From: Corynebacterium terpenotabidum Y-11
Lineage (GTDB): Bacteria; Actinomycetota; Actinomycetes; Mycobacteriales; Mycobacteriaceae
Direction of reading: 5' to 3'
Assembly: GCF_000418365.1 (NCBI RefSeq)
Contig: NC_021663.1
Location: 2,542,001 to 2,606,000 of the forward strand
Length of the DNA stretch: 64,000 nt
The notes beneath the pieces are model-generated. The model saw only the letters and a list, made by a program, of their open reading frames with translations, was not told where the DNA came from and ran no database searches. The translations under genes and the position numbers were made by a program. Positions 1-64,000 of the stretch are shown in pieces (position 1 is the stretch's first letter; each line of letters opens with the position of its first letter).

Positions 1-536
1 ACGCCTGGATCCTCGCCGGCTACGGCGACACCGGCCGCGAGGCACTCCAGGAACTCGTCGACGTCCCGGTCGTGGACATCACCGAGGCCGCCGCGGTCAC
101 CGCAATGGCGCTCGGCGACCGCTACGCCGTCGTCACCACCCTGGACCGCACCGTCCCGATGATCCACGCCCGACTGCTCACCGCCGGCCTCGCCGCCCGC
201 TGCGAGTCCGTGAAAGGCACCGGCCTCGGCGTCCTCGAACTCGAGGAGGACGCCGCCCGCACCGACCGCCTGATCCTCGACCTCGCCGGCCAAGCCCTGG
301 ACCGGGGTGCCGAGGTGATCTGCCTCGGCTGCGGCGGCATGGCCGGACGCGCCCGTGAGCTCACCGAACGGCTCGGCGCCCCGGTGGTCGACGGTGTCAC
401 CGCAGCGGTCGGCATGGCCGAATCACTGGTCCGCCAGGGCCTCACCACGTCGCGGGCGGGCACCTACGCCCCCCGCTCCCCGAAAACGCTGACCGGCTTC
501 GAGCAGCTCGAAGTACGAGAAAAGGAGATGTCATGA
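1..536 (+). CDS. Asp/Glu-hydantoin racemase family protein (probable allantoin/hydantoin racemase), 5' truncated by window
   Basis: The reading frame is open from base 3 to the stop at 534-536, so the true start lies upstream of the window. The visible part has the hallmarks of the hydantoin/allantoin racemase branch of the Asp/Glu racemase superfamily: a GDTG loop near the window edge, then VVDITEAA, a VVTTLDRTVPM strand, and the second catalytic-cysteine motif LGCGGM. In characterised racemases a first cysteine precedes the GDPG loop (ACFGDPG); here the equivalent stretch reads LAGYGDTG, so glycine replaces it. Its 3' end overlaps the permease start (ATGA, 533-536) and allantoinase and allantoicase follow, which points to interconversion of allantoin (or hydantoin) enantiomers. 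The missing cysteine leaves the exact chemistry open; a decarboxylase-like or non-racemising activity is possible. Confidence 0.8.
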   Translation, partial: AWILAGYGDTGREALQELVDVPVVDITEAAAVTAMALGDRYAVVTTLDRTVPMIHARLLTAGLAARCESVKGTGLGVLELEEDAARTDRLILDLAGQALDRGAEVICLGCGGMAGRARELTERLGAPVVDGVTAAVGMAESLVRQGLTTSRAGTYAPRSPKTLTGFEQLEVREKEMS

Positions 537-2038
537 GTGGCTTCAAGGACGAGGTCGTCTACCCGACAGGTGCCGACCCCGAACTCATCAACGACGACAT
601 CGCGCCCCTGAAGGAACAGAAGTGGGGCTCGTACAACATCTTCGCGTTCTGGATGTCCGACGTGCACTCCGTCGGCGGGTACACCACCGCCGGCGCCCTG
701 TTCGCCATGGGCCTGACCTCCTGGCAGGTGCTGCTCGCCCTGCTCGTCGGCATCTTCATCGTCTACTTCGCCTGCAACCTCGTCTCCCTGCCCTCGCAGC
801 GCTCCGGCACCCCCTTCGCCGTGGTCTGCCGGGCCGCCTTCGGTATCCAGGGGGCGAAGATCCCCGCGATGATCCGCGGACTCATCGCCGTGGCCTGGTA
901 CGGCATCCAGACCTACCTCGCGTCGCACGCCCTGGTGGTGCTCATCGTCAAGCTCCAATCCGACTGGGCGGAGTGGGCGGACAAGGACACCCACGGGTTC
1001 CTCGGCCTGTCACTCCTCGGCTACATCGCCTTCGCGATCCTCTGGGTCGTCCAGGCGCTGGTCTTCTGGCGCGGCATGGAGGCCATCCGTAGGTTCATCG
1101 ACTTCTGTGGCCCGGCGGTCTACATCGTCATGGCCGCGCTGGCGATCTACCTGGTCAGCGAGGCAGGGTGGAGCAATGTCGACCTGAACCTCTCCGACCA
1201 CCAGCTCACCGGCTTCGCCGTCTTCTCCACCTTCTGCGCCGCGGTGGCGACCACGGTGAGCTACTTCTCCGGTCCGATGCTCAACTTCGGCGATATCTCC
1301 CGCTACGGCAAATCACAGAAGTCCGTCAAGGTCGGCAACCTCCTGGGCCTGCCGCTGAACTTCCTGGTCTTCTCGATCATGGTGGTGCTCACGGCGTCCG
1401 CCACGGTGCCGGTGTACGGCAGACTGATCACCGACCCGGTGGAGACGATCGCCGAGCTGGACAGCACCGTCGCCGTCGCCTTCGGCGCCCTGACCCTGCT
1501 CATCGCGACGGTGGGCATCAACATCGTGGCGAACTTCATTGCCCCGGCATTCGACTTCTCCACGGTCGCCCCGAAGATGATCTCCTGGCGGATGGGCGGC
1601 ATGATCGCCGCGGTCGGGTCAATCTTCCTCACCCCGTGGAACCTCTACAACTCCCCGGACACGATCCACTACACGCTGGACACGCTCGCTGCGTTCATCG
1701 GACCGGTGTTCGGTGTGCTCATCGCGTACTTCTACGTCATCAACCGCGGTGACCTGAACATCCCCGCCCTGTTCGATTCCTCCCCGTCGGGCGCTTACCA
1801 CTACACGCGAGGGTTCAACGTGAACTCCGTCATCGCGGTGGGCATCGCCGCAGTGGTCGGCATCGTCATCGTCATGACCCCCGCCTTCTCCGGCGCCGCG
1901 ACGTACACCTGGTTCATCGGGGCATTCCTCGCGGGCCTGCTGGTGATCCTGCTGGAGAACATCCGCCCCTCGGTGATCATGCGGGACGCAGCGAAGGCCG
2001 CCGAATCCGCGGAAGACCGGGTCCGCATCCTCGACTAG
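533..2038 (+). CDS. NCS1-family nucleobase/allantoin:cation symporter
   Basis: A 501-residue polytopic protein of the nucleobase:cation symporter-1 family, matching the usual length of about 480-510 with 12 membrane helices. Typical NCS1 segments are present: a cytosolic N-terminus ending in KEQKWGSYNIFAFWMSDVHS, then a re-entrant helix region with PSQRSGTPFAVVCRAAFG and a helix starting IRGLIAVAWYGIQTYL. It overlaps the racemase by four bases and sits 9 bases before the DUF6986 gene, so it belongs to the allantoin operon. By context the substrate is probably allantoin (PucI-like), with hydantoins as the alternative, since Mhp1 and PucI share this fold. The substrate is inferred from the neighbours and not from diagnostic residues. 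Confidence 0.9.
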   Translation: MSGFKDEVVYPTGADPELINDDIAPLKEQKWGSYNIFAFWMSDVHSVGGYTTAGALFAMGLTSWQVLLALLVGIFIVYFACNLVSLPSQRSGTPFAVVCRAAFGIQGAKIPAMIRGLIAVAWYGIQTYLASHALVVLIVKLQSDWAEWADKDTHGFLGLSLLGYIAFAILWVVQALVFWRGMEAIRRFIDFCGPAVYIVMAALAIYLVSEAGWSNVDLNLSDHQLTGFAVFSTFCAAVATTVSYFSGPMLNFGDISRYGKSQKSVKVGNLLGLPLNFLVFSIMVVLTASATVPVYGRLITDPVETIAELDSTVAVAFGALTLLIATVGINIVANFIAPAFDFSTVAPKMISWRMGGMIAAVGSIFLTPWNLYNSPDTIHYTLDTLAAFIGPVFGVLIAYFYVINRGDLNIPALFDSSPSGAYHYTRGFNVNSVIAVGIAAVVGIVIVMTPAFSGAATYTWFIGAFLAGLLVILLENIRPSVIMRDAAKAAESAEDRVRILD

Positions 2039-2047
2039 GATGGTCCT

Positions 2048-3421
2048 GTGAAATCCGACGCCCCCCTCATCGACCTGGCTACCCGACTGGGAGCGCTGGC
2101 CGATGCCCGGCTCGCCGTGACCGACGATCTGGTCCGCGGCCGGTGGGCGACCCCGGTGGTCTGGCGGCAGCCGGTGCACACCGTCTACGTCCCCGCCCAG
2201 CTCATGACGGGGGACGCCCACGATCCCGACATTGCCCGCACCTGGGGGGACGCCGCCCTCGCCGCATTGGAGGCTTACGGCGACGCCGCATTCCTGCAGA
2301 GTGCCGCCACAGCTCTCGCCGGTGACCTCGGCGTCCCGGACCAGGACGCCGCCACCGTCGGCGCCCTGACCATCGCCAAGCTGGAGACGGAACCGATCGA
2401 GGACCTGCGCATCGACTTCGAGGACGGCTTCACCCAGCGCGGGGTCCCGCTGTCCGACCGGGACGCCGACGAGGACGCTCGCGCTGCCGAAGCGGCCGAC
2501 ATCCTCCGCGGCTGGTTCAGCGGTGTCCGCGGGGACACCACCACCGCACCGTCCTTCGCCGGTATCCGCTTCAAGTCCTTCGACCCGGCCGTACGCGACC
2601 GGGGTCTGCGCACCCTCGTCATCGTGCTCAGTGGACTGGCCGAGGGCGGCGTCCTGAAGAACTTGCTGGAGACGAACCCGCGGGCCCTGCGGCTGACACT
2701 GCCGAAGGTCCAGCACCACAGCCAGGTCGAGACCTTCGTCGAGATCCTCACGATGCTGGAGGACCGGTTCGCCGTCCCGCAGATCCCCTTCGAGGTGCAG
2801 GTCGAGACGCCGCAGGCCATCGTCGGCGTCGACGGGGAGGCCGAACCTACCCGGATTCTTGCCGCAGGTCAGGGACGCATCCTGTCGCTGCACTACGGGA
2901 CCTACGACTACTCCGCCTCTCTCGGGGTCGACGCCGCCGAACAGTCCATGGAACACCCGGTCGCCGACCATGCCAAGGACGTCCTCCAGGTCGCGACGGC
3001 CGCGGTCGGGGTGGAACTGTCCGACGGCTCCACCAACCGCATCCCCGTCGGCACCGGTGCGGAGATCCTCGCCGGCTGGCGGCTGCACCACCGGCTGGTG
3101 ACCCGGCACCTGCGCCGCGCCGTCCGCCAGGGCTGGGACCTGCACGCCCATCAACTCGTCACCCGGCACCTCGCCACCATCGCCTATTTCCGAGCGTCCT
3201 GGGCCACCAGTGCCGAACGACTGCGCGACTACGTCGCCGGGGACGCGACCCGGTGGATGGACGAACCTGCCACCGCCAAGGCGATGGCCGGTTACCTGCT
3301 GCGCGCCCATGCCTGCGGTGCCGTCACCGACGCCGAACTCGCCACCACCGGCGTCACCCCCGACGACCTGCGTATCCTTCAGGTCACCGGACGCCTGCAG
3401 GACCGGAGAAAGGAATCATGA
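2048..3421 (+). CDS. DUF6986 protein, HpcH/HpaI aldolase-citrate lyase (CitE-like) fold
   Basis: A 457-residue protein resembling the DUF6986 group of the HpcH/HpaI aldolase-citrate lyase superfamily, a TIM barrel binding Mg2+ and a 2-oxo acid or acyl ester. Visible barrel motifs are LRIDFEDGF (residues about 120-128, acidic metal ligands), FAGIRFKSF, LRLTLPKVQ and PFEVQVETPQAIVG (the glutamate of the VETP motif is the usual second metal ligand), followed by LSLHYGTYDYSASLG. The GTG start lies 9 bases after the permease stop, and the end overlaps the allantoinase start (ATGA). Genes of this type occur beside allantoinase and allantoicase in actinobacteria, but I know of no proven reaction. 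A lyase acting on ureidoglycolate, or an enzyme consuming glyoxylate, would fit the pathway gap. Confidence 0.8.
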   Translation: MKSDAPLIDLATRLGALADARLAVTDDLVRGRWATPVVWRQPVHTVYVPAQLMTGDAHDPDIARTWGDAALAALEAYGDAAFLQSAATALAGDLGVPDQDAATVGALTIAKLETEPIEDLRIDFEDGFTQRGVPLSDRDADEDARAAEAADILRGWFSGVRGDTTTAPSFAGIRFKSFDPAVRDRGLRTLVIVLSGLAEGGVLKNLLETNPRALRLTLPKVQHHSQVETFVEILTMLEDRFAVPQIPFEVQVETPQAIVGVDGEAEPTRILAAGQGRILSLHYGTYDYSASLGVDAAEQSMEHPVADHAKDVLQVATAAVGVELSDGSTNRIPVGTGAEILAGWRLHHRLVTRHLRRAVRQGWDLHAHQLVTRHLATIAYFRASWATSAERLRDYVAGDATRWMDEPATAKAMAGYLLRAHACGAVTDAELATTGVTPDDLRILQVTGRLQDRRKES

Positions 3422-4989
3422 ACACCCGAATCTTCCGCGCCGCCCAGGCGGTCTACTTCCCCGAGAACGTCGACACCGACGTCTACCCCACCCTCGGCCC
3501 CGCGACCGTCGTCACCGACAACGGCGTCATCGTCGCCGTCACCCCGGGGCTCAGCTCCGACGTGCACGGCGGACATGACGCCGAGATCATCGAGGTCCCC
3601 GCCGACCAGGTGCTCATCCCCGGACTCGTCGACACCCACGTGCACGTCAACGAACCGGGACGCACCGAGTGGGAGGGCTTCGCCTCCGTCACCCGCGCCG
3701 CCGCGTCCGGAGGTGTGACGACCCTGCTCGACATGCCGCTGAACTCCATCCCCTCCACCGTCACTGTGGACGCCCTCGACGCCAAGCAGGCCGTGGCGGA
3801 GGAGAAAGTGAAGGTCAACGTCGGTTTCTGGGGCGGGGTGGTGCCGGAGAACATTGGTACCGGTGACCTGAAGGCCCTGTGGGACCGCGGCGTGTTCGGC
3901 TTCAAGTGCTTCCTGCTGCACTCCGGTGTCGACGAGTTCCGGCCCCTGGACGCCAACCAACTGCACGAGGCCATGACCGAGATCGCCTCCTTCGACGGCC
4001 TCATCATCGTGCACGCGGAAGACGCCGAGGAGATCGCCGCCGGGGAGGCCCGCGTCGGGGCCGCCGGCGGGATCGATGAGACCTTCGACAGCTTCCTCGC
4101 GTCCCGCCCGGCGTCCGCCGAAGCCGCCGCCGTCGCCACCGTCATCCGCACCGCCGAAGCCACCGGCTGCCGCGCCCACATCCTGCATCTGTCGGATTCG
4201 GGCTCCATCGAACAGATCGCCGCCGCCCAGGAGCGCGGTGTGCGCATCTCCGCGGAGACCTGTCCGCACTACCTCTCCCTGTTCAGCGAGGAAATCCAGA
4301 ACGGCGCGACCCAGTACAAGTGCTGTCCGCCGATCAGGACCGCCGGTAACCGGGAGCGGCTGTGGAAGGGGCTCGTCGACGGCGTCATCGGCACCGTCGT
4401 CTCCGACCACTCCCCCTGCACCGCCGAACTGAAGCGCTTCGCCGAGGTGGCGGAGGCCGAGGCGTCCGCCAACGAAAACAACGAGCTCACCGCCTTCGCC
4501 GCCCTGGCCACGAAGGGCAATGATCTCGGTGCCGGTGGCGCAGATCACCGGGGGTCCGGCGGCTCCTTCGGGGCAGCCTGGGGCGGCATCGGTGCCGTCG
4601 AGCTCGGCCTGCCGGTCGTGTGGTCCCAGGCCCGGCTGCGCGGCCTGGGCATCACCGACGTGGTGCGTTGGATGTGCCAGAACCCCGCCGAGTGGGCCGG
4701 GCTGTCCGACCGCGGTGCCATCGCCGTCGGACGCCGCGCGGACATGGCCACCGTCAGCGCGGATGATGCCTTCGTCGTCCTGCCGGAGCACCTCAACCAG
4801 CGCAACAAGGTCACCGCCTACGCCCAACGTGCCCTGGCCGGCGTGGTGACCCGCACGTTCATCGGTGGAGAGACGGTCTACCGCCGCCCCACCACCCCGC
4901 AGTCCCCCGCCCCCGCCGGTGATCCCGGCGATGTGGCGACCTTCCCCGCCGACGCCCAGCCGTTCACGCTGCGCCCCGATTTCAACTAG
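3418..4989 (+). CDS. allB: allantoinase
   Basis: Opens the imide ring of allantoin to give allantoate. The protein has 523 residues from ATG 3418, which overlaps the upstream stop (ATGA) and follows a GGAGAAAGGA ribosome site; an in-frame upstream start lies inside the previous gene and is less likely. The cyclic-amidohydrolase metal centre is complete: H74 and H76 (DTHVHVNEPGR), carboxylatable K163 (GFKCFLLHSG), H199 (IVHAED), H254/H257 (AHILHLSDSGS) and D330 (VSDHSPC). It is longer than the roughly 450-residue norm because of an N-terminal extension and a proline-rich C-terminal stretch (about residues 485-505). It is followed 12 bases later by allantoicase, so the two act in sequence in the cytoplasm. 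Confidence 0.95.
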   Translation: MNTRIFRAAQAVYFPENVDTDVYPTLGPATVVTDNGVIVAVTPGLSSDVHGGHDAEIIEVPADQVLIPGLVDTHVHVNEPGRTEWEGFASVTRAAASGGVTTLLDMPLNSIPSTVTVDALDAKQAVAEEKVKVNVGFWGGVVPENIGTGDLKALWDRGVFGFKCFLLHSGVDEFRPLDANQLHEAMTEIASFDGLIIVHAEDAEEIAAGEARVGAAGGIDETFDSFLASRPASAEAAAVATVIRTAEATGCRAHILHLSDSGSIEQIAAAQERGVRISAETCPHYLSLFSEEIQNGATQYKCCPPIRTAGNRERLWKGLVDGVIGTVVSDHSPCTAELKRFAEVAEAEASANENNELTAFAALATKGNDLGAGGADHRGSGGSFGAAWGGIGAVELGLPVVWSQARLRGLGITDVVRWMCQNPAEWAGLSDRGAIAVGRRADMATVSADDAFVVLPEHLNQRNKVTAYAQRALAGVVTRTFIGGETVYRRPTTPQSPAPAGDPGDVATFPADAQPFTLRPDFN

Positions 4990-5001
4990 AAGGAACACAC
5001 T

Positions 5002-6054
5002 ATGAGTGCAACCCCCACTGACCTGCCCGAGTTCACCATCTGGCCGGATCTCGCCCGCCGCGCCAACGGCGGTTCCGTGGTCTGGGCCACTGACGAATCC
5101 TTCGCAGAGCGTGAAAACCTCATCCGTACCCCGGAGCCCGCCTTCGACCCCGACGAATTCGGCAACAAGGGCAAAGTCTACGACGGCTGGGAGACCCGCC
5201 GTCGCCGGCACGACGAGATCGGCCAGAATGACGCCGCCATCGTCCGCCTCGGGATCCCCGGCCAGATCAAGGGCATCGTCGTCGACACCGCCTGGTTCAC
5301 CGGCAACTTCCCCCCGCAGTTCGCCGTCTACGGCCTGACCTGCGACGAGCTCCGCACCGGCGAAGAGATCGCCGCCCTGCCCGACAGCGCCTGGACCACT
5401 CTCGTCCCAGTGACGGACGCACAGGGTGACCACAAGCACTTCTTCGAGATCGCGCCCACCGGAGAAACCGCAGAGCGCCGCTTCACCCACGTGAAGCTGG
5501 AGATGATCCCGGACGGCGGTATCGCCCGGATCCGCGTGCACGGCCAACCCGTCCCGGATCCCCGCTTCCTGGGCTGCACCATCGACCTGGCGTCCGTGGA
5601 GAACGGCGCCCGCGTCACCGACTGCACGAACATGTTCTACTCGCGTCCGGACCACATCATTGCCCTGGGCCGGTCCCGGAACATGGGTGAGGGCTGGGAA
5701 AACGCCCGTCGGCGTGACGACAGCAACGACTCGGTCACCGTGCAGCTCGCCGGCGAGGGTCGGGTGCGGTGGATCGAACTGGACACCTCCTACTTCGTCT
5801 TCAACGCCCCCGGCGACATCAAGGTCACCGGCCTCACGGACACCGGCGAGGAGATCGAGCTCGTCGCGAAGACCGGGACCCTGCCGGACACCCGTCACCG
5901 CTTCCTGATCTCGGATCCGCTCGAGGGGGAGTCCGGTCCGACGCCGGTCGTCGCCGTGCGTGTCGATGTGTACCCCGACGGTGGCATCTCGCGCCTGCGC
6001 GTGTGGGGTGACCTCACCGAGGAGGGACGCCGCAGCATCGAGGACCGCTGGTAG
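5002..6054 (+). CDS. alc: allantoicase
   Basis: Hydrolyses allantoate to ureidoglycolate and urea. The 350-residue length and duplicated jelly-roll architecture fit the family: the N-terminal repeat contains KVYDGWETRRRR and the second contains NMGEGWENARRRDDS, each followed by an IKGIVVDTAWFTGNFP or VRWIELDTSYFVFNAP strand and ending in MIPDGGIARIRVHG or VYPDGGISRLRVWG. The start ATG follows an AGAAGGAACAC ribosome site 12 bases after allB. It ends the five-gene operon; a GC-rich hairpin follows. No ureidoglycolate lyase or urease gene is visible in this window. Confidence 0.95.
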   Translation: MSATPTDLPEFTIWPDLARRANGGSVVWATDESFAERENLIRTPEPAFDPDEFGNKGKVYDGWETRRRRHDEIGQNDAAIVRLGIPGQIKGIVVDTAWFTGNFPPQFAVYGLTCDELRTGEEIAALPDSAWTTLVPVTDAQGDHKHFFEIAPTGETAERRFTHVKLEMIPDGGIARIRVHGQPVPDPRFLGCTIDLASVENGARVTDCTNMFYSRPDHIIALGRSRNMGEGWENARRRDDSNDSVTVQLAGEGRVRWIELDTSYFVFNAPGDIKVTGLTDTGEEIELVAKTGTLPDTRHRFLISDPLEGESGPTPVVAVRVDVYPDGGISRLRVWGDLTEEGRRSIEDRW

Positions 6055-6064
6055 TCCGCACCCT

Positions 6065-6093
6065 GCGGCGCTGCGGGGTCACCGCGGCGCCGC
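6065..6093 (+). terminator. GC-rich hairpin after allantoicase
   Basis: An imperfect inverted repeat of 11 bp (arms 6066-6076 and 6082-6092, one mismatch) with a 5-base loop begins about 11 bases after the allantoicase stop. There is no clear T-run, so it could be a weak intrinsic terminator or a transcript-stabilising hairpin. Confidence 0.45.
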
Positions 6094-6210
6094 GCCATCT
6101 CCGAGCACCACATCCTCCTCCCGGGCCTCCCGGGCCTCCCGGGCCAGATGGTAATCCGCCATTAACATCAACGACGCAGGCGACACGTTTCCGCTAAATA
6201 TCATGGCCAC

Positions 6211-7737
6211 ATGACCGTGACCTACGACCCCACGAAACCGGAGCGCAACCGCCCGGCCCCACTTCCTGACAGCGACGCTGACGCCCGCCTCACCGCACTG
6301 GCCGCTCAGGCGAAAGCTGACATGACCCTGATCGGCCACAACCATGACTGGGTGCCTGCCCCCACGGATGGCGCATACAACGTGCTGGTCATCGGCGCTG
6401 GCCAGGCCGGCCTGGGCGCCGCTTTCGCCCTATCCCGTCACCGCATCGGTGCCGTCAAGGTCGTCGAGGCCGGACCCGCTCAGGAAGCCGGATGCTGGAC
6501 CCGCTACGCCCGGATGCACACCCTGCGCAGCCCCAAGAACATGAAGGGCATCGAACTCGACATCCCGTCGCTGCACACCGAGCGCTGGTTCGAGGCGAAG
6601 TACGGCAAGGACGCATGGGACGCCACCGACCTGGTCCCCCGCGAGGACTGGAATGAGTACCTCACCTGGTTCCGGGAGGTCACCGGCACCGACGTCGACT
6701 TCGATACCGAAGTCGGCTCCGTCGCCAAGCCGGACGCTGAGGGCTACTTCACTGTCACAGCCACCTCCCCTGCCGGTGAGATCGTCTACCGGGCCCGCCG
6801 CATCATCTTCGCCCTCGGCCTCAAGGGCGGCGGCGGCACGTTCCTGCCGGACGCGGTCACGGCACTGCCGGAGCACCTGCGCGCCCACACCGAGGACGAC
6901 ATCGACTTCGCTGCGCTGAAGGGCAAGCGCGTCATCATCCTCGGTGGCGGCGCCTCCGGTTTCGACAATGGTGGCACTGCCCTGGAGAACGGTGCGGCGA
7001 GCGTGGAGATGCACGTCCGACGCCATGAGATCCCCACGCAGAACTCACTGCGCTGGATGGAGTTCCCCGGCATGCAGGAGCACTTCTACGACCTCACCGA
7101 CCAGCAGAAGTGGGACTTCTCCCTGTTCAACGGCGGTCTTCCGCAGCCGCCGACACAGGCGTCCGTGTGGCGCTGCTTCTGCCACGAGAACTTCGACATG
7201 CTCACCGACACCCGCTGGGCGTCTGCCGAGGTCCGCACCACCGACGACGGTGCGGAGGAGATCGTCATCACCGACGACAATGGCAAGGAACATGTCGGCG
7301 ACTACGTCATCTCCGCCACCGGTTACACCGTGAACCTGTCGCTGCGTCCGGAGCTGACCGAGTTCCTTGACGACATCGCCCTGTGGTCCGACGTGTTTGA
7401 CCCGGCCGTAGGCCACGGTATGGGCCTGTGCCCGTATCTGGGTGACGGTTTCCAGTTCCAGGCGAAGGAGGACGCCTCCGCGGAGGCGAAGGAGTACCTG
7501 CCCCGCCTCATCCACCTGTCCACGGGTGCGCGTGCGTCTCACGGCGTGGCCGGTAACCAGCTCTCCGGTATCTTCGGCGGCCTGTCGCGGGTCGGCAACC
7601 GCATCGCGACGGACATCACCAAGGAGAACTGGCCCGCGTTCTTCAGGGAGTTCCAGGCGTTCGAACACGTCGAGATCGCCGAGGTCGGCCCGCACCACGA
7701 GGGTGATGCCTGGTACCCGGACAGCCCGCGGTACTGA
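6211..7737 (+). CDS. FAD/NAD(P)-dependent monooxygenase-like flavoprotein
   Basis: A 508-residue two-dinucleotide-fold flavoprotein. An FAD-binding GAGQAGLGAAF glycine loop lies near residue 55 and a second Rossmann motif, ILGGGASGFDNGG (about residue 245), should bind NAD(P)H; an ATG-type strand (VISATGYTVNLSL) follows. This layout is that of class B flavin monooxygenases and related oxidoreductases. It stands 156 bases after allantoicase on the same strand and may have its own promoter. Flavoprotein urate hydroxylases replace uricase in some bacteria (HpxO, and the non-homologous HpyO), and no uricase is visible here, so urate hydroxylation is a reasonable guess from context. The sequence itself supports only a flavin-dependent oxygenase or oxidoreductase. 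Confidence 0.75.
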   Translation: MTVTYDPTKPERNRPAPLPDSDADARLTALAAQAKADMTLIGHNHDWVPAPTDGAYNVLVIGAGQAGLGAAFALSRHRIGAVKVVEAGPAQEAGCWTRYARMHTLRSPKNMKGIELDIPSLHTERWFEAKYGKDAWDATDLVPREDWNEYLTWFREVTGTDVDFDTEVGSVAKPDAEGYFTVTATSPAGEIVYRARRIIFALGLKGGGGTFLPDAVTALPEHLRAHTEDDIDFAALKGKRVIILGGGASGFDNGGTALENGAASVEMHVRRHEIPTQNSLRWMEFPGMQEHFYDLTDQQKWDFSLFNGGLPQPPTQASVWRCFCHENFDMLTDTRWASAEVRTTDDGAEEIVITDDNGKEHVGDYVISATGYTVNLSLRPELTEFLDDIALWSDVFDPAVGHGMGLCPYLGDGFQFQAKEDASAEAKEYLPRLIHLSTGARASHGVAGNQLSGIFGGLSRVGNRIATDITKENWPAFFREFQAFEHVEIAEVGPHHEGDAWYPDSPRY

Positions 7738-7755
7738 GTCCACCGGGCCGGCCGG

Positions 7756-7824
7756 CCCGACTCGCCAGTCCGGCCCCCAGCCCGACTCGCCAGTCCGGCC
7801 CGTCTGTCCGGCCCGTCTGTCCGG
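7756..7824. repeat. short tandem repeats between convergent genes
   Basis: A 20-bp unit (CCCGACTCGCCAGTCCGGCC) occurs at 7756-7775 and again at 7781-7800, followed by two copies of a CGTCTGTCCGG unit at 7801 and 7814. It lies directly after the flavoprotein stop codon. Confidence 0.7.
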
Positions 7825-7846
7825 GATCCGGGGCCACGGCAATATA

Positions 7847-7897
7847 TCTGACACGACCGGTTGGCCCAGCGCCCCCAAACCACCCGGTCGTGTCAGA
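7847..7897. terminator. 14-bp perfect inverted repeat, probable bidirectional terminator
   Basis: Arms TCTGACACGACCGG (7847-7860) and its exact reverse complement (7884-7897) enclose a 23-base loop that itself contains TTGG/CCAA pairing. The position between convergent genes (stops at 7737 and 7968) suits a shared terminator; an operator is the alternative. Confidence 0.5.
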
Positions 7898-7967
7898 TTC
7901 ATTTCAGCGGCGACAGAAGCCGTCGCGCCTGGGCCGGTCAGTACACCGGTGTCGCGGTGACTGGCCG

Positions 7968-9824
7968 TCAGGACGCCGCGTCCGCCGCGCTCTCTGAGTC
8001 CGCCGCGCTCTCCGACTCCGCCGCGTTCGACGAGTTCCCACTCCGCGACAACAGCGGGATAATCTTCTCCAGCTTCTCCTCGCCCTCCTCGCCGGTCCAG
8101 CCGTCCGGCTCGAGGATCTTCGCCCAGGCCCGGGGGATCTCCGAGATATAGGTGTGCCCGTGCCCGTCCGGCACATTCGTCGACACTGCCATATCCGCAC
8201 TGACCTGCAAGAACGTGATCAGCGGGATCCACCGCGTCGAATCGAGCACATCGGATCCCCGTGATTCGACGAGCCAGTCCGGCTGGTTGAAGATCAGGTC
8301 CGGCGACCACCAGGTGATCGGGTCGGACGCGTGCTGCAGGTACACCACCCGCGGCTCGTTCCACTCCGTGTCCGGATCGTCCAGGTCCGATGCCTCGGCC
8401 GCGAACCGCAGATGCTCACCGTTGTCGTACACCGGGAGCCGCTCGGGCGACCCGGCGTCCCGCCGGTTAGTGGCTTCGCGCCACAGGTCGTTGTTGAACG
8501 TCGGTCCGATGAACAGCGCACCGTCGGTCCGGGCGGTGAGCGTCGGGATCGTCCCGAACGCCGCTTCCGCACCGAAGGACCCCAGGGACTCCCCGAAGAC
8601 CACGACCTTCGGACGCTCGTTCTCCGGCAACTCCCGGACCTTCGCGTCCACCGCCTCGAAGAGATACACCCCGGCCTGCCGGGCACGCTCGCTGTCCACC
8701 AGGAAGGACAGCCAACTGGGCAGGTAGGAATACTGCATCGACACGGTCGCGACATCGCCGTTGTACAGGTACTCCAGCGAGTCGACCGTGGACTGGTTGA
8801 TCCAGCCCGAGCCGGTGGCGGAACCTACGGCGATGACCTCACGCTCCAGTCCACCGGCACGGACCAGTTCCTCAGCGGCGAGTTCCGCGTTGGCCCGCAG
8901 ATCATCCCCGGAACCGAGTCCGACGAAAGAGCGGATCGGTTCGATCGCCGGGGAGCCGTTGATCTCCTCGAGCTGGTCGGTGGACGGCCCGTGGGAGACG
9001 AACGAGCGTCCTTCCCGACCCAGGGAATCCCAGGTCACCAGGGAGTCCGGCCCGCCGGAGCGCAGGTCGGAAGTGGGTTGCTCGGACGACTCGGTGGTCT
9101 GGTCGTTGGCCGCGGCGAAGGACGCATTGAGGAACTGCATCGAGTACTTCGCGACCACACCGTTGGCGAGGAACACCGTGAGCGCGATCACCACGGCGAT
9201 CGAGGTGACCCGGGCGATCCTCGGCGGGACCAGCCGGTTCAGCCACCCGTAGAGAGTCCGGACCAACTTGCCCCAGCCCTGGCCGAGCAGCACCAGCACC
9301 AGGAAGACCAGCGCGGCCACGACCACGGTCACCGGGAAGACGGTCCAGGTCAGGTGGGATTCCCCGACGAGGTCACGCACCTCGTTCTGCCATTCGCGGA
9401 ACTGCCACAGCCCGGCGACAAAGCTGACCAGGGCGATCACGCCCAGCGGTGCCCACCAGCGCCAGGAGAGAGTGCGGCCCCGCCATTCGGAGAAGTCACG
9501 GGAGAGCATGTAGCGGAACGTCCAGGACGCGAAGACGCCGATCATGTAGCCGCACGCCGCCGCCGCGCCGCTCACCGCGCCCTGGAACAGTGGTCCGCGG
9601 GGCAGGAGGGAGGGTGTCATCGACAGGAGGAGCAGCACCACGGCGACAACCGCCCCGGTGTAACTCAGCCGCAGACGGTAGGTGGCCATCCGGCCGAGCC
9701 TGGTGTCCGGGGTCTCCGGCGAGTCCCCGACCTCGGTGGCGGCCTCGGTGGCGGTCACGGTGGAGGCCGCGGTGGCTGCGCCCGCGTCGGTCACGGTCCC
9801 GTCATCATCAGCTGTCGAGGTCAA
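7968..9824 (-). CDS. membrane-anchored alpha/beta hydrolase (Abhydrolase_9 family)
   Basis: A 618-residue protein with an N-terminal membrane half (at least four hydrophobic helices between about residues 50 and 230, the Abhydrolase_9_N type) and a C-terminal alpha/beta-hydrolase half. The nucleophile motif is VVFGESLGSFGAEAAF, and IRSFVGLGSGDD, VIAVGSATGSGWINQS and VYLQHASDPITWW are typical of this actinobacterial family. The C-terminus is a low-complexity Ser/Ala/Asp/Glu tail (roughly the last 20 residues). Such proteins occur widely in mycolate-containing genera as predicted envelope lipases or esterases; the substrate is unknown. Its start overlaps the end of the MBL gene by 17 bases, so the pair is probably co-transcribed. 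Confidence 0.85.
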   Translation of the reverse strand: MTSTADDDGTVTDAGAATAASTVTATEAATEVGDSPETPDTRLGRMATYRLRLSYTGAVVAVVLLLLSMTPSLLPRGPLFQGAVSGAAAACGYMIGVFASWTFRYMLSRDFSEWRGRTLSWRWWAPLGVIALVSFVAGLWQFREWQNEVRDLVGESHLTWTVFPVTVVVAALVFLVLVLLGQGWGKLVRTLYGWLNRLVPPRIARVTSIAVVIALTVFLANGVVAKYSMQFLNASFAAANDQTTESSEQPTSDLRSGGPDSLVTWDSLGREGRSFVSHGPSTDQLEEINGSPAIEPIRSFVGLGSGDDLRANAELAAEELVRAGGLEREVIAVGSATGSGWINQSTVDSLEYLYNGDVATVSMQYSYLPSWLSFLVDSERARQAGVYLFEAVDAKVRELPENERPKVVVFGESLGSFGAEAAFGTIPTLTARTDGALFIGPTFNNDLWREATNRRDAGSPERLPVYDNGEHLRFAAEASDLDDPDTEWNEPRVVYLQHASDPITWWSPDLIFNQPDWLVESRGSDVLDSTRWIPLITFLQVSADMAVSTNVPDGHGHTYISEIPRAWAKILEPDGWTGEEGEEKLEKIIPLLSRSGNSSNAAESESAADSESAADAAS

Positions 9825-10917
9825 AGCTCTGCTCCCATCGGGTCACGGCGTCTCCACCTGCTGCGTCTCCGCGCAAGACTAGCTCACGGTACATCATCGT
9901 CTGACGCAGGGCAGAGAACAGCAGCGGCGACGATTTCATCTCCTCCCAGCCACCGGACCAGGTCAGCTGGCCGGCGAGTCGCCAGATGCTGATCTCGGGG
10001 TTCCAGCCCAGGATGTCGGACACCTCGCGGGCCCTGCCGAGAACATGTTCGGCGGTCTCCCGGCGTCGTGTCGCCAGGCCGGTGAACACGTACCCGTGCC
10101 CGGGAATAACGAGATAGTCGTCGAACTCGCTGATGCGTTGCAGCGACCCGAGGTAGTCCACCACCGGATTGCCGTCGACGTCGGAGATACCCAGGCCGAT
10201 GCCGGGCTGGATCTCCGGGAGGATCATGTCGGCGGCGATGTAGAACCCGGCGTCGTCGGCGGCGAGTGTCATGTGACCGGGCGTGTGTCCCGGAGTGATG
10301 ACGGCCCGCAGGCCGAGTTCCTCGGGCAGTCCATAGTCGGCGAGCAGGTCACCGTCATTGAGCAGGACGTCCGGGGTGCGCTTCGGCACGAACGACGGCA
10401 GGGCCGGAGGCCTGGAGAACACGGCCATGACGCTGTCGAGCGCCCCCGCCGGCGCGCCGATCATCTCGGGGAGCGGACGCCACTGCCGGGACCCGGTGCC
10501 GTCGCGTCCTGCCTCAGCGCTCGCCCATTCCACGGCCCCGGCGGCGTAGCGCGCACCGGTGGCCTTCAGCAGGACTGATGCCGCCCCCACATGGTCCGGA
10601 TGCATGTGGGTGACGATGACGTCAGTGATCTGGTCGAGGCGGCGTCCCCGCTCCCGGAGGAAGTCGTCGAGCGGTCCGAGGAACTCCTCCTCCCGTGGCC
10701 CGGGCCATCCCGGATCGATGACGGTGACGCCCTCCTCGCCGAGGTGGATCGTTGAGAAGACGGACGACATCACCCCGGATCCGGGCATCGGCATCGGACG
10801 CACCCATGTCCCGTCCGCCCCGTGGCCGCCGTCGATGCGCACGGGGCCGGGCGTGCGGCTGCTCATCGCCGCGGTGTACTGCGGCTTCGCAAAGGGGGTG
10901 ACCTGCCGGGGAACCAT
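9808..10917 (-). CDS. MBL-fold metallo-hydrolase
   Basis: A metallo-beta-lactamase-fold hydrolase of about 369 residues. The zinc motif VIVTHMHPDHVGAA (HxHxDH) is intact, and later ligands are seen in ITPGHTPGHMTL and YLVIPGHGYVFTGL. The C-terminal region resembles the winged-helix tail of glyoxalase II/LACTB2-like MBL proteins. The start is uncertain: ATG 10917 is used here, TTG 10926 or ATG 10866 are in frame, and none has a strong ribosome site. It overlaps the membrane hydrolase gene by 17 bases. The substrate cannot be assigned; thioester or lactone hydrolysis is typical of the fold. Confidence 0.85.
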   Translation of the reverse strand: MVPRQVTPFAKPQYTAAMSSRTPGPVRIDGGHGADGTWVRPMPMPGSGVMSSVFSTIHLGEEGVTVIDPGWPGPREEEFLGPLDDFLRERGRRLDQITDVIVTHMHPDHVGAASVLLKATGARYAAGAVEWASAEAGRDGTGSRQWRPLPEMIGAPAGALDSVMAVFSRPPALPSFVPKRTPDVLLNDGDLLADYGLPEELGLRAVITPGHTPGHMTLAADDAGFYIAADMILPEIQPGIGLGISDVDGNPVVDYLGSLQRISEFDDYLVIPGHGYVFTGLATRRRETAEHVLGRAREVSDILGWNPEISIWRLAGQLTWSGGWEEMKSSPLLFSALRQTMMYRELVLRGDAAGGDAVTRWEQSFDLDS

Positions 10918-11068
10918 GACAGTCAACGTACCGGGTGCAGGTCGCCCCGACAGTCCGTGGGTCCTGGTGTACGGGCGTGGCCCGTCAGCCCGACCTCCAC
11001 TGGGGAGGGACGCCGGCAGTGCCCGGTGGAGCCCAGGGTGAGCCCCAGGGGAGCCCCAGGGAGAAGGC

Positions 11069-11512
11069 TCAGTACCGTTCCGGCTCCGCGCCGAGGGCGA
11101 ACTTCCGGCCGGAAATGCCGCCCTCGTCCGGGGTGATCTCCACGTAGTTGTACTTCAGGGTCGGCAGCCAAGGCGTCAGCGGAAGTTGATCCGCGGCGTT
11201 GATCTCCTCGGAGTCCCGGAGAATGCGGGCGGTGCCCTTGACGATGACCGACCAGGCGTCGCCGGAGGTTTCCCCGGTGTGCTCGACATGGTCCGCTTCG
11301 AAGAGGACGTCCTCGTTGAGGTTCAGGCTGAAGAGCTTGGTGCCCTCGGCGGTGCGGAAGAGGATCTTCCCGTTGTGGACGAGGTAGTTCAGGGGGAAGA
11401 GGTCGATGTCATTGGTGCGCCGGACAACGAGGCGACCGAAGCTCTTCGTGGCGAGAAGCTCGAGGGACTGCTCATCGGTGAGTGTGGTTACGTAAGAAGA
11501 TGCATCAGACAT
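11069..11512 (-). CDS. pyridoxamine 5'-phosphate oxidase-related split-barrel flavoprotein
   Basis: A 147-residue protein of the PPOX/FMN split-barrel superfamily. The first helix and barrel strands read LLATKSFGRLVVRR and DIDLFPLNYLVHNGKILFRT, followed by EGTKLFSL (the usual FMN phosphate-binding region) and a strand SVIVKGTARIL. I start it at ATG 11512; the frame stays open 50 codons upstream, but that extension is arginine-rich noncoding-looking sequence. Members of this group bind FMN, F420 or haem; the Y/F-type sequence does not decide which. It stands alone, with promoter sequence in the 290-bp region shared with the divergent acyl-CoA ligase gene. Confidence 0.8.
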   Translation of the reverse strand: MSDASSYVTTLTDEQSLELLATKSFGRLVVRRTNDIDLFPLNYLVHNGKILFRTAEGTKLFSLNLNEDVLFEADHVEHTGETSGDAWSVIVKGTARILRDSEEINAADQLPLTPWLPTLKYNYVEITPDEGGISGRKFALGAEPERY

Positions 11513-11727
11513 AGAACCTATTGTTCCACCGGCTCCCAACTTATGCAGTGGGCGGGGGTGCGCCGCTGCGCACCGGTGCCGGCCCGCGGATGCCGTCGGA
11601 CGGCGAGGTCGGACGGCGTCGGACGTCGTCGAACGGCGGGATCGGACGTCCGGAGACGACACCCCCTCAGGTGTGAAAGCTGATTCAGTTTTCCCGTCGT
11701 TGCGGTACGCAGCGTCCCCACCGTGGC

Positions 11728-11733
11728 TACAAT
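11728..11733 (+). promoter_or_regulatory. candidate -10 box for acyl-CoA ligase gene
   Basis: TACAAT lies 73 bases before the acyl-CoA ligase start and matches the actinobacterial TANANT consensus. No convincing -35 was found at the standard spacing. Confidence 0.4.
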
Positions 11734-11805
11734 TGCTCTCTGGAAACTACCGAGTCGCGTCGATTCCCCGCGTCGATGCCCCACCCGACACCCGTGAGGT
11801 CACCC

Positions 11806-13449
11806 ATGTTCGGACTGATGATGGATACCCCGCTGCTGATCAGCAGCATCGCCCGCCATGCGGACCGCCGCTTCGGCGACCAGGAGATCGTCTCCTTCAC
11901 CATCGACAACCCCCGCCACCGCTACACCTACCGGGACGCCTTCGCCCGCGCCCGGAAGCTCGCCAACGCCCTGGCGCAGGCGGGGCTTAAGGAAGGTGAC
12001 CGGGTCGCCACCCTCGCTTGGAACGACTACCGGCACTTCGAGCTCTACTACGGCGTCTCCGGCTCCGGTTTGGTGTGCCACACCATCAACCCGCGCCTGT
12101 TCGCCGACCAGCTCGTCTTCATCATCAACGATGCCGCCGACAAGTTCCTCTTCCTCGACCCGGTGTTCGTCCCGGTCGTCGAAGCGATCCTCCCCCGGCT
12201 GGACAGCGCGCCGTCCTTCGTCATTCTCACCGATGACGAGCACATGCCGGAGACCTCCTTCGACGCGGTGAGCTACGAGGCTTTCATCGCCGACGCATCC
12301 GAGGAGTTCGAGTGGCCCGAGATCGACGAGAAGTCCGCGTCCGCCCTCTGCTACACCTCCGGCACCACCGGCAACCCGAAGGGTGTGCTCTACAGCCATC
12401 GTTCCACGGTCCTGCACAGCCTCGGCGTCTCCCTGCCGGACGTCTTCGACCTGTGCGCCACCGAGGTGGTCATGCCGATCGTCCCGATGTTCCATGTCAA
12501 CGCCTGGGGTATCCCCTACGCCACCGCGCTGACCGGATCGAAGCTCGTCTTCCCCGGTCCGAAGATGGGCGATCCGGCGGTCCTGCAGGCGCTCATCGAG
12601 GAGGAGGGTGTGACCACCTCGGCCGGCGTCCCGACCGTGTGGCAGGGCCTGCTCGCCTACCTGGACGCGACCGGTAAGCGTATCGACAGCGTGAAGAGCT
12701 TCATCGGCGGCGGCTCGGCCGTGCCGTACTCACTGATGCAGGCGTACGAGGAGCGCTACGGCGTGAACCTCGTCCACGCCTGGGGCATGAGCGAGACCAG
12801 CCCGCTGGGCACCATGTTCCACACCTCGCCCGCACTCGAGAAGGCTCCGGCCGAGGTGCAGGTCGCGGCCCGCGCCAGCCAGGGTGCCCCGCCGTTCGGT
12901 GTGGAGCTGCGCATCGTCGACGAGGACGGCACCGAACTGCCCCACGATGATGACGCCGTCGGCGCCCTGCAGATCCGGGGTCCGTGGATCGCCTCGGGTT
13001 ACTTCGGTGGTGGTGGCGAGGGGTCCTTCCACGACGGCTGGTTCGACACCGGTGACGTCGCCGCGATCTCCCCGCTGGGCTATATGCGCATCGCCGACCG
13101 GTCGAAGGACCTCATCAAGTCCGGCGGCGAGTGGATCAGTTCCATCGAGCTGGAGAACATCGCGGTGGGGCACCCGGGCGTGAAGCAGGCCGCGGTGATC
13201 GCGATGCCGGATGAGAAGTGGCAGGAGCGTCCGCTGCTGGTCATCGTGCGGGAGGATGCCGGGGACGCTACCAGTGCCCCGGTCACCGCCACTGAGCTGC
13301 TCGGCTACTTCGACGGCAAGGTCGCCAGCTGGTGGATCCCGGACGCTGTGGCGTTCGTCGACGCGATCCCGCTGACCGCCACCGGCAAGATCAGCAAACT
13401 GGACCTGCGCAAGCAGCTCGGCGCCGGGGACCTGACCGTGGAGCGGTGA
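11806..13449 (+). CDS. fatty acid--CoA ligase (AMP-forming, AlkK/FadD type)
   Basis: A 547-residue acyl-adenylate-forming enzyme that activates a fatty acid with ATP and loads it on CoA. The P-loop [18 protein letters not shown], the A5 motif WGMSETSP, the A7-A8 region ([34 protein letters not shown]) and the A10 lysine motif [14 protein letters not shown] are all present. The WISS loop and early MFHVNAWG stretch resemble medium-chain (AlkK-like) ligases. I prefer ATG 11806 ([14 protein letters not shown]), preceded by GTGAGG, over ATG 11776. It stands as a single transcription unit ahead of the D-amino-acid oxidase gene. Confidence 0.9.
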
Positions 13450-13515
13450 CGACCGGGTAGGTCGGCAGCCGGCGTGCTCCACCCGGCGTCCTCCACCCCG
13501 GGGGAACCGGGCGCC

Positions 13516-13521
13516 TACCCT
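13516..13521 (+). promoter_or_regulatory. candidate -10 box, leaderless D-amino-acid oxidase gene
   Basis: TACCCT lies 7 bases before the ATG at 13529 and no ribosome site is visible, an arrangement typical of leaderless actinobacterial mRNAs. Confidence 0.45.
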
Positions 13522-13528
13522 GTAGGCC

Positions 13529-14590
13529 ATGCACATCACCGTCGTCGGGGCCGGCGTCACCGGCCTGTCCTGTGCCCTCGAACTCGCCGAGGCCGACCAC
13601 GACGTCACCGTGATCGCCGACCACGGCCCCGGGGACACCGTCTCCGCCCGGGCCGCGGCGATCTGGTTCCCCTACCGGGTGGCCGTCGCGGACCCCGATC
13701 TCTCCGCCGATCATCTGCTGGAACGGTCCCTGGCCCGGTTCGTCGGGTTGGCCAGTACCGCGGCGTCCGCCGGGGAGGACGCGGACGACATCTCCGATGA
13801 CCTTCCCCCGGTCGAGATGCGCCGAGGCCTGGTCCGGGAACGGACTGCTACCCCGGACCGGTCCTGGATCACCCCGGTGGTCAACGTTCTCGGGGCGGAC
13901 GCCGTCTCCGAGGTCGACGGCGGCGTGCAGGCCACTCTGCCGATGATCATGACGCCGACGTACCTCGCCTGGCTGATGGATTCCTGCCGGATCGCCGGAG
14001 TACGTTTCCGCTGGCGGACGGTGGAATCCCTAGCTGCCCTGTGCGCCGGGGAGTACGGCACCGACTCGCCGGACGCGGTGGTCGTCGCCGGGGGAATCCG
14101 CGGCGGGGAGGTCCTCGGTGGTGACGCCGAGATCCTTCCGGTCCGTGGCCAGATCGTCGTGCTCGCCAACGGGGACGGGGACGCCGGGACCGGTGACGAC
14201 ACCGGCCCACACCTCACCGACTGGCTGATCGACGACGACAACCCGGCCGGGGAGACCTACGTCCTGCCCCGGGTCGACGACATCGTGGTCGGCGGCACCG
14301 CGGAGGTCGGCTCCTGGGATGATGCACCGGACGCGGAGACGGCCGAGGTGATCCTCGCCCGGGCCGAGGCCGCGGTCCCGGAGCTGGCGGAACTGCCGAT
14401 CCTGGGCCACGGTGCGGGGCTGCGGCCAGGACGGTCGTCGCTGCGGCTGGGCCTGCTCACCGACGACGAACTGCCCGACGGAACCCCGGACATCCCCGTC
14501 ATCGCCGCCTACGGTCACGGCGGGGCCGGCGTGACGCTGAGCTGGGGAACCGCCGAGCGCGTCACAGAACTCGTCGCTACCCTGGGCTGA
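13529..14590 (+). CDS. D-amino-acid oxidase
   Basis: A 353-residue FAD enzyme that oxidises D-amino acids to 2-oxo acids, ammonia and H2O2. The N-terminal GAGVTGLSCALELAE loop binds the ADP moiety of FAD; the AAAIWFPYRV stretch and the C-terminal signature YGHGGAGVTLSWGTA are diagnostic of the DAAO/D-aspartate oxidase family, and GLRPGRSSLRLG carries the arginine that binds the substrate carboxylate. Length fits the family (about 320-370). The start appears leaderless. It converges with the transglutaminase gene 23 bases downstream. Substrate preference (neutral versus acidic D-amino acids) cannot be read from the sequence. Confidence 0.9.
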   Translation: MHITVVGAGVTGLSCALELAEADHDVTVIADHGPGDTVSARAAAIWFPYRVAVADPDLSADHLLERSLARFVGLASTAASAGEDADDISDDLPPVEMRRGLVRERTATPDRSWITPVVNVLGADAVSEVDGGVQATLPMIMTPTYLAWLMDSCRIAGVRFRWRTVESLAALCAGEYGTDSPDAVVVAGGIRGGEVLGGDAEILPVRGQIVVLANGDGDAGTGDDTGPHLTDWLIDDDNPAGETYVLPRVDDIVVGGTAEVGSWDDAPDAETAEVILARAEAAVPELAELPILGHGAGLRPGRSSLRLGLLTDDELPDGTPDIPVIAAYGHGGAGVTLSWGTAERVTELVATLG

Positions 14591-14613
14591 TCCCGCCTAC
14601 CCGGTCGTCAGCG

Positions 14614-16968
14614 TCAGGCCCCCGGACGACGGAACAGGGACGCCGGCAGCAGCGCCGCACGGATCCTCGCCCACCGGGTCCGACCGGTAGCGAGACCGTC
14701 GGACGCCGTCGTCAGCATCGTCCGGAGCCCGTCCCGGACCCCGGTGAGGTCCTGCCCGCCGAAGCGTTCCGCGGACACCGCCGACGCCAGGCCCTGGGCG
14801 GCGCTGGCGGCACCAGCGGCGCCATCGCCGAGCATGCCCGCCCCGGTCAGGTACTCGACCAGAGCCTCCGGCGTCTGCGCCCGGGCCTCGGGGACGCCAC
14901 CCGTCCGGGGCAGCACGCCCAGGTCGACGGCCGTGGCGGTGAACTCCGTCCAGGCATCCTGCGCCGGACGGTCGCCACTGTCGATACCCCGGAGCCGCTT
15001 CCTGCCCAGCAGGAACCGCACGATCGCCGGGGACAGCAGGATCAGCAGCACACCAGCCACGGCCAGTGCCACGAGGGCGGCCGTGACCAGGGCGCTACGC
15101 CCTGCGTCATCCTCGACATCCGTCGGTTCAGTGGTCTCGGGATCCTGCGGTGCGGGGACCTCTGAGGTGGGGGTTTCCGGCGCCGCCTGCTCCTCGTTCG
15201 GGGTCTCCGACCACTCCTCCGGGGCCGGCGGCTCCGGGGTCTGTTCGGCGGCATCGGCGGCATCGGCGGCCTCCGCAGGGAGCGGCTCACCACCCTCACC
15301 GGGACCACCCGGGCCACCGGGCGTCGGCTCGAAGGCAACCCACCCGCGACCGTCGACGAGGATCTCCGGCCAGGCGTGCAGGTCCTTCGCCGCCACCGAC
15401 CGCGAGCCGCCCCCGCCGGTGTCGGAGCCGTAGCCGACCGCGAGCCGGGTGGGGATCCCCAGCGACCGCGCCATCACCGCGAAGGTGGACGCGAAGTGCA
15501 CGCAGAATCCGTGCCGTTGGCTGATCAGCCCCTCCATGACCGCGTACGTGTCCGTCGGGTCATCGCCCGGTGTGTACGGCATCTCCCCGTCATAGGTGAA
15601 CCCGGCGGTCTGGAACCACTGCTCCAGGGCGTACCCGACCTGCAGCCGGTCGGCCGGGTCAGCCTGCACCGACGCCAGTGCCTCACCCGTCGCGTCCGCG
15701 ATCGACGTCGGAACCTGCCCGGGCAGTTCGAGGTAGGGGGAGACATCGGTCCCGGAGGTGTCCACCGACGGAGTCGCCGGGTCGAGGTTTCCGAGTGTCG
15801 TGGACAGCAACGGCTGGGCGTCGACCACGTACCGGTCACCGTCGCGGGTGACCGCGGTGTCCGCCTTGGCCGTCGCTGAGTCCCGCATCCAGATCCACTT
15901 CGAGGGGTCGAAGTTATTCGTCTCGGTGTCCTGCCCTTCCCCGGCGTCACCGGAGGTCCCCGCCACCGGCACGTCCTCCGGCACGGTGACGCGCTGCGTC
16001 CCCTGTGGCAACGGCAGCCATTCACTGCGCAGCCCGTCGAGCGTGATGTCCACCGACTGCGTCGTTCCAAGGTCACCGGGCCGGGGATCGACGACGGTAA
16101 GCCCGTCCGGGTCTGCCGTCTCCTCGGTCAACCAGCGTCCGTCTCCGAACTCGGCGAGCGTGGCGAGCGCGAAGTAGTAGGTGCCGGGCTCCGCCACGGT
16201 GTACTGGAACACCCGGGAACTGCTCTGTTCCTGCAGGTCGTGGGCGAGCGTCACCATGACGTCCGGCACCGAACTGTTCACCGGGGACATCACCACCGCC
16301 GGGTTCCACGCCCGGTCCGGGTGCTGCGGCATCGCGGAAACCACCAGCAGTGTCGCCACAGTCGCCAGGGCGGCCGTGGCGAGCCCGCCGACGGAGAACC
16401 GGGGGGTCGCCACCCACGCGAGCAGCGCCAGCAGGACGACCGCGACGAGCACCGGCCACCGGTCCACAGCCACGCCGGTCGCCGCCGGTGAGACGAGGAG
16501 CAGCAGGGACAGGACGCCACCCGCGGCGAAGGGCGCGCCGATCCCGGCGACGACCGTGCCCACCGCCATCGCCACGAGCAGACCGGTGGTGAGGAGGACA
16601 TCCTCCACCGCGCCGGTGGCAGGGAGAGGGGTTGCCGCGGTATTGACGGTGTGGGCGGCGGCCTCGAACATCGTGCCGGGGCCGGTGAGCCACTCACCCG
16701 CCCGACCGTTGCCCACGAGTGCCAGTGCCCAGGCTGCGATACCGGCGAGATTTCCGGTGGCCAGGGCCAGGTTCTCCCGGCCTGGTGGGAGGAGGGCGGT
16801 GGCGATCGGGGGTGCGGCCACGGCCACCACGCTGACCAACGACAGCGTCCACTGCCATCGCCCGGGGGCGAAGACGGTGGTCAGCGACTGAAGGACCACC
16901 ACGGACAACAGGGCCAGGAGGAGCGCCGACAGCAGCAGACGGGTCCGGGACAGGACGCGGGGGGTCAT
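14614..16968 (-). CDS. TgpA-type transmembrane transglutaminase-like protein (DUF3488)
   Basis: A 784-residue protein with about six N-terminal membrane helices (residues 1-210, DUF3488/TgpA_N), an extracytoplasmic region, a transglutaminase-like core and a Pro/Glu-rich linker to a final membrane helix (about residue 640) and cytosolic tail. The core shows the catalytic Cys in RHGFCVHFASTFAVMARSLG and His in AKDLHAWPEILVDG, followed by GWVAFEPTPG. It overlaps the DUF58 gene by four bases and follows MoxR and DUF58, a conserved trio (MoxR AAA ATPase, DUF58, transglutaminase) linked to envelope protein maturation. The reaction of actinobacterial members is not established; protease or amidase activity is as likely as cross-linking. 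Confidence 0.88.
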   Translation of the reverse strand: MTPRVLSRTRLLLSALLLALLSVVVLQSLTTVFAPGRWQWTLSLVSVVAVAAPPIATALLPPGRENLALATGNLAGIAAWALALVGNGRAGEWLTGPGTMFEAAAHTVNTAATPLPATGAVEDVLLTTGLLVAMAVGTVVAGIGAPFAAGGVLSLLLLVSPAATGVAVDRWPVLVAVVLLALLAWVATPRFSVGGLATAALATVATLLVVSAMPQHPDRAWNPAVVMSPVNSSVPDVMVTLAHDLQEQSSSRVFQYTVAEPGTYYFALATLAEFGDGRWLTEETADPDGLTVVDPRPGDLGTTQSVDITLDGLRSEWLPLPQGTQRVTVPEDVPVAGTSGDAGEGQDTETNNFDPSKWIWMRDSATAKADTAVTRDGDRYVVDAQPLLSTTLGNLDPATPSVDTSGTDVSPYLELPGQVPTSIADATGEALASVQADPADRLQVGYALEQWFQTAGFTYDGEMPYTPGDDPTDTYAVMEGLISQRHGFCVHFASTFAVMARSLGIPTRLAVGYGSDTGGGGSRSVAAKDLHAWPEILVDGRGWVAFEPTPGGPGGPGEGGEPLPAEAADAADAAEQTPEPPAPEEWSETPNEEQAAPETPTSEVPAPQDPETTEPTDVEDDAGRSALVTAALVALAVAGVLLILLSPAIVRFLLGRKRLRGIDSGDRPAQDAWTEFTATAVDLGVLPRTGGVPEARAQTPEALVEYLTGAGMLGDGAAGAASAAQGLASAVSAERFGGQDLTGVRDGLRTMLTTASDGLATGRTRWARIRAALLPASLFRRPGA

Positions 16969-18158
16969 CGGCGGCCTCCCGACGCCCGGGACGCCACCGG
17001 CTGCGGCACTTGCTGCGGCACTTGCTGCACCACCTGCTGCGGGGTGCCGACAGCCACGGTGCCCCCGGAGACCGTCACCAGGTCGCCGGTGAATCCGGTG
17101 GCCGCCAACCCGTCAGCCAGGGCATCGGTGAATACCCCGGTGACGACGACATCCGCACCGCCCTCCGGAACGACGACGGTGCCCGCCGCCGACCCGGCAT
17201 CCAACCCGCCATCCACCCCAACATCCGGCACGGTCCCCACGACCGCGAGGTATTCGCGGACCGCGTCCTCGTCGGTACACGGTCCCACCGCACTGTCGGG
17301 GTGCCCGGCGCAGTGCAGGATGACACGGTAGCCCTCCTCCAGCAGCCGGTCGGCGATCGTCACCGTCGCGCTCACCGCGATTTCAAAGGACGCCGCGTCC
17401 GGATGCTCCCCGGCACCCGCGGCAAGCATGACGTGGGCATCCGCGATCTCGGCGGACTCGTACTGATTGACCAGCAGTTTGCCCAGCCGGGCACTCTGTT
17501 TCCAGTGCACCTGACTGACCGGGTCGCCGTAGCGGAAATCGCGGACCGACCCGGCCGGGGAACCGGAGGGCGTGGCGGTCACCGGCCCGGACTCCACCCC
17601 GGCACCGGCCTGTCGCGCCACCGGACCCGGCACCTCCGCCGGAACATCGTCCAGCGCGCGGGGAACGACGAGGATCTCGTGGCCTTTCATCACCTGCACC
17701 CGACGTCGGGCCAGCCCGAGGGGGCCGGGGAACTCCACGGTCGCCACACCACACCACTGCACACCGCGGCGTGCCGGCCGGAACTGGACGGGGGTCTCCG
17801 CCAACCCCGACCGCGCCGTGGCGGCAACGGTATCGAGGATGCCCATCTGCCGGTCAAGCGCCCACCCGAGCCGCACCCGCACCCGCCAGCGCGCGGAGAC
17901 GACCACCGGGCAGACGACCGGCTCACCGACAGTCACGGTGGACGCCGGCACCCGCACCGTCACCTGCACCCGGGACAGCACCGCCACACTGAGCACCGTC
18001 ACCAGGGAGAACACCACCATCACCGCGGGCAGCACCATGAGGTAGCGCAGGTCCTGAAGCTCCAGGACCTGCCACGCCACCCCGGCCACCGCGGCACCGA
18101 TAAGGAATCCCCAGCCTCGGGCGGTCAGGCCGACCGGGGCGGCAACCGGAAACGTCAT
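16965..18158 (-). CDS. DUF58 (vWA-like) protein partner of MoxR ATPase
   Basis: A 397-residue protein with two N-terminal membrane helices (about residues 15-60), a beta-rich domain and the DUF58 signature around residue 220: RDFRYGDPVSQVHWKQSARL. The conserved DP..HWK..A pattern defines the family, thought to form a von Willebrand A-like fold with a metal site. Both ends overlap neighbours by four bases (MoxR upstream, TgpA downstream), so translation is probably coupled. It is likely an adaptor between the MoxR ATPase and the membrane transglutaminase. Confidence 0.88.
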   Translation of the reverse strand: MTFPVAAPVGLTARGWGFLIGAAVAGVAWQVLELQDLRYLMVLPAVMVVFSLVTVLSVAVLSRVQVTVRVPASTVTVGEPVVCPVVVSARWRVRVRLGWALDRQMGILDTVAATARSGLAETPVQFRPARRGVQWCGVATVEFPGPLGLARRRVQVMKGHEILVVPRALDDVPAEVPGPVARQAGAGVESGPVTATPSGSPAGSVRDFRYGDPVSQVHWKQSARLGKLLVNQYESAEIADAHVMLAAGAGEHPDAASFEIAVSATVTIADRLLEEGYRVILHCAGHPDSAVGPCTDEDAVREYLAVVGTVPDVGVDGGLDAGSAAGTVVVPEGGADVVVTGVFTDALADGLAATGFTGDLVTVSGGTVAVGTPQQVVQQVPQQVPQPVASRASGGRR

Positions 18159-19120
18159 CGCGATCCTGGCAGTCCGGTCGCCGCGACGATCCCCGACACG
18201 AGCTGCACCGCAGTGGCGTAGGCGTCCTCGACCGTGCGGTACCGGCCTGCCAGGGTCAGCCGGTGCGGCAGCACGGTCGATGCAAGTGCCGCCACATCGT
18301 CCGGGATGACGTAGGGCCGACCCTGCACCGCCGCCCGGGCGCGTGCGGCCCGGATGAGGTGCAGTGTGGCCCGCGGGCTGGCGCCCAGGGCGATGTCCGG
18401 GTGGTTCCGGGTCGCCGCGACAATATCGACGGTGTAGCGGGCCACCGGGTCACCGACCTCAACGGCGCGGACGACCTGCTGCGCGGCGAGGACGTCAGCG
18501 ACACTGACGACCGGGCGGATCTCGTCCTCGGGGCGGCGTCCGCCCTGGGACAGCACCATCTCCACCTCGGCGTCCTTCCCCGGATAGCCCAGCGAGATCC
18601 GGGTCATGAACCGGTCGCGCTGTGCCTCAGGCAGCGGGAACGTACCCGCCATGTCCTGCGGGTTCTGGGTGGCCACGACCACGAACAGGTCAGGCAGAGC
18701 GTGGGTGACCCCGTCGACGGTGACACTGCGCTCCGCCATCGCCTCCAACATGGCGGACTGGGTGCGTGGCGTTGCCCGGTTGATCTCGTCGGCGACGATG
18801 ACATTGGTGAACACCGGGCCGGGGTGGAAGCGGAAGGCATGGGCGTCCTCGTCATAGACGGTGACACCGGTGACGTCGGTGGGCAGCATGTCCGAGGTGA
18901 ACTGGATACGCCGGACCCCTGCGCCCACCGAACCGGCTAGTGCGGTGGCCAGCGTCGTCTTGCCGACGCCGGGAACGTCCTCGAAGAGCATGTGGCCGCC
19001 GGCGAGCATGGTGGTCACCGCGGCGTCGATCGCCGCAGACTTGCCGCGCAGGACCTGGGAGAGACTGGTGTGCAGCGTCGCGGCGAGATCCCGGACCCGG
19101 GCGATGTCAGTAGTCGTCAT
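18155..19120 (-). CDS. MoxR-family AAA+ ATPase
   Basis: A 321-residue cytosolic AAA+ chaperone-type ATPase. Walker A is GVGKTTLATAL (about residues 50-60), Walker B IVADEINRA, sensor 1 VVATQNP and the arginine-finger region RDRFMTRISLGYPG, with the MoxR-specific RIQFTSDMLPTDVTG insert. The C-terminal lid covers the last 90 residues. It starts 6 bases after the end of uraH on the same strand, so it may also be read from the purine operon, although it belongs functionally with the overlapping DUF58 and transglutaminase genes. Confidence 0.92.
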   Translation of the reverse strand: MTTTDIARVRDLAATLHTSLSQVLRGKSAAIDAAVTTMLAGGHMLFEDVPGVGKTTLATALAGSVGAGVRRIQFTSDMLPTDVTGVTVYDEDAHAFRFHPGPVFTNVIVADEINRATPRTQSAMLEAMAERSVTVDGVTHALPDLFVVVATQNPQDMAGTFPLPEAQRDRFMTRISLGYPGKDAEVEMVLSQGGRRPEDEIRPVVSVADVLAAQQVVRAVEVGDPVARYTVDIVAATRNHPDIALGASPRATLHLIRAARARAAVQGRPYVIPDDVAALASTVLPHRLTLAGRYRTVEDAYATAVQLVSGIVAATGLPGSR

Positions 19121-19126
19121 CGGCGA

Positions 19127-19498
19127 TCAACTGCCACGGTAAGTGGAGTAGCCGAACGGGTTGAGCAGCAGCGGAATATGCAGGTGCGTCGGAGCTGCCG
19201 GATTCACCGCCGGATCCTCGACGGTGAAGGTGATATCCACCCACGGGTAGAGGGTGTCAGTGTCCTGCGCGGCAAGGAAGGCACCGGTGTGGAACCGCAG
19301 CCGGTAGGTGCCCGGCTCCGGAGAGAGGGCGAAACGGTGGCGTCCGTCGGCGTCGGTCGTGGCGGACTCCAGCACCGTCGGCACAGCGCTGATCTCCGCT
19401 CCGGCCCCGTCGACGGCGAGGGACACCAGCTCGACCAGCAGCCCTTCAGCGGGCAACCCGGTGGTGGTGTTGAGACAGTGGGTGGACAGGCTCATCAT
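19127..19498 (-). CDS. uraH: 5-hydroxyisourate hydrolase (transthyretin-like)
   Basis: Hydrolyses 5-hydroxyisourate to OHCU, the second step after urate oxidation. The 123-residue chain has the family marks: N-terminal LSTHCLNTTTG with its catalytic His, a central HRFAL strand, and the C-terminal tetrapeptide YRGS that distinguishes HIU hydrolases from transthyretins. No secretion or peroxisomal signal is present, so it is cytosolic. Start is at ATG 19498 or the adjacent ATG 19495. It lies 22 bases after uraD and 6 bases before moxR. Confidence 0.95.
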   Translation of the reverse strand: MMSLSTHCLNTTTGLPAEGLLVELVSLAVDGAGAEISAVPTVLESATTDADGRHRFALSPEPGTYRLRFHTGAFLAAQDTDTLYPWVDITFTVEDPAVNPAAPTHLHIPLLLNPFGYSTYRGS

Positions 19499-19520
19499 CG
19501 TTCTCCTGGAGTTCAGTCGG

Positions 19521-19997
19521 TCAGTTCACGGCGCCGCGCAGGCGCAGCTGGTTGATGGCGTCGAGCTGGCCGATGCTGAACTGCCATTCCTCCGCCGGAT
19601 CGACGGTCAGTCGACGCTCCAGCTCGGCACGGATCTCGGCGCTCGACCGACCGGCGGCGCGGATGAGGAAGTTCCAGCCGAAGTGCTCACGGTAGGTCGG
19701 CTGCAGCGCGCGCACCGCATCCAGGTCGGCGGACTCGGTCGCCCCGGCCTGTTCAGACGCAGACCGGGACCCGGCAGCCACCGTCCCGCCAATCGGCGGG
19801 TGGGCGTTGACCGCCTCGAGGACCTCGGCGTCACTCTGCTCCGCCAGCAGGGAGGACGCCGCGGCGCACAGATCGTCGACCGAGGCGAAGGGGCGGGCGT
19901 CCGCCACGGCGGCAGCCAACGGTGCCGAACCGAAGAGGCTCTCCAGTTCCGCCACGACCGCATCCGCCGCGGCGGCGTTGAGTTCGTCGAGTGTCAT
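19521..19997 (-). CDS. uraD: 2-oxo-4-hydroxy-4-carboxy-5-ureidoimidazoline decarboxylase
   Basis: Decarboxylates OHCU to S-allantoin. The 158-residue all-helical protein has the family motif NAHPPIGG with the catalytic His, and FGWNFLIRAAGRSSAEIRAE as the C-terminal signature helix (in well-studied members it reads F.FVI...G). Length fits single-domain bacterial OHCU decarboxylases. It follows guaD by 14 bases and precedes uraH by 22, in one operon. Together with uraH this predicts that the cell makes 5-hydroxyisourate even though no uricase gene is visible here. Confidence 0.93.
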   Translation of the reverse strand: MTLDELNAAAADAVVAELESLFGSAPLAAAVADARPFASVDDLCAAASSLLAEQSDAEVLEAVNAHPPIGGTVAAGSRSASEQAGATESADLDAVRALQPTYREHFGWNFLIRAAGRSSAEIRAELERRLTVDPAEEWQFSIGQLDAINQLRLRGAVN

Positions 19998-20011
19998 GGA
20001 GGCAATGGTAA

Positions 20012-21322
20012 TCAGTCGACGGATACTCCGTCGGCTGTGGCCCCGTTGACGGCGCCGTTGATGACCACCTGGTGGACCGTGCGGTCATCCCCAAGGATCA
20101 TCACCGCGAACAACAGCTCCTCGGTGGAGTCGCACTGCTGCGCCCGGTACGCGAGGGTCGGCGAGGTCGACGGGTCGAGGACGACGAGGTCGGCGTCCTT
20201 CCCCGGCTCCAGACTGCCGGCCCGGGCGTCCACGCCGAGGGCACGCGCCCCGCCGAGCGTGGAGTAGTACAACAGCTCCGCGGCGGACAGCGGGGCGCCC
20301 GACAGCCGGGAGATCTTGTACGCCTCCCCCGCCGTCACCAGCGGCGACAGGGAGGTACCGGCACCGATGTCGGACCCGAAGCCGATCCGGACACCCGGCG
20401 CGGTCGCCAGGGAGGAGGCCAGCGGGAACAGCCCGGACCCGAGGAACTCATTGGAGGTCGGGCAGTGCGCCAGGGACGCCCCCGCCTCACCCAGCCGGAC
20501 CAGCTCCCGGTCGGTGAGGTGCAGGGCATGGCCGAAGACGCCACGCTCACGGACCAGCCCGACCCGGTCGTAGACGTCGGTGTAGTCGCGGGCGGCGGGG
20601 AACAGCTCATGCACCCAGTCAATCTCCGCGTGGTTCTCCGAGAGGTGGGTCTGGATGACAACGTCGGGGTGGTCGGCGGCGAGTTCGCCGAGGGCGGCGA
20701 GCTGTGCGTCCGAGGAGGTCGGAGCGAACCGCGGAGTGATCGCGTACTCCAGCCGGTCGACCCCGTGCCACCGGTTGAGCAGGTCCGCGCTCTGTGCGAC
20801 GGCGGTCTCCGGGGTGTCCAGCAGTTCGGCCGGGGCGTTGCGGTCCATGCACATCTTGCCGGTGATGATCCGCAGGCCCCGGGCCCGGGCGGCGGTGAAC
20901 AGGGCGTCCACGCTGTGGGCGTGGACGGTGGAGAACACCAGTGCGGTGGTCACACCGTGGGTGACGAGCTGGCCGGTGAACTCCTCGGCAACGGCCGTGG
21001 CGTGGGCGAGGTCAGCGAACCGGGCCTCGGCAGGGAAGGTGTACTTCTCCAGCCAGTCCAGTAGCTGCTCGCCGGGCGAGGCGATCATCCCGGTCTGCGG
21101 GTAGTGCACGTGGCAGTCGACGAGGCCGGGGATGATGAGCCGGTCACCGTGGTCGGTGACCGTGGCCTCCGGGAACTGTTCGGTCAGGGCGGACGCCTCC
21201 CCCACCGCGGTGATGGTGGTACCCTCGACGGCGACGGCACCGTGGGGCAGGTCGAGAAGCGCGGTGGGGTCGGGGGTCACGCCGGATTTCGGTGTGAGGA
21301 CATGCCCGAGGTGGATGTGCAT
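20012..21322 (-). CDS. guaD: guanine deaminase
   Basis: Converts guanine to xanthine and ammonia. The 436-residue amidohydrolase has the zinc ligands and substrate loops of the ATZ/TRZ-like guanine deaminases: PGLVDCHVHYPQTGM, the ITPRFAPTSSDAQL loop, VIQTHLSEN, AHCPTSNEFLGSGLFPL and GFGSDIGAGTSLSPL. It lies between the oxygenase reductase (18 bases upstream) and uraD (14 bases downstream), which places it at the entry of the purine route. An 8-oxoguanine deaminase role is less likely given the typical guanine-deaminase loops. Confidence 0.93.
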   Translation of the reverse strand: MHIHLGHVLTPKSGVTPDPTALLDLPHGAVAVEGTTITAVGEASALTEQFPEATVTDHGDRLIIPGLVDCHVHYPQTGMIASPGEQLLDWLEKYTFPAEARFADLAHATAVAEEFTGQLVTHGVTTALVFSTVHAHSVDALFTAARARGLRIITGKMCMDRNAPAELLDTPETAVAQSADLLNRWHGVDRLEYAITPRFAPTSSDAQLAALGELAADHPDVVIQTHLSENHAEIDWVHELFPAARDYTDVYDRVGLVRERGVFGHALHLTDRELVRLGEAGASLAHCPTSNEFLGSGLFPLASSLATAPGVRIGFGSDIGAGTSLSPLVTAGEAYKISRLSGAPLSAAELLYYSTLGGARALGVDARAGSLEPGKDADLVVLDPSTSPTLAYRAQQCDSTEELLFAVMILGDDRTVHQVVINGAVNGATADGVSVD

Positions 21323-21340
21323 GTGGCTACTCCTGTGGGG

Positions 21341-22339
21341 TCAGAGGTCGAGGGTGAGCGACGGGGTCAGTGAACGGGAACAGCACAGGGTGATCTGCGT
21401 ATTCGACGCATGCTCGGTCGGGGACTGGACGTCGTCGCGGTGGTCCGGCACACCGTCGACCACGCCGGTGAGGCAGGCGCCGCACATCCCCGCCTCACAG
21501 GACAGTTCGATGTCCACACCATTGTCCGTCAGGACATCGGCGATGGACATGTCCTCCGGCACCGGGAACGTCGCTCCGGTGGACGCCAGGCGGACCTCGA
21601 AGGCACCGTCGGTAGCGGATGCCGCAGCGGACGCCGCAGACGGGGCGAAGCGTTCGACACGGACCGCCTCCTCCGGCCATCCGTCGGCCGCGGCCAGTTC
21701 GACCGCCCGGTCGATAAACCCGCCGGGGCCGCAGATATACAGCTGGTCCCCGGGGATGTACCCGGTGGGCAGCCCGGTGGCGGTACGCACCGAGTCCCCG
21801 TCGACGCTGAGATGCTCGACGGCACCGCTGACGTGGCCCCGCAGCGGCACGTCCTCAGCGGTCGAGGCATAGACGTGCAGTTCCCGGGGGCGGCCCACCG
21901 CATCGCAGGCAGCGGCCATCGCGGCCAGGGGGGTGATGCCGATACCGCCGGCGAGCAGGACGACGCGGCCGGGGGTGTCCTCCAACGGGAAGTGGTTGCG
22001 GGGACCGGTGATCTCCAGGATGTGCCCCACGCGGAGCTGTTCATGGATGACCGTGGAGCCGCCACGCCCGTCATGGTCATGCTTTACCGCGATGAACCAG
22101 CGGGTGGTGGCATCCGGTGCGGTGGGATCGCCGAGCAGCGAGTACTGGCGGATCACCGGGCCGAGGTGCAGATCCACATGGGCGCCGGCGGTGAACGCCG
22201 GGAAGGTCGCGTCCGGGTCGGCGGGGGCGAGCTCAATGAGCAGGACATCGGTACCTGCCCGGGACATGGATTCGACGACGGCGAGCATCGTCGGGGTATG
22301 GGTGGTGGTGCGGGTGGTGGTGCTGGTGCGAGTGGTCAT
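21341..22339 (-). CDS. PDR/VanB-type ferredoxin-NAD(P)H reductase of the Rieske oxygenase (HpxE-like)
   Basis: A 332-residue phthalate dioxygenase reductase-type electron carrier. The order is a flavin-binding barrel (RQYSLLGD), an NAD(P)H domain (LLAGGIGITPLAAMA, YICGPGGFIDRA), and a C-terminal plant-type [2Fe-2S] domain with SCEAGMCGACLTG and a last ligand in TLCCSRS. It begins 14 bases after the Rieske gene and precedes guaD. In Klebsiella, the Rieske pair HpxDE of the hpx system is held to oxidise hypoxanthine in place of a molybdenum xanthine dehydrogenase; the neighbours here argue for the same role. The threonine-rich first 15 residues are probably disordered. Confidence 0.85.
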   Translation of the reverse strand: MTTRTSTTTRTTTHTPTMLAVVESMSRAGTDVLLIELAPADPDATFPAFTAGAHVDLHLGPVIRQYSLLGDPTAPDATTRWFIAVKHDHDGRGGSTVIHEQLRVGHILEITGPRNHFPLEDTPGRVVLLAGGIGITPLAAMAAACDAVGRPRELHVYASTAEDVPLRGHVSGAVEHLSVDGDSVRTATGLPTGYIPGDQLYICGPGGFIDRAVELAAADGWPEEAVRVERFAPSAASAAASATDGAFEVRLASTGATFPVPEDMSIADVLTDNGVDIELSCEAGMCGACLTGVVDGVPDHRDDVQSPTEHASNTQITLCCSRSLTPSLTLDL

Positions 22340-22353
22340 GGCGTCCTCCCCCC

Positions 22354-23568
22354 TTAAGCCGTGAAGAACTGCGACAGGCCGAGTCCGCGCAGTGCACGGC
22401 GGTAGGCGATGGACGAACGGTCCGCGGGAATATGGACCTCCAGCATCGGGTCGAGCGGCAGATTCTCCGGCTTCTGTGCCTCCACCATCTCCCGGTCCTC
22501 ATCGAAGACCTGGAGGTTGAAATCATAGACATCCTGCACCGGCTGGTCGGTGTCGAAGTTGCGGACGCGGGCGTCGAACAGACGGGTCTTCGTCGCCGAG
22601 ACCGGGCTCGCCGCATTCATCATCGCCAGATGCGCCCCACCGGGGAAAGTCACGTCGAGGGTCGCGATGAAGGGGACGTGGAGCCGGAACCGTCGCAGCC
22701 ACATGAAGCCCTCGGGGACGGCGTCCCAGACCTCCTGACTCGCATCGTGCGGGATATTCGGCATCGATGACCGGTAGTCGGCGATGAAGCCGTCGTCGGT
22801 GACTTCGGGGGTGTACTCGGGCACGACCGGGTTATCCGCCAGCGCGAACGACTTGTCATGCACGAAGGCGAAGTGGGCGACATCGAGGAAACCCTCGACC
22901 TGGCGCCCGGCAAAGGCCTCGACGTCGATACCGGGGCAGTTGATCTGCTGGTAGCCCTCCTCGTCCCAGTGCGGCACCGGAGGGATGTCGGTGGGGGTGT
23001 CGACGCCGGGCACGTCCCCGGGCTTCGCGGCGAGGTTCGTCCAGACCAGACCGTAGCGCTCGACGGCACCGTAGGCAGGCAGGTGCATCCGCTCGGGGAT
23101 CTTCGCGGTGGGGTGGGCGGGGATCTCGGTGCAGCGTCCGGCCGCCCCGAAACGGAGGCCGTGGTAGGGGCACTTGATGCCCTTCCCGTCGTGCTGGTCC
23201 TCGCCGAGGCTGAGCATCATGCCACGGTGGGTGCACAGATTGTCGGCGACGGTGATCTCACCGTTGACGCGGTAGACGACGAGCTGCTTGTCGAGCAGGG
23301 TGACGCCGAACGGTCCTTCGGTGATCTCGGTGGAGTAGGCGACCGGGTACCAGAACCGGGCGATGATCTGCCAGTCGGCGGGATCGAAGGTGAGCTTGCG
23401 GGGCAACGGCAGATCGCCGTCGGCCGGAATGTACCCGGAGTCCGGAGCGGGGCGTCCGGCATTGCTGTTGCGGACGCTACGGTGTCGGCGGGTCGATGCG
23501 CCGGTGACACCGGAAACATCGGGCTGGAACGTGGGGGCGGTTGCGGTGGAGACGCTGGGTGCGCTCAT
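22354..23568 (-). CDS. Rieske non-haem iron oxygenase, likely purine-hydroxylating (HpxD-like)
   Basis: A 404-residue terminal oxygenase alpha subunit. The Rieske cluster ligands are C112, H114, C133 and H136 (LCTHRGMML and KCPYHGLRF). The mononuclear iron site shows H232 and H237 in LDVAHFAFVHDKSF with D229 as the bridging aspartate, and a third ligand candidate in FDEDREMVEAQ. It heads an operon with its reductase, guanine deaminase, OHCU decarboxylase and HIU hydrolase. By analogy with the Klebsiella hpx cluster I infer hypoxanthine and possibly xanthine oxidation; N-demethylation of methylxanthines (NdmA/B-type Rieske enzymes) is the main alternative. The first 45 residues are non-conserved. 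Confidence 0.85.
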   Translation of the reverse strand: MSAPSVSTATAPTFQPDVSGVTGASTRRHRSVRNSNAGRPAPDSGYIPADGDLPLPRKLTFDPADWQIIARFWYPVAYSTEITEGPFGVTLLDKQLVVYRVNGEITVADNLCTHRGMMLSLGEDQHDGKGIKCPYHGLRFGAAGRCTEIPAHPTAKIPERMHLPAYGAVERYGLVWTNLAAKPGDVPGVDTPTDIPPVPHWDEEGYQQINCPGIDVEAFAGRQVEGFLDVAHFAFVHDKSFALADNPVVPEYTPEVTDDGFIADYRSSMPNIPHDASQEVWDAVPEGFMWLRRFRLHVPFIATLDVTFPGGAHLAMMNAASPVSATKTRLFDARVRNFDTDQPVQDVYDFNLQVFDEDREMVEAQKPENLPLDPMLEVHIPADRSSIAYRRALRGLGLSQFFTA

Positions 23569-23821
23569 GGTGGAAGTCCTCTACTTCTACGCGGTGTACG
23601 GCACCCCGGGTGGTCGTCCCGGGGAATCTGTCGGGGAATCAGTCCCGGACTGCGCCGTGCGCGATCTGACCGCGGGTCCACCCGAGATGGTGGCCCACCA
23701 GCACCGGACGGAGCCGGGCTGCGCAGGAGGTCAGTGAGGAGAACATGACCCCATGGTGCCGACCGGTTGTTTCCGGCCCGTCACCACGGGGTCACTGTAA
23801 CGCTACATCTGAGGCTGATTC
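23569..23821. promoter_or_regulatory. upstream region of the Rieske/purine operon
   Basis: No coding sequence is evident. The minus-strand operon promoter must lie here or upstream of the permease, but I could not assign -35/-10 boxes. An AGAGGA ribosome-site-like stretch precedes the Rieske start, and a short CCCCGGG/CCCGGGG inverted repeat occurs nearby. Confidence 0.3.
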
Positions 23822-25468
23822 CTACTCGGAATCCTTCCCGGCATCGTCCACGGACTTCTGCGCCGGGGACTCCCCGGATTCCGCCCGGAATTCCTCGACC
23901 CGGTGCCGGAGCTCCTCGGCCTTCCCGGACGCTTCCCGGGCCTCCGCGGCCGCGGCACGGGCCGCCTCCTGGCGGGACTTCGCCCAGTCTGCGGCACGTC
24001 GGGAGTTATTGAGCACAACCTCGAAGGATTCGGAATCGCCGACCGGGCCGGGTTCGGTCTCGGAATGCGGCTGACCGTTCGCCAGGGCGGGGGCGAGGTG
24101 CCCACCGTTCTCCCGGTTGAGCAGCAGATTGAGGGCGATGACGACGATCGCTCCGGCGGAGATACCGGAATCGAGGATCATCCCCAGTTCATCCGGCATC
24201 TGCTCGTACAGACCCTCCTGCACGCTGGGCAGCATGGCCACGGCGATGGCCACACCGACGATAAGGGCCCGGGTCTCGTTCCAGGTCACGGTGGACAGCG
24301 TCCGGATTCCGGACGCGGCGACCATACCGAACAGGGCGACGCCAGCGCCGCCGAGGACCTCGGAGGGGATTCCGGTGGCGAGCGCACCGAACTTCGGCAG
24401 CAGGCCGAAGAGGATGAGGATGCAGCCGGCTGCGGTGACGACGAAACGGGACGCGATACGGGACAGGGCGACGAGACCGACGTTCTGGGCGAAGGCCGAG
24501 TAGGGGAAGGTGTTGAAGACGCCGCCGAGGACGGTGGCCAGACCGTCGGCACGCAGACCGTCGGACAGGGTACGGCCGTCCACCGGCTTCTTCACGACGT
24601 CGCCGATGGCGATGATGTCACCGGTGGTCTCCGTCATGATGACGAGACCCACGATGAGCATGGTGACGATCGAGGCGATCTGGAAGGACGGGGCACCGAA
24701 CTGGAACGGGGTGGGGATACCGACCCATTCGGAGGAACTGAGCTCGGACCAGTCGTTCATCCCGAGGAACTGCGCGATGATGGTGCCGAAGATGATGCCA
24801 CCGAGAACCGCCAGCGCCTTGTAGGCGGCAGGGGCGAAGCGGTGGATCACGATGACGATGATCAGGGTGATCGCCGCCATGGAGAGACCCTTGGCGGTGC
24901 CGCCCTCGGTCTCGCCCGCCTCGTTGGTGGTGGAGTTGTACACCCACCCGGCGGCGACGGACAGCAGTGACAACCCGACGACAGTGATGATCGTGCCGGT
25001 GACAAGCGGCGGGAAGTACCTCACCAGTCGTGCGAACACCGGGGCGATGAGCATCATCATCAGACCGGTGGCGATGACCGAACCGTAGATCGCCGTGACG
25101 CCGTGTTCGGAGCCGATGGAGATCATCGGTGCCACGGCGACGAAGGAGACACCCTGCATCAACGGGAGCCTGGCGCCGAAGCGCCACAGGCCGACGGACT
25201 GGATGACCGAGGCGATACCCGCGATGAAGAGGTCGGCGGCGATGAGATGGTGCAGGTCGGACGACTCAAGCTGTCCGGCATTCACCATCGCACCACCGAC
25301 GATGAGCGGCACGGCAATGGCACCGGCGTACATCGCCAACACGTGCTGCAGGCCGAGAATCAACAGCCTGGGCAGCGGTGGACGCTGGTCAACGGGGTGG
25401 ATGCCACCTGCGTCCGTAGCGGAATCCTGGTCGATCATGCCCGCAGCGGGCTTCGGCGAAACAGTCAT
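23822..25468 (-). CDS. NCS2-family purine (urate/xanthine) permease
   Basis: A 548-residue nucleobase:cation symporter-2 transporter. Family marks are LGLQHVLAMYAGAIAVPLIV in the first helix, the GARLPLMQGVSFVAVAPM stretch, the substrate-site region MTETTGDIIAIGDVVKKPV (the conserved ETTG..IA motif of the urate/xanthine branch) and NTFPYSAFAQNVGLVALS. These favour a urate or xanthine substrate over uracil. After the membrane domain there is a roughly 75-residue charged, probably coiled-coil tail (WAKSRQEAARAAAAEAREAS), longer than usual. It lies 254 bases upstream of the Rieske gene on the same strand and probably feeds the purine pathway. Confidence 0.9.
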   Translation of the reverse strand: MTVSPKPAAGMIDQDSATDAGGIHPVDQRPPLPRLLILGLQHVLAMYAGAIAVPLIVGGAMVNAGQLESSDLHHLIAADLFIAGIASVIQSVGLWRFGARLPLMQGVSFVAVAPMISIGSEHGVTAIYGSVIATGLMMMLIAPVFARLVRYFPPLVTGTIITVVGLSLLSVAAGWVYNSTTNEAGETEGGTAKGLSMAAITLIIVIVIHRFAPAAYKALAVLGGIIFGTIIAQFLGMNDWSELSSSEWVGIPTPFQFGAPSFQIASIVTMLIVGLVIMTETTGDIIAIGDVVKKPVDGRTLSDGLRADGLATVLGGVFNTFPYSAFAQNVGLVALSRIASRFVVTAAGCILILFGLLPKFGALATGIPSEVLGGAGVALFGMVAASGIRTLSTVTWNETRALIVGVAIAVAMLPSVQEGLYEQMPDELGMILDSGISAGAIVVIALNLLLNRENGGHLAPALANGQPHSETEPGPVGDSESFEVVLNNSRRAADWAKSRQEAARAAAAEAREASGKAEELRHRVEEFRAESGESPAQKSVDDAGKDSE

Positions 25469-25623
25469 GCTGCCGAGTGTCGCTCTGCCCTGTTTCCGGA
25501 AGATGACGGGGGATTGACAAGTGCTTTCCTGTGGCGGAGAACACTCTGAGCCCGCGCCGGACAGCCACTCCTCTTATCGCCACACATCACACGCCACACA
25601 CCACGCGGCCAAGACGAGGGGAA

Positions 25624-25681
25624 CGCCATCCAGTTGGGTCGCTGTGCCGGAGAAATCGACACAACCGGATGGCGTTTCTCC
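25624..25681. repeat. hairpin repeat, left of DUF559-like gene
   Basis: Arms 25624-25636 and 25662-25674 (13 bp, one mismatch) form a hairpin. Its right side, AACCGGATGGCGTTTCTCC at 25663-25681, is the exact reverse complement of 27058-27076 on the other side of the gene. A further GATGGCG follows at 25688. Confidence 0.75.
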
Positions 25682-25694
25682 CGACCTGATGGCG

Positions 25695-26963
25695 CTACTG
25701 CCGCAGGGCTTCATCGATCTCCTCCCGGAGCGACGTCACCGCGTCCGCATCCGCAAGTGCGCCGGCGGTAATACGCAGCACACGCTTCCCGTCACGCTGC
25801 ATCGTCCGCCACACCGTCGAATCATGGTCCCGCTGTCCACGCTGCAGATGATGCACTCCGTCGTAGAAGAGGAACAGACCCCGGTCCTCCCACCCCACAT
25901 CCGCCACCGTGAGCAGTCGGTCACCGTCCCCCTCCCAGATCGGAATCTGACTACGCAATCCCGGCGCCAGGTCACTGACCACCAGGCGGAGCAGCGTCTC
26001 CGGCGGAGATTCCGCGCCGCCGTCGGTATATCCGAGCACCGCAGCGGCGAACGACGCGTCCGCCCCGCCCGGGACCAGCAGGTCAGCAGGATCCTCCGGT
26101 GCCAGGGGCCCCAATGCCTGACGCAGAGCATCACTGACCTGCACACCACGAATGAACTGCGGGCTGAGGAACGGGCGGACGCTCCGCAGGTCGGGCACCC
26201 GCCACCTCCTGGTCCGGGCCGTGTCCGGCGTACTCACCGTCTTCAACATCATGGACAAGGAGGTGGCCGGAGAGGTGATCGTGAGTGGCTCGACCAGTCC
26301 GGTGATCCGGTAGCCGCCTTCGCGGTATCGGCCGAGCCTCCGGGTCGGGGTGAGGAGGATATGTCCGGGCGCTCCTGACCTGCGGGTCCCTGTCGAAGCG
26401 AAGAACTCCAGGGGCTCCTCGTCGACGAAGTACTTCATACCGAAGATCGACCCCGCTGCGAACCCGGTGCCGATCCTGCCCGGGTGCCGGAGCAGGTGGG
26501 CGATGGTGAGCGTCCCCGGGTGAACCCGTCGTTCCCGCCGGTACCCGGACTCTGCGAGTTCGGGGAGCAACTGGTCATTGGGGACGTACATCCCGTAGTC
26601 GACCAGGCAGTAGTTGTCGCGGATACCGGCCCTGGTCACCTTGTTGCGCAGGAGTTCAGCCCGCGTCAACGGTCGGAGGTTGGGCGTACCTGTACCGCGC
26701 CCCTTCCGCTGTTTCTCCACCTGTCGGAGGAACCAGGCTGTCGGTCGGCACTCGACGACAGGTGGGAGAAGGAGGTTACGGGACTGGTGCGCGGCCGAGT
26801 CAGGGACCGGGTCAGGGACCGGCTGCGCGGCCTGGTGCGCGGCCTGGTCAGGCGACCGGTCCGCAAACTGGTCGGCCTCTGCGTCGCGGTGCCGGTCTGA
26901 TGTCTGGTGCTGTTCTGGTGTCTGGTCGCGGGTCCCAGCCCCCGACTCTCCCCCGATAGTCAT
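25695..26963 (-). CDS. DUF559/AbiEi-like predicted endonuclease-fold protein
   Basis: A 422-residue protein of the actinobacterial DUF559-type (Vsr/AbiEi-related) group. After a low-complexity, Gln/Asp/Pro-rich N-terminus (about residues 10-65), a winged-helix-like segment (TRAELLRNKVTRAGI) leads to a central beta domain. The C-terminal 90 residues look like a PD-(D/E)XK fold: PPETLLRLVVSDL (acidic residue), LLTVADVGWEDRGLFLFYDG (D...E/D pair) and HHLQRGQRDHDS, with RVLRITAGAL closing. Members are often called type IV toxin-antitoxin or restriction-like proteins, but no activity is proven. It is a single gene bracketed by inverted hairpin repeats. ATG 26963 is chosen over TTG 26975. Confidence 0.65.
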   Translation of the reverse strand: MTIGGESGAGTRDQTPEQHQTSDRHRDAEADQFADRSPDQAAHQAAQPVPDPVPDSAAHQSRNLLLPPVVECRPTAWFLRQVEKQRKGRGTGTPNLRPLTRAELLRNKVTRAGIRDNYCLVDYGMYVPNDQLLPELAESGYRRERRVHPGTLTIAHLLRHPGRIGTGFAAGSIFGMKYFVDEEPLEFFASTGTRRSGAPGHILLTPTRRLGRYREGGYRITGLVEPLTITSPATSLSMMLKTVSTPDTARTRRWRVPDLRSVRPFLSPQFIRGVQVSDALRQALGPLAPEDPADLLVPGGADASFAAAVLGYTDGGAESPPETLLRLVVSDLAPGLRSQIPIWEGDGDRLLTVADVGWEDRGLFLFYDGVHHLQRGQRDHDSTVWRTMQRDGKRVLRITAGALADADAVTSLREEIDEALRQ

Positions 26964-27057
26964 GATGACAGTCAACTACACCGCAGTCGTCCTGTCACGG
27001 GTACAGGAGATACCGGGCCGCGAACCGTCGAGGCCTAGCGAACGTGCCATCAGGTAA

Positions 27058-27115
27058 GGAGAAACGCCATCCGGTTAGGTCGATTTTCGCCCTGAGGCGA
27101 CCTAACCGGATGGCG
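27058..27115. repeat. hairpin repeat, right of DUF559-like gene
   Basis: An 18-bp perfect inverted repeat (27065-27082 and 27098-27115, 15-base loop) upstream of the DUF559-like gene. Positions 27058-27076 are an exact inverted copy of 25663-25681, so the gene is enclosed by mirror-image copies of one hairpin element. Confidence 0.8.
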
Positions 27116-27127
27116 CTGAGCCCAACC

Positions 27128-27290
27128 GGATGGCGGCAGGCCCACCAATGGCCAGCACCGACAATGACACGTGGGGTGACCAGTGGCCGGTACCGACGCG
27201 GATGGCGGCAGGCCCGCCAGGGGCCAGCGGCGCCGACAAAGACACGTGGGGTGGCTCGTGTGGCCAGCGCTGACAAGGACGCGTGGGGAA
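27128..27290. repeat. imperfect direct repeats, about 72-bp period
   Basis: A unit beginning GGATGGCGGCAGGCCC occurs at 27128 and 27200 and ends in ACACGTGGGGTG; a partial third copy (TGGCCAGCGCTGACAAGGAC, then GCGTGGGG) follows at 27261. No gene is seen in this 340-base stretch between the DUF559-like gene and the luciferase-like gene. Confidence 0.7.
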
Positions 27291-27318
27291 AGCCACCTCG
27301 CCAGCGCGGCACAACTCC

Positions 27319-28380
27319 CTAGGAGAAGTTCGGCACGACCTGGTCGATGAACAGCTGCAGCGAGGCCTTCTTCTCCTCGAAGGTCATCGAGTTGTCGATC
27401 CAGTAGGAGTACTCGTCATAACCCATGTCCTCGTAGGTCTTCAGCCGTGCGGTGACCTCCTCCGGAGTACCGATCATCGCCGAGCGGTGCAGCGAATCCA
27501 GGTCGAACTCCGGGCGCTCCGCCACGCTCGACAGCGGCTGCGGGTCGAGGAAGCCGTTCTCCGGGGTCTTCTTCCCGAAGGCCCAGGAAGAGAAGGTGCG
27601 GTAGTAGCGGCTCACAGCCTCCGCACCGGGACGCCAGCCCTCGGGATCGTCGGCGGAGTGGACGAAGGTGTGGCGCAGGCACATGATCTCCGGGGTGTGC
27701 CCGGTCACCGCGTCCGGGTTCTGCGCGGCGGCAGCGACCGCAGCGTCGAACTTGTCCTTGAGGTCACGGACCTCGGCGTCATCCTTCATCAACGGCGTGA
27801 CCTGCACATTGCAGCCGTTGGCCACGGCGAACTCGTGGGTCTCCGGGGTCCGGGCGGCGACCCAGACCGTCGGGCCGGGCTTCTGGATCGGCTTCGGCAC
27901 CGAGGTGGAGGTCGGGAAGGACCAGTGCTCACCGTCGTGGGCGTAGTCGCCCTCCCACAGCTTCTTCATCGCGGGGATGATTTCACGCAGGTAGGAGCCA
28001 CCGTCCTTGGCGGACATGCCGCCGGCCATCCGGTCGAACTCGAACTGGTACGCACCGCGGGCCACACCGATCTCGGCGCGTCCCCCGGAGATGACGTCCA
28101 GCAGAGCGGTCTCGCCGGCGGCACGGACCGGGCTCCAGAACGGGGCGATGATGGTGCCCGCGCCGAGTCGGATGGTGCTCGTCTTCCCGGCCAGGGCGGC
28201 CAGCGAGACCATCGGGTTGGGGGCGACGGTGTACTCCATGGAGTGGTGCTCGCCGGTCCAGACGGTGCCGAACCCACCGGCCTCGGCCATCTGGACGAGC
28301 TCGACGAGGTTGTTCCAGTGCTCCTCGTGGGAGATGGAGTCATCCCAGCGCTCCATGTGGATGAAAAGGGAGAAACGCAT
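27319..28380 (-). CDS. luciferase-like (LLM) flavin-dependent monooxygenase
   Basis: A 353-residue TIM-barrel monooxygenase of the bacterial luciferase family that uses FMNH2 supplied by a separate reductase. Motifs include MAEAGGFGTVWTGEHHSMEY, the flavin-binding strand IRLGAGTIIAPFWSP with the non-prolyl cis-peptide region, and LLDVISGGRAEIGVARGAY. It is the last gene of a minus-strand operon with a tautomerase, aldehyde dehydrogenase, hydrolase and two DUF1185 proteins, and a flavin reductase is encoded divergently. That set resembles two-component systems that open N-heterocyclic rings, such as TgnAB for trigonelline. The substrate is unknown. Confidence 0.88.
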   Translation of the reverse strand: MRFSLFIHMERWDDSISHEEHWNNLVELVQMAEAGGFGTVWTGEHHSMEYTVAPNPMVSLAALAGKTSTIRLGAGTIIAPFWSPVRAAGETALLDVISGGRAEIGVARGAYQFEFDRMAGGMSAKDGGSYLREIIPAMKKLWEGDYAHDGEHWSFPTSTSVPKPIQKPGPTVWVAARTPETHEFAVANGCNVQVTPLMKDDAEVRDLKDKFDAAVAAAAQNPDAVTGHTPEIMCLRHTFVHSADDPEGWRPGAEAVSRYYRTFSSWAFGKKTPENGFLDPQPLSSVAERPEFDLDSLHRSAMIGTPEEVTARLKTYEDMGYDEYSYWIDNSMTFEEKKASLQLFIDQVVPNFS

Positions 28381-28383
28381 GAC

Positions 28384-28593
28384 TTACTGCTCCTTTGCTG
28401 CCGAGGCGTTGCGCTCGGCGATGGTGGTGTTGGTGCGTGACCACAGCTCGTGCGGTACTTCGCGGACAATGACGGTGATGTTCTCGGGCGCGGCGTCCAC
28501 GGTCTGTTCGGCGACCTTGTGGAGACCGTCGATGAGGGCCCGAAGCTGCTCGGGGCTGCGTCCTGCAGCGATGGAGACGTCGATGAGCGGCAT
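28384..28593 (-). CDS. 4-oxalocrotonate tautomerase family protein
   Basis: A 69-residue protein that begins MPLIDVSIAAGRSPEQLRAL, so the catalytic amino-terminal proline is at position 2 as in 4-oxalocrotonate tautomerases. The segment ENITVIVREVPHELWSR matches the second half of the beta-alpha-beta fold, including a candidate substrate-binding arginine. Size fits the 60-75-residue hexameric type. It starts at ATG 28593, 8 bases after the aldehyde dehydrogenase stop, and ends 3 bases before the luciferase-like gene. A keto-enol isomerisation of a ring-opened intermediate is the likely job. Confidence 0.85.
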   Translation of the reverse strand: MPLIDVSIAAGRSPEQLRALIDGLHKVAEQTVDAAPENITVIVREVPHELWSRTNTTIAERNASAAKEQ

Positions 28594-28601
28594 GGCCGGA
28601 C

Positions 28602-30086
28602 CTACCGCATCACGAAGGGGTCGGCGACGGGACCTTCGTCGGTGTTGATCCAGATCGACTTCAGCCGGGTGTACTCGTACATCGACTCGATGCCGTGCTC
28701 GATGCCCACACCGGACTTCTTGAAGCCCTGCCGCGGGGACATCGGCGACATCGCCCGGTAGGTGTTGATCCACACCGTGCCCGCTTCCAGACGCTGCGAC
28801 ATCCGCATTGCCCGCTGCAGGTTCGAGGTCCACACGCCGGCGGCGAGACCGTATTCGGTGTCGTTCGCGATCCGCAGCGCCTCCTCTTCCGTGTCGAAGG
28901 GGATGACGGCGGTGACCGGCCCGAAGATCTCCTCCTGGCAGACGCGCATGTCGTTGGTGGCGTCGGTCAACACGGTGGGCTGCAGGAAGTAGCCGGGCAG
29001 GTCCACGTCAGGACGCTGACCGCCGTAGTGGATGTTCGCGCCCTCGGACTGGCCGAGGTCGATGTAGCTCTTCACCTTGTTCAGCTGGTCCTCGAAGGCG
29101 AGCGGGCCGAGCTCGGTGTCATCCTCGAGCGGGTTACCGATCTTGATCGTCGCGGCCCGGACCGAGACCTTCTCCAGCAGTTCGTCGTAGACCGAGCGGT
29201 GGGCCAGCACACGCGAGCCGGCGATGCAGGTCTGACCGGCGGCGGCGAAGACTCCGGCGATGACGCCCATCGCGGCGTTGTCGACGTCGGCGTCCTCGAA
29301 GACGATGTTCGGGGACTTCCCGCCGAGCTCCAGGGTGCAGCCGATGAAGCGGCGGGCGGCGGACTGGGCGATACCGGAGCCGGTAGCGGTGGACCCGGTG
29401 AAGGAGATCTTCGCCAGGCGCAGATCCTCGACCAGGGCGGCACCCGCCTCGGCGCCGTAGCCGGTGACGACGTTGACCACGCCGTCGGGGAAACCGGCCT
29501 CGGACGCGATCTCGGCGAGCCGGAGGATCGTGCGCGAGGTGTATTCGGACGGCTTGATGACCAGGGTGTTTCCGGCGGCAAGCGCGGGGGCGAGCTTCGA
29601 GATGGTCAGGGTGATCGGCGAGTTCCACGGGGTGATCGCGCCGACCACGCCGAGCGGTTCCCGCATGGTGACGTTGATGATCGACAGGGAGGACGCCGGG
29701 ATCTGCGATCCCTGGATCTTGTCGGCGAGGCCGCCGTAGTAGTAGAGGTACTCCGGCACGTTCTTGAGCTGGCCGCGCATCTCGCGCAGCAGCTTGCCGT
29801 TGTCGAGGCTCTCGTAGAGGGCCAGTTCATCGCCGTATTCGCCGATGAGGTCACCGAAGCGTCGGAGCAGTTTGCCGCGCTGGGTGGCAGTGAGCCCGGC
29901 CCAGGCCGGGTTGCGGAAGGCCTGCGCGGCGGCGTCGACGGCGGCATCGACATCGGCGGCGGTACCCCGGGCGACCTGGTACAGGGTCTCGAGGGTGGCA
30001 GGGTTGGTGGAGGCGAAGTACTCCCCGTTGGAGGGGGCGCGGTGTTCGCCGTTGATGAAGTGGTCACAACGCTCAGTGGTGGTCAT
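28602..30086 (-). CDS. NAD(P)-dependent aldehyde dehydrogenase
   Basis: A 494-residue member of the ALDH superfamily. The active-site motifs are TLELGGKSPNIVFEDAD (general-base Glu) and AAGQTCIAGSRVLAH (nucleophilic Cys), with the Rossmann motif ISFTGSTATGSGI and the PWNSPITLTISKLAPALAAG strand. It overlaps the hydrolase gene by 14 bases and precedes the tautomerase by 8. In a two-component ring-cleavage pathway it would oxidise the semialdehyde or lactol released after ring opening, comparable to the dehydrogenase step of trigonelline breakdown. Confidence 0.93.
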   Translation of the reverse strand: MTTTERCDHFINGEHRAPSNGEYFASTNPATLETLYQVARGTAADVDAAVDAAAQAFRNPAWAGLTATQRGKLLRRFGDLIGEYGDELALYESLDNGKLLREMRGQLKNVPEYLYYYGGLADKIQGSQIPASSLSIINVTMREPLGVVGAITPWNSPITLTISKLAPALAAGNTLVIKPSEYTSRTILRLAEIASEAGFPDGVVNVVTGYGAEAGAALVEDLRLAKISFTGSTATGSGIAQSAARRFIGCTLELGGKSPNIVFEDADVDNAAMGVIAGVFAAAGQTCIAGSRVLAHRSVYDELLEKVSVRAATIKIGNPLEDDTELGPLAFEDQLNKVKSYIDLGQSEGANIHYGGQRPDVDLPGYFLQPTVLTDATNDMRVCQEEIFGPVTAVIPFDTEEEALRIANDTEYGLAAGVWTSNLQRAMRMSQRLEAGTVWINTYRAMSPMSPRQGFKKSGVGIEHGIESMYEYTRLKSIWINTDEGPVADPFVMR

Positions 30087-30867
30087 GGCTCTGGCTCCTT
30101 CCGGTAGTTCCGGTGGACTCGATGGTGGTGGCGAGCTCGGCGATCAGGGCGCTGAGCAGTTCAGGGTGGGTGTCCGGCACCATGTGCCGGGCACCGTCGA
30201 TGATGTGGACGTGGGCACCGGGGATCCGTTCGGCGATCCGGTACGACATCTCCGGGGTGGACCCCGGGTCATCGGATCCGGTGACGGCGAGCACCGGAAC
30301 GCGGATCCGGTGCAGCTCGTCGGCGAGTTCGGCGTCCCCGGTGGCGAAGACCCGGTAGACGTGCAGGTAGGAGGGAATGTCGTTGGCCAGCAGGATGCGG
30401 CGGGTGCGGTCACGCAGGACGGCGGCACCGGGGATCCCGGCATCCTCCGGGAACCAGCGGTCCACGGCACGCTCGGCGCCGAGGGCGAAGTCATCGCCGG
30501 CGGTCTCCAGTCGTGCCCGGACGGACGCGGCCTCCTCCGGGGTCCGGGCACAGACCGAGTTCACGCAGGTGAGCGTGAGGACGCGGTCAGGATGGTGCAC
30601 GGCGATGTACTGCGCGATGAGCGCACCGACGGAGAAGCCCACCAGGTGCACCGGCTCAGACGGCATCCGGTCCAGCAGGTCGGCGGCAAGATCCGCCAGC
30701 TCCACCGGTTCGGTCAGCCGAGGCTGCCTCCCGTGACCCGGCAGGTCCAGGGCCGTCACCGGATGCCCGGGGGCGGTGGTACCGAGGTCGGCGACGACCG
30801 CGTCCCAGATCGTCCGGTCCAAACCGACGCCGTGCAGCAGCACGATCGGTGCGCTCTCCACAGACAT
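30073..30867 (-). CDS. alpha/beta hydrolase
   Basis: A 264-residue alpha/beta-hydrolase with a complete triad: Ser in VHLVGFSVGALIAQY, Asp in LAVTGSDDPGS and His in GARHMVPDTHPE; the oxyanion-hole HG motif is VLLHGVGLDRTIWD. It resembles carboxymuconolactone-type enol-lactone hydrolases and amidase-like members. It lies 6 bases after the first DUF1185 gene and overlaps the aldehyde dehydrogenase start. Hydrolysis of a lactone or N-formyl intermediate would suit the pathway. Confidence 0.88.
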   Translation of the reverse strand: MSVESAPIVLLHGVGLDRTIWDAVVADLGTTAPGHPVTALDLPGHGRQPRLTEPVELADLAADLLDRMPSEPVHLVGFSVGALIAQYIAVHHPDRVLTLTCVNSVCARTPEEAASVRARLETAGDDFALGAERAVDRWFPEDAGIPGAAVLRDRTRRILLANDIPSYLHVYRVFATGDAELADELHRIRVPVLAVTGSDDPGSTPEMSYRIAERIPGAHVHIIDGARHMVPDTHPELLSALIAELATTIESTGTTGRSQSHDHH

Positions 30868-30873
30868 GGGCTG

Positions 30874-31434
30874 CTACTTCTCCGCCGCGTTGAAGGACGC
30901 CAGGCGCTCCTGCGGACGACCGGAGGCCGTGCCGCCGAGGGCGATGACAATCTCATCGGCGTGCGGGGCATCCGCCACCCGGCACTCCACCGTCTGGTGG
31001 TGGGACCGGATGGTCGCGTCCGTGAAGTGCTTCAGCGGCATGTCGAAGGGGGCGCCGGAGACGCCGCGCTTCTCGACGGCGGGCAGCAGGGTCGACGCGT
31101 TGGCGGCGTCCCGGAAGTGGTTGCCGAACTTCAGGGTGTGGATGAGGGCGGAGCCGTGCTCGATCTCGCCGTCCGTGCCGACGATCGCGGCCTTGCCGAA
31201 GGCCTCCAGGGGGCCGCCGAGGGCCTCCATCACCCGCGGGGCGAGCAGGGCACCGAGGTCGGAGGCGGTGGCGTCGATTCCCGGGGCGAGGTCCTCAACG
31301 AAGCCCTGGCCGGCCCACGGGTTGCGGATGACCGCGGCGACGACCACGACGCGCTTGGGCGGGGTGACCTCGCGTCCGCCTTCGGTGAAGATTTCGTCGA
31401 CGGTGGTGGTGAGTTTGCGCAGTTCAAGTGCCAT
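30874..31434 (-). CDS. amino acid synthesis family protein (DUF1185), copy 1
   Basis: A 186-residue protein of the AA_synth/DUF1185 family. Conserved blocks are VVVAAVIRNPWAGQG, LEAFGKAAIVGTDGEIEHG, ALIHTLKFGN, and a C-terminal HHQTVECRVADAPHADEIVI. The second, longer homologue lies immediately upstream and shares all these blocks, so the two may form a heteromer. Structures exist for the family, but I know of no accepted reaction; the name comes from gene context only. It is placed between the second copy (2-base gap) and the hydrolase (6-base gap). Confidence 0.85.
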   Translation of the reverse strand: MALELRKLTTTVDEIFTEGGREVTPPKRVVVVAAVIRNPWAGQGFVEDLAPGIDATASDLGALLAPRVMEALGGPLEAFGKAAIVGTDGEIEHGSALIHTLKFGNHFRDAANASTLLPAVEKRGVSGAPFDMPLKHFTDATIRSHHQTVECRVADAPHADEIVIALGGTASGRPQERLASFNAAEK

Positions 31435-31436
31435 GG

Positions 31437-32081
31437 TCAGAGAAGTCCTTTCAGGATGTCGGTGGTGACCGGGATGTCGGTTTTCCGGTCACCGATGCGG
31501 GGGAACGGGCGGGGGCCGGTGGACGCTGCAGCGATGACGCAGATCTCGTCGGCGTGCGGTGCATCGGCCAGCGAGACGTCGATGGTCTGGTAGTGGTCCC
31601 GGTTCGCGGCGTGGGTCTTGTGCCACATCGGGACGTGGACGTTCGTGCCCGGCTCGACCCGGCCGTCGGTGAAGCAGATGATCGAGGTGCCCTCGAGCAT
31701 TTCGCGGATGAGGTTGCCGAAGTACGGGGTGTGGATCAGCGCACCGGCGTGCTCCAGTTCGCCGGAGGTGCCGACCAGAGCGGCTTTACCGAAGGCCTCG
31801 ATATTCTCCGCACCGCCGAGCGCGGTGAGCAGCCGGTCGGCGAGCAACTTGGCGATCACCGGAGCGATCTTCTGGGTGGCGTCGTTGAGGTCGGCGTCCG
31901 TGCCGGTGCTCTGTCCGTCGACGATCCAGGGGTTCTTCACGACGGCGATGGCCGCGGCCTTGTGGACCGGGGTGTCGAGGACGGACCCGGCCTCGCCGAA
32001 GACCTCCTCGTGGATGAGGGTGACACGTCGGACGCCGAGGCTGGCGCCGAGCTCTTCGAAGGTGGTGGGTCGGTCTGTCAT
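31437..32081 (-). CDS. amino acid synthesis family protein (DUF1185), copy 2
   Basis: A 214-residue paralogue of the neighbouring DUF1185 protein. Shared blocks are AIAVVKNPWIVDG, IEAFGKAALVGTSGELEHAG, ALIHTPYFGNLIREM and DHYQTIDVSLADAPHADEI; it also has an N-terminal extension and an insert near GTNVHVPMWHKTHAANR. Its start overlaps the last base of the GntR regulator stop, so regulator and enzymes form one operon. Function is unassigned; a ligand-binding or hydrolytic role in the cluster's catabolic pathway is inferred. Confidence 0.85.
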   Translation of the reverse strand: MTDRPTTFEELGASLGVRRVTLIHEEVFGEAGSVLDTPVHKAAAIAVVKNPWIVDGQSTGTDADLNDATQKIAPVIAKLLADRLLTALGGAENIEAFGKAALVGTSGELEHAGALIHTPYFGNLIREMLEGTSIICFTDGRVEPGTNVHVPMWHKTHAANRDHYQTIDVSLADAPHADEICVIAAASTGPRPFPRIGDRKTDIPVTTDILKGLL

Positions 32082-32809
32082 TACTTCTCCTCTGTGTGGT
32101 CTGTCGTGGTGCCGGTGGCGGGATCTCCGGGGGCCGGGCGGGGGCCTGCGTCACCGAAGATCCGGTGCAGCGCCGCTCGACTGGAGGCGTGGACGTGGTC
32201 CCTCATCGCCATCTCGGCGCCGTAGGGGTCCTTGTCCCGGATCGCCTCCAGTACCCGGTGATGCTCCCGGTCGGAGGCGGTGAGCCGTTTCGGGTCGGCG
32301 ACGGTGCTGTTCACCAGTCGGTCGTAGGCCAGCTGGTTCATCAGCCAGGCGTAGGTCTCGGTGAGCTTGTCGTTGTCCGCGCCGCGCACGAGCGTCCAGT
32401 GGAATTCGCCGACCAGCTCGGCGTAGCGGGCGGCGTCCCCGGCGGCGGCCGCGGCGTCCGACTCGTCGATGTTGCGCTGCAGCACCTCGAGTTCGGGGAC
32501 CGCACCGCGGCGGGCCAGGAGGGATGCGGCGAGGCCTTCGAGGCTCTCCTTGATCTGGAACATCTCGACGATCTCCCGGCGCGTCGGCTCGTGGACGTAG
32601 GTGCCGACGCGGGGACGGATGTGGACGAGGCCCTCCATCTGGAGGACCTTGAAGGCCTCGCGGACGGGGGTCCGACTGACGTGGAACTCCTCGGCCAGTG
32701 CGGTCTCGGGGATGAGCTCCCCGGGGGCGAGCTCACCGGAGATGATGCGGGACCTGATCTGATCGATCAGGGTGACTCCCGACGTGGTCTCAGTCGATGT
32801 CTCTTGCAT
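32081..32809 (-). CDS. GntR/FadR-family (FCD) transcriptional regulator
   Basis: A regulator of about 242 residues with an N-terminal winged helix (IISGELAPGELIPETALAEE, then FHVSRTPVREAFKVLQMEGL) and a C-terminal all-helical FCD effector domain whose metal/ligand histidines appear in VGEFHWTLVRG, DREHHRVLEAI and MRDHVHASS. It leads the catabolic operon and probably represses it until a pathway acid binds. Three near-identical palindromic sites (TTGTATGCAA type) lie over its own start and in the divergent promoter. ATG 32809 is chosen because the winged helix then begins after about 10 residues; ATG 32830 is also possible. Confidence 0.88.
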   Translation of the reverse strand: MQETSTETTSGVTLIDQIRSRIISGELAPGELIPETALAEEFHVSRTPVREAFKVLQMEGLVHIRPRVGTYVHEPTRREIVEMFQIKESLEGLAASLLARRGAVPELEVLQRNIDESDAAAAAGDAARYAELVGEFHWTLVRGADNDKLTETYAWLMNQLAYDRLVNSTVADPKRLTASDREHHRVLEAIRDKDPYGAEMAMRDHVHASSRAALHRIFGDAGPRPAPGDPATGTTTDHTEEK

Positions 32810-32813
32810 ACAA
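32804..32813. promoter_or_regulatory. candidate GntR operator, site 1
   Basis: TTGCATACAA (reverse complement TTGTATGCAA) overlaps the start codon of the GntR gene. The same element recurs at 33000-33009 and 33022-33033, and a weaker version (CTGTACGCAA) lies at 32836-32845. FadR-family regulators typically bind such TTGT-N2-ACAA palindromes. Confidence 0.55.
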
Positions 32814-32999
32814 CAGACTGTGCCACTCATCTCCGCTGTACGCAAGAGGGACGCGAAACTAATTTCTGACCCCGTGGCAGTGTTTCCGCCATGTTGCGCG
32901 AATTGTTACATCTACAGGCGTATTTGCCGCGCTTCCATGTCCGGGAGAATAAATCTCGCGGAGGCATTGACGTGACTAGGCCCACATGTCTACGGTTTC

Positions 33000-33033
33000 A
33001 TGCATACAACATGGAGAGGATGTTGCATGCAAC
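33000..33033. promoter_or_regulatory. candidate GntR operator pair, sites 2 and 3
   Basis: ATGCATACAA at 33000-33009 and the perfect palindrome GTTGCATGCAAC at 33022-33033, about two helical turns apart centre to centre, stand 80-110 bases before the flavin reductase gene. They match site 1 inside the regulator and would allow coordinated control of both divergent units. Confidence 0.55.
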
Positions 33034-33110
33034 AGATCGCATCATTCCCACCACTGTCGTCTCCCGAACCCCCGTCAACCACCGACGGAATCGACCCGAA
33101 AGAGGTGCAC

Positions 33111-34073
33111 ATGACAAGCAACCTGAAGAAGGCCATCACCGACTCCTGGCACGCCGCCTGGGATAAGGGTGACGTCTCCGTCTTCGACCAGCTCACCGCC
33201 ACGAACTACCAACGGCGTAGTGCCCGCTCCGCCACGACCACCGGCCTCGACGCGATCAAGAGCGACATCCTCGCCATCCGCGCCGCCTTCCCCGACCTCA
33301 GCACCACCGTCGACCACATCGTCGTCGACGGCGATGAGCGGGACTGCAAGGTCGCCGTCTACTGGCACTCCACCGGCACCTTCACCGAACCGCTCGGGGA
33401 TGTTCCCCCGACCGGGGCCGAGGTTGTCACCACCGGCTCCAACCTGCTGACCTTCGACGCCGGGAAGATCGTCTACGAGGAGGCCACCTGGGACGCCTCC
33501 GCTCTGCTCGCCGACCTCGGACTGAAGAGCCTCGGCTCCGCCTTCGACCAGGATGTCGACTCCATCTCCGACAACCTCGACGGCGAACCCACCAAGGAGG
33601 CACTCAAGGCCTTCAACCGGCAGTTCATCACCGGCGTCACCGTCGTCACCACGATGGACACCGACGGTAAGCCCCGCGGCCTGGCCGTGAACTCCTACAA
33701 CTCGGTCTCCCTGGAGCCGCCGCTGGTGATGGTCTGCGTGCAGAAGACCTCGTCGACCTACCCGTCATTGTTCGCCTCCAGCCATATGGGCATCAACATC
33801 CTCGGCTGCAACCAGCGCGACACCCTGCGCACCTTCGCTTCCAAGAACGCCGACAAGTTCGCCGAGCTCGACTGGCACCAGGGACCGCACGGCTCCCCGC
33901 TGCTCGACGGCTCCTCCGCCGCCATCGAGGTCGAGATCAAGGAGCGTTTCCAGGCACTGACCCACACCATCTTCGTGGGCCGGGTCCGCACCTCCGAGTC
34001 CACCGACAATGACCCGATCATCTACAAGGCCGGCCAGTTCTTCGAGAGTCACGACCTCACGCCTCTCACCTGA
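33111..34073 (+). CDS. SnoaL/NTF2-like domain fused to FMN reductase domain
   Basis: A 320-residue two-domain protein. Residues 1-140 form an NTF2/SnoaL-like ester-cyclase domain (KKAITDSWHAAWDKGDVSVF, AAFPDLSTTVDHIVVDGD). Residues about 160-315 form a flavin reductase-like split barrel: FNRQFITGVTVVTTMDTDGK, LAVNSYNSVSLEPPLVMVC, INILGCNQRDTLRTFASKN and HTIFVGRVRTSE. The ATG at 33111 follows an AAAGAGGTG ribosome site; an earlier in-frame ATG at 33000 lies inside the operator region and is rejected. The reductase half should supply FMNH2 to the divergently encoded luciferase-like monooxygenase. The attached SnoaL domain is unusual and may handle an unstable oxygenated product. Confidence 0.82.
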   Translation: MTSNLKKAITDSWHAAWDKGDVSVFDQLTATNYQRRSARSATTTGLDAIKSDILAIRAAFPDLSTTVDHIVVDGDERDCKVAVYWHSTGTFTEPLGDVPPTGAEVVTTGSNLLTFDAGKIVYEEATWDASALLADLGLKSLGSAFDQDVDSISDNLDGEPTKEALKAFNRQFITGVTVVTTMDTDGKPRGLAVNSYNSVSLEPPLVMVCVQKTSSTYPSLFASSHMGINILGCNQRDTLRTFASKNADKFAELDWHQGPHGSPLLDGSSAAIEVEIKERFQALTHTIFVGRVRTSESTDNDPIIYKAGQFFESHDLTPLT

Positions 34074-34160
34074 CCCGGCACCTGCTCCACCATCCCTAAA
34101 CTTCCGACCCTGACGCTCCCGCCCCTGACGCCTTCCGTCACAGAACATCGGAGAAACCCC

Positions 34161-36008
34161 GTGAGTACCCCCACCGATCCCATCAGCAAACGGTCGCCGG
34201 ACCGCCCGGAGGACAGCCTCCCCGGTCGCGGCATGGACCCGGTCAGCGGCGCCTCCCCCGCGCTCGAAGACGCCTACGCACGCCGCTCCCGCCCCGGCAC
34301 GGTGTTCTGGGCCTCTCTCGCGATCGTCGCGATCCTCGTGATCTGGGCCGCCATCACCCCTGACGGACTGAACACCGCACTGACCAACTCGATGAACTGG
34401 ATCGCCAGTTCCTTCGGCTGGACCTACCTGCTCGTCGCCGTCGGCTGTATCGGCCTGATGGTGTACCTCGCCTTCAGCCGGTTCGGCACCGTCCGCCTCG
34501 GCCGTCCGGACGAGAAGCCCGAATTCAGCACCCTGTCCTGGCTGGCCATGATCATCTCCGCGGTGATGGGCATCGGCCTGATCAGCTACGGCGTGGCCGA
34601 GCCGATCAGCCACTTCGCCTCCCCGCCGCACGGTCTCGCCGAGGCCGGTACGGAGGACGCCGCGGTCCGAGCACTGCAGTACTCCTTCCTCGACTGGGGC
34701 CCGCACGCCTGGGCGATCTTCGGTGTCTTCGGACTCGGGGTGGCCTACTCCACTCACGTCCGTGGCAACACCGGCCTGGTCTCCCCCATCCTCAAGCCGC
34801 TGTTCGGTGAGGCGATGAACCGCTGGCCCGGCAAGGTCATCGACATCTTCGCCGTCATCGCGACGCTGTTCGGTACCTGTACCTCCCTCGGTCTCGGCGC
34901 GTCCACCATCGCCGAAGGCGCCGGACGCCTGTTCAATGTCTCGGACTCCACCTTCGTCGAGGTCGTCATCATCGCCGGCGTCACCGTGATGTTCACCCTG
35001 TCCGCCCTGACCGGCGTGAACAAGGGCATCAAGTTCCTCAGCCAGACGACGTCCATCCTGTCGATCTTCCTCGTCATCTTCGTCTTCGTCTTCGGCCCCA
35101 CCGGCTTCCTCGGCAACGTTTTCTTCCGCTCCGTCGGCCAGTACGCCTCCGACTTCTTCGCCATGTCCCTGCGCACCCCGCTCAACAGTGACGACGCCCA
35201 GTGGTTCCAGTGGTGGACCTACTTCATGATGGCGTGGTGGCTGAGCTGGGGAGCCTTCGTCGGTGTCTTCCTGGCGAAGATTTCCCGGGGCCGCTCGATC
35301 CGGCAGTTCGTCGCCGGCGTGATGGGTGTTCCCTCACTGATCTTCTTCGGCTGGTTCACCATCTTCGGCGGCACCGCCATCAAGTTCGACATGGACAACG
35401 GGGACGGCGCGATCGGCAACGCGGCGTTGGAGAACGTCAACAATGCCTTCTTCGACACCCTGGAGCAGATGCCGATCGCCACGATCACCTCGTTCATCAC
35501 CATCGTCCTGGTGATCCTGTTCTTCGTTTCCGGTGCGGACGCCAACACCTACGTCCTGTCGATGCTGACCTCCCGGGGAACCCTGGAGCCAACCAGGATG
35601 GTCCTCGTGGTCTGGGGTGTGGTCACCGGACTGAGCGCGGCGGTGCTGCTGCTGGTTGGCGGACTGCAGGCCCTGCAGCAGGCGTCGATGTTGTCAGCCT
35701 TCCCGTTCGCGTTCATCATCGCGTTGCTGGCGATCAGTCTGGTGAAGTCCCTGCGTGAGGACCACGACCTCGACTACGCCCGGGTGGTCCGGCAGAAGGA
35801 TCTGCTGGCCCGCGGATGGACGGTCCCGGCCCTGGCTGGCCAGCCCGGCTACGCCACCGCCGCGACCGAGGCGGCGGAGCTCGACTCCGGTGGACTGTCG
35901 GAGGCTGAATCGGAGGAGGAAGCCATCGGGTCGACTGGCCGGAAGTGGACCGAGTACGATCCGGATCCCCGCAAGCCCTCGTCCCACTGGCCGAAGTCCC
36001 CTGAGTAG
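34161..36008 (+). CDS. BCCT-family transporter (betaine/carnitine/choline type)
   Basis: A 615-residue secondary transporter with the 12-helix BCCT core preceded by a hydrophilic 45-residue N-terminus and followed by an acidic tail of about 80 residues. Family marks are ISYGVAEPISHFASPP, DWGPHAWAIFGVFGLGVAY, the aromatic-box region WWLSWGAFVGVFLAKISRGRS and FVSGADANTYVLSMLTSRG. The family moves quaternary ammonium compounds. It follows the flavin reductase gene by 87 bases and closes the divergent unit, so the likely cargo is the cluster's growth substrate, such as a betaine or N-methylated heterocycle. An osmotic-stress role is possible, but the context argues against it. Confidence 0.9.
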   Translation: MSTPTDPISKRSPDRPEDSLPGRGMDPVSGASPALEDAYARRSRPGTVFWASLAIVAILVIWAAITPDGLNTALTNSMNWIASSFGWTYLLVAVGCIGLMVYLAFSRFGTVRLGRPDEKPEFSTLSWLAMIISAVMGIGLISYGVAEPISHFASPPHGLAEAGTEDAAVRALQYSFLDWGPHAWAIFGVFGLGVAYSTHVRGNTGLVSPILKPLFGEAMNRWPGKVIDIFAVIATLFGTCTSLGLGASTIAEGAGRLFNVSDSTFVEVVIIAGVTVMFTLSALTGVNKGIKFLSQTTSILSIFLVIFVFVFGPTGFLGNVFFRSVGQYASDFFAMSLRTPLNSDDAQWFQWWTYFMMAWWLSWGAFVGVFLAKISRGRSIRQFVAGVMGVPSLIFFGWFTIFGGTAIKFDMDNGDGAIGNAALENVNNAFFDTLEQMPIATITSFITIVLVILFFVSGADANTYVLSMLTSRGTLEPTRMVLVVWGVVTGLSAAVLLLVGGLQALQQASMLSAFPFAFIIALLAISLVKSLREDHDLDYARVVRQKDLLARGWTVPALAGQPGYATAATEAAELDSGGLSEAESEEEAIGSTGRKWTEYDPDPRKPSSHWPKSPE

Positions 36009-36027
36009 GACACGGCCGATCCACTCT

Positions 36028-36071
36028 CTCCGGCAGGAACGCGACCTCAGATGGTCCCGTTCCTGCCGGAG
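36028..36071 (+). terminator. 14-bp perfect hairpin after BCCT gene
   Basis: Arms CTCCGGCAGGAACG (36028-36041) and its exact reverse complement (36058-36071) with a 16-base loop begin 19 bases after the transporter stop. A short T run does not follow, but the placement fits a transcription terminator. Confidence 0.6.
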
Positions 36072-36108
36072 CGTTAGGACCACCTACTGTGGTCAGCCTG
36101 CCCTTTGG

Positions 36109-36114
36109 TAGGGT
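36109..36114 (+). promoter_or_regulatory. candidate -10 box of small-protein gene
   Basis: TAGGGT lies 7 bases before the ATG at 36122, the spacing expected for a leaderless transcript. Confidence 0.4.
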
Positions 36115-36121
36115 TGCCTGC

Positions 36122-36328
36122 ATGAACACTCTCAGCCATGACGAGCAGATGCAGCGGATCAATGAGGGGGTCGAGGCACTCCGGGCCCGGATGACCCGCC
36201 GCTTCATCGATGTCGACGAGGCATTCGCCCAGCTTGCGGCGGAACTCCACTGGCAGACCGACCAGGCGGCGTGGGGGCTGCGTCGCGCCCGGCGTCAGCT
36301 GAGCAACCAGCTGCGCACCGCGCGGTAG
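36122..36328 (+). CDS. small helical protein, copy 1
   Basis: A 68-residue predicted helical, charged protein (MNTLSHDEQMQRINEGVEAL at the start) of unknown function. It is similar to the 72-residue protein at 37065: both share the pattern EALR..M.R, VD.A...LA...W and a terminal R.AR. No membrane segment or cysteines are present. The start is ATG 36122, probably leaderless. It may be a DNA- or protein-binding accessory protein; nothing in the sequence assigns a role. Confidence 0.6.
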   Translation: MNTLSHDEQMQRINEGVEALRARMTRRFIDVDEAFAQLAAELHWQTDQAAWGLRRARRQLSNQLRTAR

Positions 36329-36733
36329 CCCAGCCAGAAATCCACCACCGCATCCCGCACCGCCGGACGCGGCTCCGCTGACGAGCAAGACCTCATCAAC
36401 CGGCTCATGGCCCGGGTGTCCATCGGCGAGAACAGCGCCTACCCCGGCCTGCCGATGCCCGAGGCACACACCCTGGCGGACGGCCCCGCCACCGTCAATG
36501 ACCTGCTGCTCTACTGGATCCAGCACGGACGCATCGGCGTGCGCCCGGCGATCGAGCGGATCGAGGGGAAGACCGTCACCTTCACCGACGGCACCTCGAA
36601 GGAGTACGACTCGATTATCTGGGCCACCGGCTTCCGCACCTCCCTGCCGTTCTTGGACTCGGGACTGCTGCGGCAGGAGGACGGGGCGCCGGTGCGCTAC
36701 GCCGGCGGCATTCTCCCGGAGGACGTGGAATGA
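36329..36733 (+). pseudogene. remnant of flavin-containing monooxygenase (C-terminal part)
   Basis: The frame after the stop at 36328 reads AYPGLPMPEAHTLADGPATV, then IERIEGKTVTFTDGTSKEYD and IIWATGFRTSLPFLDSG, which match the C-terminal third of FMO/Baeyer-Villiger-type monooxygenases. The whole N-terminal half with the FAD and NADPH loops is absent, and the end (AGGILPEDVE) stops just before the usual final segment. It is therefore a doubly truncated pseudogene, not a functional enzyme, even though ATG 36407 leaves a 108-codon frame. Confidence 0.75.
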
Positions 36734-37064
36734 CGCCATGGCGGACACCGACACCCACCTGCGGTCGTTGGAGGCGTTGGACTCGCTGACGGTGTAGCCG
36801 GATTGAGCCGGTGCCTACTGACGGACGTCCCAAGACCGCCGCAAGGTACCTGCCGCCACTCCGACTGCGGAAGCGACCGTGGGGTTTACCCGGGCGGGGC
36901 CGGTCAGGCCTCCCGGGCCCCACAGCGCCGTCAGGACAATCTATGACGGTGTTCCTCTGACGGTTACCCTGGAGGTGGACGGGGTTACCGCCCCGGATCC
37001 GAAGCACTGCACAGACCGACATCCGGCATGACCAGGCATGACCGGGAAGACCCTGGAGGACACC
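36734..37064. other. region without recognisable gene
   Basis: About 330 bases between the FMO remnant and the second small-protein gene. Short GC-rich repeats are present, but I see no convincing gene; it should contain the promoter for the gene at 37065. Confidence 0.4.
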
Positions 37065-37283
37065 ATGGACGAACTCAGCACCGAGGAACGCACCGCATGG
37101 ATCCAGGAGGCCAGTGAGGCACTCCGCGACCAGATGATGCGGCTGCGCGACGGGCGGGTCGACGATGCCTACGAACGACTCGCCGTCACCGACGAGTGGC
37201 GCGAGGAGACGCCGGCGGAGATGCTCCGTGAGGCCCGCGTCGCCATGGCGAAGGCCGAAGAGCGCGAGACACCGACGAGGTAG
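37065..37283 (+). CDS. small helical protein, copy 2
   Basis: A 72-residue charged helical protein (start MDELSTEERTAWIQEASEAL), paralogous to the product at 36122 in the core EALR..M.R...VDDAYERLA and the later W and R.AR positions. ATG 37065 is used because a GGAGG ribosome site stands 5 bases upstream; ATG 37038 is in frame but lacks one. It converges with the glutamate decarboxylase gene. Function unknown. Confidence 0.65.
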   Translation: MDELSTEERTAWIQEASEALRDQMMRLRDGRVDDAYERLAVTDEWREETPAEMLREARVAMAKAEERETPTR

Positions 37284-37301
37284 CCGCGGCGGTAGCTGAC
37301 C

Positions 37302-38675
37302 TCAGTGGTGGAACCCCGAGTGAAGCCCGTCGGGCAGCGGGGCGTCCATCTTGTTGAGGTAGCCGACACACGCACGCAGGTCCCTGACCAGGTACGTCGC
37401 CAGGTCATGGCTCATGCCGTTGCGCACGACGATACGTTGCACGGTGATGTCCGCGAGATTATCCGGCATGGGGTATGCGGGGACGAGCCAGCCGTGCATC
37501 CGGAGCCGGTCGGAGAGATCGTGGAGCGTCCACCGGCGCGTCGGATCGGGGGCGAGCCGCCAGGCGAAGACGGGGATGTCACACTCCGCGTTCCACAGTT
37601 CGAACTCCGGCATCGCCCCGATCTCCCCGGCGAGATAGCGGGCAACATCCATGGTCGACCCCTGGACGCGCCGGTAGCCGTCCATCCCCAGCTGCAGGAA
37701 CAGGTAGTACTGCAGCAGCACCTGTGCACCGGGGCGGGAGAAGTTCAGGGCCAGGGTGGGCATGTCGCCGCCGAGGTAGCTGACCCGGAAGACGAGATCC
37801 TCGGGCAGGTCCTCGGCGGTACGCCAAACAATCCAGCCGAGACCGGGGTAGACCAGCCCGTACTTGTGCCCGGAGACGTTGATGGACGCTACCCGCGGCA
37901 GCCGGAAGTCCCATTCCAGGTCGGGTTGGAGGAAGGGGGCGATCATGCCGCCGGACGCGGCGTCCACGTGGATCCGGATGTCGAGCCCCGTGGCGTCCTC
38001 GATCCGGTCCAGCGCGTCCGCGATGTCCTTCACCGGTTCGTACATGCCGGTGTACGTGACACCGAGGATGGCGACGACGCCGATCGTGTTCTCGTCGACA
38101 TACCTGTCGAGGTCATGCCCGTCGAGGACGCGGTGTTCCTCGGTGACGGGCACATAACGAGGTTCGACATCGAAGTAGTTGCAGAACTTCTCCCAGCACA
38201 CCTGCACCGCCGAGGACAGGACGATGTTCGGGTGTTCGGTGGATTCCCCGGCAGCGCGGCGTCGATGCTGCCAACGTCGTTTCAGGGCGAGGCCGCCGAA
38301 CATGCACGCCTCGGAGGAACCGATGGTGGAGGTGCCGATGGCAGACGCCGGGTCGGGAGCGTTCCACAGGTCGGCGATCATCCGCCAGCAGCGCGTCTCG
38401 ATCTCCGCGGTGGCGGGGTACTCGTCCTTGTCGATCATGTTCTTGTCGAAGGCCTCGCGGTAGAGGCGGTCGGCGTGGTCGTCCATCCAAGTGCCGACGA
38501 AGGTAGCGAGGTTCATCCGGGCGTTGCCGTCGAGCATCGCCTCATCATGGATGAGCTGGTAGGCGGTTTCCGGCAGGGAGCCTTCCTCGGGGATCCGGTT
38601 CCGGGGGAAGCTCGTCGCCTCGCCGGCGCGGGCGAACAGGGGGTTGAGTTCGAGGTCTCGCGGGGTGTCGGTCAT
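37302..38675 (-). CDS. gadB: glutamate decarboxylase
   Basis: A 457-residue PLP enzyme converting glutamate to GABA and CO2 with consumption of a proton. Family blocks include PETAYQLIHDEAMLDGNARM, LATFVGTWMDDHADRL, GTSTIGSSEACMFGGLALKR, RIHVDAASGGMIAPF and the PLP-lysine motif SINVSGHKYGLVYPG near residue 270. The C-terminus ends SGFHH; in E. coli GadB a C-terminal histidine gates the active site by pH. The start ATG 38675 follows an AAGGCGG ribosome site. No GABA antiporter is adjacent, so it may serve acid tolerance together with transport encoded elsewhere. Confidence 0.95.
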   Translation of the reverse strand: MTDTPRDLELNPLFARAGEATSFPRNRIPEEGSLPETAYQLIHDEAMLDGNARMNLATFVGTWMDDHADRLYREAFDKNMIDKDEYPATAEIETRCWRMIADLWNAPDPASAIGTSTIGSSEACMFGGLALKRRWQHRRRAAGESTEHPNIVLSSAVQVCWEKFCNYFDVEPRYVPVTEEHRVLDGHDLDRYVDENTIGVVAILGVTYTGMYEPVKDIADALDRIEDATGLDIRIHVDAASGGMIAPFLQPDLEWDFRLPRVASINVSGHKYGLVYPGLGWIVWRTAEDLPEDLVFRVSYLGGDMPTLALNFSRPGAQVLLQYYLFLQLGMDGYRRVQGSTMDVARYLAGEIGAMPEFELWNAECDIPVFAWRLAPDPTRRWTLHDLSDRLRMHGWLVPAYPMPDNLADITVQRIVVRNGMSHDLATYLVRDLRACVGYLNKMDAPLPDGLHSGFHH

Positions 38676-38750
38676 CGGTGGCCGCCTTTCGTGCACGGGG
38701 TGTGGACGCCGACACTACGCCCGCCGGTGGGCGACCCCGTTACATCGCGA

Positions 38751-39049
38751 GAGCCGAGGCGGTCCCCGGGCGATCTTCGTGTTGTACGCCTGGGCCCGCA
38801 GGCGCACGATCATGAGGTCCATGTTCACGTGTGCCGGACGGGTGATGCCGTAGGCGATGACGTCGGCGACATCTTCAGCGAGCAGGGGCGGTAGCCCTCG
38901 TAGACCTCCGCTGCCTGGTCGGCACCTCCCTCGTAGGCGCCGTGGGTGGTGGTGGAGGTGACGATGTCTCCAGTACCGTTGGCCTTCCCGGATTCCCGCA
39001 GCAGTGGCCGCCCGTGGACGCCTGGTGGGCGACGAGGTCCGAGGAACAA
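38751..39049 (-). pseudogene. short-chain dehydrogenase/reductase remnant, frameshifted and deleted
   Basis: Minus-strand translation gives LLRESGKANGTGDIVTSTTT, then HGAYEGGADQAAEVYEGYRP, and after a one-base shift LLAEDVADVIAYGITRPAHV followed by an MIVRLRAQAYNTKIARG tail. These are a central and the C-terminal part of a YdfG-like SDR. The frame breaks after EGYRP, apparently by loss of one C in a C run near 38890, and the catalytic YxxxK segment is missing between GGA and DQAAE. This explains the otherwise gene-free 380 bases between gadB and the helicase gene. Confidence 0.7.
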
Positions 39050-39055
39050 TCCGGA

Positions 39056-41953
39056 CTAGTCGTGGCGCGTCTGCGGCCCCACGTCCGCCAGGTACCCGAA
39101 CAGCCCCGGTTCAACGGCGTGGTCCAGGACCAACTTCATGTTGACGATCGGGACGTCCTCGCCCTTGTCGTCGATGATGTGCGTGTCCCGCGCCCCGCGA
39201 GCCTTCGCCTCACCGAGGTAGAAGAAGTCCGCGCCGTCACCATCACTTTTCTTCACGAAGACGTGCAGTGGGAACAGATTATTGGCGATGTCATGCTCCC
39301 GCGTGCTGCTCAAGGACGTCCTGCTCTTCGTGAACCAGTTGATCGTCCCCTCACTATCGAAGCCGTCCTCATACTGCGTCGTCGCCGAGATGTCCTCCGC
39401 CTTGTCATGCGTAATGAAGATCGGGCACGTCCCCGAGAACTTGTCAGTCTTGTAGCCATACATGGTGCTGTACTGGTTCGATTCAAAGTTCAGCAGCCGG
39501 CATACGTCCTTGCGTGTGTACTGATGCCCCACGACCAACTGACCCGTCCATGACTCGTCATGCCGAGCGAGATACAGCGCCGTCTCGACTGCGTCATCCA
39601 CATGGTCGGCGAACATCCCTCCTTCCTTGTACAGCCGCCCGAACACGTCAGTGAGGACGTACTGCCCATCCTCAACCCGCATCACCGGATGCGGACCGTA
39701 CTTCTTCAGCTCAGCCTCCGTAAAGAACTCCAGCGTGAGAATCCGCTCAACCGAGGCCACTGTCGCGTCATCCCAAACACATCCATTGGCCCGCAACAGC
39801 GCCCGGTAGTCCTCCCGAGACATCGTCCCTCGCTGCACCAACGCCTGGACCAGCAGCATCTCCTGTGGACGCTTCCCGTTGAGGAGCTCACTGTCCAGCA
39901 ACGCAAGGTAGGCAGCTTCCTCCGTCGTCGGAGCCACGCTCTCCATCTTGGTGTGGCACAAGAAGCTCCAGTAGCTCTTCTTGTTCGACGCGATGACCAC
40001 CGGGTCCACCGTGTGGAACCGTGCGAAGTCAATGAGCATCGGCAGCGTCCCCAGCCGGAACTCCAGGTCGCGCACCGCCTTCTTGAGGTTCGGCATCGAG
40101 TCCAGCTTCTCCGACTGGAGAGACTTCAACACCCGATGCCGAGAGACCTCATCAAAGCTCACGCTGGAAACCCCGGCGATCACGCCGGTGGTCTGGGCGT
40201 TAATCAGCTTCTCCTTGATGGCGTCCTTGTTGAGACTGCTATCGCCGAACAGTGCAATGGGGATGAGGAAATTGTTCTTGTAGTTGCCGATGAAGTCGAT
40301 GACGCGCAGGTGGTCCTTGCCCGGAGCTTTACGCAGGCCGCGTCCGAGCTGCTGAGTGAAGATGATGCTGGACTCGGTGTTTCGCAGCATCACCACCTGG
40401 TTCACCGCGGGGATGTCGATACCCTCATTGAAGATGTCGCGGGTGAGGATGTAGTCAAGGTTCCCCAGTTCAAGCTCCCGCATCGCAGTCTCTCGCTCTG
40501 CAGACGTCGAATCACCAGTCAGCGCAACGGTCCTCAGACGCCGACCGTTGAGCTCCTGCTGATTGAACAGATCCGAGAGCTCATGGGCTTCCTGCGCACC
40601 CGAGCAGAACATCAAGCCCTTGACATCCCTCGGGAAACCATAGGTACGCAGCATCTCCAGGATGTAGCGCACCCGCTCCGGAGCCACGAGTTTCGCCAGG
40701 TCAGCAGTCGTATCCTTTGTCGAACCAGCCTCGTCGACGTACTCCTTTACCCCGTAGTAGTCGAACGGGGTGAGCATGTCCGCTTCTAGTGCCGCCTGTA
40801 GTCGGATCTCATAGGGCACGTTGTAGTCGAAAATCTCAAAGACATTGGCGTCATCGGTACGTTCCGGAGTCGCCGTCAGCCCCAAGAGGAACGCTGGCTG
40901 GAAGTGCTCGATGATCCGCTGGTACCCGTCACCACCCGCCCGGTGGACCTCGTCAATGATGATGAGATCGAAGGCATCCGGAGGCAGAGACGCCAATGTT
41001 TCTGGCCGGGCCAACGTCTGCTGCATCGCAAAGAGATACCGCCGATCGGTCTGCCGGTCGGCACCAACGAGGCGTCCTACGTCAGCGTCCTCGGCGTCCA
41101 ACACCACCTGGAACTCGCTCATCGCCTTGGTGAGGATCTGCTCACGGTGCACGATGAAGAGCATCCGCGCCGGATCAATCTCGCGGGCAGCGAGCGCGGC
41201 AAGAATGGTCTTGCCCGTCCCCGTCGCGGAAACCACCAGGGCACGACGCTCCCCCGCCTCACGTATTTTGCGGATCTCAGCCAGGGCTTCGCGTTGCATC
41301 GAGTTCGGCTCGATGCGCCCCGAGGGTGCGTCCCCCGCGTCGATGGCCGCCAGAGTATCCGGTGTAACTCTCGGCTGCCGGGTGCGCTCGTACTCGTCGA
41401 TCCACGCCTCGGTCAACGGGAAACTCTCGGAACGCTGCTGGTTGATGGCGTCCTCAAGCTGATAGGTGATGTCACCCTCAGGCAGCGCCGAGAACCGGAG
41501 GTTCCATTCCTTGTTGACCGTCAGCGCATTCAACGTGAAGTTCGAACTGCCGATAATGGCCGACCGGCTGTCACCCTGGGTGAAGACGTACCCCTTGGCG
41601 TGGAATCCACCGTGCGTCCCCGGATGGATGTACACCTCGACGTTGTCCAGGGTGAGCAGTTCACGGAACATATTCGGCTCGTTGAAGTCGAGGTACGTCG
41701 ACGTGATGATCGTCGCCGCGCCCTGGAAGTCCACCAGCGCCTGCTTCAACAGGCCGAGCGCGCTCGCGCTGAGGAAAGCGACGGAGAAGTCGAAGCGATC
41801 GGAGCGCCCCAGCTCCTCCTTGATCGCCCGGACCATGGTGTTGTCCTGGTCATTGACGATCAGGCGCGGGTGATGCAGCTGGTCTGCGGGCAACCTCCGG
41901 TCAAGGAATCCGAACGCAGTACCCGCTCCGACCGGACTGTTCGCGAAGGTCAT
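39056..41953 (-). CDS. PLD-nuclease/superfamily II helicase fusion (DUF3427 type)
   Basis: A 965-residue protein. Residues 1-190 form a phospholipase D-like domain with one HxK motif (GGFHAKGYVF, then IIGSSNFTLNALTVN). Residues about 215-600 are a helicase core: Walker A VVSATGTGKT, DEVH box IIIDEVHRAGG, motif III LLGLTATPERTDD, and motif VI FTQQLGRGLRKAPGK. The C-terminal 350 residues fit DUF3427, including QYTRKDVCRLLNFESNQYST and CPIFITHDKAEDISATTQYE. Such proteins sit in defence and repair islands and may cut or remodel foreign or damaged DNA. The stop-start overlap with the NUDIX gene upstream indicates coupled expression. Confidence 0.9.
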   Translation of the reverse strand: MTFANSPVGAGTAFGFLDRRLPADQLHHPRLIVNDQDNTMVRAIKEELGRSDRFDFSVAFLSASALGLLKQALVDFQGAATIITSTYLDFNEPNMFRELLTLDNVEVYIHPGTHGGFHAKGYVFTQGDSRSAIIGSSNFTLNALTVNKEWNLRFSALPEGDITYQLEDAINQQRSESFPLTEAWIDEYERTRQPRVTPDTLAAIDAGDAPSGRIEPNSMQREALAEIRKIREAGERRALVVSATGTGKTILAALAAREIDPARMLFIVHREQILTKAMSEFQVVLDAEDADVGRLVGADRQTDRRYLFAMQQTLARPETLASLPPDAFDLIIIDEVHRAGGDGYQRIIEHFQPAFLLGLTATPERTDDANVFEIFDYNVPYEIRLQAALEADMLTPFDYYGVKEYVDEAGSTKDTTADLAKLVAPERVRYILEMLRTYGFPRDVKGLMFCSGAQEAHELSDLFNQQELNGRRLRTVALTGDSTSAERETAMRELELGNLDYILTRDIFNEGIDIPAVNQVVMLRNTESSIIFTQQLGRGLRKAPGKDHLRVIDFIGNYKNNFLIPIALFGDSSLNKDAIKEKLINAQTTGVIAGVSSVSFDEVSRHRVLKSLQSEKLDSMPNLKKAVRDLEFRLGTLPMLIDFARFHTVDPVVIASNKKSYWSFLCHTKMESVAPTTEEAAYLALLDSELLNGKRPQEMLLVQALVQRGTMSREDYRALLRANGCVWDDATVASVERILTLEFFTEAELKKYGPHPVMRVEDGQYVLTDVFGRLYKEGGMFADHVDDAVETALYLARHDESWTGQLVVGHQYTRKDVCRLLNFESNQYSTMYGYKTDKFSGTCPIFITHDKAEDISATTQYEDGFDSEGTINWFTKSRTSLSSTREHDIANNLFPLHVFVKKSDGDGADFFYLGEAKARGARDTHIIDDKGEDVPIVNMKLVLDHAVEPGLFGYLADVGPQTRHD

Positions 41954-42348
41954 GCGGCGAAGTGCGCGGTCACAAGATCCACCGCCGGAACATCGGCAGG
42001 GGCCCAGGGAAGTTCACTGAGGGACGCTGCCTCCACCCATCGCACCTCGGCGTGCTCGGTGAGCGTGGGGGCCTGGTCCACGATGGTGCCGAAGAACGTG
42101 GTGAGGATGACAATGCCGAAGTCATACTCGTGCTCCGTGGTCGTCACCTTGTCGCCGATCTCCGCGGTGCAGAGCAGTTCTTCCTGTAGTTCTCGGCGCA
42201 GTGCCTGCTGCGGAGTTTCGCCCTGCTCGATCTTGCCGCCGGGGAACTCCCACAGCCCGGCCAGCGACATGCCCTCCCCGCGCTGGGCCGCGAGAACCTT
42301 AGTGCCCTCCGTGAGAACTGCCCCAACAACGTTGATCCGCTTCTTCAT
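41950..42348 (-). CDS. NUDIX nucleoside triphosphate diphosphatase (MutT-like)
   Basis: A 132-residue NUDIX hydrolase. The Nudix box is GGKIEQGETPQQALRRELQE followed by EL, matching Gx5Ex7REUXEEXGU except for a Leu at the last glycine position. The AAQRGEGMSLAGLWEFPGGK region is typical of 8-oxo-dGTP/CTP pyrophosphohydrolases. ATG 42348 is chosen because upstream codons lack family similarity. Its last bases overlap the helicase start (41950-41953). Pairing with a DUF3427 helicase suggests nucleotide-pool sanitation or a signalling-nucleotide role in the same system, beyond general housekeeping MutT activity. Confidence 0.85.
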   Translation of the reverse strand: MKKRINVVGAVLTEGTKVLAAQRGEGMSLAGLWEFPGGKIEQGETPQQALRRELQEELLCTAEIGDKVTTTEHEYDFGIVILTTFFGTIVDQAPTLTEHAEVRWVEAASLSELPWAPADVPAVDLVTAHFAA

Positions 42349-42387
42349 GCGGTTCAGCCTAACAACCCCGCGGACGCCGACGCCGGC

Positions 42388-42393
42388 TACGGT
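42388..42393 (+). promoter_or_regulatory. candidate -10 box of small ORF
   Basis: TACGGT lies 8 bases before ATG 42402, again suggesting a leaderless transcript divergent from the NUDIX gene. Confidence 0.35.
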
Positions 42394-42401
42394 GACATCG
42401 C

Positions 42402-42572
42402 ATGGACATCGACGCCGCCATCCACAGCTCCATACAGGCCTATGCTGCCCACCGTGACGCGGTCGCGGTCCGAGAGGAATCCGGGCACTGGATACCACCG
42501 GATACCTGGGCCGACCTGGGAGACGAAGCACGGGCCATCGTGGATACCCTTGCCGAAGAGCTCGCCGAGTGA
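42402..42572 (+). CDS. hypothetical small acidic protein
   Basis: A 56-codon frame encoding MDIDAAIHSSIQAYAAHRDA and ending DTLAEELAE. Composition is acidic and helical, third positions are GC-rich, and a plausible leaderless promoter precedes it. No family is recognised. It lies between the divergent NUDIX gene and the palindrome array, so it could be an antitoxin-like or regulatory partner of the AlbA_2 protein, but it could also be a chance frame. Confidence 0.45.
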   Translation: MDIDAAIHSSIQAYAAHRDAVAVREESGHWIPPDTWADLGDEARAIVDTLAEELAE

Positions 42573-42642
42573 ACACCAGCGTGTGCATCTGGAATTACTC
42601 CCCGGACCGACCTCGACTGCGTTGAGTGACTGTCAGTGCCAC

Positions 42643-42762
42643 TCACTGCCACAGACTGCCGCTCACTCGCATCAGTGACAGCGTCACTGTATACAGTGAC
42701 GACCTCACTTTCTACAGTGATAGCCTCAGTTTCTACAGTGAGGACGTCACTGATGTACAGTG
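42643..42762. promoter_or_regulatory. array of six palindromic sites with 21-bp period, upstream of AlbA_2 gene
   Basis: Sites start at 42643, 42663, 42684, 42705, 42726 and 42747, each fitting TCACT-N6-AGTGA. The third, TCACTGTATACAGTGA, is a perfect 16-bp palindrome; the others differ mainly in the centre, the first in its right half, and the last has a one-base-longer spacer. The 21-bp step is two helical turns, so proteins would bind the same DNA face. A related array follows the gene at 44597-44676. The likely role is cooperative (auto)repression; replication iterons or a transposon-end array are alternatives. Confidence 0.8.
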
Positions 42763-42796
42763 GCCGCATCACTGGTGCACCACCAGTCACCACGAA

Positions 42797-44551
42797 ATGA
42801 GACTCACTGTGACCACGCCCCCCACAACGCCGACACCATCCACCTTTGAGGAGCACCTGGCCAGGCTCCGCACCCAGGGCCGCGACGACGAACAAGTCGA
42901 GGTCAAGGAGCTGGTCCTCTCACCCGGTGAGAAAAGCCGGAAGAGCTCCGACGTGGTCAGTCTGTGGGAATCAGTCAGTGCCTTCGCCAATACCCACGGC
43001 GGCCTGCTCTTCCTCGGCCTCCGGGAAAAGTCCGGATTCACTCCTGCCCCCGGGTTCGACGCTACGGCGGTCATCGACCTCATTCACCAGGGACTCAACC
43101 CCACGGACCGCACCGGACTGAAGGTGACACCGGTACCCGAGTACTCCATCACCACCCAGCAAGTCGACGATGCGCCGGTTGTCGTCCTGACCGTCCATGC
43201 GCTGTCCGTCAACGGGCCGTGCCATCTTCCGCAGAAAGGCATCGCCAACGGCAGCTTCAAACGTGTGGGAGACGCCGACCGGAAGCTCACCACGTTCGAG
43301 GTCTATGAGCTGCAGCACCGGTTCGACCAGCTCACCACTGACGCTGAGCCTGTTCCGGGGACGAGCGTCGACGATCTCGACCAGGAACTTCTGGCGGATG
43401 TCCGTGGACATCTGAAGGCGTCTGGGAGCCGGGCCGTGGCCACCGCCGACGACCGGTGGCTGCGGTACCTCAACATCACCACCGATTCTGGGGAACTCAC
43501 CCTCGCCGGGCTCCTCGCCCTCGGCACCTACCCTCAGCAGTACTTTCCTCGGCTATTCATCGACGTCGCCGTCCATCCCGGCCTGACGAAGGGGACGACA
43601 GCGGATGCTCGGTTCCTGGATCGTCGGCTGTGCGACGGAAACCTGCAGGCGATGATGCAGGATTCCCTGCTGGCGATTCGTCAGAACCTCCGGGTCCGCC
43701 GCATCATCACCGGGGCACGCGGGATCGACGTCCTGGAGATTCCGGAAGACGTGTTGCGCGAAGCACTCGCCAACGCTGTCATGCACCGTGACTACTCACC
43801 GATGGCTCTCGGTAGTGAGATCAACGTCGACGTCTTTCCCGACAGGGTGGAGATCACCAGCCCAGGCGGTTTTCCCGGAGCCAAGTCCGCAGATCCGACA
43901 TCACTCATCGACGGGATCCCCGCGGCCCGGAATCGCCTGCTCACCCGACTACTTGCCGAAGTTCCTTGGCCCGACAACGCCGGCGGCGTCCTCGCGGAAA
44001 GCAACGGCTCGGGCATCCCCCGGATGTTCGCAGCCATGCAAGACGCCGGTCTCCTCGTCCCCGAGTACGACGTAGACATCGCCCGGGTGAAAGTCACGCT
44101 CCGCCGGTTCGGCCTTGTGGAACCGGACACCCGGGACTGGCTCACCGTCCGGCTCGGCGAAGGCTACACTCCTGCGCAAGGCATCGCGATGGTCCTGGCC
44201 CGGGACCTGGGGACCGTCAGCGTGTCCGACCTGCGGACACAGACGGGAAAGGACAGCGACGTTCTCCGCGCTCTCCTCACCGCACTCAGGGACCGTGGGT
44301 GCCTGGTGGAAATCTCCCCCGACCACTTCCGCCTGCCGGCACCGGCCGGCAGTCTCACCGGCGTCAAGCAGGTGGTCCTCGACGTCCTTTCCACCACCAC
44401 CGCGCAGTCCACCCGTGAGATCTCCGCCGCCACCGGACGCTCGGTGAATGCGCTTCGCCCCGTACTCCGTGAACTGGTGGACGCCGGTCTTGTCACACCT
44501 ACAGCCCCGCCGACCAGCCGCAACCGGAAGTATCTCCTGGCCGGGAAGTGA
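42797..44551 (+). CDS. AlbA_2 (Schlafen-like) / HATPase_c_4 putative transcriptional regulator
   Basis: A protein of about 584 residues. The N-terminal AlbA_2 domain (roughly residues 15-130) contains QVEVKELVLSPGEKSRKSSD and LWESVSAFANTHGGLLFLGL. The central region is a GHKL-like ATPase: LREALANAVMHRDYS and VEITSPGGFPGAK, with NGSGIPRMFAAM as the second ATP motif. The last 180 residues hold winged-helix-like repeats (VSVSDLRTQTGKDSDVLRAL and STREISAATGRSVNALRPVL). This is the architecture annotated as ATP-dependent DNA-binding regulators, some linked to phage defence. The start is uncertain: ATG 42797 is used, GTG 42626 would run through the palindrome array. Arrays on both sides suggest it binds them. 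Confidence 0.82.
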   Translation: MRLTVTTPPTTPTPSTFEEHLARLRTQGRDDEQVEVKELVLSPGEKSRKSSDVVSLWESVSAFANTHGGLLFLGLREKSGFTPAPGFDATAVIDLIHQGLNPTDRTGLKVTPVPEYSITTQQVDDAPVVVLTVHALSVNGPCHLPQKGIANGSFKRVGDADRKLTTFEVYELQHRFDQLTTDAEPVPGTSVDDLDQELLADVRGHLKASGSRAVATADDRWLRYLNITTDSGELTLAGLLALGTYPQQYFPRLFIDVAVHPGLTKGTTADARFLDRRLCDGNLQAMMQDSLLAIRQNLRVRRIITGARGIDVLEIPEDVLREALANAVMHRDYSPMALGSEINVDVFPDRVEITSPGGFPGAKSADPTSLIDGIPAARNRLLTRLLAEVPWPDNAGGVLAESNGSGIPRMFAAMQDAGLLVPEYDVDIARVKVTLRRFGLVEPDTRDWLTVRLGEGYTPAQGIAMVLARDLGTVSVSDLRTQTGKDSDVLRALLTALRDRGCLVEISPDHFRLPAPAGSLTGVKQVVLDVLSTTTAQSTREISAATGRSVNALRPVLRELVDAGLVTPTAPPTSRNRKYLLAGK

Positions 44552-44596
44552 CCGGATCCGGCACGGTCACCCGCCGCATTCACTCCGCACTGCCAC

Positions 44597-44676
44597 TCAC
44601 TCATGTCAGTGACAGCGTCACTGTATACAGTGACAGCCTCAGTTTCTACAGTGAGGACGTCACTGATCTACAGTGA
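44597..44676. promoter_or_regulatory. array of four palindromic sites with 21-bp period, downstream of AlbA_2 gene
   Basis: Sites start at 44597, 44618, 44639 and 44660. The second is identical to the perfect palindrome of the upstream array and the third (TCAGTTTCTACAGTGA) is identical to an upstream copy, in the same order and spacing, so the array is a direct repeat of the upstream one minus one central unit. It lies between the AlbA_2 stop and the convergent MFS gene. Confidence 0.8.
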
Positions 44677-44750
44677 CGACGCGTCCCAACGTCCAGCGGA
44701 CGACCCGAGACCTCCGTCCATACCCGGCGAAACGGGCGGCACTGAGTCAA

Positions 44751-46214
44751 CTACCCCCGCACCCGCAGCGGCATCTTCTTCGCGAACCCCAGCCCCACGC
44801 ACATCACCGCACCCAGTGCCACGATGACCCACCCGATGAGGTGCAGCCCCGCGTCGGTTGCCCCATCGGTCGCCGCGGCGTCCCCCGAATCCGCCCCGGA
44901 TCCGGCACCGATACTCATGCACAACGCCACGATCACCGCCGACAGATTCGCGGCGATGTACTGCATCGTCTTGTAGATCCCCGTCGCCGTCCCAACCTTC
45001 TCCACCGAGGTCACCGTATTGATCAGTGCCTGATTGCCGATGTTGTTGAACCCGTTCGGCACACCGGCGACAAGCGCCACGGCCACGAGCACCCACACCG
45101 GAGACCCACTGCCCTCCACCAGCGCGACCAGCAACCCGGTGATCACGAGGAACCCGCCGCCGACCGCCAGCGTCACCCGCGGTCCCCGGACCGTCAGCAC
45201 GCGGGCCGCCACGAACGTCGACGCCACCGACACCACCGCCATCGGGAACATCAGTGCACCGGCCTGCGATGTCGAAAAACCCGCGCCCTGTTCGAACCAC
45301 TGCGGCAGCCCGTAGTACAGGCAGTAGAAGGACGCGTAGGTCAGCACCGTGCGTCCCAGGGTGTTCGCCAACTGCCGGTTCTCCGCCACCGCGCGCAGAT
45401 CGATGAAGGGCACCGGGGCCTGCTGCAGCTCCCACCAGGCCCACACCGCCGCGATCACGACCACCACCGGCACCAGCCACCACAGGGGTTCACCGGTCAA
45501 CGACAACAGACAGACCATGAGCACGGTGACAGTGGCACCGAACAGCAGCGCACCGACAAGGTCGAGGCGCCGCACCAGACCCATCTCGGGCCGACCCTCC
45601 CCGTCGATATGCGGCACCTGCCACATCACCCACGCCCAGGACAGTGCCACGAGCAGCACATTGATCCACAACGTGGCCTGCCAGCCCGCCACCCCGACGA
45701 GCAGGCCGCCGAGCGACGGCCCGACCGCGCTCATCGACTGACCGCACACCGTCAGCGTGGAGATCGCCGAGGTTGTGCGGTAGCGGTGACGCCGTGCCAG
45801 CACCCGGATGATCGTCATGGCGTTCGGCATCTGGGCCGCCACACCGACACCGATAAGAAGGCGTCCGGCAACGAGGACGCCGAGATTCGGGGCGAGTGCC
45901 CCGAGGACCGAACCGATGAGAACGAGCCCCAGCCCGGCGAGGTAGACCCGCCGCGCACCGAACACCACACCGAGGACACCGGCCATCGGGGACACGATCG
46001 CGGTGGCGATGTAGAACGCCGACAGGACCCAGGAGACCTCGGTACCGGCGCCGAAGTGGTGTCCGATGGAGACGATCGCCACGGCGATCATCGAGGAGTT
46101 CAGTGCCTGCAGCATCACCCCGGATCCGAGGGCGAGACGGACCGGGGCGGGGACATCAGTGAACGGCCGGTCTGACGGTTCGGGTTGTTCAGCGGGACGG
46201 AGAGAGCTGTTCAC
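44751..46214 (-). CDS. MFS drug/solute exporter (DHA2-like, 14 TM)
   Basis: A 487-residue major facilitator protein. The order of hydrophobic helices fits the 14-helix DHA2 group; motif A-like loops (LGVVFGARRVYLAGL) and the motif C region near SMSAVGPSLGGLLVG are present, and GFNNIGNQALINTVTSVEKV marks the later half. The start is GTG 46214: upstream codons are arginine-rich and non-conserved, and a TAGGGT box lies 8 bases before it. Cargo unknown. It is not evidently linked to the AlbA_2 system beyond being convergent with it. Confidence 0.85.
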   Translation of the reverse strand: MNSSLRPAEQPEPSDRPFTDVPAPVRLALGSGVMLQALNSSMIAVAIVSIGHHFGAGTEVSWVLSAFYIATAIVSPMAGVLGVVFGARRVYLAGLGLVLIGSVLGALAPNLGVLVAGRLLIGVGVAAQMPNAMTIIRVLARRHRYRTTSAISTLTVCGQSMSAVGPSLGGLLVGVAGWQATLWINVLLVALSWAWVMWQVPHIDGEGRPEMGLVRRLDLVGALLFGATVTVLMVCLLSLTGEPLWWLVPVVVVIAAVWAWWELQQAPVPFIDLRAVAENRQLANTLGRTVLTYASFYCLYYGLPQWFEQGAGFSTSQAGALMFPMAVVSVASTFVAARVLTVRGPRVTLAVGGGFLVITGLLVALVEGSGSPVWVLVAVALVAGVPNGFNNIGNQALINTVTSVEKVGTATGIYKTMQYIAANLSAVIVALCMSIGAGSGADSGDAAATDGATDAGLHLIGWVIVALGAVMCVGLGFAKKMPLRVRG

Positions 46215-46222
46215 GTGGGTCC

Positions 46223-46228
46223 ACCCTA
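46223..46228 (-). promoter_or_regulatory. candidate -10 box of MFS gene
   Basis: TAGGGT on the minus strand, 8 bases before the GTG start, consistent with a leaderless transcript. Confidence 0.35.
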
Positions 46229-46275
46229 GACCCCGGGCCGGTCGCGGACAGCCGATCGGTCGGTGACCGGTCGAT

Positions 46276-46325
46276 GACCGGCGGTCACCGTTGACGGAAG
46301 ATCCGTGCAACAGTGACCGCCGGTC
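46276..46325. repeat. 13-bp inverted repeat between NCS1 permease and MFS gene
   Basis: GACCGGCGGTCAC (46276-46288) and its exact reverse complement (46313-46325) with a 24-base spacer. It sits 16 bases after the permease stop and about 60 bases upstream of the MFS start, so it may act as terminator or operator. Confidence 0.55.
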
Positions 46326-46341
46326 GCAGGTGAGCTGGCAG

Positions 46342-48021
46342 CTACAGCTCCCGACGCTCTGCGAACTCCCGGGCCTCGGCATCCGCCGCCGACTGGAACT
46401 CACGGTCGTCGGAGGCACAGGCCAGGCAGATCGGCGCGTGGTTGTGGGAAGGATCCCGGTCCATCTCGAAGGCGATGTAGGCGTCCCCGCAGCGGTAGCA
46501 CTCGATACGGGCTTCCCAGGGATCGTCCCCGGACTCCTCCACCTCGGCCCGCGGGTCGAAGGGGCGTTCCATCGTGAACCAGGAAGGCTTCGCGAACCGC
46601 AGGGCCACCGCGTAGATCACACCGGCCAGGACGAAGGCCACCGGAGGAGCCCAGACGGCCGCCACATTGCCACCCGAGGACACCATCACCACACCAACTC
46701 CGGCCGAGACGATCCATGCCCCGAGCCCCGCGGGGTTCACCGCCGGCACCCGGCCCGGGCGGATCTCCACCCGGTTGTAGGCGATCCCGGAGCGCTTCAT
46801 CCAGGCAACGTGCACCAGCATGATCGCCACCCAGCCGACGATGAACGCACCCTGGTACTGCAGCGAGGTGTTGATCCAGGTCAGCACGTTGGTAAGCATC
46901 ATGAGGTACACCAGCACCGCAACCACGCCCAGCCAGAACACCCGCGGCATAGACCACTTCACCGTCCGGGCGAAGAAGTTCTGGAAGTTCGTCGAGGACA
47001 GGTAGAAGTTGCCGGCGTTGACCCGGGTCTGGGAGGCGAGGACCCACAGCAGGCCCCAGATCCCCATCATCCCGACCACACCGATGATCGCGGATTCCTC
47101 ACTGAGGGCACCCTCGATCTCGATGGTCTCGACGAGGAACATCCCCACGGCAGCATTGACGAGCAGGGCGATGATGTAATACGGGATACCGAAGGTGATC
47201 TTGGCGTTGAAGGAGGCGTCCTCGTTCTTCCCGTAGCGGGCGAAGTCCCACACCATCATGGTCACCACCCACACACCCATGTAGATGACGAAGGCGAACC
47301 ACCAGCCGGGCACGCCCAGGGCGGACGCCGATTCCGGCGCCTCGGTCAGCCAGTCGTTGCTGTAGCCGTACTTCACGACCGCCCAGACCACCGATCCGAC
47401 CAGGCCCAGGATGTACAGCGGGAGCAGCACACCGTTGAGCTTGTCGAGCCAGGTGGTCACCCCGCGCCATGCCAGCGGTGCCTGGTAGAGCACCACGATG
47501 AGCGAGAAGACGGCCGCCGGGGCAACCCACCCATGGTCGGCGAAGTAGGCGCGCAGTGCCGAAGCGACGATCGCACCCTCAGCAACGACGTAGTACATGA
47601 TCGTGATGCCGAACAGGGCGGCGGCGAAGGCGGCGCCGACCCGCCCGAACATCGCCCGGGAGAACTGAGAGACGCTCGTCCCGGATTCGTTGGCGACCTT
47701 GGAGGCCACCTGATTGATCAGACCGTAGGCGATGACGGACAGGCCGATACCGATCAGCGAGTTGATCGTGCCGACGGCCAGGGCGACCGTCGCGCCGACC
47801 ACCACGAAGAACATGGCGCTCATCAGGCCGGTCCACACCATCGCGGTGGACATCCGCCCGATCCGCCAGGACCGGGGGACGATGTGAAGGGAGTAGTCCT
47901 CGGCGGCATTCCTGGCCAGGACGGCCGGGTCATCGGTGTAGGTGACGGATAGGGGCGGGACGTTGGCCGGGATGCTGGAAATGGTTCCTGCAGCGTCGGC
48001 ACTGTATTTCGGAATAGTCAT
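46342..48021 (-). CDS. NCS1-type purine/cytosine permease with C-terminal CxxC-CxxC tail
   Basis: A 559-residue permease of the cytosine/purine branch. After a hydrophilic N-terminus (DYSLHIVPRSWRIGRMSTAM) come about 12 helices including GTSVSQFSRAMFGRVGAAFA and TMMVWDFARYGKNEDASFN. Beyond the membrane domain the last 75 residues carry ECYRCGDAYIAFEMDRDPSH and CLAC, a four-cysteine zinc-ribbon-like motif not usual in the family. The start ATG 48021 sits one base before the end of the hydantoinase B gene, so this is the third gene of the hyuA-hyuB-permease operon. The substrate is probably the hydantoinase substrate or a related ureide. Confidence 0.87.
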   Translation of the reverse strand: MTIPKYSADAAGTISSIPANVPPLSVTYTDDPAVLARNAAEDYSLHIVPRSWRIGRMSTAMVWTGLMSAMFFVVVGATVALAVGTINSLIGIGLSVIAYGLINQVASKVANESGTSVSQFSRAMFGRVGAAFAAALFGITIMYYVVAEGAIVASALRAYFADHGWVAPAAVFSLIVVLYQAPLAWRGVTTWLDKLNGVLLPLYILGLVGSVVWAVVKYGYSNDWLTEAPESASALGVPGWWFAFVIYMGVWVVTMMVWDFARYGKNEDASFNAKITFGIPYYIIALLVNAAVGMFLVETIEIEGALSEESAIIGVVGMMGIWGLLWVLASQTRVNAGNFYLSSTNFQNFFARTVKWSMPRVFWLGVVAVLVYLMMLTNVLTWINTSLQYQGAFIVGWVAIMLVHVAWMKRSGIAYNRVEIRPGRVPAVNPAGLGAWIVSAGVGVVMVSSGGNVAAVWAPPVAFVLAGVIYAVALRFAKPSWFTMERPFDPRAEVEESGDDPWEARIECYRCGDAYIAFEMDRDPSHNHAPICLACASDDREFQSAADAEAREFAERREL

Positions 48022-48022
48022 G

Positions 48023-50044
48023 TCACACCGCCGCGGCGATCTTGGACGGGTGGTGACGCAGCGTCCCCTCGACGAAGAGCTGGTCGGGGTCATCGGTCCA
48101 GTGGACCGTGGTGCGGCGGGCGAGCATGTCACGGAACTGGCGGGTGGTCTCCTCGAGCACCTCACCGGTGCCCCAGTCGAGGATCACTCCGAAGCGGCGC
48201 ACGCAGTCCATCTCGTTGATGAGTTTCTGCTGGTACTCGGCGGAAACCTCCTCCGGGTCCCGCTTCATCCATTCGGCCCGGTGGGCGCGGATGTTCTCGC
48301 GGGACGCCTCGGTCGCGGCCTCGTCGATCTCGTATTCGAAGATCTCCGGGTCGATCTCCGTGATGACCACGCCGTAGTCGATCTCGGCGCGCTCCACGGT
48401 GACATAGCCGTCGATGACGTCCTCCAGCACGGCCGCGGGGTCACGCTGCAGCGGATCACCGAGCCCGCCACCGCCGGCCGACGGTCGGGTGAACTCGTCA
48501 CCGGACTTGATCGGCAGAGCGGCGAAGATCGAACCGAGGTACTGCTCCTCCTCGGTGCCCTTGTTCAGCCACACACCGTGCGGGATCGACGGCAGTCCAC
48601 CCCACAGGCCCCAGGTGACGGAGCGCTCACGGTCGCAGCAGTAGGACATGACCGTGTTGTCGGAGGCCCAGAGCTTCCCGCCCTTCTCGGCACCGAGGCC
48701 GCCGCGGAACTTGCCCGGTCCGCCGGAGTCCGGCACGAGGTCATGGCAGGTGGTGAGCACGGGGGCGAGACGCTCCTGGCCCTCCAAAGGCTGGGTTCCG
48801 TACTGGACGCCGAACACCGCAGCGGAGCCGTTGTAGCCGTCACCGCCGTTGCGTCCTCCCCAGCCGCCCATCATCCAGTCGTACCACATGTAGCTGGCGT
48901 TATCCTCCAGCCTGTTGTCCTTGCCGCCGACGAGGAGATACTCCAGGTTGAAGGTCGCGGCCATGGCCCGGGTGGGCTGGATGTCCGACCAGATCTCGAA
49001 CACGGAGCTCATGATCTTCTCGAAGGGGCCGGAGCAGAATCCGGCGCAGGGTCGCGGCCATTCGGCGTTGACGACCGAGCCGATCGGCCCGAGGTCGGCG
49101 GTGACGACCCGGTAGAACCCGGAGTTCAGCGGGATGTCCGGGAACTGCATCTTCGTTCCGGCGACGATGCCCGCGAAGGATCCGCCGAAGCCGGCGTTGA
49201 GCATCGAGGAGATCGACGCATGCGATTCGGAGAGGTCGTAGTGGACCGTGTCCCCTTCGATGGTCATCTTCATGGTCACCGGGATGAGGCCCTCGCCGAG
49301 CGCCGGATCCTGGTCGATGTAGTCCTCGGTGTACCAGGTGCCGTCCGGCAGGGCGGCGATCTTGGCGCGGGTGAGCTCCTCGACGTAGTCCTGGACCTCG
49401 GCCATGGCGGTCTTCACCGTCTCCACGCCGTACTTGGCGCACAGCCGCTGCATCTCCCGCTCGGCGACCTTCGTCGCCTCGGCCTGGGCCTGCATGTCGC
49501 CGATGATGTCGCGCGGATTACGGGTGTTCTTGGCGATGAGGTAGGCGACGTCGGTGAGGAACTCGCCCTCCTTCCACAGTCGGGTCGGCGGGATCCGCAG
49601 GCCCTCACCCATGTGGTCCAGGGCCTTGACGTTGAAGGAGCCGGGGGTCGCCCCACCCACGTCAGCCCAGTGTCCGTTGGCCTGGGCGTAGCCGAGGAGT
49701 TCACCCTCGTAGTAGATCGGACGGATGATGCGGGTGTCGTTGAAGTGGGAGCCGCCTTCGTAGGGGTCGTTGATGACGAAGACGTCGCCGGGATGCATGT
49801 CGTCACCGAAGTCCCGGATGACAGCCTTGGCGGTGTAGTGCAGGGTGCCGACGTGGGCGGCGATGTCACCGGTGCCCTGCATGACCGTGTTGCCCTCCAG
49901 GTCGCAGATCGCGGAGGAGAAGTCACGGGAGTAGATCACGAAGGAGTAGCAGGTCCGCAGGATCTGCTCGGCCATCTGGTCGACGGTGTTGACGAAGGCG
50001 TTCTTGAGGACCTCGAAGGTCACGGGATCGAGCGAGGTTGGCAT
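48023..50044 (-). CDS. hyuB: hydantoinase/oxoprolinase family protein, B subunit
   Basis: A 673-residue HyuB-type subunit. Family blocks are DPVTFEVLKNAFVNTVDQMA, SRDFSSAICDLEGNTVMQGT, DVFVINDPYEGGSHFNDTRI and a later GGAGGLGDPLQRDP (glycine-rich). The start ATG 50044 follows an AAAGGAC ribosome site. With HyuA, 26 bases upstream, it forms an ATP-dependent ring-opening complex of the N-methylhydantoinase/5-oxoprolinase/acetophenone carboxylase superfamily. The superfamily spans hydrolases and carboxylases, so a hydantoin or ureide substrate is inferred from the NCS1 permease and the PucR-type regulator nearby. Confidence 0.9.
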   Translation of the reverse strand: MPTSLDPVTFEVLKNAFVNTVDQMAEQILRTCYSFVIYSRDFSSAICDLEGNTVMQGTGDIAAHVGTLHYTAKAVIRDFGDDMHPGDVFVINDPYEGGSHFNDTRIIRPIYYEGELLGYAQANGHWADVGGATPGSFNVKALDHMGEGLRIPPTRLWKEGEFLTDVAYLIAKNTRNPRDIIGDMQAQAEATKVAEREMQRLCAKYGVETVKTAMAEVQDYVEELTRAKIAALPDGTWYTEDYIDQDPALGEGLIPVTMKMTIEGDTVHYDLSESHASISSMLNAGFGGSFAGIVAGTKMQFPDIPLNSGFYRVVTADLGPIGSVVNAEWPRPCAGFCSGPFEKIMSSVFEIWSDIQPTRAMAATFNLEYLLVGGKDNRLEDNASYMWYDWMMGGWGGRNGGDGYNGSAAVFGVQYGTQPLEGQERLAPVLTTCHDLVPDSGGPGKFRGGLGAEKGGKLWASDNTVMSYCCDRERSVTWGLWGGLPSIPHGVWLNKGTEEEQYLGSIFAALPIKSGDEFTRPSAGGGGLGDPLQRDPAAVLEDVIDGYVTVERAEIDYGVVITEIDPEIFEYEIDEAATEASRENIRAHRAEWMKRDPEEVSAEYQQKLINEMDCVRRFGVILDWGTGEVLEETTRQFRDMLARRTTVHWTDDPDQLFVEGTLRHHPSKIAAAV

Positions 50045-50070
50045 GGTATGTCCTTTCAGAGGCTGGCGGA

Positions 50071-52146
50071 TCAGACAGTGGTGGTGAGGATGAGGTGGCC
50101 CCACTCGTCGACGCGGGCGGTGATCTCGGGCGGGACGACGGTGGTCGTGTCGAGCTGGTCGATGATGCAGGGGCCCTCGATGACGGCACCGGCGGGCAGG
50201 TCCACGCGGTTGTAGATCGGGGTGGTCACCCGGGCGACCTCGTCGGGGAAGAGCACCTCACGGGTCTCCACGGCGACCGGGGTGAACGTCGCCGGGTCGA
50301 TGAGCTCGGCGGGCTGTTCCTCGGCGTGGGCGGTGAGGCCGATCGCCTTGACCTGCAGGCGGTAGATCTCCACCCCGGTCTCCCGGTTGGTGAAGTTGTG
50401 CTCCCGCAGGTGGGTCTCGTGGAAGGTGTCGATGATCTCGTCGAGGCTGGACACCGGGGCGGAGATGTCGACGGAGATCGACCGCCACTGGCCCTGGTAG
50501 CGCATGTCGATGGAGTACTGGAACACCATGTCGGACGCCTCGACGTGCTCGGCAGCCAGCCGCTGACGCCCCTCCTCCGCCAGTTCGGCGAAGGACCGGT
50601 TGAGCTCATCGAGGTCGGCGTCCTCGGCGTTGGTGAGGTACATCTTCGTCAGGTCATGCTGGATGTCGACGAGCAGGCAGCCGGTCGCCGAGGTCACGCC
50701 CGGGTGCGGCGGCACGATGACGGTGGGGATACCCAGGTCCTTGGCGAGGTAGGCGACGTGCAGCGGGCCCGCACCGCCGAAGCCGACGAGGGCGAAGTCA
50801 CGGGGGTCATAGCCCTTGCGCACCGAGATCAGGCGGATGGCGTCCGCCATATTGGCGTTGGCGACCTTGATGATCGACTGGGCCGCCTCCTCGATACCCA
50901 GGCCCAGTTCTGTGGCGATGCGTTCGATGGATTCCGTCGCCTTGACGACATCGAGTTCCTTCACGCCGCCACCGAGGGTGGTGCCGATGGTGCCGAGGAC
51001 GAGGTTGGCGTCCGTGTTGGTGGCCAGTTCACCGCCGTCTCCGTAGCAAGCGGGGCCGGGGGTCGACCCGGCGGACTGCGGACCGGACCGCAGCGACTTC
51101 GCGGCGTCCAGCCAGGCGATCGAACCGCCGCCGGCACCGATGGTGAGGACCTCGATCGACGGGAAGCAGATCGGGAAACCGAACTGCACCGACCAGGTGT
51201 CCGTCGTGCCGAGCACCCCTTCCGCGGTGAGGCTGACGTCGGTGGATGTGCCACCCATGTCGAAACCGATGGAGTTCTCAAAGCCGCACTTCTGACCGAT
51301 GTGGCGGGAGGCGATCGCCCCGGCGGCAATGCCGGACGCTGCGAGGCGGGCACCGTAGGTCTCCGCCATCTTCGGCGTCATCACGCCGCCACCGGAGTGC
51401 AGCAGCAGGACGTCATTGTCGTAGCCGGCGTCCGACAGGCGGGATTCCAGCGTGCGGGCGTACGGGCCGATGATCGGCACCAGCGCCGCATTGGCGACGG
51501 TGGTGTTGAATCGCTCGTACTCGAAGATCTCTGGCAGCACGTCGGAGGAGGTGCACACCGGCACGCCCGGCAGCTCCTCGGCGAGGATCTCCGCCATCCG
51601 CTGCTCGTTGACCGGATTGGTGTACGCGTTGATGAAGCACACGGCGACGGTCTCGACCTCGCGGCGGCGCAGGATGCGGGCAACCTCGCGGGCACCGTCC
51701 TCGTCGAGTGCCTCCAGGACGGTGCCGTCGTAACCGACCCGCTCCTTCACGGTGATGCGGTGGCGACGCGGAACGAACGGTGCGGCGACCTCGTTGTAGG
51801 GGTCCCAGTCCTCCCGGTCGCCCCGGCGGATCTCGATGACATCCCGGAATCCCTCGGTGGTGATCATCGCGACCTTGGGGAAGTTGCGGGTGATGAGAGC
51901 ATTCGTGGCGATGGTGGTGCCGTGGGAGAACAGATCCACCTCACTCCACTCCACCCCGGTGCGGGCCATGCCCTTGAGCACGCCCTCGATCGGATCGGTC
52001 TGGGTCGGGTACTTCGCGGTGATGATGGTTCCGTCAGGCTGCTGGACGTAGACGTCGGTGAAGGTACCGCCGATGTCGACGGCGGTGCGGACGACGGATT
52101 CCTTCGCCCCGGATTCTCCGGCGTTCGGTTCGATGGTGGAAGTCAT
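50071..52146 (-). CDS. hyuA: hydantoinase/oxoprolinase family protein, A subunit
   Basis: A 691-residue HyuA-type ATPase subunit with the ASKHA-like fold. Diagnostic segments are RTAVDIGGTFTDVYVQQPDG (phosphate 1), LFSHGTTIATNALITRN, IGFDMGGTSTDVSL (phosphate 2) and DFALVGFGGAGPLHVAYLAK. The start ATG 52146 follows AGGAGC; a longer in-frame extension upstream overlaps the divergent promoter and is not conserved. It leads the operon hyuA-hyuB-NCS1. It would phosphorylate or activate the cyclic amide for opening by HyuB. Regulation probably comes from the interrupted PucR-type gene beyond the divergent sensor gene. Confidence 0.9.
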   Translation of the reverse strand: MTSTIEPNAGESGAKESVVRTAVDIGGTFTDVYVQQPDGTIITAKYPTQTDPIEGVLKGMARTGVEWSEVDLFSHGTTIATNALITRNFPKVAMITTEGFRDVIEIRRGDREDWDPYNEVAAPFVPRRHRITVKERVGYDGTVLEALDEDGAREVARILRRREVETVAVCFINAYTNPVNEQRMAEILAEELPGVPVCTSSDVLPEIFEYERFNTTVANAALVPIIGPYARTLESRLSDAGYDNDVLLLHSGGGVMTPKMAETYGARLAASGIAAGAIASRHIGQKCGFENSIGFDMGGTSTDVSLTAEGVLGTTDTWSVQFGFPICFPSIEVLTIGAGGGSIAWLDAAKSLRSGPQSAGSTPGPACYGDGGELATNTDANLVLGTIGTTLGGGVKELDVVKATESIERIATELGLGIEEAAQSIIKVANANMADAIRLISVRKGYDPRDFALVGFGGAGPLHVAYLAKDLGIPTVIVPPHPGVTSATGCLLVDIQHDLTKMYLTNAEDADLDELNRSFAELAEEGRQRLAAEHVEASDMVFQYSIDMRYQGQWRSISVDISAPVSSLDEIIDTFHETHLREHNFTNRETGVEIYRLQVKAIGLTAHAEEQPAELIDPATFTPVAVETREVLFPDEVARVTTPIYNRVDLPAGAVIEGPCIIDQLDTTTVVPPEITARVDEWGHLILTTTV

Positions 52147-52375
52147 GTGGTGCTCCTGTCGCTTCAGTGGACGGTGTTGACTGACAGGACATGAATCTAG
52201 GAACCGCCCGGAGCACCGACAATGGTGAAAGCGCACCGGAACGGGGCTTGACGGCTTGTGGATCTCCACAAATGCCTTGGTCAGGGTTGTGCGCTCGGCG
52301 GGACGGAAACACAACCGTCACAGGGCGGCACCGGAACGTAACCGTCGGCAACCGTGCCGACATCACCCCACCCCC

Positions 52376-52381
52376 TACTGT
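52376..52381 (+). promoter_or_regulatory. candidate -10 box of AmiC-like gene
   Basis: TACTGT lies 6 bases before ATG 52388 with no ribosome site, another leaderless arrangement, in the 240-bp divergent promoter region shared with hyuA. Confidence 0.4.
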
Positions 52382-52387
52382 GGAACT

Positions 52388-53494
52388 ATGCGGATCGGAC
52401 TGCTCTTCTCCCTCACCGGCCCCCGTTCGGACATGGGCTCCACCATCGCCGACGGGGCACTGCTCGCCGCCAGCGAAATCAACGCCGCCGGCGGCGTCCT
52501 CGGCGAACCGCTCGACATCGAGATGGTGGACGCCCGCTCCGAGATCACCCGCGCAGCAGCCGGCGTCCGGACACTCGTCACCGAACGGAAGGTGGACGCC
52601 ATCGTCGGCGGCTACATGTCCGCGACCCGCGTGGCCATGCTGCCGGTACTCCATGAACTCGACACCCTGCTGATGTACCCCACCTACTTCGAGGGCGGGG
52701 AGACCGACCCGCACGTCTTCTACTGTGGCGCCGCCCCCAACCAGTACCTTCCCGCCTACCTGGACTGGATCTCCGTTCATCTGGGGCTGCGCATCCACAT
52801 CATCGGATCGGACTACCTCTACCCGCGGGTGCTGAGGGAACAGATCATCCGCACCGCCGACTCCCTCGGCCTCACCGTCGTCGGCGATATCCTCGTCCCC
52901 CTGGGCGAAACCGATTTCGGTGAGGCGGTGGCGGACATCCGGGATTCCGGTGCCGACGTGGTCCTGTCCAACCTCGTCGGTTCGGACTCCACAACCTCCT
53001 TCGCCCGGGCCATCGCGGAGACCGGACTACCGGTCGCCGCGACGGTCACCACCGGGGTGGATCTGCGGAACATGGATCCCGGCACCACAGACTGCCACTA
53101 CATGGTGGCGTCCTATCTCTCGGACATGGTGACCCCCGCCAATCTCACCTACCGCTCCGCCCTGCACCACTTCCGTGGCCCCGTTCCCTCGCATGCTGCC
53201 CAGGTCAGTGCATATAACGCAGTGCACATGCTCGCTCTCGCCGCGGACGATGCCGGGGCGACGGACACTGCCTCGCTGACCGATTCCCTGACCCGCGTCA
53301 CCTTCTCCGGGAACCCGTCCGGGATTCCCTTCCGTTTCCAGAGCAACCACTACAGCGTCCACCCCGCCGTCATCGGGCAGGCAGTGGGCTCCGACTACCG
53401 GGTCCTCGCCGAGTCCCCCGCCACCTTCGCCGACCCCTGGTGGGGTTCTGTCCCCCCGACGCCACGGGACTCGCGCAACGTCAGTGCCAGATAG
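52388..53494 (+). CDS. AmiC/urea-amide binding-protein-like cytosolic sensor
   Basis: A 368-residue periplasmic-binding-protein fold of the amide/urea group (AmiC, FmdD, UrtA). Diagnostic segments are MRIGLLFSLTGPRSDMGSTI, GGYMSATRVAMLPVLHELD, the YPTYFEGGETDPHVFYCG segment, and GSDYLYPRVLREQIIRTADS. It lacks a signal peptide or lipobox, so it resembles the cytosolic AmiC sensor and not a transporter component, and no ABC genes are near. It is divergent from hyuA and overlaps the 3' end of the PucR-type gene by 100 bases tail to tail. It probably senses an amide, urea or hydantoin and modulates an antiterminator or regulator. Confidence 0.82.
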   Translation: MRIGLLFSLTGPRSDMGSTIADGALLAASEINAAGGVLGEPLDIEMVDARSEITRAAAGVRTLVTERKVDAIVGGYMSATRVAMLPVLHELDTLLMYPTYFEGGETDPHVFYCGAAPNQYLPAYLDWISVHLGLRIHIIGSDYLYPRVLREQIIRTADSLGLTVVGDILVPLGETDFGEAVADIRDSGADVVLSNLVGSDSTTSFARAIAETGLPVAATVTTGVDLRNMDPGTTDCHYMVASYLSDMVTPANLTYRSALHHFRGPVPSHAAQVSAYNAVHMLALAADDAGATDTASLTDSLTRVTFSGNPSGIPFRFQSNHYSVHPAVIGQAVGSDYRVLAESPATFADPWWGSVPPTPRDSRNVSAR

Positions 53495-54708
53495 AAGTCC
53501 ACCCGGTCAGCGGTGACCTGCAGATCCCGCCCGGTGAGCTCTTCGATCCTGGTCAGGCGGTAGCGCAGCGTATTCGCGTGAACCCCGAGTGCCTCCGCAG
53601 TCTCCGTCGTCCGGCAGTTGAGCACCAGATAGGTACGCAGAGTGTCCAGGTAGGACGACCCCTGTCGGGTGTCCTGGGCAGTCAACGGTGCCAGCACCGA
53701 GTTCTCCAGAATCTCCACCGCATCCGGCGACGTGATCAGTCCTGCCGCCATGGGAACGCGCAGCCGGTGCTCATCATCACCGGTGCCGGACTGTTCCCGG
53801 AACTGCATCCGCTCCGCCATCTGCCCGGCGCTGACCAGGGCATGGACCAGATCATCGGGGGTGCGGAATACACAGGAGCTTGTTCCTCTGACCGCGTTCC
53901 GGGCAACGGTGGTGCGGACAGTGGTGACTGCCCGCGCGGTACCCGCTTCACCACCGGCGGCCTGCCGCACCAGGGCCAGAACCCGCCCATCCCGGACCGT
54001 CACCACGGCAGGTCGCAACATGGCCCAGGCCACATCCCGGACGGCGTCCTCGAGTCTCGCCAGGTCAGCGGCTTTGTCCGTGCCTTTGTCCGTGGCATTG
54101 TCTGTGGCATTGTCTGTGGCATTGTCTGTGGCACAGCCCGTGGCGTCTCCGGCTCCGGGATCCACCACCACCGCCGTCACCCTCGACCCCGGGGGCAGCC
54201 CCAGTGACTCCGCCCATGGCGCCACCGACGACGGCTCTCCCGTCACCAACTCCCGGATGAATGTCTCCTCCATCGCAGCCCGGGATTGACGAGCCACCGC
54301 CACCGACGACAACAAATCGGTGAACGCCCGGACGACCGCCACAATTCTCCGCTTCGCCCACGGGGCGGCATGTTCCCTGCTCAGCACCAGGGAACACCCG
54401 GGAAGCAGGGCGATCCGCACCAGTCGGCCTTCGGCCGGGGCTTCGGTCACCTGTACCGCCGGTCGCGACAGCGCCGCCCGGTACACCGACGACGGCAACC
54501 GGAACGTCGGATTCACCACCGCACCCGGGGTGATGAGATGCACGGCGGCCGCCAGAGATTTCTCACTGCGCGTGAACAGGCTCAGCAATTCACGTCCACC
54601 GGCCCCTGCCAAACCTGACCGACCACTCGCGTCGACATCCGCGAGTTCCTCGGCAAACAGCGCCCTCACCGGGCCGAGAGGATCCGGGGACCGGTCAAGT
54701 CCGGGGAA
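53395..54708 (-). pseudogene. PucR-type transcriptional regulator, 3' part, cut off by IS256-family element
   Basis: The frame runs from the IS edge at 54708 to the stop at 53395; GTG 54669 would give a 424-residue product. The C-terminal 70 residues are the PucR/CdaR-type HTH (SSYLDTLRTYLVLNCRTTET, then VHANTLRYRLTRIEELTGRD and RVDFYLAL). The middle holds a GGDEF-like region and a repeat-encoded ATDNATDNATDN stretch. The N-terminal domain is absent here but found on the other side of the element at 56133-56487 on the same strand. The truncated product could still bind DNA but would lack part of its sensing domain. Its C-terminal tail overlaps the AmiC-like gene by 100 bases. Confidence 0.78.
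54073..54132. repeat. five tandem 12-bp repeats inside the PucR-type gene
   Basis: Units of ATTGTCTGTGGC and two variants (TTTGTCCGTGCC, TTTGTCCGTGGC) encode the ATDN/KGTD run. The unit is a multiple of three, so slippage would vary the linker length without a frameshift. Confidence 0.85.
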
Positions 54709-56132
54709 GTGGTGTATCTCCCTTCCGCTGAAACAGTGCGCGTGACTCCAGGTCAGGGACCGTCACGAGCCTGATAGCGAGTCCGGCTCATGCTGCCTCC
54801 TGCACAGATCCGTCGGCGTCGATGACGTTGGCGTTCATCATCGTCCGGGTCTGCTCCAGACTCACCAACGACATGTAGCGCTTCTGCTGAATCCAGTCGT
54901 CGTGCTGCTCAGCGAGCACCGCCCCGACCAACCGGACGACCGCATCACGATTCGGAAAAATTCCGACTACGTCAGTGCGCCGGCGAATCTCACGGTTGAG
55001 CCGCTCGGTGGGGTTGTTGGACCACACCTTCGTCCACACCGCCTTCGGAGTCTGGGTGAACGCCAACAGTTCCTCGAGGGCCTCTTCCAGGTAGTCGGCG
55101 ACGTGCGGGAACCTGTGCTCGCAGAAACTGACGACCTCCTGGGCCTGGGTCCACACCGCGGCGGCATCGGGCTGCTGGAAGATCGTCTGGAACATCGCCG
55201 ACAGTGTCGGCCACTGCGTCTTGGGCACCATCGACGAGAGGTTCTTGGCGAAGTGCGTTCGGCACCGCTGCCACGACGCTTCCGGCAGTACCTCACCGAT
55301 GGCGTGCTGAATCCCCAGGTGGGCGTCGCTGGTGACCAGGTAGACCTGGTCCAGCCCGCGGGCCTTGAGATCCCGGAAGAAGCCGGTCCAGGAGGCCACC
55401 GACTCGGATGTGGCGACCTGCATGCCCAGCAGTTCGCGGTATCCTTCCACGTTGACCCCGCAGGCCAGCAGCACCGAGGTTTTCACGACCCGCCCGCCTT
55501 CACGGACTTTCATCGTCAGCGCGTCGCAGGACACGTACAGGTAGGGTCCACCGTCGAGTGGACGGTGGCGGAAGTCGGCGACCATGGTGTCGAGGTCCTT
55601 GGCCATGTCGGACACCTGGGACTTCGACAGGTTGGTGATCCCCAGGCTGGCGACCAGGTCGTTCATCCTGCGGGTGGACACACCTTTCAGATAGCACGTC
55701 GCGATCACTGTGCTCAAGGCGCGTTCTGCTCGACTGCGACGTTCCAGCAGCCAGTCGGGGAAGAACGAGCCGGAGCGGAGTTTGGGGACGGCGACGTCGA
55801 CGGTGCCGACGCGGGTGTCGAGGTCGCGGTGTCGGTAGCCGTTGCGGGTGTTGGTGCGCGACTGGCTGGTGGTGGCGTAGTCGGCGCCGCAGATCTGGTC
55901 GGCCTGGGTGGACAGGATCTGGTTGATGAAGCTCTGCAGCATCTGGCGCATCAGATCCGGTGAGGCTTGGGTGAGCAGGTCGTCGAGGTAGGTGGACGGG
56001 TCGATATGATGGGGGCTGGTGGCCATCGTGGATTGTCCCTTTCGAGGAGATGTGAGAGTTGAGTCGAAAGGTACCTGCGGTGGTCACCGTCGTCGTTGAC
56101 GGGGTGGTCACCGGCAGTTACAGATACACCAC
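54709..56132. mobile_element. IS256-family insertion sequence
   Basis: The element contains one transposase gene and ends in an 11-bp inverted repeat, GTGGTGTATCT at 54709-54719 and its complement at 56122-56132, with weaker pairing further inside. The boundaries are accurate to a few bases. No 8-9 bp target duplication is evident (CCGGGGAA on one side, GCTAGAGG on the other), so a deletion or recombination may have followed insertion. It lies between the two halves of a PucR-type regulator gene. Confidence 0.75.
54788..56026 (-). CDS. IS256-family (Mutator-type) transposase
   Basis: A 412-residue transposase of the usual length. Typical stretches are DQICGADYATTSQSRTNTRN, GYRHRDLDTRVGTVDVAVPK, VSTRRMNDLVASLG, YLYVSCDALTMKVREGG (first catalytic Asp region), YLVTSDAHLGIQHAIGEV (second Asp) and WSNNPTERLNREIRRRTDVV (conserved Glu region). 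The frame is intact with a normal start, so the element could still be active. Confidence 0.95.
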   Translation of the reverse strand: MATSPHHIDPSTYLDDLLTQASPDLMRQMLQSFINQILSTQADQICGADYATTSQSRTNTRNGYRHRDLDTRVGTVDVAVPKLRSGSFFPDWLLERRSRAERALSTVIATCYLKGVSTRRMNDLVASLGITNLSKSQVSDMAKDLDTMVADFRHRPLDGGPYLYVSCDALTMKVREGGRVVKTSVLLACGVNVEGYRELLGMQVATSESVASWTGFFRDLKARGLDQVYLVTSDAHLGIQHAIGEVLPEASWQRCRTHFAKNLSSMVPKTQWPTLSAMFQTIFQQPDAAAVWTQAQEVVSFCEHRFPHVADYLEEALEELLAFTQTPKAVWTKVWSNNPTERLNREIRRRTDVVGIFPNRDAVVRLVGAVLAEQHDDWIQQKRYMSLVSLEQTRTMMNANVIDADGSVQEAA

Positions 56133-56487
56133 GCTAGAGGACGTAACCCGGGGACCTCCGGTGGTCCGCATCGGCACCGGGGTGAAGCAGCGGAATATTT
56201 CGACGGGAACACTCCGTCACGAGGTCCGACGGAGCCGGATCACGCAGCAGCAGCCCAGCGGCGCGGGCGCGGCGCGCATGGTCGACGAGCTCCTCCGGAC
56301 CCGGGGCTACCCCGTCACCGGGAAAGAGGAGGTGAAGGCCCCTTTTCGGCAGGCCGGTACCGTCCCCGGTCGCCTCCTCCGGATGAGTGGCATCCGAGAC
56401 GTCCTGACCGATGAGTGCACTGACCTGTGTATCTTCCGTCGGAGCCACGAACCCGACTGCCTGTGCCACCCTGTGCAGGGAGACCAC
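56133..56487 (-). pseudogene. PucR-type transcriptional regulator, 5' part (N-terminal sensing domain)
   Basis: From GTG 56487, with a GGAGGT ribosome site 10 bases upstream, the frame reads VSLHRVAQAVGFVAPTEDTQ, VSALIGQDVSDATHP, a LHLLFPGDGVA strand, HARRARAAGLLLRDP and RNIPLLHPGADADHRR, which match the N-terminal PucR domain, then runs into a stop at the IS edge. The C-terminal HTH half lies on the far side of the element (53395-54708). Joining the halves gives about 555 residues, the usual PucR size. Confidence 0.75.
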
Positions 56488-56505
56488 CGTGCCCGCACCT
56501 CCGGA

Positions 56506-56550
56506 GTCGTCTGTGTCGTCTGTGTCGTCTGTATCGCCTGTGTCGTCTGC
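56506..56550. repeat. five tandem 9-bp repeats upstream of the PucR-type gene
   Basis: Units GTCGTCTGT (three exact, two variant) lie immediately 5' of the regulator's ribosome site on the minus strand. Copy-number change would alter the leader spacing. Confidence 0.8.
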
Positions 56551-56698
56551 GGCTTCTCACATAAACGACACCCACTATCTCCCAACGAGGTTTCCGGACA
56601 GTTGCCCCGCGATTAACTAACTTCCCGGCCACCCGCGCCACCCCACTGACAGGTCAGGAAGTTTGCAGGTTCTAAGGAATCCGGTGACCGGCGCGTCG

Positions 56699-56704
56699 TA
56701 GAAT
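56699..56704 (+). promoter_or_regulatory. candidate -10 box of ybjQ-like gene
   Basis: TAGAAT lies 79 bases before the YbjQ-family start; no clear -35 was found. Confidence 0.3.
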
Positions 56705-56782
56705 CGGCACGGCAGTCTCCCCGTCCATCTGCGCCCCCGCCGGCAGCACTCCGACCCCCGCACCCATTCCGAGGAGCCCATC

Positions 56783-57097
56783 ATGATCGTCACGACCACA
56801 GCCACCGTCGAAGGCCGCCCGGTCTCCGAGTACATCCGCATCGTCGCCGGTGAGACCGTCGTCGGCATCAACATGTTCAAGGACATCGGCGCCAGTTTCC
56901 GTAACATCGTCGGCGGACGCTCCGCCGGCTACGAGGGCGAGATCAACGGTGCCCGTGAACAGGCTCTCGGCGAGATGGTGCAGCGTGCCATCGAACTCGG
57001 CGCGGAGGGTGTCGTCGGGGTGAAGATCGACTACGAGTCCCTCGGCCAGGGCGGCATGGTCATGGTCACCGCCTCCGGCACTGCCGTGCGCTTCTAG
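56783..57097 (+). CDS. YbjQ/UPF0145 family protein
   Basis: A 104-residue protein of the YbjQ (UPF0145, heavy-metal-binding-domain-like) family: VEGRPVSEYIRIVAGETVVG, INMFKDIGASFRNIVGGRSA, GYEGEINGAREQALGEM and GAEGVVGVKIDYESLGQGG. Size matches the single-domain pentameric type. GGAG precedes the ATG by 8 bases. Function is not established. A secreted-protein gene follows 11 bases later and may be co-transcribed. Confidence 0.9.
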   Translation: MIVTTTATVEGRPVSEYIRIVAGETVVGINMFKDIGASFRNIVGGRSAGYEGEINGAREQALGEMVQRAIELGAEGVVGVKIDYESLGQGGMVMVTASGTAVRF

Positions 57098-57108
57098 AGG
57101 GGCGTCCT

Positions 57109-57609
57109 ATGTACCGACCGCACCGACTGACCCTCCGGGACGCCACCCTCGCCATCGCGGCCTGCAGTGTTCTGGTCCTCACCGCGTGCGGTGACGACGA
57201 GGACGCCTCCCCCACCACCGTGGAATCCTCGGACGCCGTCACCGGGGGTCTCCCCCGGTTCGACTCCACCGCCGACATCCGCGACGCCCTCGCGGGCTCG
57301 GACTGGGAGTGCCAGCTCTGGAACGACGCCGAGGACACCGGCTCCGAGACCGCCGCGTCCTCGTGCCTGACCGCGGCAGGCGGCGGCGAGGCCGGCGATG
57401 AGCCGAGCATCCACGCCATCTACCTCAACGATCACCCCGCAGAGACCGCCTCGGTCATTTTCCAGGACGGCTCCGGTTCCCCGGCCGTTATCGTCGGCAA
57501 CAACTGGCTGTTCGACTGCGGTCCGGACGACGGCATCAGTGTGGACCAGTGCAAGGACATCGCCCGGATCCTCGGCGGCACCGTCGTTCTTCCCGAACCG
57601 GTGGAGTGA
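57109..57609 (+). CDS. putative lipoprotein
   Basis: A 166-residue secreted protein. Residues 1-27 form a signal peptide ending in the lipobox LTAC, so Cys27 would be lipid-modified and the mature protein anchored to the outer face of the membrane. The mature part has an acidic, Ser/Thr-rich linker and a small domain with Cys at WECQLW, SSCLTA, FDCGPD and DQCKD, suggesting two disulfides. No family was recognised. It converges with the mycolyltransferase-type gene. Confidence 0.75.
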   Translation: MYRPHRLTLRDATLAIAACSVLVLTACGDDEDASPTTVESSDAVTGGLPRFDSTADIRDALAGSDWECQLWNDAEDTGSETAASSCLTAAGGGEAGDEPSIHAIYLNDHPAETASVIFQDGSGSPAVIVGNNWLFDCGPDDGISVDQCKDIARILGGTVVLPEPVE

Positions 57610-57651
57610 CGCCCGACCGGTGACGTGCGGCCGGAGCCGACAGTGGGGTTC

Positions 57652-58665
57652 CTACGTGACACCGCCACCGATATTCGCGATGAACTGGTGCATATTGCCC
57701 TGCTCGAAGGCGGAATGCCGCCAGGTGTCCCAGGCGTGGGCACCGATGAGATCGTATTTGAACTCGATGTTCGTCCGCCCCGCCAGCGCGGCGCGGGCCT
57801 GGAATTCAGCAGTGAAGACCAGCGACCCGGTTTCAAAGGGACCACCCTTGACCACGGTGGCGATCGGGTCCGGCCCCATGTCACCGGCGAAGTTGGGGAT
57901 ACCGGAGGACGCCGAGACGATCACCGGCATCGTCAGGTTGCTGATGTTGAGCGTGGGGTTGTTCTCCGCGCGGTCACCTTCGTCCGACCACGGAATGCCC
58001 TCGAAGTCATTGTTGAACATCGACGTACCGTCGATGACCATCCGCTGGACCGGCATGCCCGGATCGTAGAGCCCGGACAGGGCGTAGACCGAACTGTAGA
58101 GGTCCGGGTGGTTCGCGGCGAGATTCATCGCCCCGTACGCCCCGGAGCTCAGGCCGGTGACACCGGTGGTGCCACGGCCGCCGTTCGGCACGCTCCAGGT
58201 GTCCTCGAGGTACTGGGGCAGTTCCTCCGCCATGAAAGTCTCGAACTGCTTGGCCTCGTCACCTGCCCAGTCCTGGACCCAGGTGAAGCGGTCCATCGCG
58301 GGGAAGACCAGTGTGGCGTCCTCGTTCGCGAGCTCCTGCAAGGCGCCGCCGGCGGTGGTCCAGGCGTTGACGTCGGTTGAGTCGGCGCCGTCGATGAACT
58401 GGGCGACCTTGTTGTTGCCGGCGGTGAGCGCCGGGCGGACGATAACGGGGATGTCCCGGTTCATCGCCGCCGAGTACACGGTGCACTGGTACGCGCCGTC
58501 ATTGATCGCCGAGCAGCCGGCCGTGTCCGCCGCAGCCACCGGGACGACCACCGGGATGACCGTGAGGGACGCCGCGACGGCGGTCGCCGCGGCGAGTCCG
58601 GCCGCGCGGGTGCGGCGGACGTCGGGGCGACGGTGCCGCCCGACATAGGAACGTTGATGTGTCAT
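57652..58665 (-). CDS. secreted mycolyltransferase-type esterase (antigen 85/Cmt fold)
   Basis: A 337-residue exported alpha/beta-fold protein. A signal peptide covers about residues 1-47 (VIPVVVPVAAADT near the cleavage site). The nucleophile motif is TGLSSGAYGAMNLAANHPDL and a C-terminal GAHAWDTWRHSAF carries the histidine. A SAMNRDIPV-like stretch and oxyanion loop (FIDGADS) match corynebacterial mycolyltransferases, which transfer mycolic acids to trehalose or arabinogalactan. ATG 58665 follows a GGAGGT site. Two cysteines near the mature N-terminus (GCSAI, YQCTVY) could form a disulfide. This gene supports assignment to the mycolate-producing group. Confidence 0.85.
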   Translation of the reverse strand: MTHQRSYVGRHRRPDVRRTRAAGLAAATAVAASLTVIPVVVPVAAADTAGCSAINDGAYQCTVYSAAMNRDIPVIVRPALTAGNNKVAQFIDGADSTDVNAWTTAGGALQELANEDATLVFPAMDRFTWVQDWAGDEAKQFETFMAEELPQYLEDTWSVPNGGRGTTGVTGLSSGAYGAMNLAANHPDLYSSVYALSGLYDPGMPVQRMVIDGTSMFNNDFEGIPWSDEGDRAENNPTLNISNLTMPVIVSASSGIPNFAGDMGPDPIATVVKGGPFETGSLVFTAEFQARAALAGRTNIEFKYDLIGAHAWDTWRHSAFEQGNMHQFIANIGGGVT

Positions 58666-58858
58666 ATTCAGTAACCTCCGCGGCAGAGGGTACTGACGCC
58701 ACCTGGGAAAACGTGGCCCTGACGGCGAACTGACGGAATACCGGCAGGGGACGTTCAACTCCCCCGCCTTTCCTGCCTTTTTCCGGTGAAAATACCCGTG
58801 GCGACCGTCACACGCACCAGGTCATACGGGCCGCATCACGACGGAGGTACCGCCCCGG

Positions 58859-60571
58859 TCAGAAGTGCTTGCCGACGTGTGCTTCCTCGCGCATGGTCTT
58901 GACCATGTGCGGGTAGTGCAGCTCGAAGGCCGGACGCTCGGAGCGGATCTTCGGCATGGAGTCGAAGTTGTGCCGCGGCGGCGGGCAGGAGGTCGCCCAT
59001 TCCAGGGAGTTGCCGTAGCCCCACGGATCGTCGACGGTGACAACCTCACCGTAGCGCCAGGAGCTGAAGACATTCCAGATGAACGGCAGCACCGAGACGC
59101 CGAGGATCAGCGTGCCGATGGTGGACACCTGGTTGAGCACGGTGAAGCCGTCGGAGTCGAGGTAGTCGGCGTAGCGGCGCGGCATACCCATGTTGCCCAG
59201 CCAGTGCTGGACCAGGAACGTCGTGTGGAAGCCGATGAAGGTCAGCCAGAAGTGGATCTTGCCCAGCTTCTCGTCCATCATCCGGCCGGTCATCTTCGGG
59301 AACCAGTAGTACACGCCCGCGTACGAGGAGAAGACCACCGTGCCGAAGAGCGTGTAGTGGAAGTGCGCGACGACGAAGTAGGTGTCCGAGATGTGGAAGT
59401 CCAGTGCCGGGGACGCCAGCATGATGCCGGTCAGACCACCGAAGAGGAAGGTCGCGAAGAAGCCGATGGCGAAGATCATCGGAGTTTCGAAGGTGATCCG
59501 GCCCTTCCACATGGTGCCCAGCCAGTTGAAGAACTTCAGGCCGGTCGGCACGGCGATGAGGAAGGTCATGAAGGAGAAGAACGGCAGCAGGACCGCACCG
59601 GTGACGAACATGTGGTGCGCCCACACACTCAGCGACAGGGCCGCGATGGACAGGGTCGCGAAGACCAGGCCGACGTATCCGAACATCGGCTTGCGGCTGA
59701 ACACCGGGAAGATCTCGGACACGATACCGAAGAAGGGCAGGGCGAGGACGTAGACCTCGGGGTGGCCGAAGAACCAGAACAGGTGCTGCCACAGGATGGC
59801 GCCGCCGTTGGCCGGGTCGTAGATGTGGCCGCCGAACAGACGGTCGTAGAGGACGCCGAGAGCCGCCGCGGTGAGCATCGGGAAGATCAGGAGGGCCAGC
59901 AGTGAGGTCACCAGGATGTTCCAGGTGAAGATGGACATCCGGAACATCGTCATGCCCGGGGCCCGCAGGCAGATGATCGTGGTGATCATGTTCACGGCCG
60001 AGGCGATGGTGCCGACGCCGGTGAGGCCCACGCCGACGATCCAGAGGTTGGTGCCGACACCCGGGGAGTGGATGGCGTCCGCCAGCGGCATGTACATCGT
60101 CCAGCCGAAGTCACCGGCACCGCCGGGGGTGAGGAATCCGGAGATCATGATGATGCCGCCGAGCAGCGTGATCCAGAAGCCGAAGGCGTTGAGGCGGGGG
60201 AAGGCGACGTCGGGGGCACCGATCTGCAGCGGCATGATGTAGTTGCCGAAGCCCCAGATCACCGGGGTGCCGTAGAGCAGCAGCATGATCGTGCCGTGCA
60301 TGGTGAACAGCTGGTTGAACTGCTCATTGGACAGGAACTGCATGCCCGGGTGGAACAGTTCCAGCCGGATGAGCAGGGCCATGAGCCCACCGATGAAGAA
60401 GAAGCTGAAGGCCATCACGATGTACATGATGCCGAGCTGCTTGTGGTCCGTGGTCGTCAGCATGTTCCAGGCGTGATTGCCCTTGAGGGACTTCCCGCCC
60501 TGGGGCGCCGGCCGGGCGTCCGATGCGGTGGGAGTGGGGGTCAGACCCTCCCGCGGCGCTACCGCTGTCAT
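58859..60571 (-). CDS. ctaD: cytochrome c oxidase subunit I (aa3)
   Basis: A 570-residue catalytic subunit of the aa3 terminal oxidase, reducing O2 to water and pumping protons. Haem and copper ligands are visible: low-spin haem His in [15 protein letters not shown], CuB region [14 protein letters not shown] (His-Tyr crosslink), HHMF in [12 protein letters not shown], and the paired histidines of [12 protein letters not shown]. The K-channel and D-channel stretches are normal. The start has a strong AGGAGGT site 8 bases upstream. As in corynebacteria, the gene stands alone, away from the other cytochrome oxidase genes. Confidence 0.97.
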
Positions 60572-60730
60572 TGGTGTTACCTCCTGGTGCGTGCGGCGGG
60601 CTGGGGGATGCCCGGTTGTGGAATCGGGGACAGTTCACCGCAAGTGTCTGTCGACCACGTTAAGTTTCCGCGGTCTCCGCAGGTAGGAGGCAGTTCCTTA
60701 TGGGGTTATCGACGGCGGTTATGCCCGCGG

Positions 60731-61687
60731 CTAACCCGTGGGCTTCTCCGCCGCCAGCTTCCGTGAGATCGCGTCGAGGTAGACGGCGTCCTGGGAACCG
60801 GGGTCCCAGATCATCTCGTTGAACATCTCGGCGTAGGTGCCGTCGTCCCGGATGATGCGCCGGGTCGGCATACCGGTGGTGACATTACGTTCCGGCAGCA
60901 GTACCGAACCCATGTCCCGGTCCACCCAGCTCAGCAGGGTGGAACAGTTGGCGACCTCGATCTCGGAATGGCGCACCGACAGGCCCGCCTCCTCCATCAG
61001 TGCCTCCACGGTGCGGGTGATGCCGCATCCGTTGCGCGAGAGGATCAGCTGGTGGTCCGCCAGTTCCCGGACGCTGACCGGGTCGAGTTCGCCGGGGGCG
61101 GCGTCGGGGTCGGCGTCCGGATCGACGAAGACAAGGTAGTCGGAGTTCAACAGCCGGTGGCTGTAGGCCGGCAGCAGGCCGAGCGCGGGGACGATGATCA
61201 TGTCGAGCACCCCGATCTGCAGGTACTCCTCGAGCTGGTCGAGTTCGGACTCCAGCATCGTGGTGTCCCTCCCGTGACTGCGGTGGGTGACGCCGTGGTC
61301 GATGCCGCGGTCCGGAATGTAGGCACCGGGTCCGTAGATCGCTTCACGCACCCGGGTGATCAGCGCCTTCTCGATCTGCGGTGACGCACCGATGCGGATG
61401 GTGCCGTGGCCCTGACTGGCGAAGGACGCCGCCTCGGTCTCGACCCGGTCGAGATCCACGATCACCTGGTGAATGCGCGGCAGGACAGTGTTGCCGAACG
61501 CGGTGGGTGAGGTGCCGCGTGGATTGCGGAGGAAGAGGCGTCCGCCGAGGTACTCCTCCAGCTTGGCGATGGAGGAGGACAGGGCGGGCTGAGTGACCTC
61601 GAAGCGCCGGGCGGCGGCACTGAAAGATCCGGCGGACGCGACGGCGTCCGCGTAGCGCAGGGATTCGAGAGACAGTCGACCATTCAT
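60731..61687 (-). CDS. LysR-family transcriptional regulator
   Basis: A 318-residue regulator with the LysR winged helix at residues 4-62 (SLRYADAVASAGSFSAAARR, FEVTQPALSSSIAKLEEYLG) and a periplasmic-binding-type effector domain with SRNGCGITRTVEALMEEAGL. The start ATG 61687 has a TAGGGT box 9 bases before it and is probably leaderless. No divergent target gene is adjacent; the upstream 380 bases are repeats. The target and effector are unknown, and it lacks the OxyR cysteine arrangement. Confidence 0.88.
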   Translation of the reverse strand: MNGRLSLESLRYADAVASAGSFSAAARRFEVTQPALSSSIAKLEEYLGGRLFLRNPRGTSPTAFGNTVLPRIHQVIVDLDRVETEAASFASQGHGTIRIGASPQIEKALITRVREAIYGPGAYIPDRGIDHGVTHRSHGRDTTMLESELDQLEEYLQIGVLDMIIVPALGLLPAYSHRLLNSDYLVFVDPDADPDAAPGELDPVSVRELADHQLILSRNGCGITRTVEALMEEAGLSVRHSEIEVANCSTLLSWVDRDMGSVLLPERNVTTGMPTRRIIRDDGTYAEMFNEMIWDPGSQDAVYLDAISRKLAAEKPTG

Positions 61688-61696
61688 AGTGCTTCT

Positions 61697-61702
61697 ACCC
61701 TA
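61697..61702 (-). promoter_or_regulatory. candidate -10 box of LysR gene
   Basis: TAGGGT on the minus strand, 9 bases before the start codon. Confidence 0.35.
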
Positions 61703-61795
61703 GAACCGCTCCCTGGGGCGATGCGAGAGCGCGTATAAGTCCCGGTAATGAGTATAAGCGCTGACTCAGATCCACGGCCCGGAGCTCTGCAGCGG

Positions 61796-61887
61796 AACCC
61801 TGCCCGGCCGGCGTCAGCAACCCTGCCCGGCCGATGTCAGCAACCCTGCCCGACCGATGTCAGCAACCCTGCCCGGCCGATGTCAGC
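61796..61887. repeat. four tandem 23-bp repeats
   Basis: Unit AACCCTGCCCGGCCGATGTC followed by AGC repeats four times head to tail (61796, 61819, 61842, 61865) with few changes. The last copy merges into the left arm of a large hairpin. Confidence 0.9.
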
Positions 61888-61948
61888 ATCTTGGCCTCCC
61901 AGGTCACTTTCCGGGCGGGGAAGTGACCTGGGAGGCCAAGATGCTGAC
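61882..61948. repeat. 28-bp perfect hairpin
   Basis: Arms 61882-61909 and 61921-61948 are perfect reverse complements (28 bp) around an 11-base GC-rich loop. It lies about 115 bases beyond the stop of the MMPL gene and could terminate its transcript, although no T run follows. Confidence 0.9.
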
Positions 61949-62060
61949 AGTCTGGGGGGGACTGTCAGGGGCGGACTGTCAGGGGCGGACTGTCTGGGGC
62001 CGACAGTCAGGAACTAACTGTCAGGAGCTGACAGTCAGAGGCGGACTGTCAGGGGCGGAC
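61949..62060. repeat. tandem 14-bp repeats
   Basis: About eight degenerate copies of GGACTGTCAGGGGC or its variants (some with GACAGTCAG in inverse sense) fill the space between the hairpin and the MMPL stop. Confidence 0.8.
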
Positions 62061-62064
62061 CGGA

Positions 62065-64000
62065 TCAGTGCGAGAAGGAGATGTCCGGCAGGATCCGGCG
62101 CAGCCACGCCGGCGACCACCAGGCGGCGCGTCCGGCCAGCAGCATCAGAGCCGGCAGCAGCACCAGGCGGACCAGCAGAGCGTCCAGCAGCACCGCGACA
62201 CCGAGGATGATGCCCATCTCCTTCGGCGGCAGCGGCTCAGCCAGCGCGAAGGTGAAGAACACTGCCACCATCACCGCCGCCGCGGCGAAGATGATCCGCC
62301 CCGAGTGGGCCATACCCTCGGTCACGGCGAGTCGGGCATCGCCGGTCTTCTCCTGGTACTCCTTCACCGTGGCCAGCAGGAACACCGTGTAGTCCATCGC
62401 CACGGCGAAGATCATGGCGAAGAAGAACACCGGACCCCAGCCGTCGAGGAAGCCCTGCGGCTCGAAGCCGAGCACACCGGAGAGGTGCCCTTCCTGGAAG
62501 ATCAGCCGGGCCATGCCGAAGGCGGCGCCGGTCGACAGCAGGCTCACCACGGTACCCATCAGGGCGGTCAGCGGGGCGCGCAGGGCGATGAGCAGCAGCA
62601 GGAATCCGAGCACGAGGATGACGCCGATGATCACCGGCAGCCAGTCGTCCAGCGCGGTCTGCAGGTCGATGTTCTCCGCCGGGGCTCCGCCGACCAGGGC
62701 GGAGTCCGGCAGTTCGGCGCGCAGGTCCGCGAGGATGCCGTTCATCGCCTCATCGGAGGGGTCGACGGTGGGCACCGCCTGGAACATGACCAGGCCGGAG
62801 TCATCCGTGGCGGGCATCGCGGGAGTGACCGCGCTAATGCCCTCGATGTCCGCGGCGGTGGCGGCAGCCGTGTCAGCGTCCGCGGCATCCACGATGACCT
62901 GCAGCATGCCTGGCGCGCCGTCACCCATGGCTTCCTGCACGAGGTGGTAGCCCTCACGGACCGGGGCGTCCTCCGGGACGACGGAGATCGACGGCATGGC
63001 GACCTTCAGGCCGAACACCGGCAGGCAGGCGAGCACCAGGATCGCACCGGAGACAACGACGGCGAGCAGCGGACGACGGCGCAGCCCGGCAGCCCACCGC
63101 GCGAACAGCGGGGAGCGGTGCTCCTGCTTCTTCGCGAACGGCAGGGAGACGGCGTTGACCTTGTTCCCCAGTGCGCCGAGGACTGCCGGCAACAGGGTGA
63201 AGGACGCGGCGAGCACGAAGACGACCGCGAGCATGATGCCCACCGCCATGGTGCGCACCGCCGGGGCGGGCACGAGCAGTACCGCGGACAGACTGATCAA
63301 CACGGTGACCCCGGAGAGCAGCACGGCCTTGCCTGCGGTGCCGTAGGTCACGGAGACCGCCTCGGCCGGTGTGGTGGCGGTACGCAGAGCGTCACGGAAC
63401 CGGGCGACGAGGAAGAGTGCGTAGTCGATGCCCAGGGCCAGGGCGAACATCAGCGCGAAGTTCATCGCCCACACCGAGATCGGGGTGACCATATTGAGCA
63501 GCACCAGGGCACCGGCGGAGGTGACGAGGCCGGCGATGGTGAGCATCAGCGGCAGGCCGGCGGCGACGAGGCTGCCGAAGGCGAGCACGAGGATGAGCAG
63601 GGTGACCGGCCAGGACATCATCTCGGCCTGCATCATCGCGTCATGGTTGGCGTGGTTGAAGTCGCTCCACAGCATCGACTGGCCGGTGGGGAAGACCTCG
63701 ATGCCGGCGGCGGAGTCGCCTAGTGCGGTGAGTTCATCGGCGAGGTCATCGGCGAGGCGAACCATGTCGTCGGCGTCGGCGGCAGCCCCGGCGATGAGGA
63801 TGCCGGTGGCTCCGTCCTCGCTGACGGTGACGCCCTCGGTGGGCGGCATGATGTCGGCGATGCGGTCATCGGCGGCGAGGATGTCGGTGGCCTCGTCGAT
63901 GACGGCGGTGGTGGCGTCGTCCCCGATGGTCCCGTCGTCGGTGTGGATGACGACCTGGATCGCCGACGAGGCATTGCCGCCGAAGTGCTCGATCGCCAGG
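62065..64000 (-). CDS. MMPL/RND-family exporter, 5' end beyond window
   Basis: At least 644 residues of an MMPL-type RND transporter; the frame is open to base 64000, so the N-terminus lies outside. The first visible part is an extracytoplasmic loop (AIEHFGGNASSAIQVVIHTD). The membrane bundle follows with WAMNFALMFALALGIDYALF, the proton-relay D-Y pair typical of MmpL proteins; the second bundle shows FFFAMIFAVAMDYTVFLLAT with its own DY pair. The family exports lipids such as trehalose monomycolate or glycolipids. The C-terminus is short, lacking the long tail of MmpL3. Its role in mycolate export is possible but unproven. Confidence 0.9.
   Translation of the reverse strand, partial: LAIEHFGGNASSAIQVVIHTDDGTIGDDATTAVIDEATDILAADDRIADIMPPTEGVTVSEDGATGILIAGAAADADDMVRLADDLADELTALGDSAAGIEVFPTGQSMLWSDFNHANHDAMMQAEMMSWPVTLLILVLAFGSLVAAGLPLMLTIAGLVTSAGALVLLNMVTPISVWAMNFALMFALALGIDYALFLVARFRDALRTATTPAEAVSVTYGTAGKAVLLSGVTVLISLSAVLLVPAPAVRTMAVGIMLAVVFVLAASFTLLPAVLGALGNKVNAVSLPFAKKQEHRSPLFARWAAGLRRRPLLAVVVSGAILVLACLPVFGLKVAMPSISVVPEDAPVREGYHLVQEAMGDGAPGMLQVIVDAADADTAAATAADIEGISAVTPAMPATDDSGLVMFQAVPTVDPSDEAMNGILADLRAELPDSALVGGAPAENIDLQTALDDWLPVIIGVILVLGFLLLLIALRAPLTALMGTVVSLLSTGAAFGMARLIFQEGHLSGVLGFEPQGFLDGWGPVFFFAMIFAVAMDYTVFLLATVKEYQEKTGDARLAVTEGMAHSGRIIFAAAAVMVAVFFTFALAEPLPPKEMGIILGVAVLLDALLVRLVLLPALMLLAGRAAWWSPAWLRRILPDISFSH

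Follow-up and report, generated by a model that had tools for sequence, protein, structure and literature searches.

An operator-like palindrome array at the putative promoter of a SLFN_AlbA_2/HATPase_c_4 gene of Corynebacterium terpenotabidum and its probable duplicate downstream

The window, that is the whole stretch of 64,000 nucleotides of Corynebacterium terpenotabidum Y-11 DNA that was analysed, encodes on its forward strand a 584-residue protein (42797..44551, counted from the ATG at 42797) that Pfam, an AlphaFold model and structure matches identify as a SLFN_AlbA_2/HATPase_c_4 protein with two C-terminal winged helices. Where translation starts is uncertain, as the frame opens at a GTG at 42626 and the GTG at 42809 is another possible start. 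The SLFN_AlbA_2 domain (PF04326, E 1.5e-9) covers residues 31-164 (42887..43288, forward strand) and the HATPase_c_4 domain (PF13749, E 7.4e-20) residues 339-435 (43811..44101, forward strand), both scoring above the gathering cut-off (38.9 bits against 25.3 and 71.2 against 26, respectively). These were the only domains in the Pfam scan, which found no recombinase, transposase, HUH (Y1), reverse transcriptase or integrase domain, and an NCBIfam search gave no match at E<=0.001. The AlphaFold model (mean pLDDT 91.3, pTM 0.83; 72 sequences) shows two tandem winged helices at the C-terminus, placed by its predicted secondary structure at about residues 443-512 and 516-584 (44123..44548, forward strand); the second has structure matches to many winged-helix regulators. 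The AlbA_2 residues D30, E35, K37 and E77 and the GHKL-type residues E322, N326, G357, G404 and G406, whose functional roles are presumed, show no variation or >=90% conservation across the 72 sequences. D30 and E35 align with E and E in the ESTHVEIK stretch of SLFN12, positions that we take to be catalytic in Schlafens.

The closest homologs are two metagenome proteins with 81-82% identity, and the closest with species names are Corynebacterium proteins; C. glutamicum is among the species with a homolog. Database names within the family include ATP-binding protein, RecG-like helicase, divergent AAA and transcriptional regulator, and no settled function of the SLFN_AlbA_2/HATPase_c_4 family was found in the open-access literature. 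The top structure match is DIP2311 of C. diphtheriae (PDB 3LMM), for which no accompanying paper was found in the open-access literature. At 20-23% identity, its rmsd to the window protein is about 16 A over the whole chain, so either the domain arrangement of DIP2311 differs or the alignment is mixed. A viral structure library returned weak partial matches only, and PADLOC matched the protein to Argonaute-type models only (pAgo at 2.2e-11, with two SIR2-type models weaker).

Two arrays of the palindromic unit TCAST-N6-ASTGA flank this gene, one on each side. The upstream, operator-like array (42663..42763, forward strand) lies at the putative promoter of the AlbA_2 gene and has five units in a 21-bp register, beginning at 42663 (TCACTCGCATCAGTGA), 42684 (TCACTGTATACAGTGA, a perfect palindrome), 42705 (TCACTTTCTACAGTGA) and 42726 (TCAGTTTCTACAGTGA) and closing with the gene-proximal unit at 42747..42763 (TCACTGATGTACAGTGg), whose spacer is one base longer and whose last base is off. 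The downstream array (44597..44676, forward strand) is a near copy with four units as against five; these, at 44597, 44618, 44639 and 44660..44676 (TCACTGATCTACAGTGA), keep the order and orientation seen upstream, and the last again has the longer spacer. Throughout both arrays the half-sites TCAST and ASTGA alternate with a step of 10-11 bp. The initial annotation had counted six upstream and four downstream copies; the four stand, while the upstream count falls to five because 42643 and 42769 hold single TCACT half-sites only. Its description of a 21-bp spacing, a common internal order and a longer-spacer unit in last place fits both arrays. Since 21 is a multiple of 3, an open frame runs through the upstream array from the GTG at 42626 (42626-42797); it reads as a heptad-like peptide (SVTVYSD, DLTFYSD, SLSFYSE) that is probably not translated.

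The window holds seven TCAST-N6-ASTGA sites, every one of them inside the two arrays. In 200 dinucleotide shuffles of the window the mean was 0.125 and the maximum two, with never more than one site per 100 nt. The earlier claim that the array exceeds an ordinary operator is supported. When two mismatches to TCACT-N6-AGTGA are allowed the window is not enriched (20 sites against 17.2 expected), and the signal is therefore the clustering of sites. Genome-wide, exact TCACT-N6-AGTGA occurs at eight places in the 2.75-Mb genome, five of them within the two arrays, and the reversed control pattern at two. The two-unit pattern occurs at five places, all in the two arrays, and its control at none; a scattering of such arrays over the genome, named at the outset as the finding that would speak against an operator, is thus not what the motif scan gave.

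The longer-spacer unit has a preferred position. Within the window's subfamily of homologs it is the last unit before the gene in nine of 10 cases, as against 15 of 59 normal units (Fisher p=1.8e-4). The gene-proximal unit of the window contains TACAGT at 42756-42761, which appears to fit TANNNT, presumably the -10 element of Corynebacterium promoters. TANNNT is present in seven of nine last longer-spacer units, as well as in some inner units, and an in-frame ATG follows the longer-spacer unit by 4-6 nt at four of nine loci. Given this ATG distance and TANNNT, the longer-spacer unit plausibly overlaps the -10 region. A sigma-70 consensus promoter was not found in 42560-44800. The picture is one of repeated sites with helical phasing at what would be the regulator's own promoter.

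An upstream array is characteristic of the gene family rather than peculiar to this one locus. Homologs at E<=1e-20 occur in 132 of 242 genomes of the genus. We examined 138 homolog loci (L005-L142), taken from among the matches listed, with 30 from the first homolog search, 28 from the genus search and 80 fetched later; four are from outside the genus, and the fractions of loci given here refer to these 138 only. Partial-length matches were left out, as were various others, for instance those in G173 and G238 and extra copies in G009, G012, G036, G073, G160 and G190. Bit scores divide the loci into the window's subfamily (>350 bits, n=29), a next subfamily (180-235 bits, n=53) and others (n=56). 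Significant enrichment of a repeated 6-mer (p<=0.05, 200 shuffles) is seen in the 5' flank of 68 loci and is lacking in that of the other 70; the corresponding counts are 25 for the 3' flank and one and five for two stretches within the gene.

Subfamilies differ in both spacing and motif. The best repeat lag is 21 bp at 23 of 29 loci of the window's subfamily and 12 bp at 38 of 53 loci of the next, whose motifs differ from TCAST; 12 bp is also the best lag in 25 of 138 coding controls. Strong periodicity is seen at 17 of 29 and 16 of 53 loci, respectively, and in none of the 138 coding controls. The TCAST unit occurs at least twice at 18 of the 29 window-subfamily loci and at none of the 109 others; 11 of the 29 have fewer than two (none in five, one in six). 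Distances in the window's subfamily peak at 11 bp from TCAST to ASTGA and at 21, 42 and 63 bp from TCAST to TCAST, so the two-turn phasing on one helix face put forward in the initial annotation holds for this subfamily; it does not extend to the next one, with its 12-bp lag. By eye, several homologs from other families within the order likewise have arrays on the 5' side, with different motifs. A rule that two winged helices go with 21 bp and one with 12 bp was considered, and L168-L172 (581-599 residues, about 12 bp by eye) seem not to fit it.

The array motif changes with the protein, not with the location. Among pairs of loci without similar neighbourhoods, the fraction sharing a repeated 6-mer rises from 0.03 at 20-30% protein identity to 0.21 at 40-50%, 0.37 at 60-75% and 0.75 above 75% (four pairs). 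At 40% identity or more and with different neighbourhoods it is 0.266 (1682 pairs), whereas permutations averaged 0.101 and reached at most 0.149. Among 27 pairs that have the same neighbourhood and are less than 50% identical, sharing is 0.11 at 20-30% identity (18 pairs) and 0 above (nine pairs). This comparison used the 131 of 138 loci in which a 6-mer was present three times or more, and its pairs are not independent. The tie of the motif to protein identity, irrespective of location, links the array to the AlbA_2 protein, as had been supposed from the window alone. Such tracking is what co-evolution between a protein and its binding site would predict. Motif and protein changing together also offer a natural set for the study of winged-helix specificity.

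Downstream copies are less regular. The 5' and 3' flanks of the same gene are alike (score >=60) at 44 of the 138 loci, compared with three of 400 random cross pairs, one of 131 outer-flank pairs and one of 138 within-gene pairs; among the order-wide loci none has an own-flank score >35. Forty of the 44 repeats are direct and four inverted, with a median identity of 94% and a median length of 71.5, and in 42 of 44 the 3' copy starts <=44 nt from the stop codon. They are found at three of 29 loci of the window's subfamily, 32 of 53 of the 12-bp subfamily and nine of 56 others. The three in the window's subfamily are the window, L039 and L006, a complete downstream array being confined to the window; the L039 repeat is apparently the neighbour's end plus one unit. 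The repeats of L006, L070 and L116 are neighbour or coding-like DNA and not arrays, and that of L088 includes the end of the upstream neighbour gene. Neighbour DNA of this kind within own-flank repeats is apparently a mark of segmental duplication. Where a site is common to two species, a locus's own two copies resemble each other more closely than cross-species copies do in 28 of 35 pairs, which are not independent; this likeness would be expected from gene conversion, from co-evolution with the protein or from the two combined, and in the 12-bp subfamily the likeness of both flanks could mean that the downstream array is functional. Several flanking repeats have forms of their own: L116 and L026 have the gene between direct repeats of 202 and 335 bp, that of L116 being coding-like; of L016 and L081, which occupy one site in two species, the former has its upstream array in the opposite orientation to the downstream array and the latter in the same orientation; and L020, L024, L030 and L129 carry CTACTxGAAAG-like arrays on both sides of the gene with a common inner stretch like GACCTGxxxATA.

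Arrays are also found without the gene. Two consecutive window-type units occur in 21 of 242 genus genomes, the control pattern in none. They lie beside a family gene in 13 genomes (in G229 the gene is N-terminally short) and without an intact family gene within 1.5 kb on either side in nine, G109 being in both groups. At one site, G183 and its relatives (L094, L096, L098, L101) have array-gene-array, whereas in G006 and G188 a lone array separates the same neighbours; likewise, G013 (L018) has array-gene-array where G137 has a single array between the same neighbours. These are three clean array-to-array solo cases at two sites, each with two arrays in the occupied relatives. Where the occupied relative lacks a downstream array, traces of the gene or a break near its end are seen: a remnant of residues about 372-484 in G170, remnants of residues 1-32 and about 350-434 in G160 and G161 (one site), 41-50 bp of the gene's 3' end in G153, and, in G217 and G005, a break that coincides with the stop codon or lies <=6 nt from it. 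Among 17 genomes searched with a profile, G188 has only a distant partial match (4.5e-12) and G006, G137 and G071 lack any family member at E<=0.001, so if the leftover arrays of these three are kept by selection, something else must bind them. Leftover arrays may serve as footprints of past carriage, and the array-gene-array, array-gene and solo-array states provide a way to study the loss of such a gene.

The direction of change can be addressed at the G183 site, where an unrooted tree of the flanks places both solo species next to occupied G206 (support 65 and 66); taking the other occupied species as outside, the tree weakly favours loss. At the window's own site, the NUDIX and MFS genes are 110 bp apart in G075 (L155), with neither array nor gene, and are separated by other genes in G024 and by 5.6 kb of other DNA in G258, with no TCAST units. 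No solo array was seen there in these three genomes, and the empty site in G075 shows no direction of change. One chromosomal site can hold different subfamilies, as the flanks of L206 match those of L056 and L057 and of L107, L108, L110 and L136, and members 27-31% and about 40% identical to the window protein occupy this site in different species. At L047, L048, L052, L053, L060 and L160, the gene or a solo array lies between two copies of GTTTCACGTGAAAC, which resembles what we take to be the consensus of the ParB site parS.

Taken together, the upstream array is probably an autoregulatory operator array of the encoded protein, and the downstream array its duplicate. In this subfamily the AlbA_2/GHKL/winged-helix protein would bind cooperatively to half-sites that follow each other at every helical turn and so share a single face of the DNA. 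Sitting on the upstream array it would cover its own promoter and thereby hold down its own level. A duplicated downstream array would then be a substrate for recombination, and leftover arrays would arise by recombination between the repeats where two exist and by other deletions where there is one. Since a likely DNA target can be read from the sequences of many members, binding, cooperativity and the role of ATP are directly testable. No paper about these arrays was found in the open-access literature, where most subscription papers are absent, and a comparable case is BldC of Streptomyces, whose winged-helix-type subunits are described as assembling cooperatively on promoter repeat arrays of varying number (PMC5859096). 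Cooperative assembly on a repeat array would be common to BldC and the window protein, as far as the latter can be predicted. In the account available, BldC is a 68-residue MerR-like pleiotropic regulator that binds head-to-tail direct repeats, whereas the window array has alternating inverted half-sites and is confined to its own locus (PMC5859096).

Other readings of the arrays are less probable. That they imply a loop was part of the initial annotation, and a protein bridging both arrays, with the gene held in a closed DNA loop or nucleoprotein stretch, would suit the arrays on both sides in the window, the frequency of own-flank repeats in the 12-bp subfamily, the closeness of the 3' copy to the stop codon and the continued likeness of a locus's two copies. 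However, a loop is not needed and duplication of the upstream array is the best account of the downstream one, because so few loci of the window's subfamily have own-flank repeats and the window alone has a whole downstream array; the neighbour DNA duplicated in some repeats likewise points to segmental duplication. We therefore regard bridging as unlikely, and looping is possible above all in the 12-bp subfamily. It is very unlikely that the array is instead a loading site, as parS is for ParB, on which the GHKL ATPase loads and then spreads or acts, promoter control being secondary. The sites are many more than a simple repressor needs, and the protein combines an ATP-binding domain with conserved motifs and a Schlafen-type AlbA_2 domain, but the arrays are placed where the gene's own promoter would be, and their longer-spacer unit is the one closest to the gene. 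That the arrays belong to some unrelated family of repeats, or are palindromes acting as RNA hairpins, seems extremely improbable. Palindromic units could fold in RNA; yet the variable bases of left and right half-sites change independently of each other (23 pairing, 15 not, Fisher p=1.0) and Rfam gave no match at gathering score, which makes RNA hairpins unlikely. The genome scan, with the two-unit pattern confined to this locus, and a motif that follows the protein disfavour a scattered repeat family.

LTR elements carry direct repeats around genes and leave solo LTRs at empty sites, and the array-gene-array and solo-array states resemble LTR and solo LTR; the analogy is one of states only, the window family having no reverse transcriptase or integrase domain. 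Pursuing it, one could see a new bacterial single-gene cassette, mobile or reversible, whose arrays act both as operator and as att-like or LTR-like ends for gain, loss and exchange, perhaps with the help of the AlbA_2/GHKL protein, and whose solo arrays are empty landing sites. We consider this quite unlikely. All of the array-gene-array, array-gene, solo-array and no-array states are seen, the solo sites are clean in three of three cases with a two-array occupied relative, and divergent members share one chromosomal site. On the other hand, loss is favoured, weakly, at the one site with a tree, the gene remnants at G160, G161 and G170 look like ordinary decay, the Pfam scan found no recombinase domain in the gene, no insertion event and no circle were observed, and plain homologous recombination would explain the clean cases. 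REPtrons, in which a single-copy RAYT (TnpA-REP) gene is bordered by cognate palindromic repeats, are similar to the window locus in having bordering palindromes around a single-copy gene (PMC8266576). They are described with an HUH transposase and genome-wide REPs, neither of which was found for the window gene (PMC8266576).

If the upstream array is an autoregulatory operator, a product harmful to the cell, as TrlG of Photorhabdus laumondii seems to be, would explain both tight self-control and frequent gene loss. TrlG has AlbA_2 and HATPase_c_4 in one protein and so has these two Pfam domains in common with the window protein; its gene is in the three-gene operon trlRFG between polA and dsbA, and trlG mutations allow Photorhabdus growth at 36 C (PMC7554251). 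The account available places trlG in that operon with no mention of an operator array, whereas the window gene has arrays (PMC7554251). With TrlG as model, our best guess for a role beyond self-control is a conditionally harmful or defence-related protein. The suggestion in the initial annotation that the neighbouring helicase and NUDIX genes are linked to defence finds agreement in PADLOC: at 39056-42345, the helicase with PLD-like, ResIII and DUF3427 domains matches mREase_IV (4.3e-213), and PDC-S07 is the model matched by its NUDIX neighbour (6.3e-51). These two genes next to the AlbA_2 gene form a candidate defence pair.

Distant homologs are present in 62 plasmid and 28 phage records, and in none of these records does a match cover 80% of the protein in one place. 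A search of viral contigs for close relatives of the window protein found none. Among named genomes there are 11 distant loci; that of Bowdeniella (L191) has an own-flank score of 58 (cut-off 60) and the remaining ten score <=26. Two phage homologs, gene 31 of Mycobacterium phage Squirty (L163) and gene 38 of Gordonia phage Eviarto (L164), are close to or adjoin integrase genes, and each carries a palindrome at its promoter; neither by eye nor with a repeat finder was an array found at these two. At L038 and L040, both 15-20 kb from the contig start, the AlbA_2 gene is followed immediately by tRNA-like genes (by eye).
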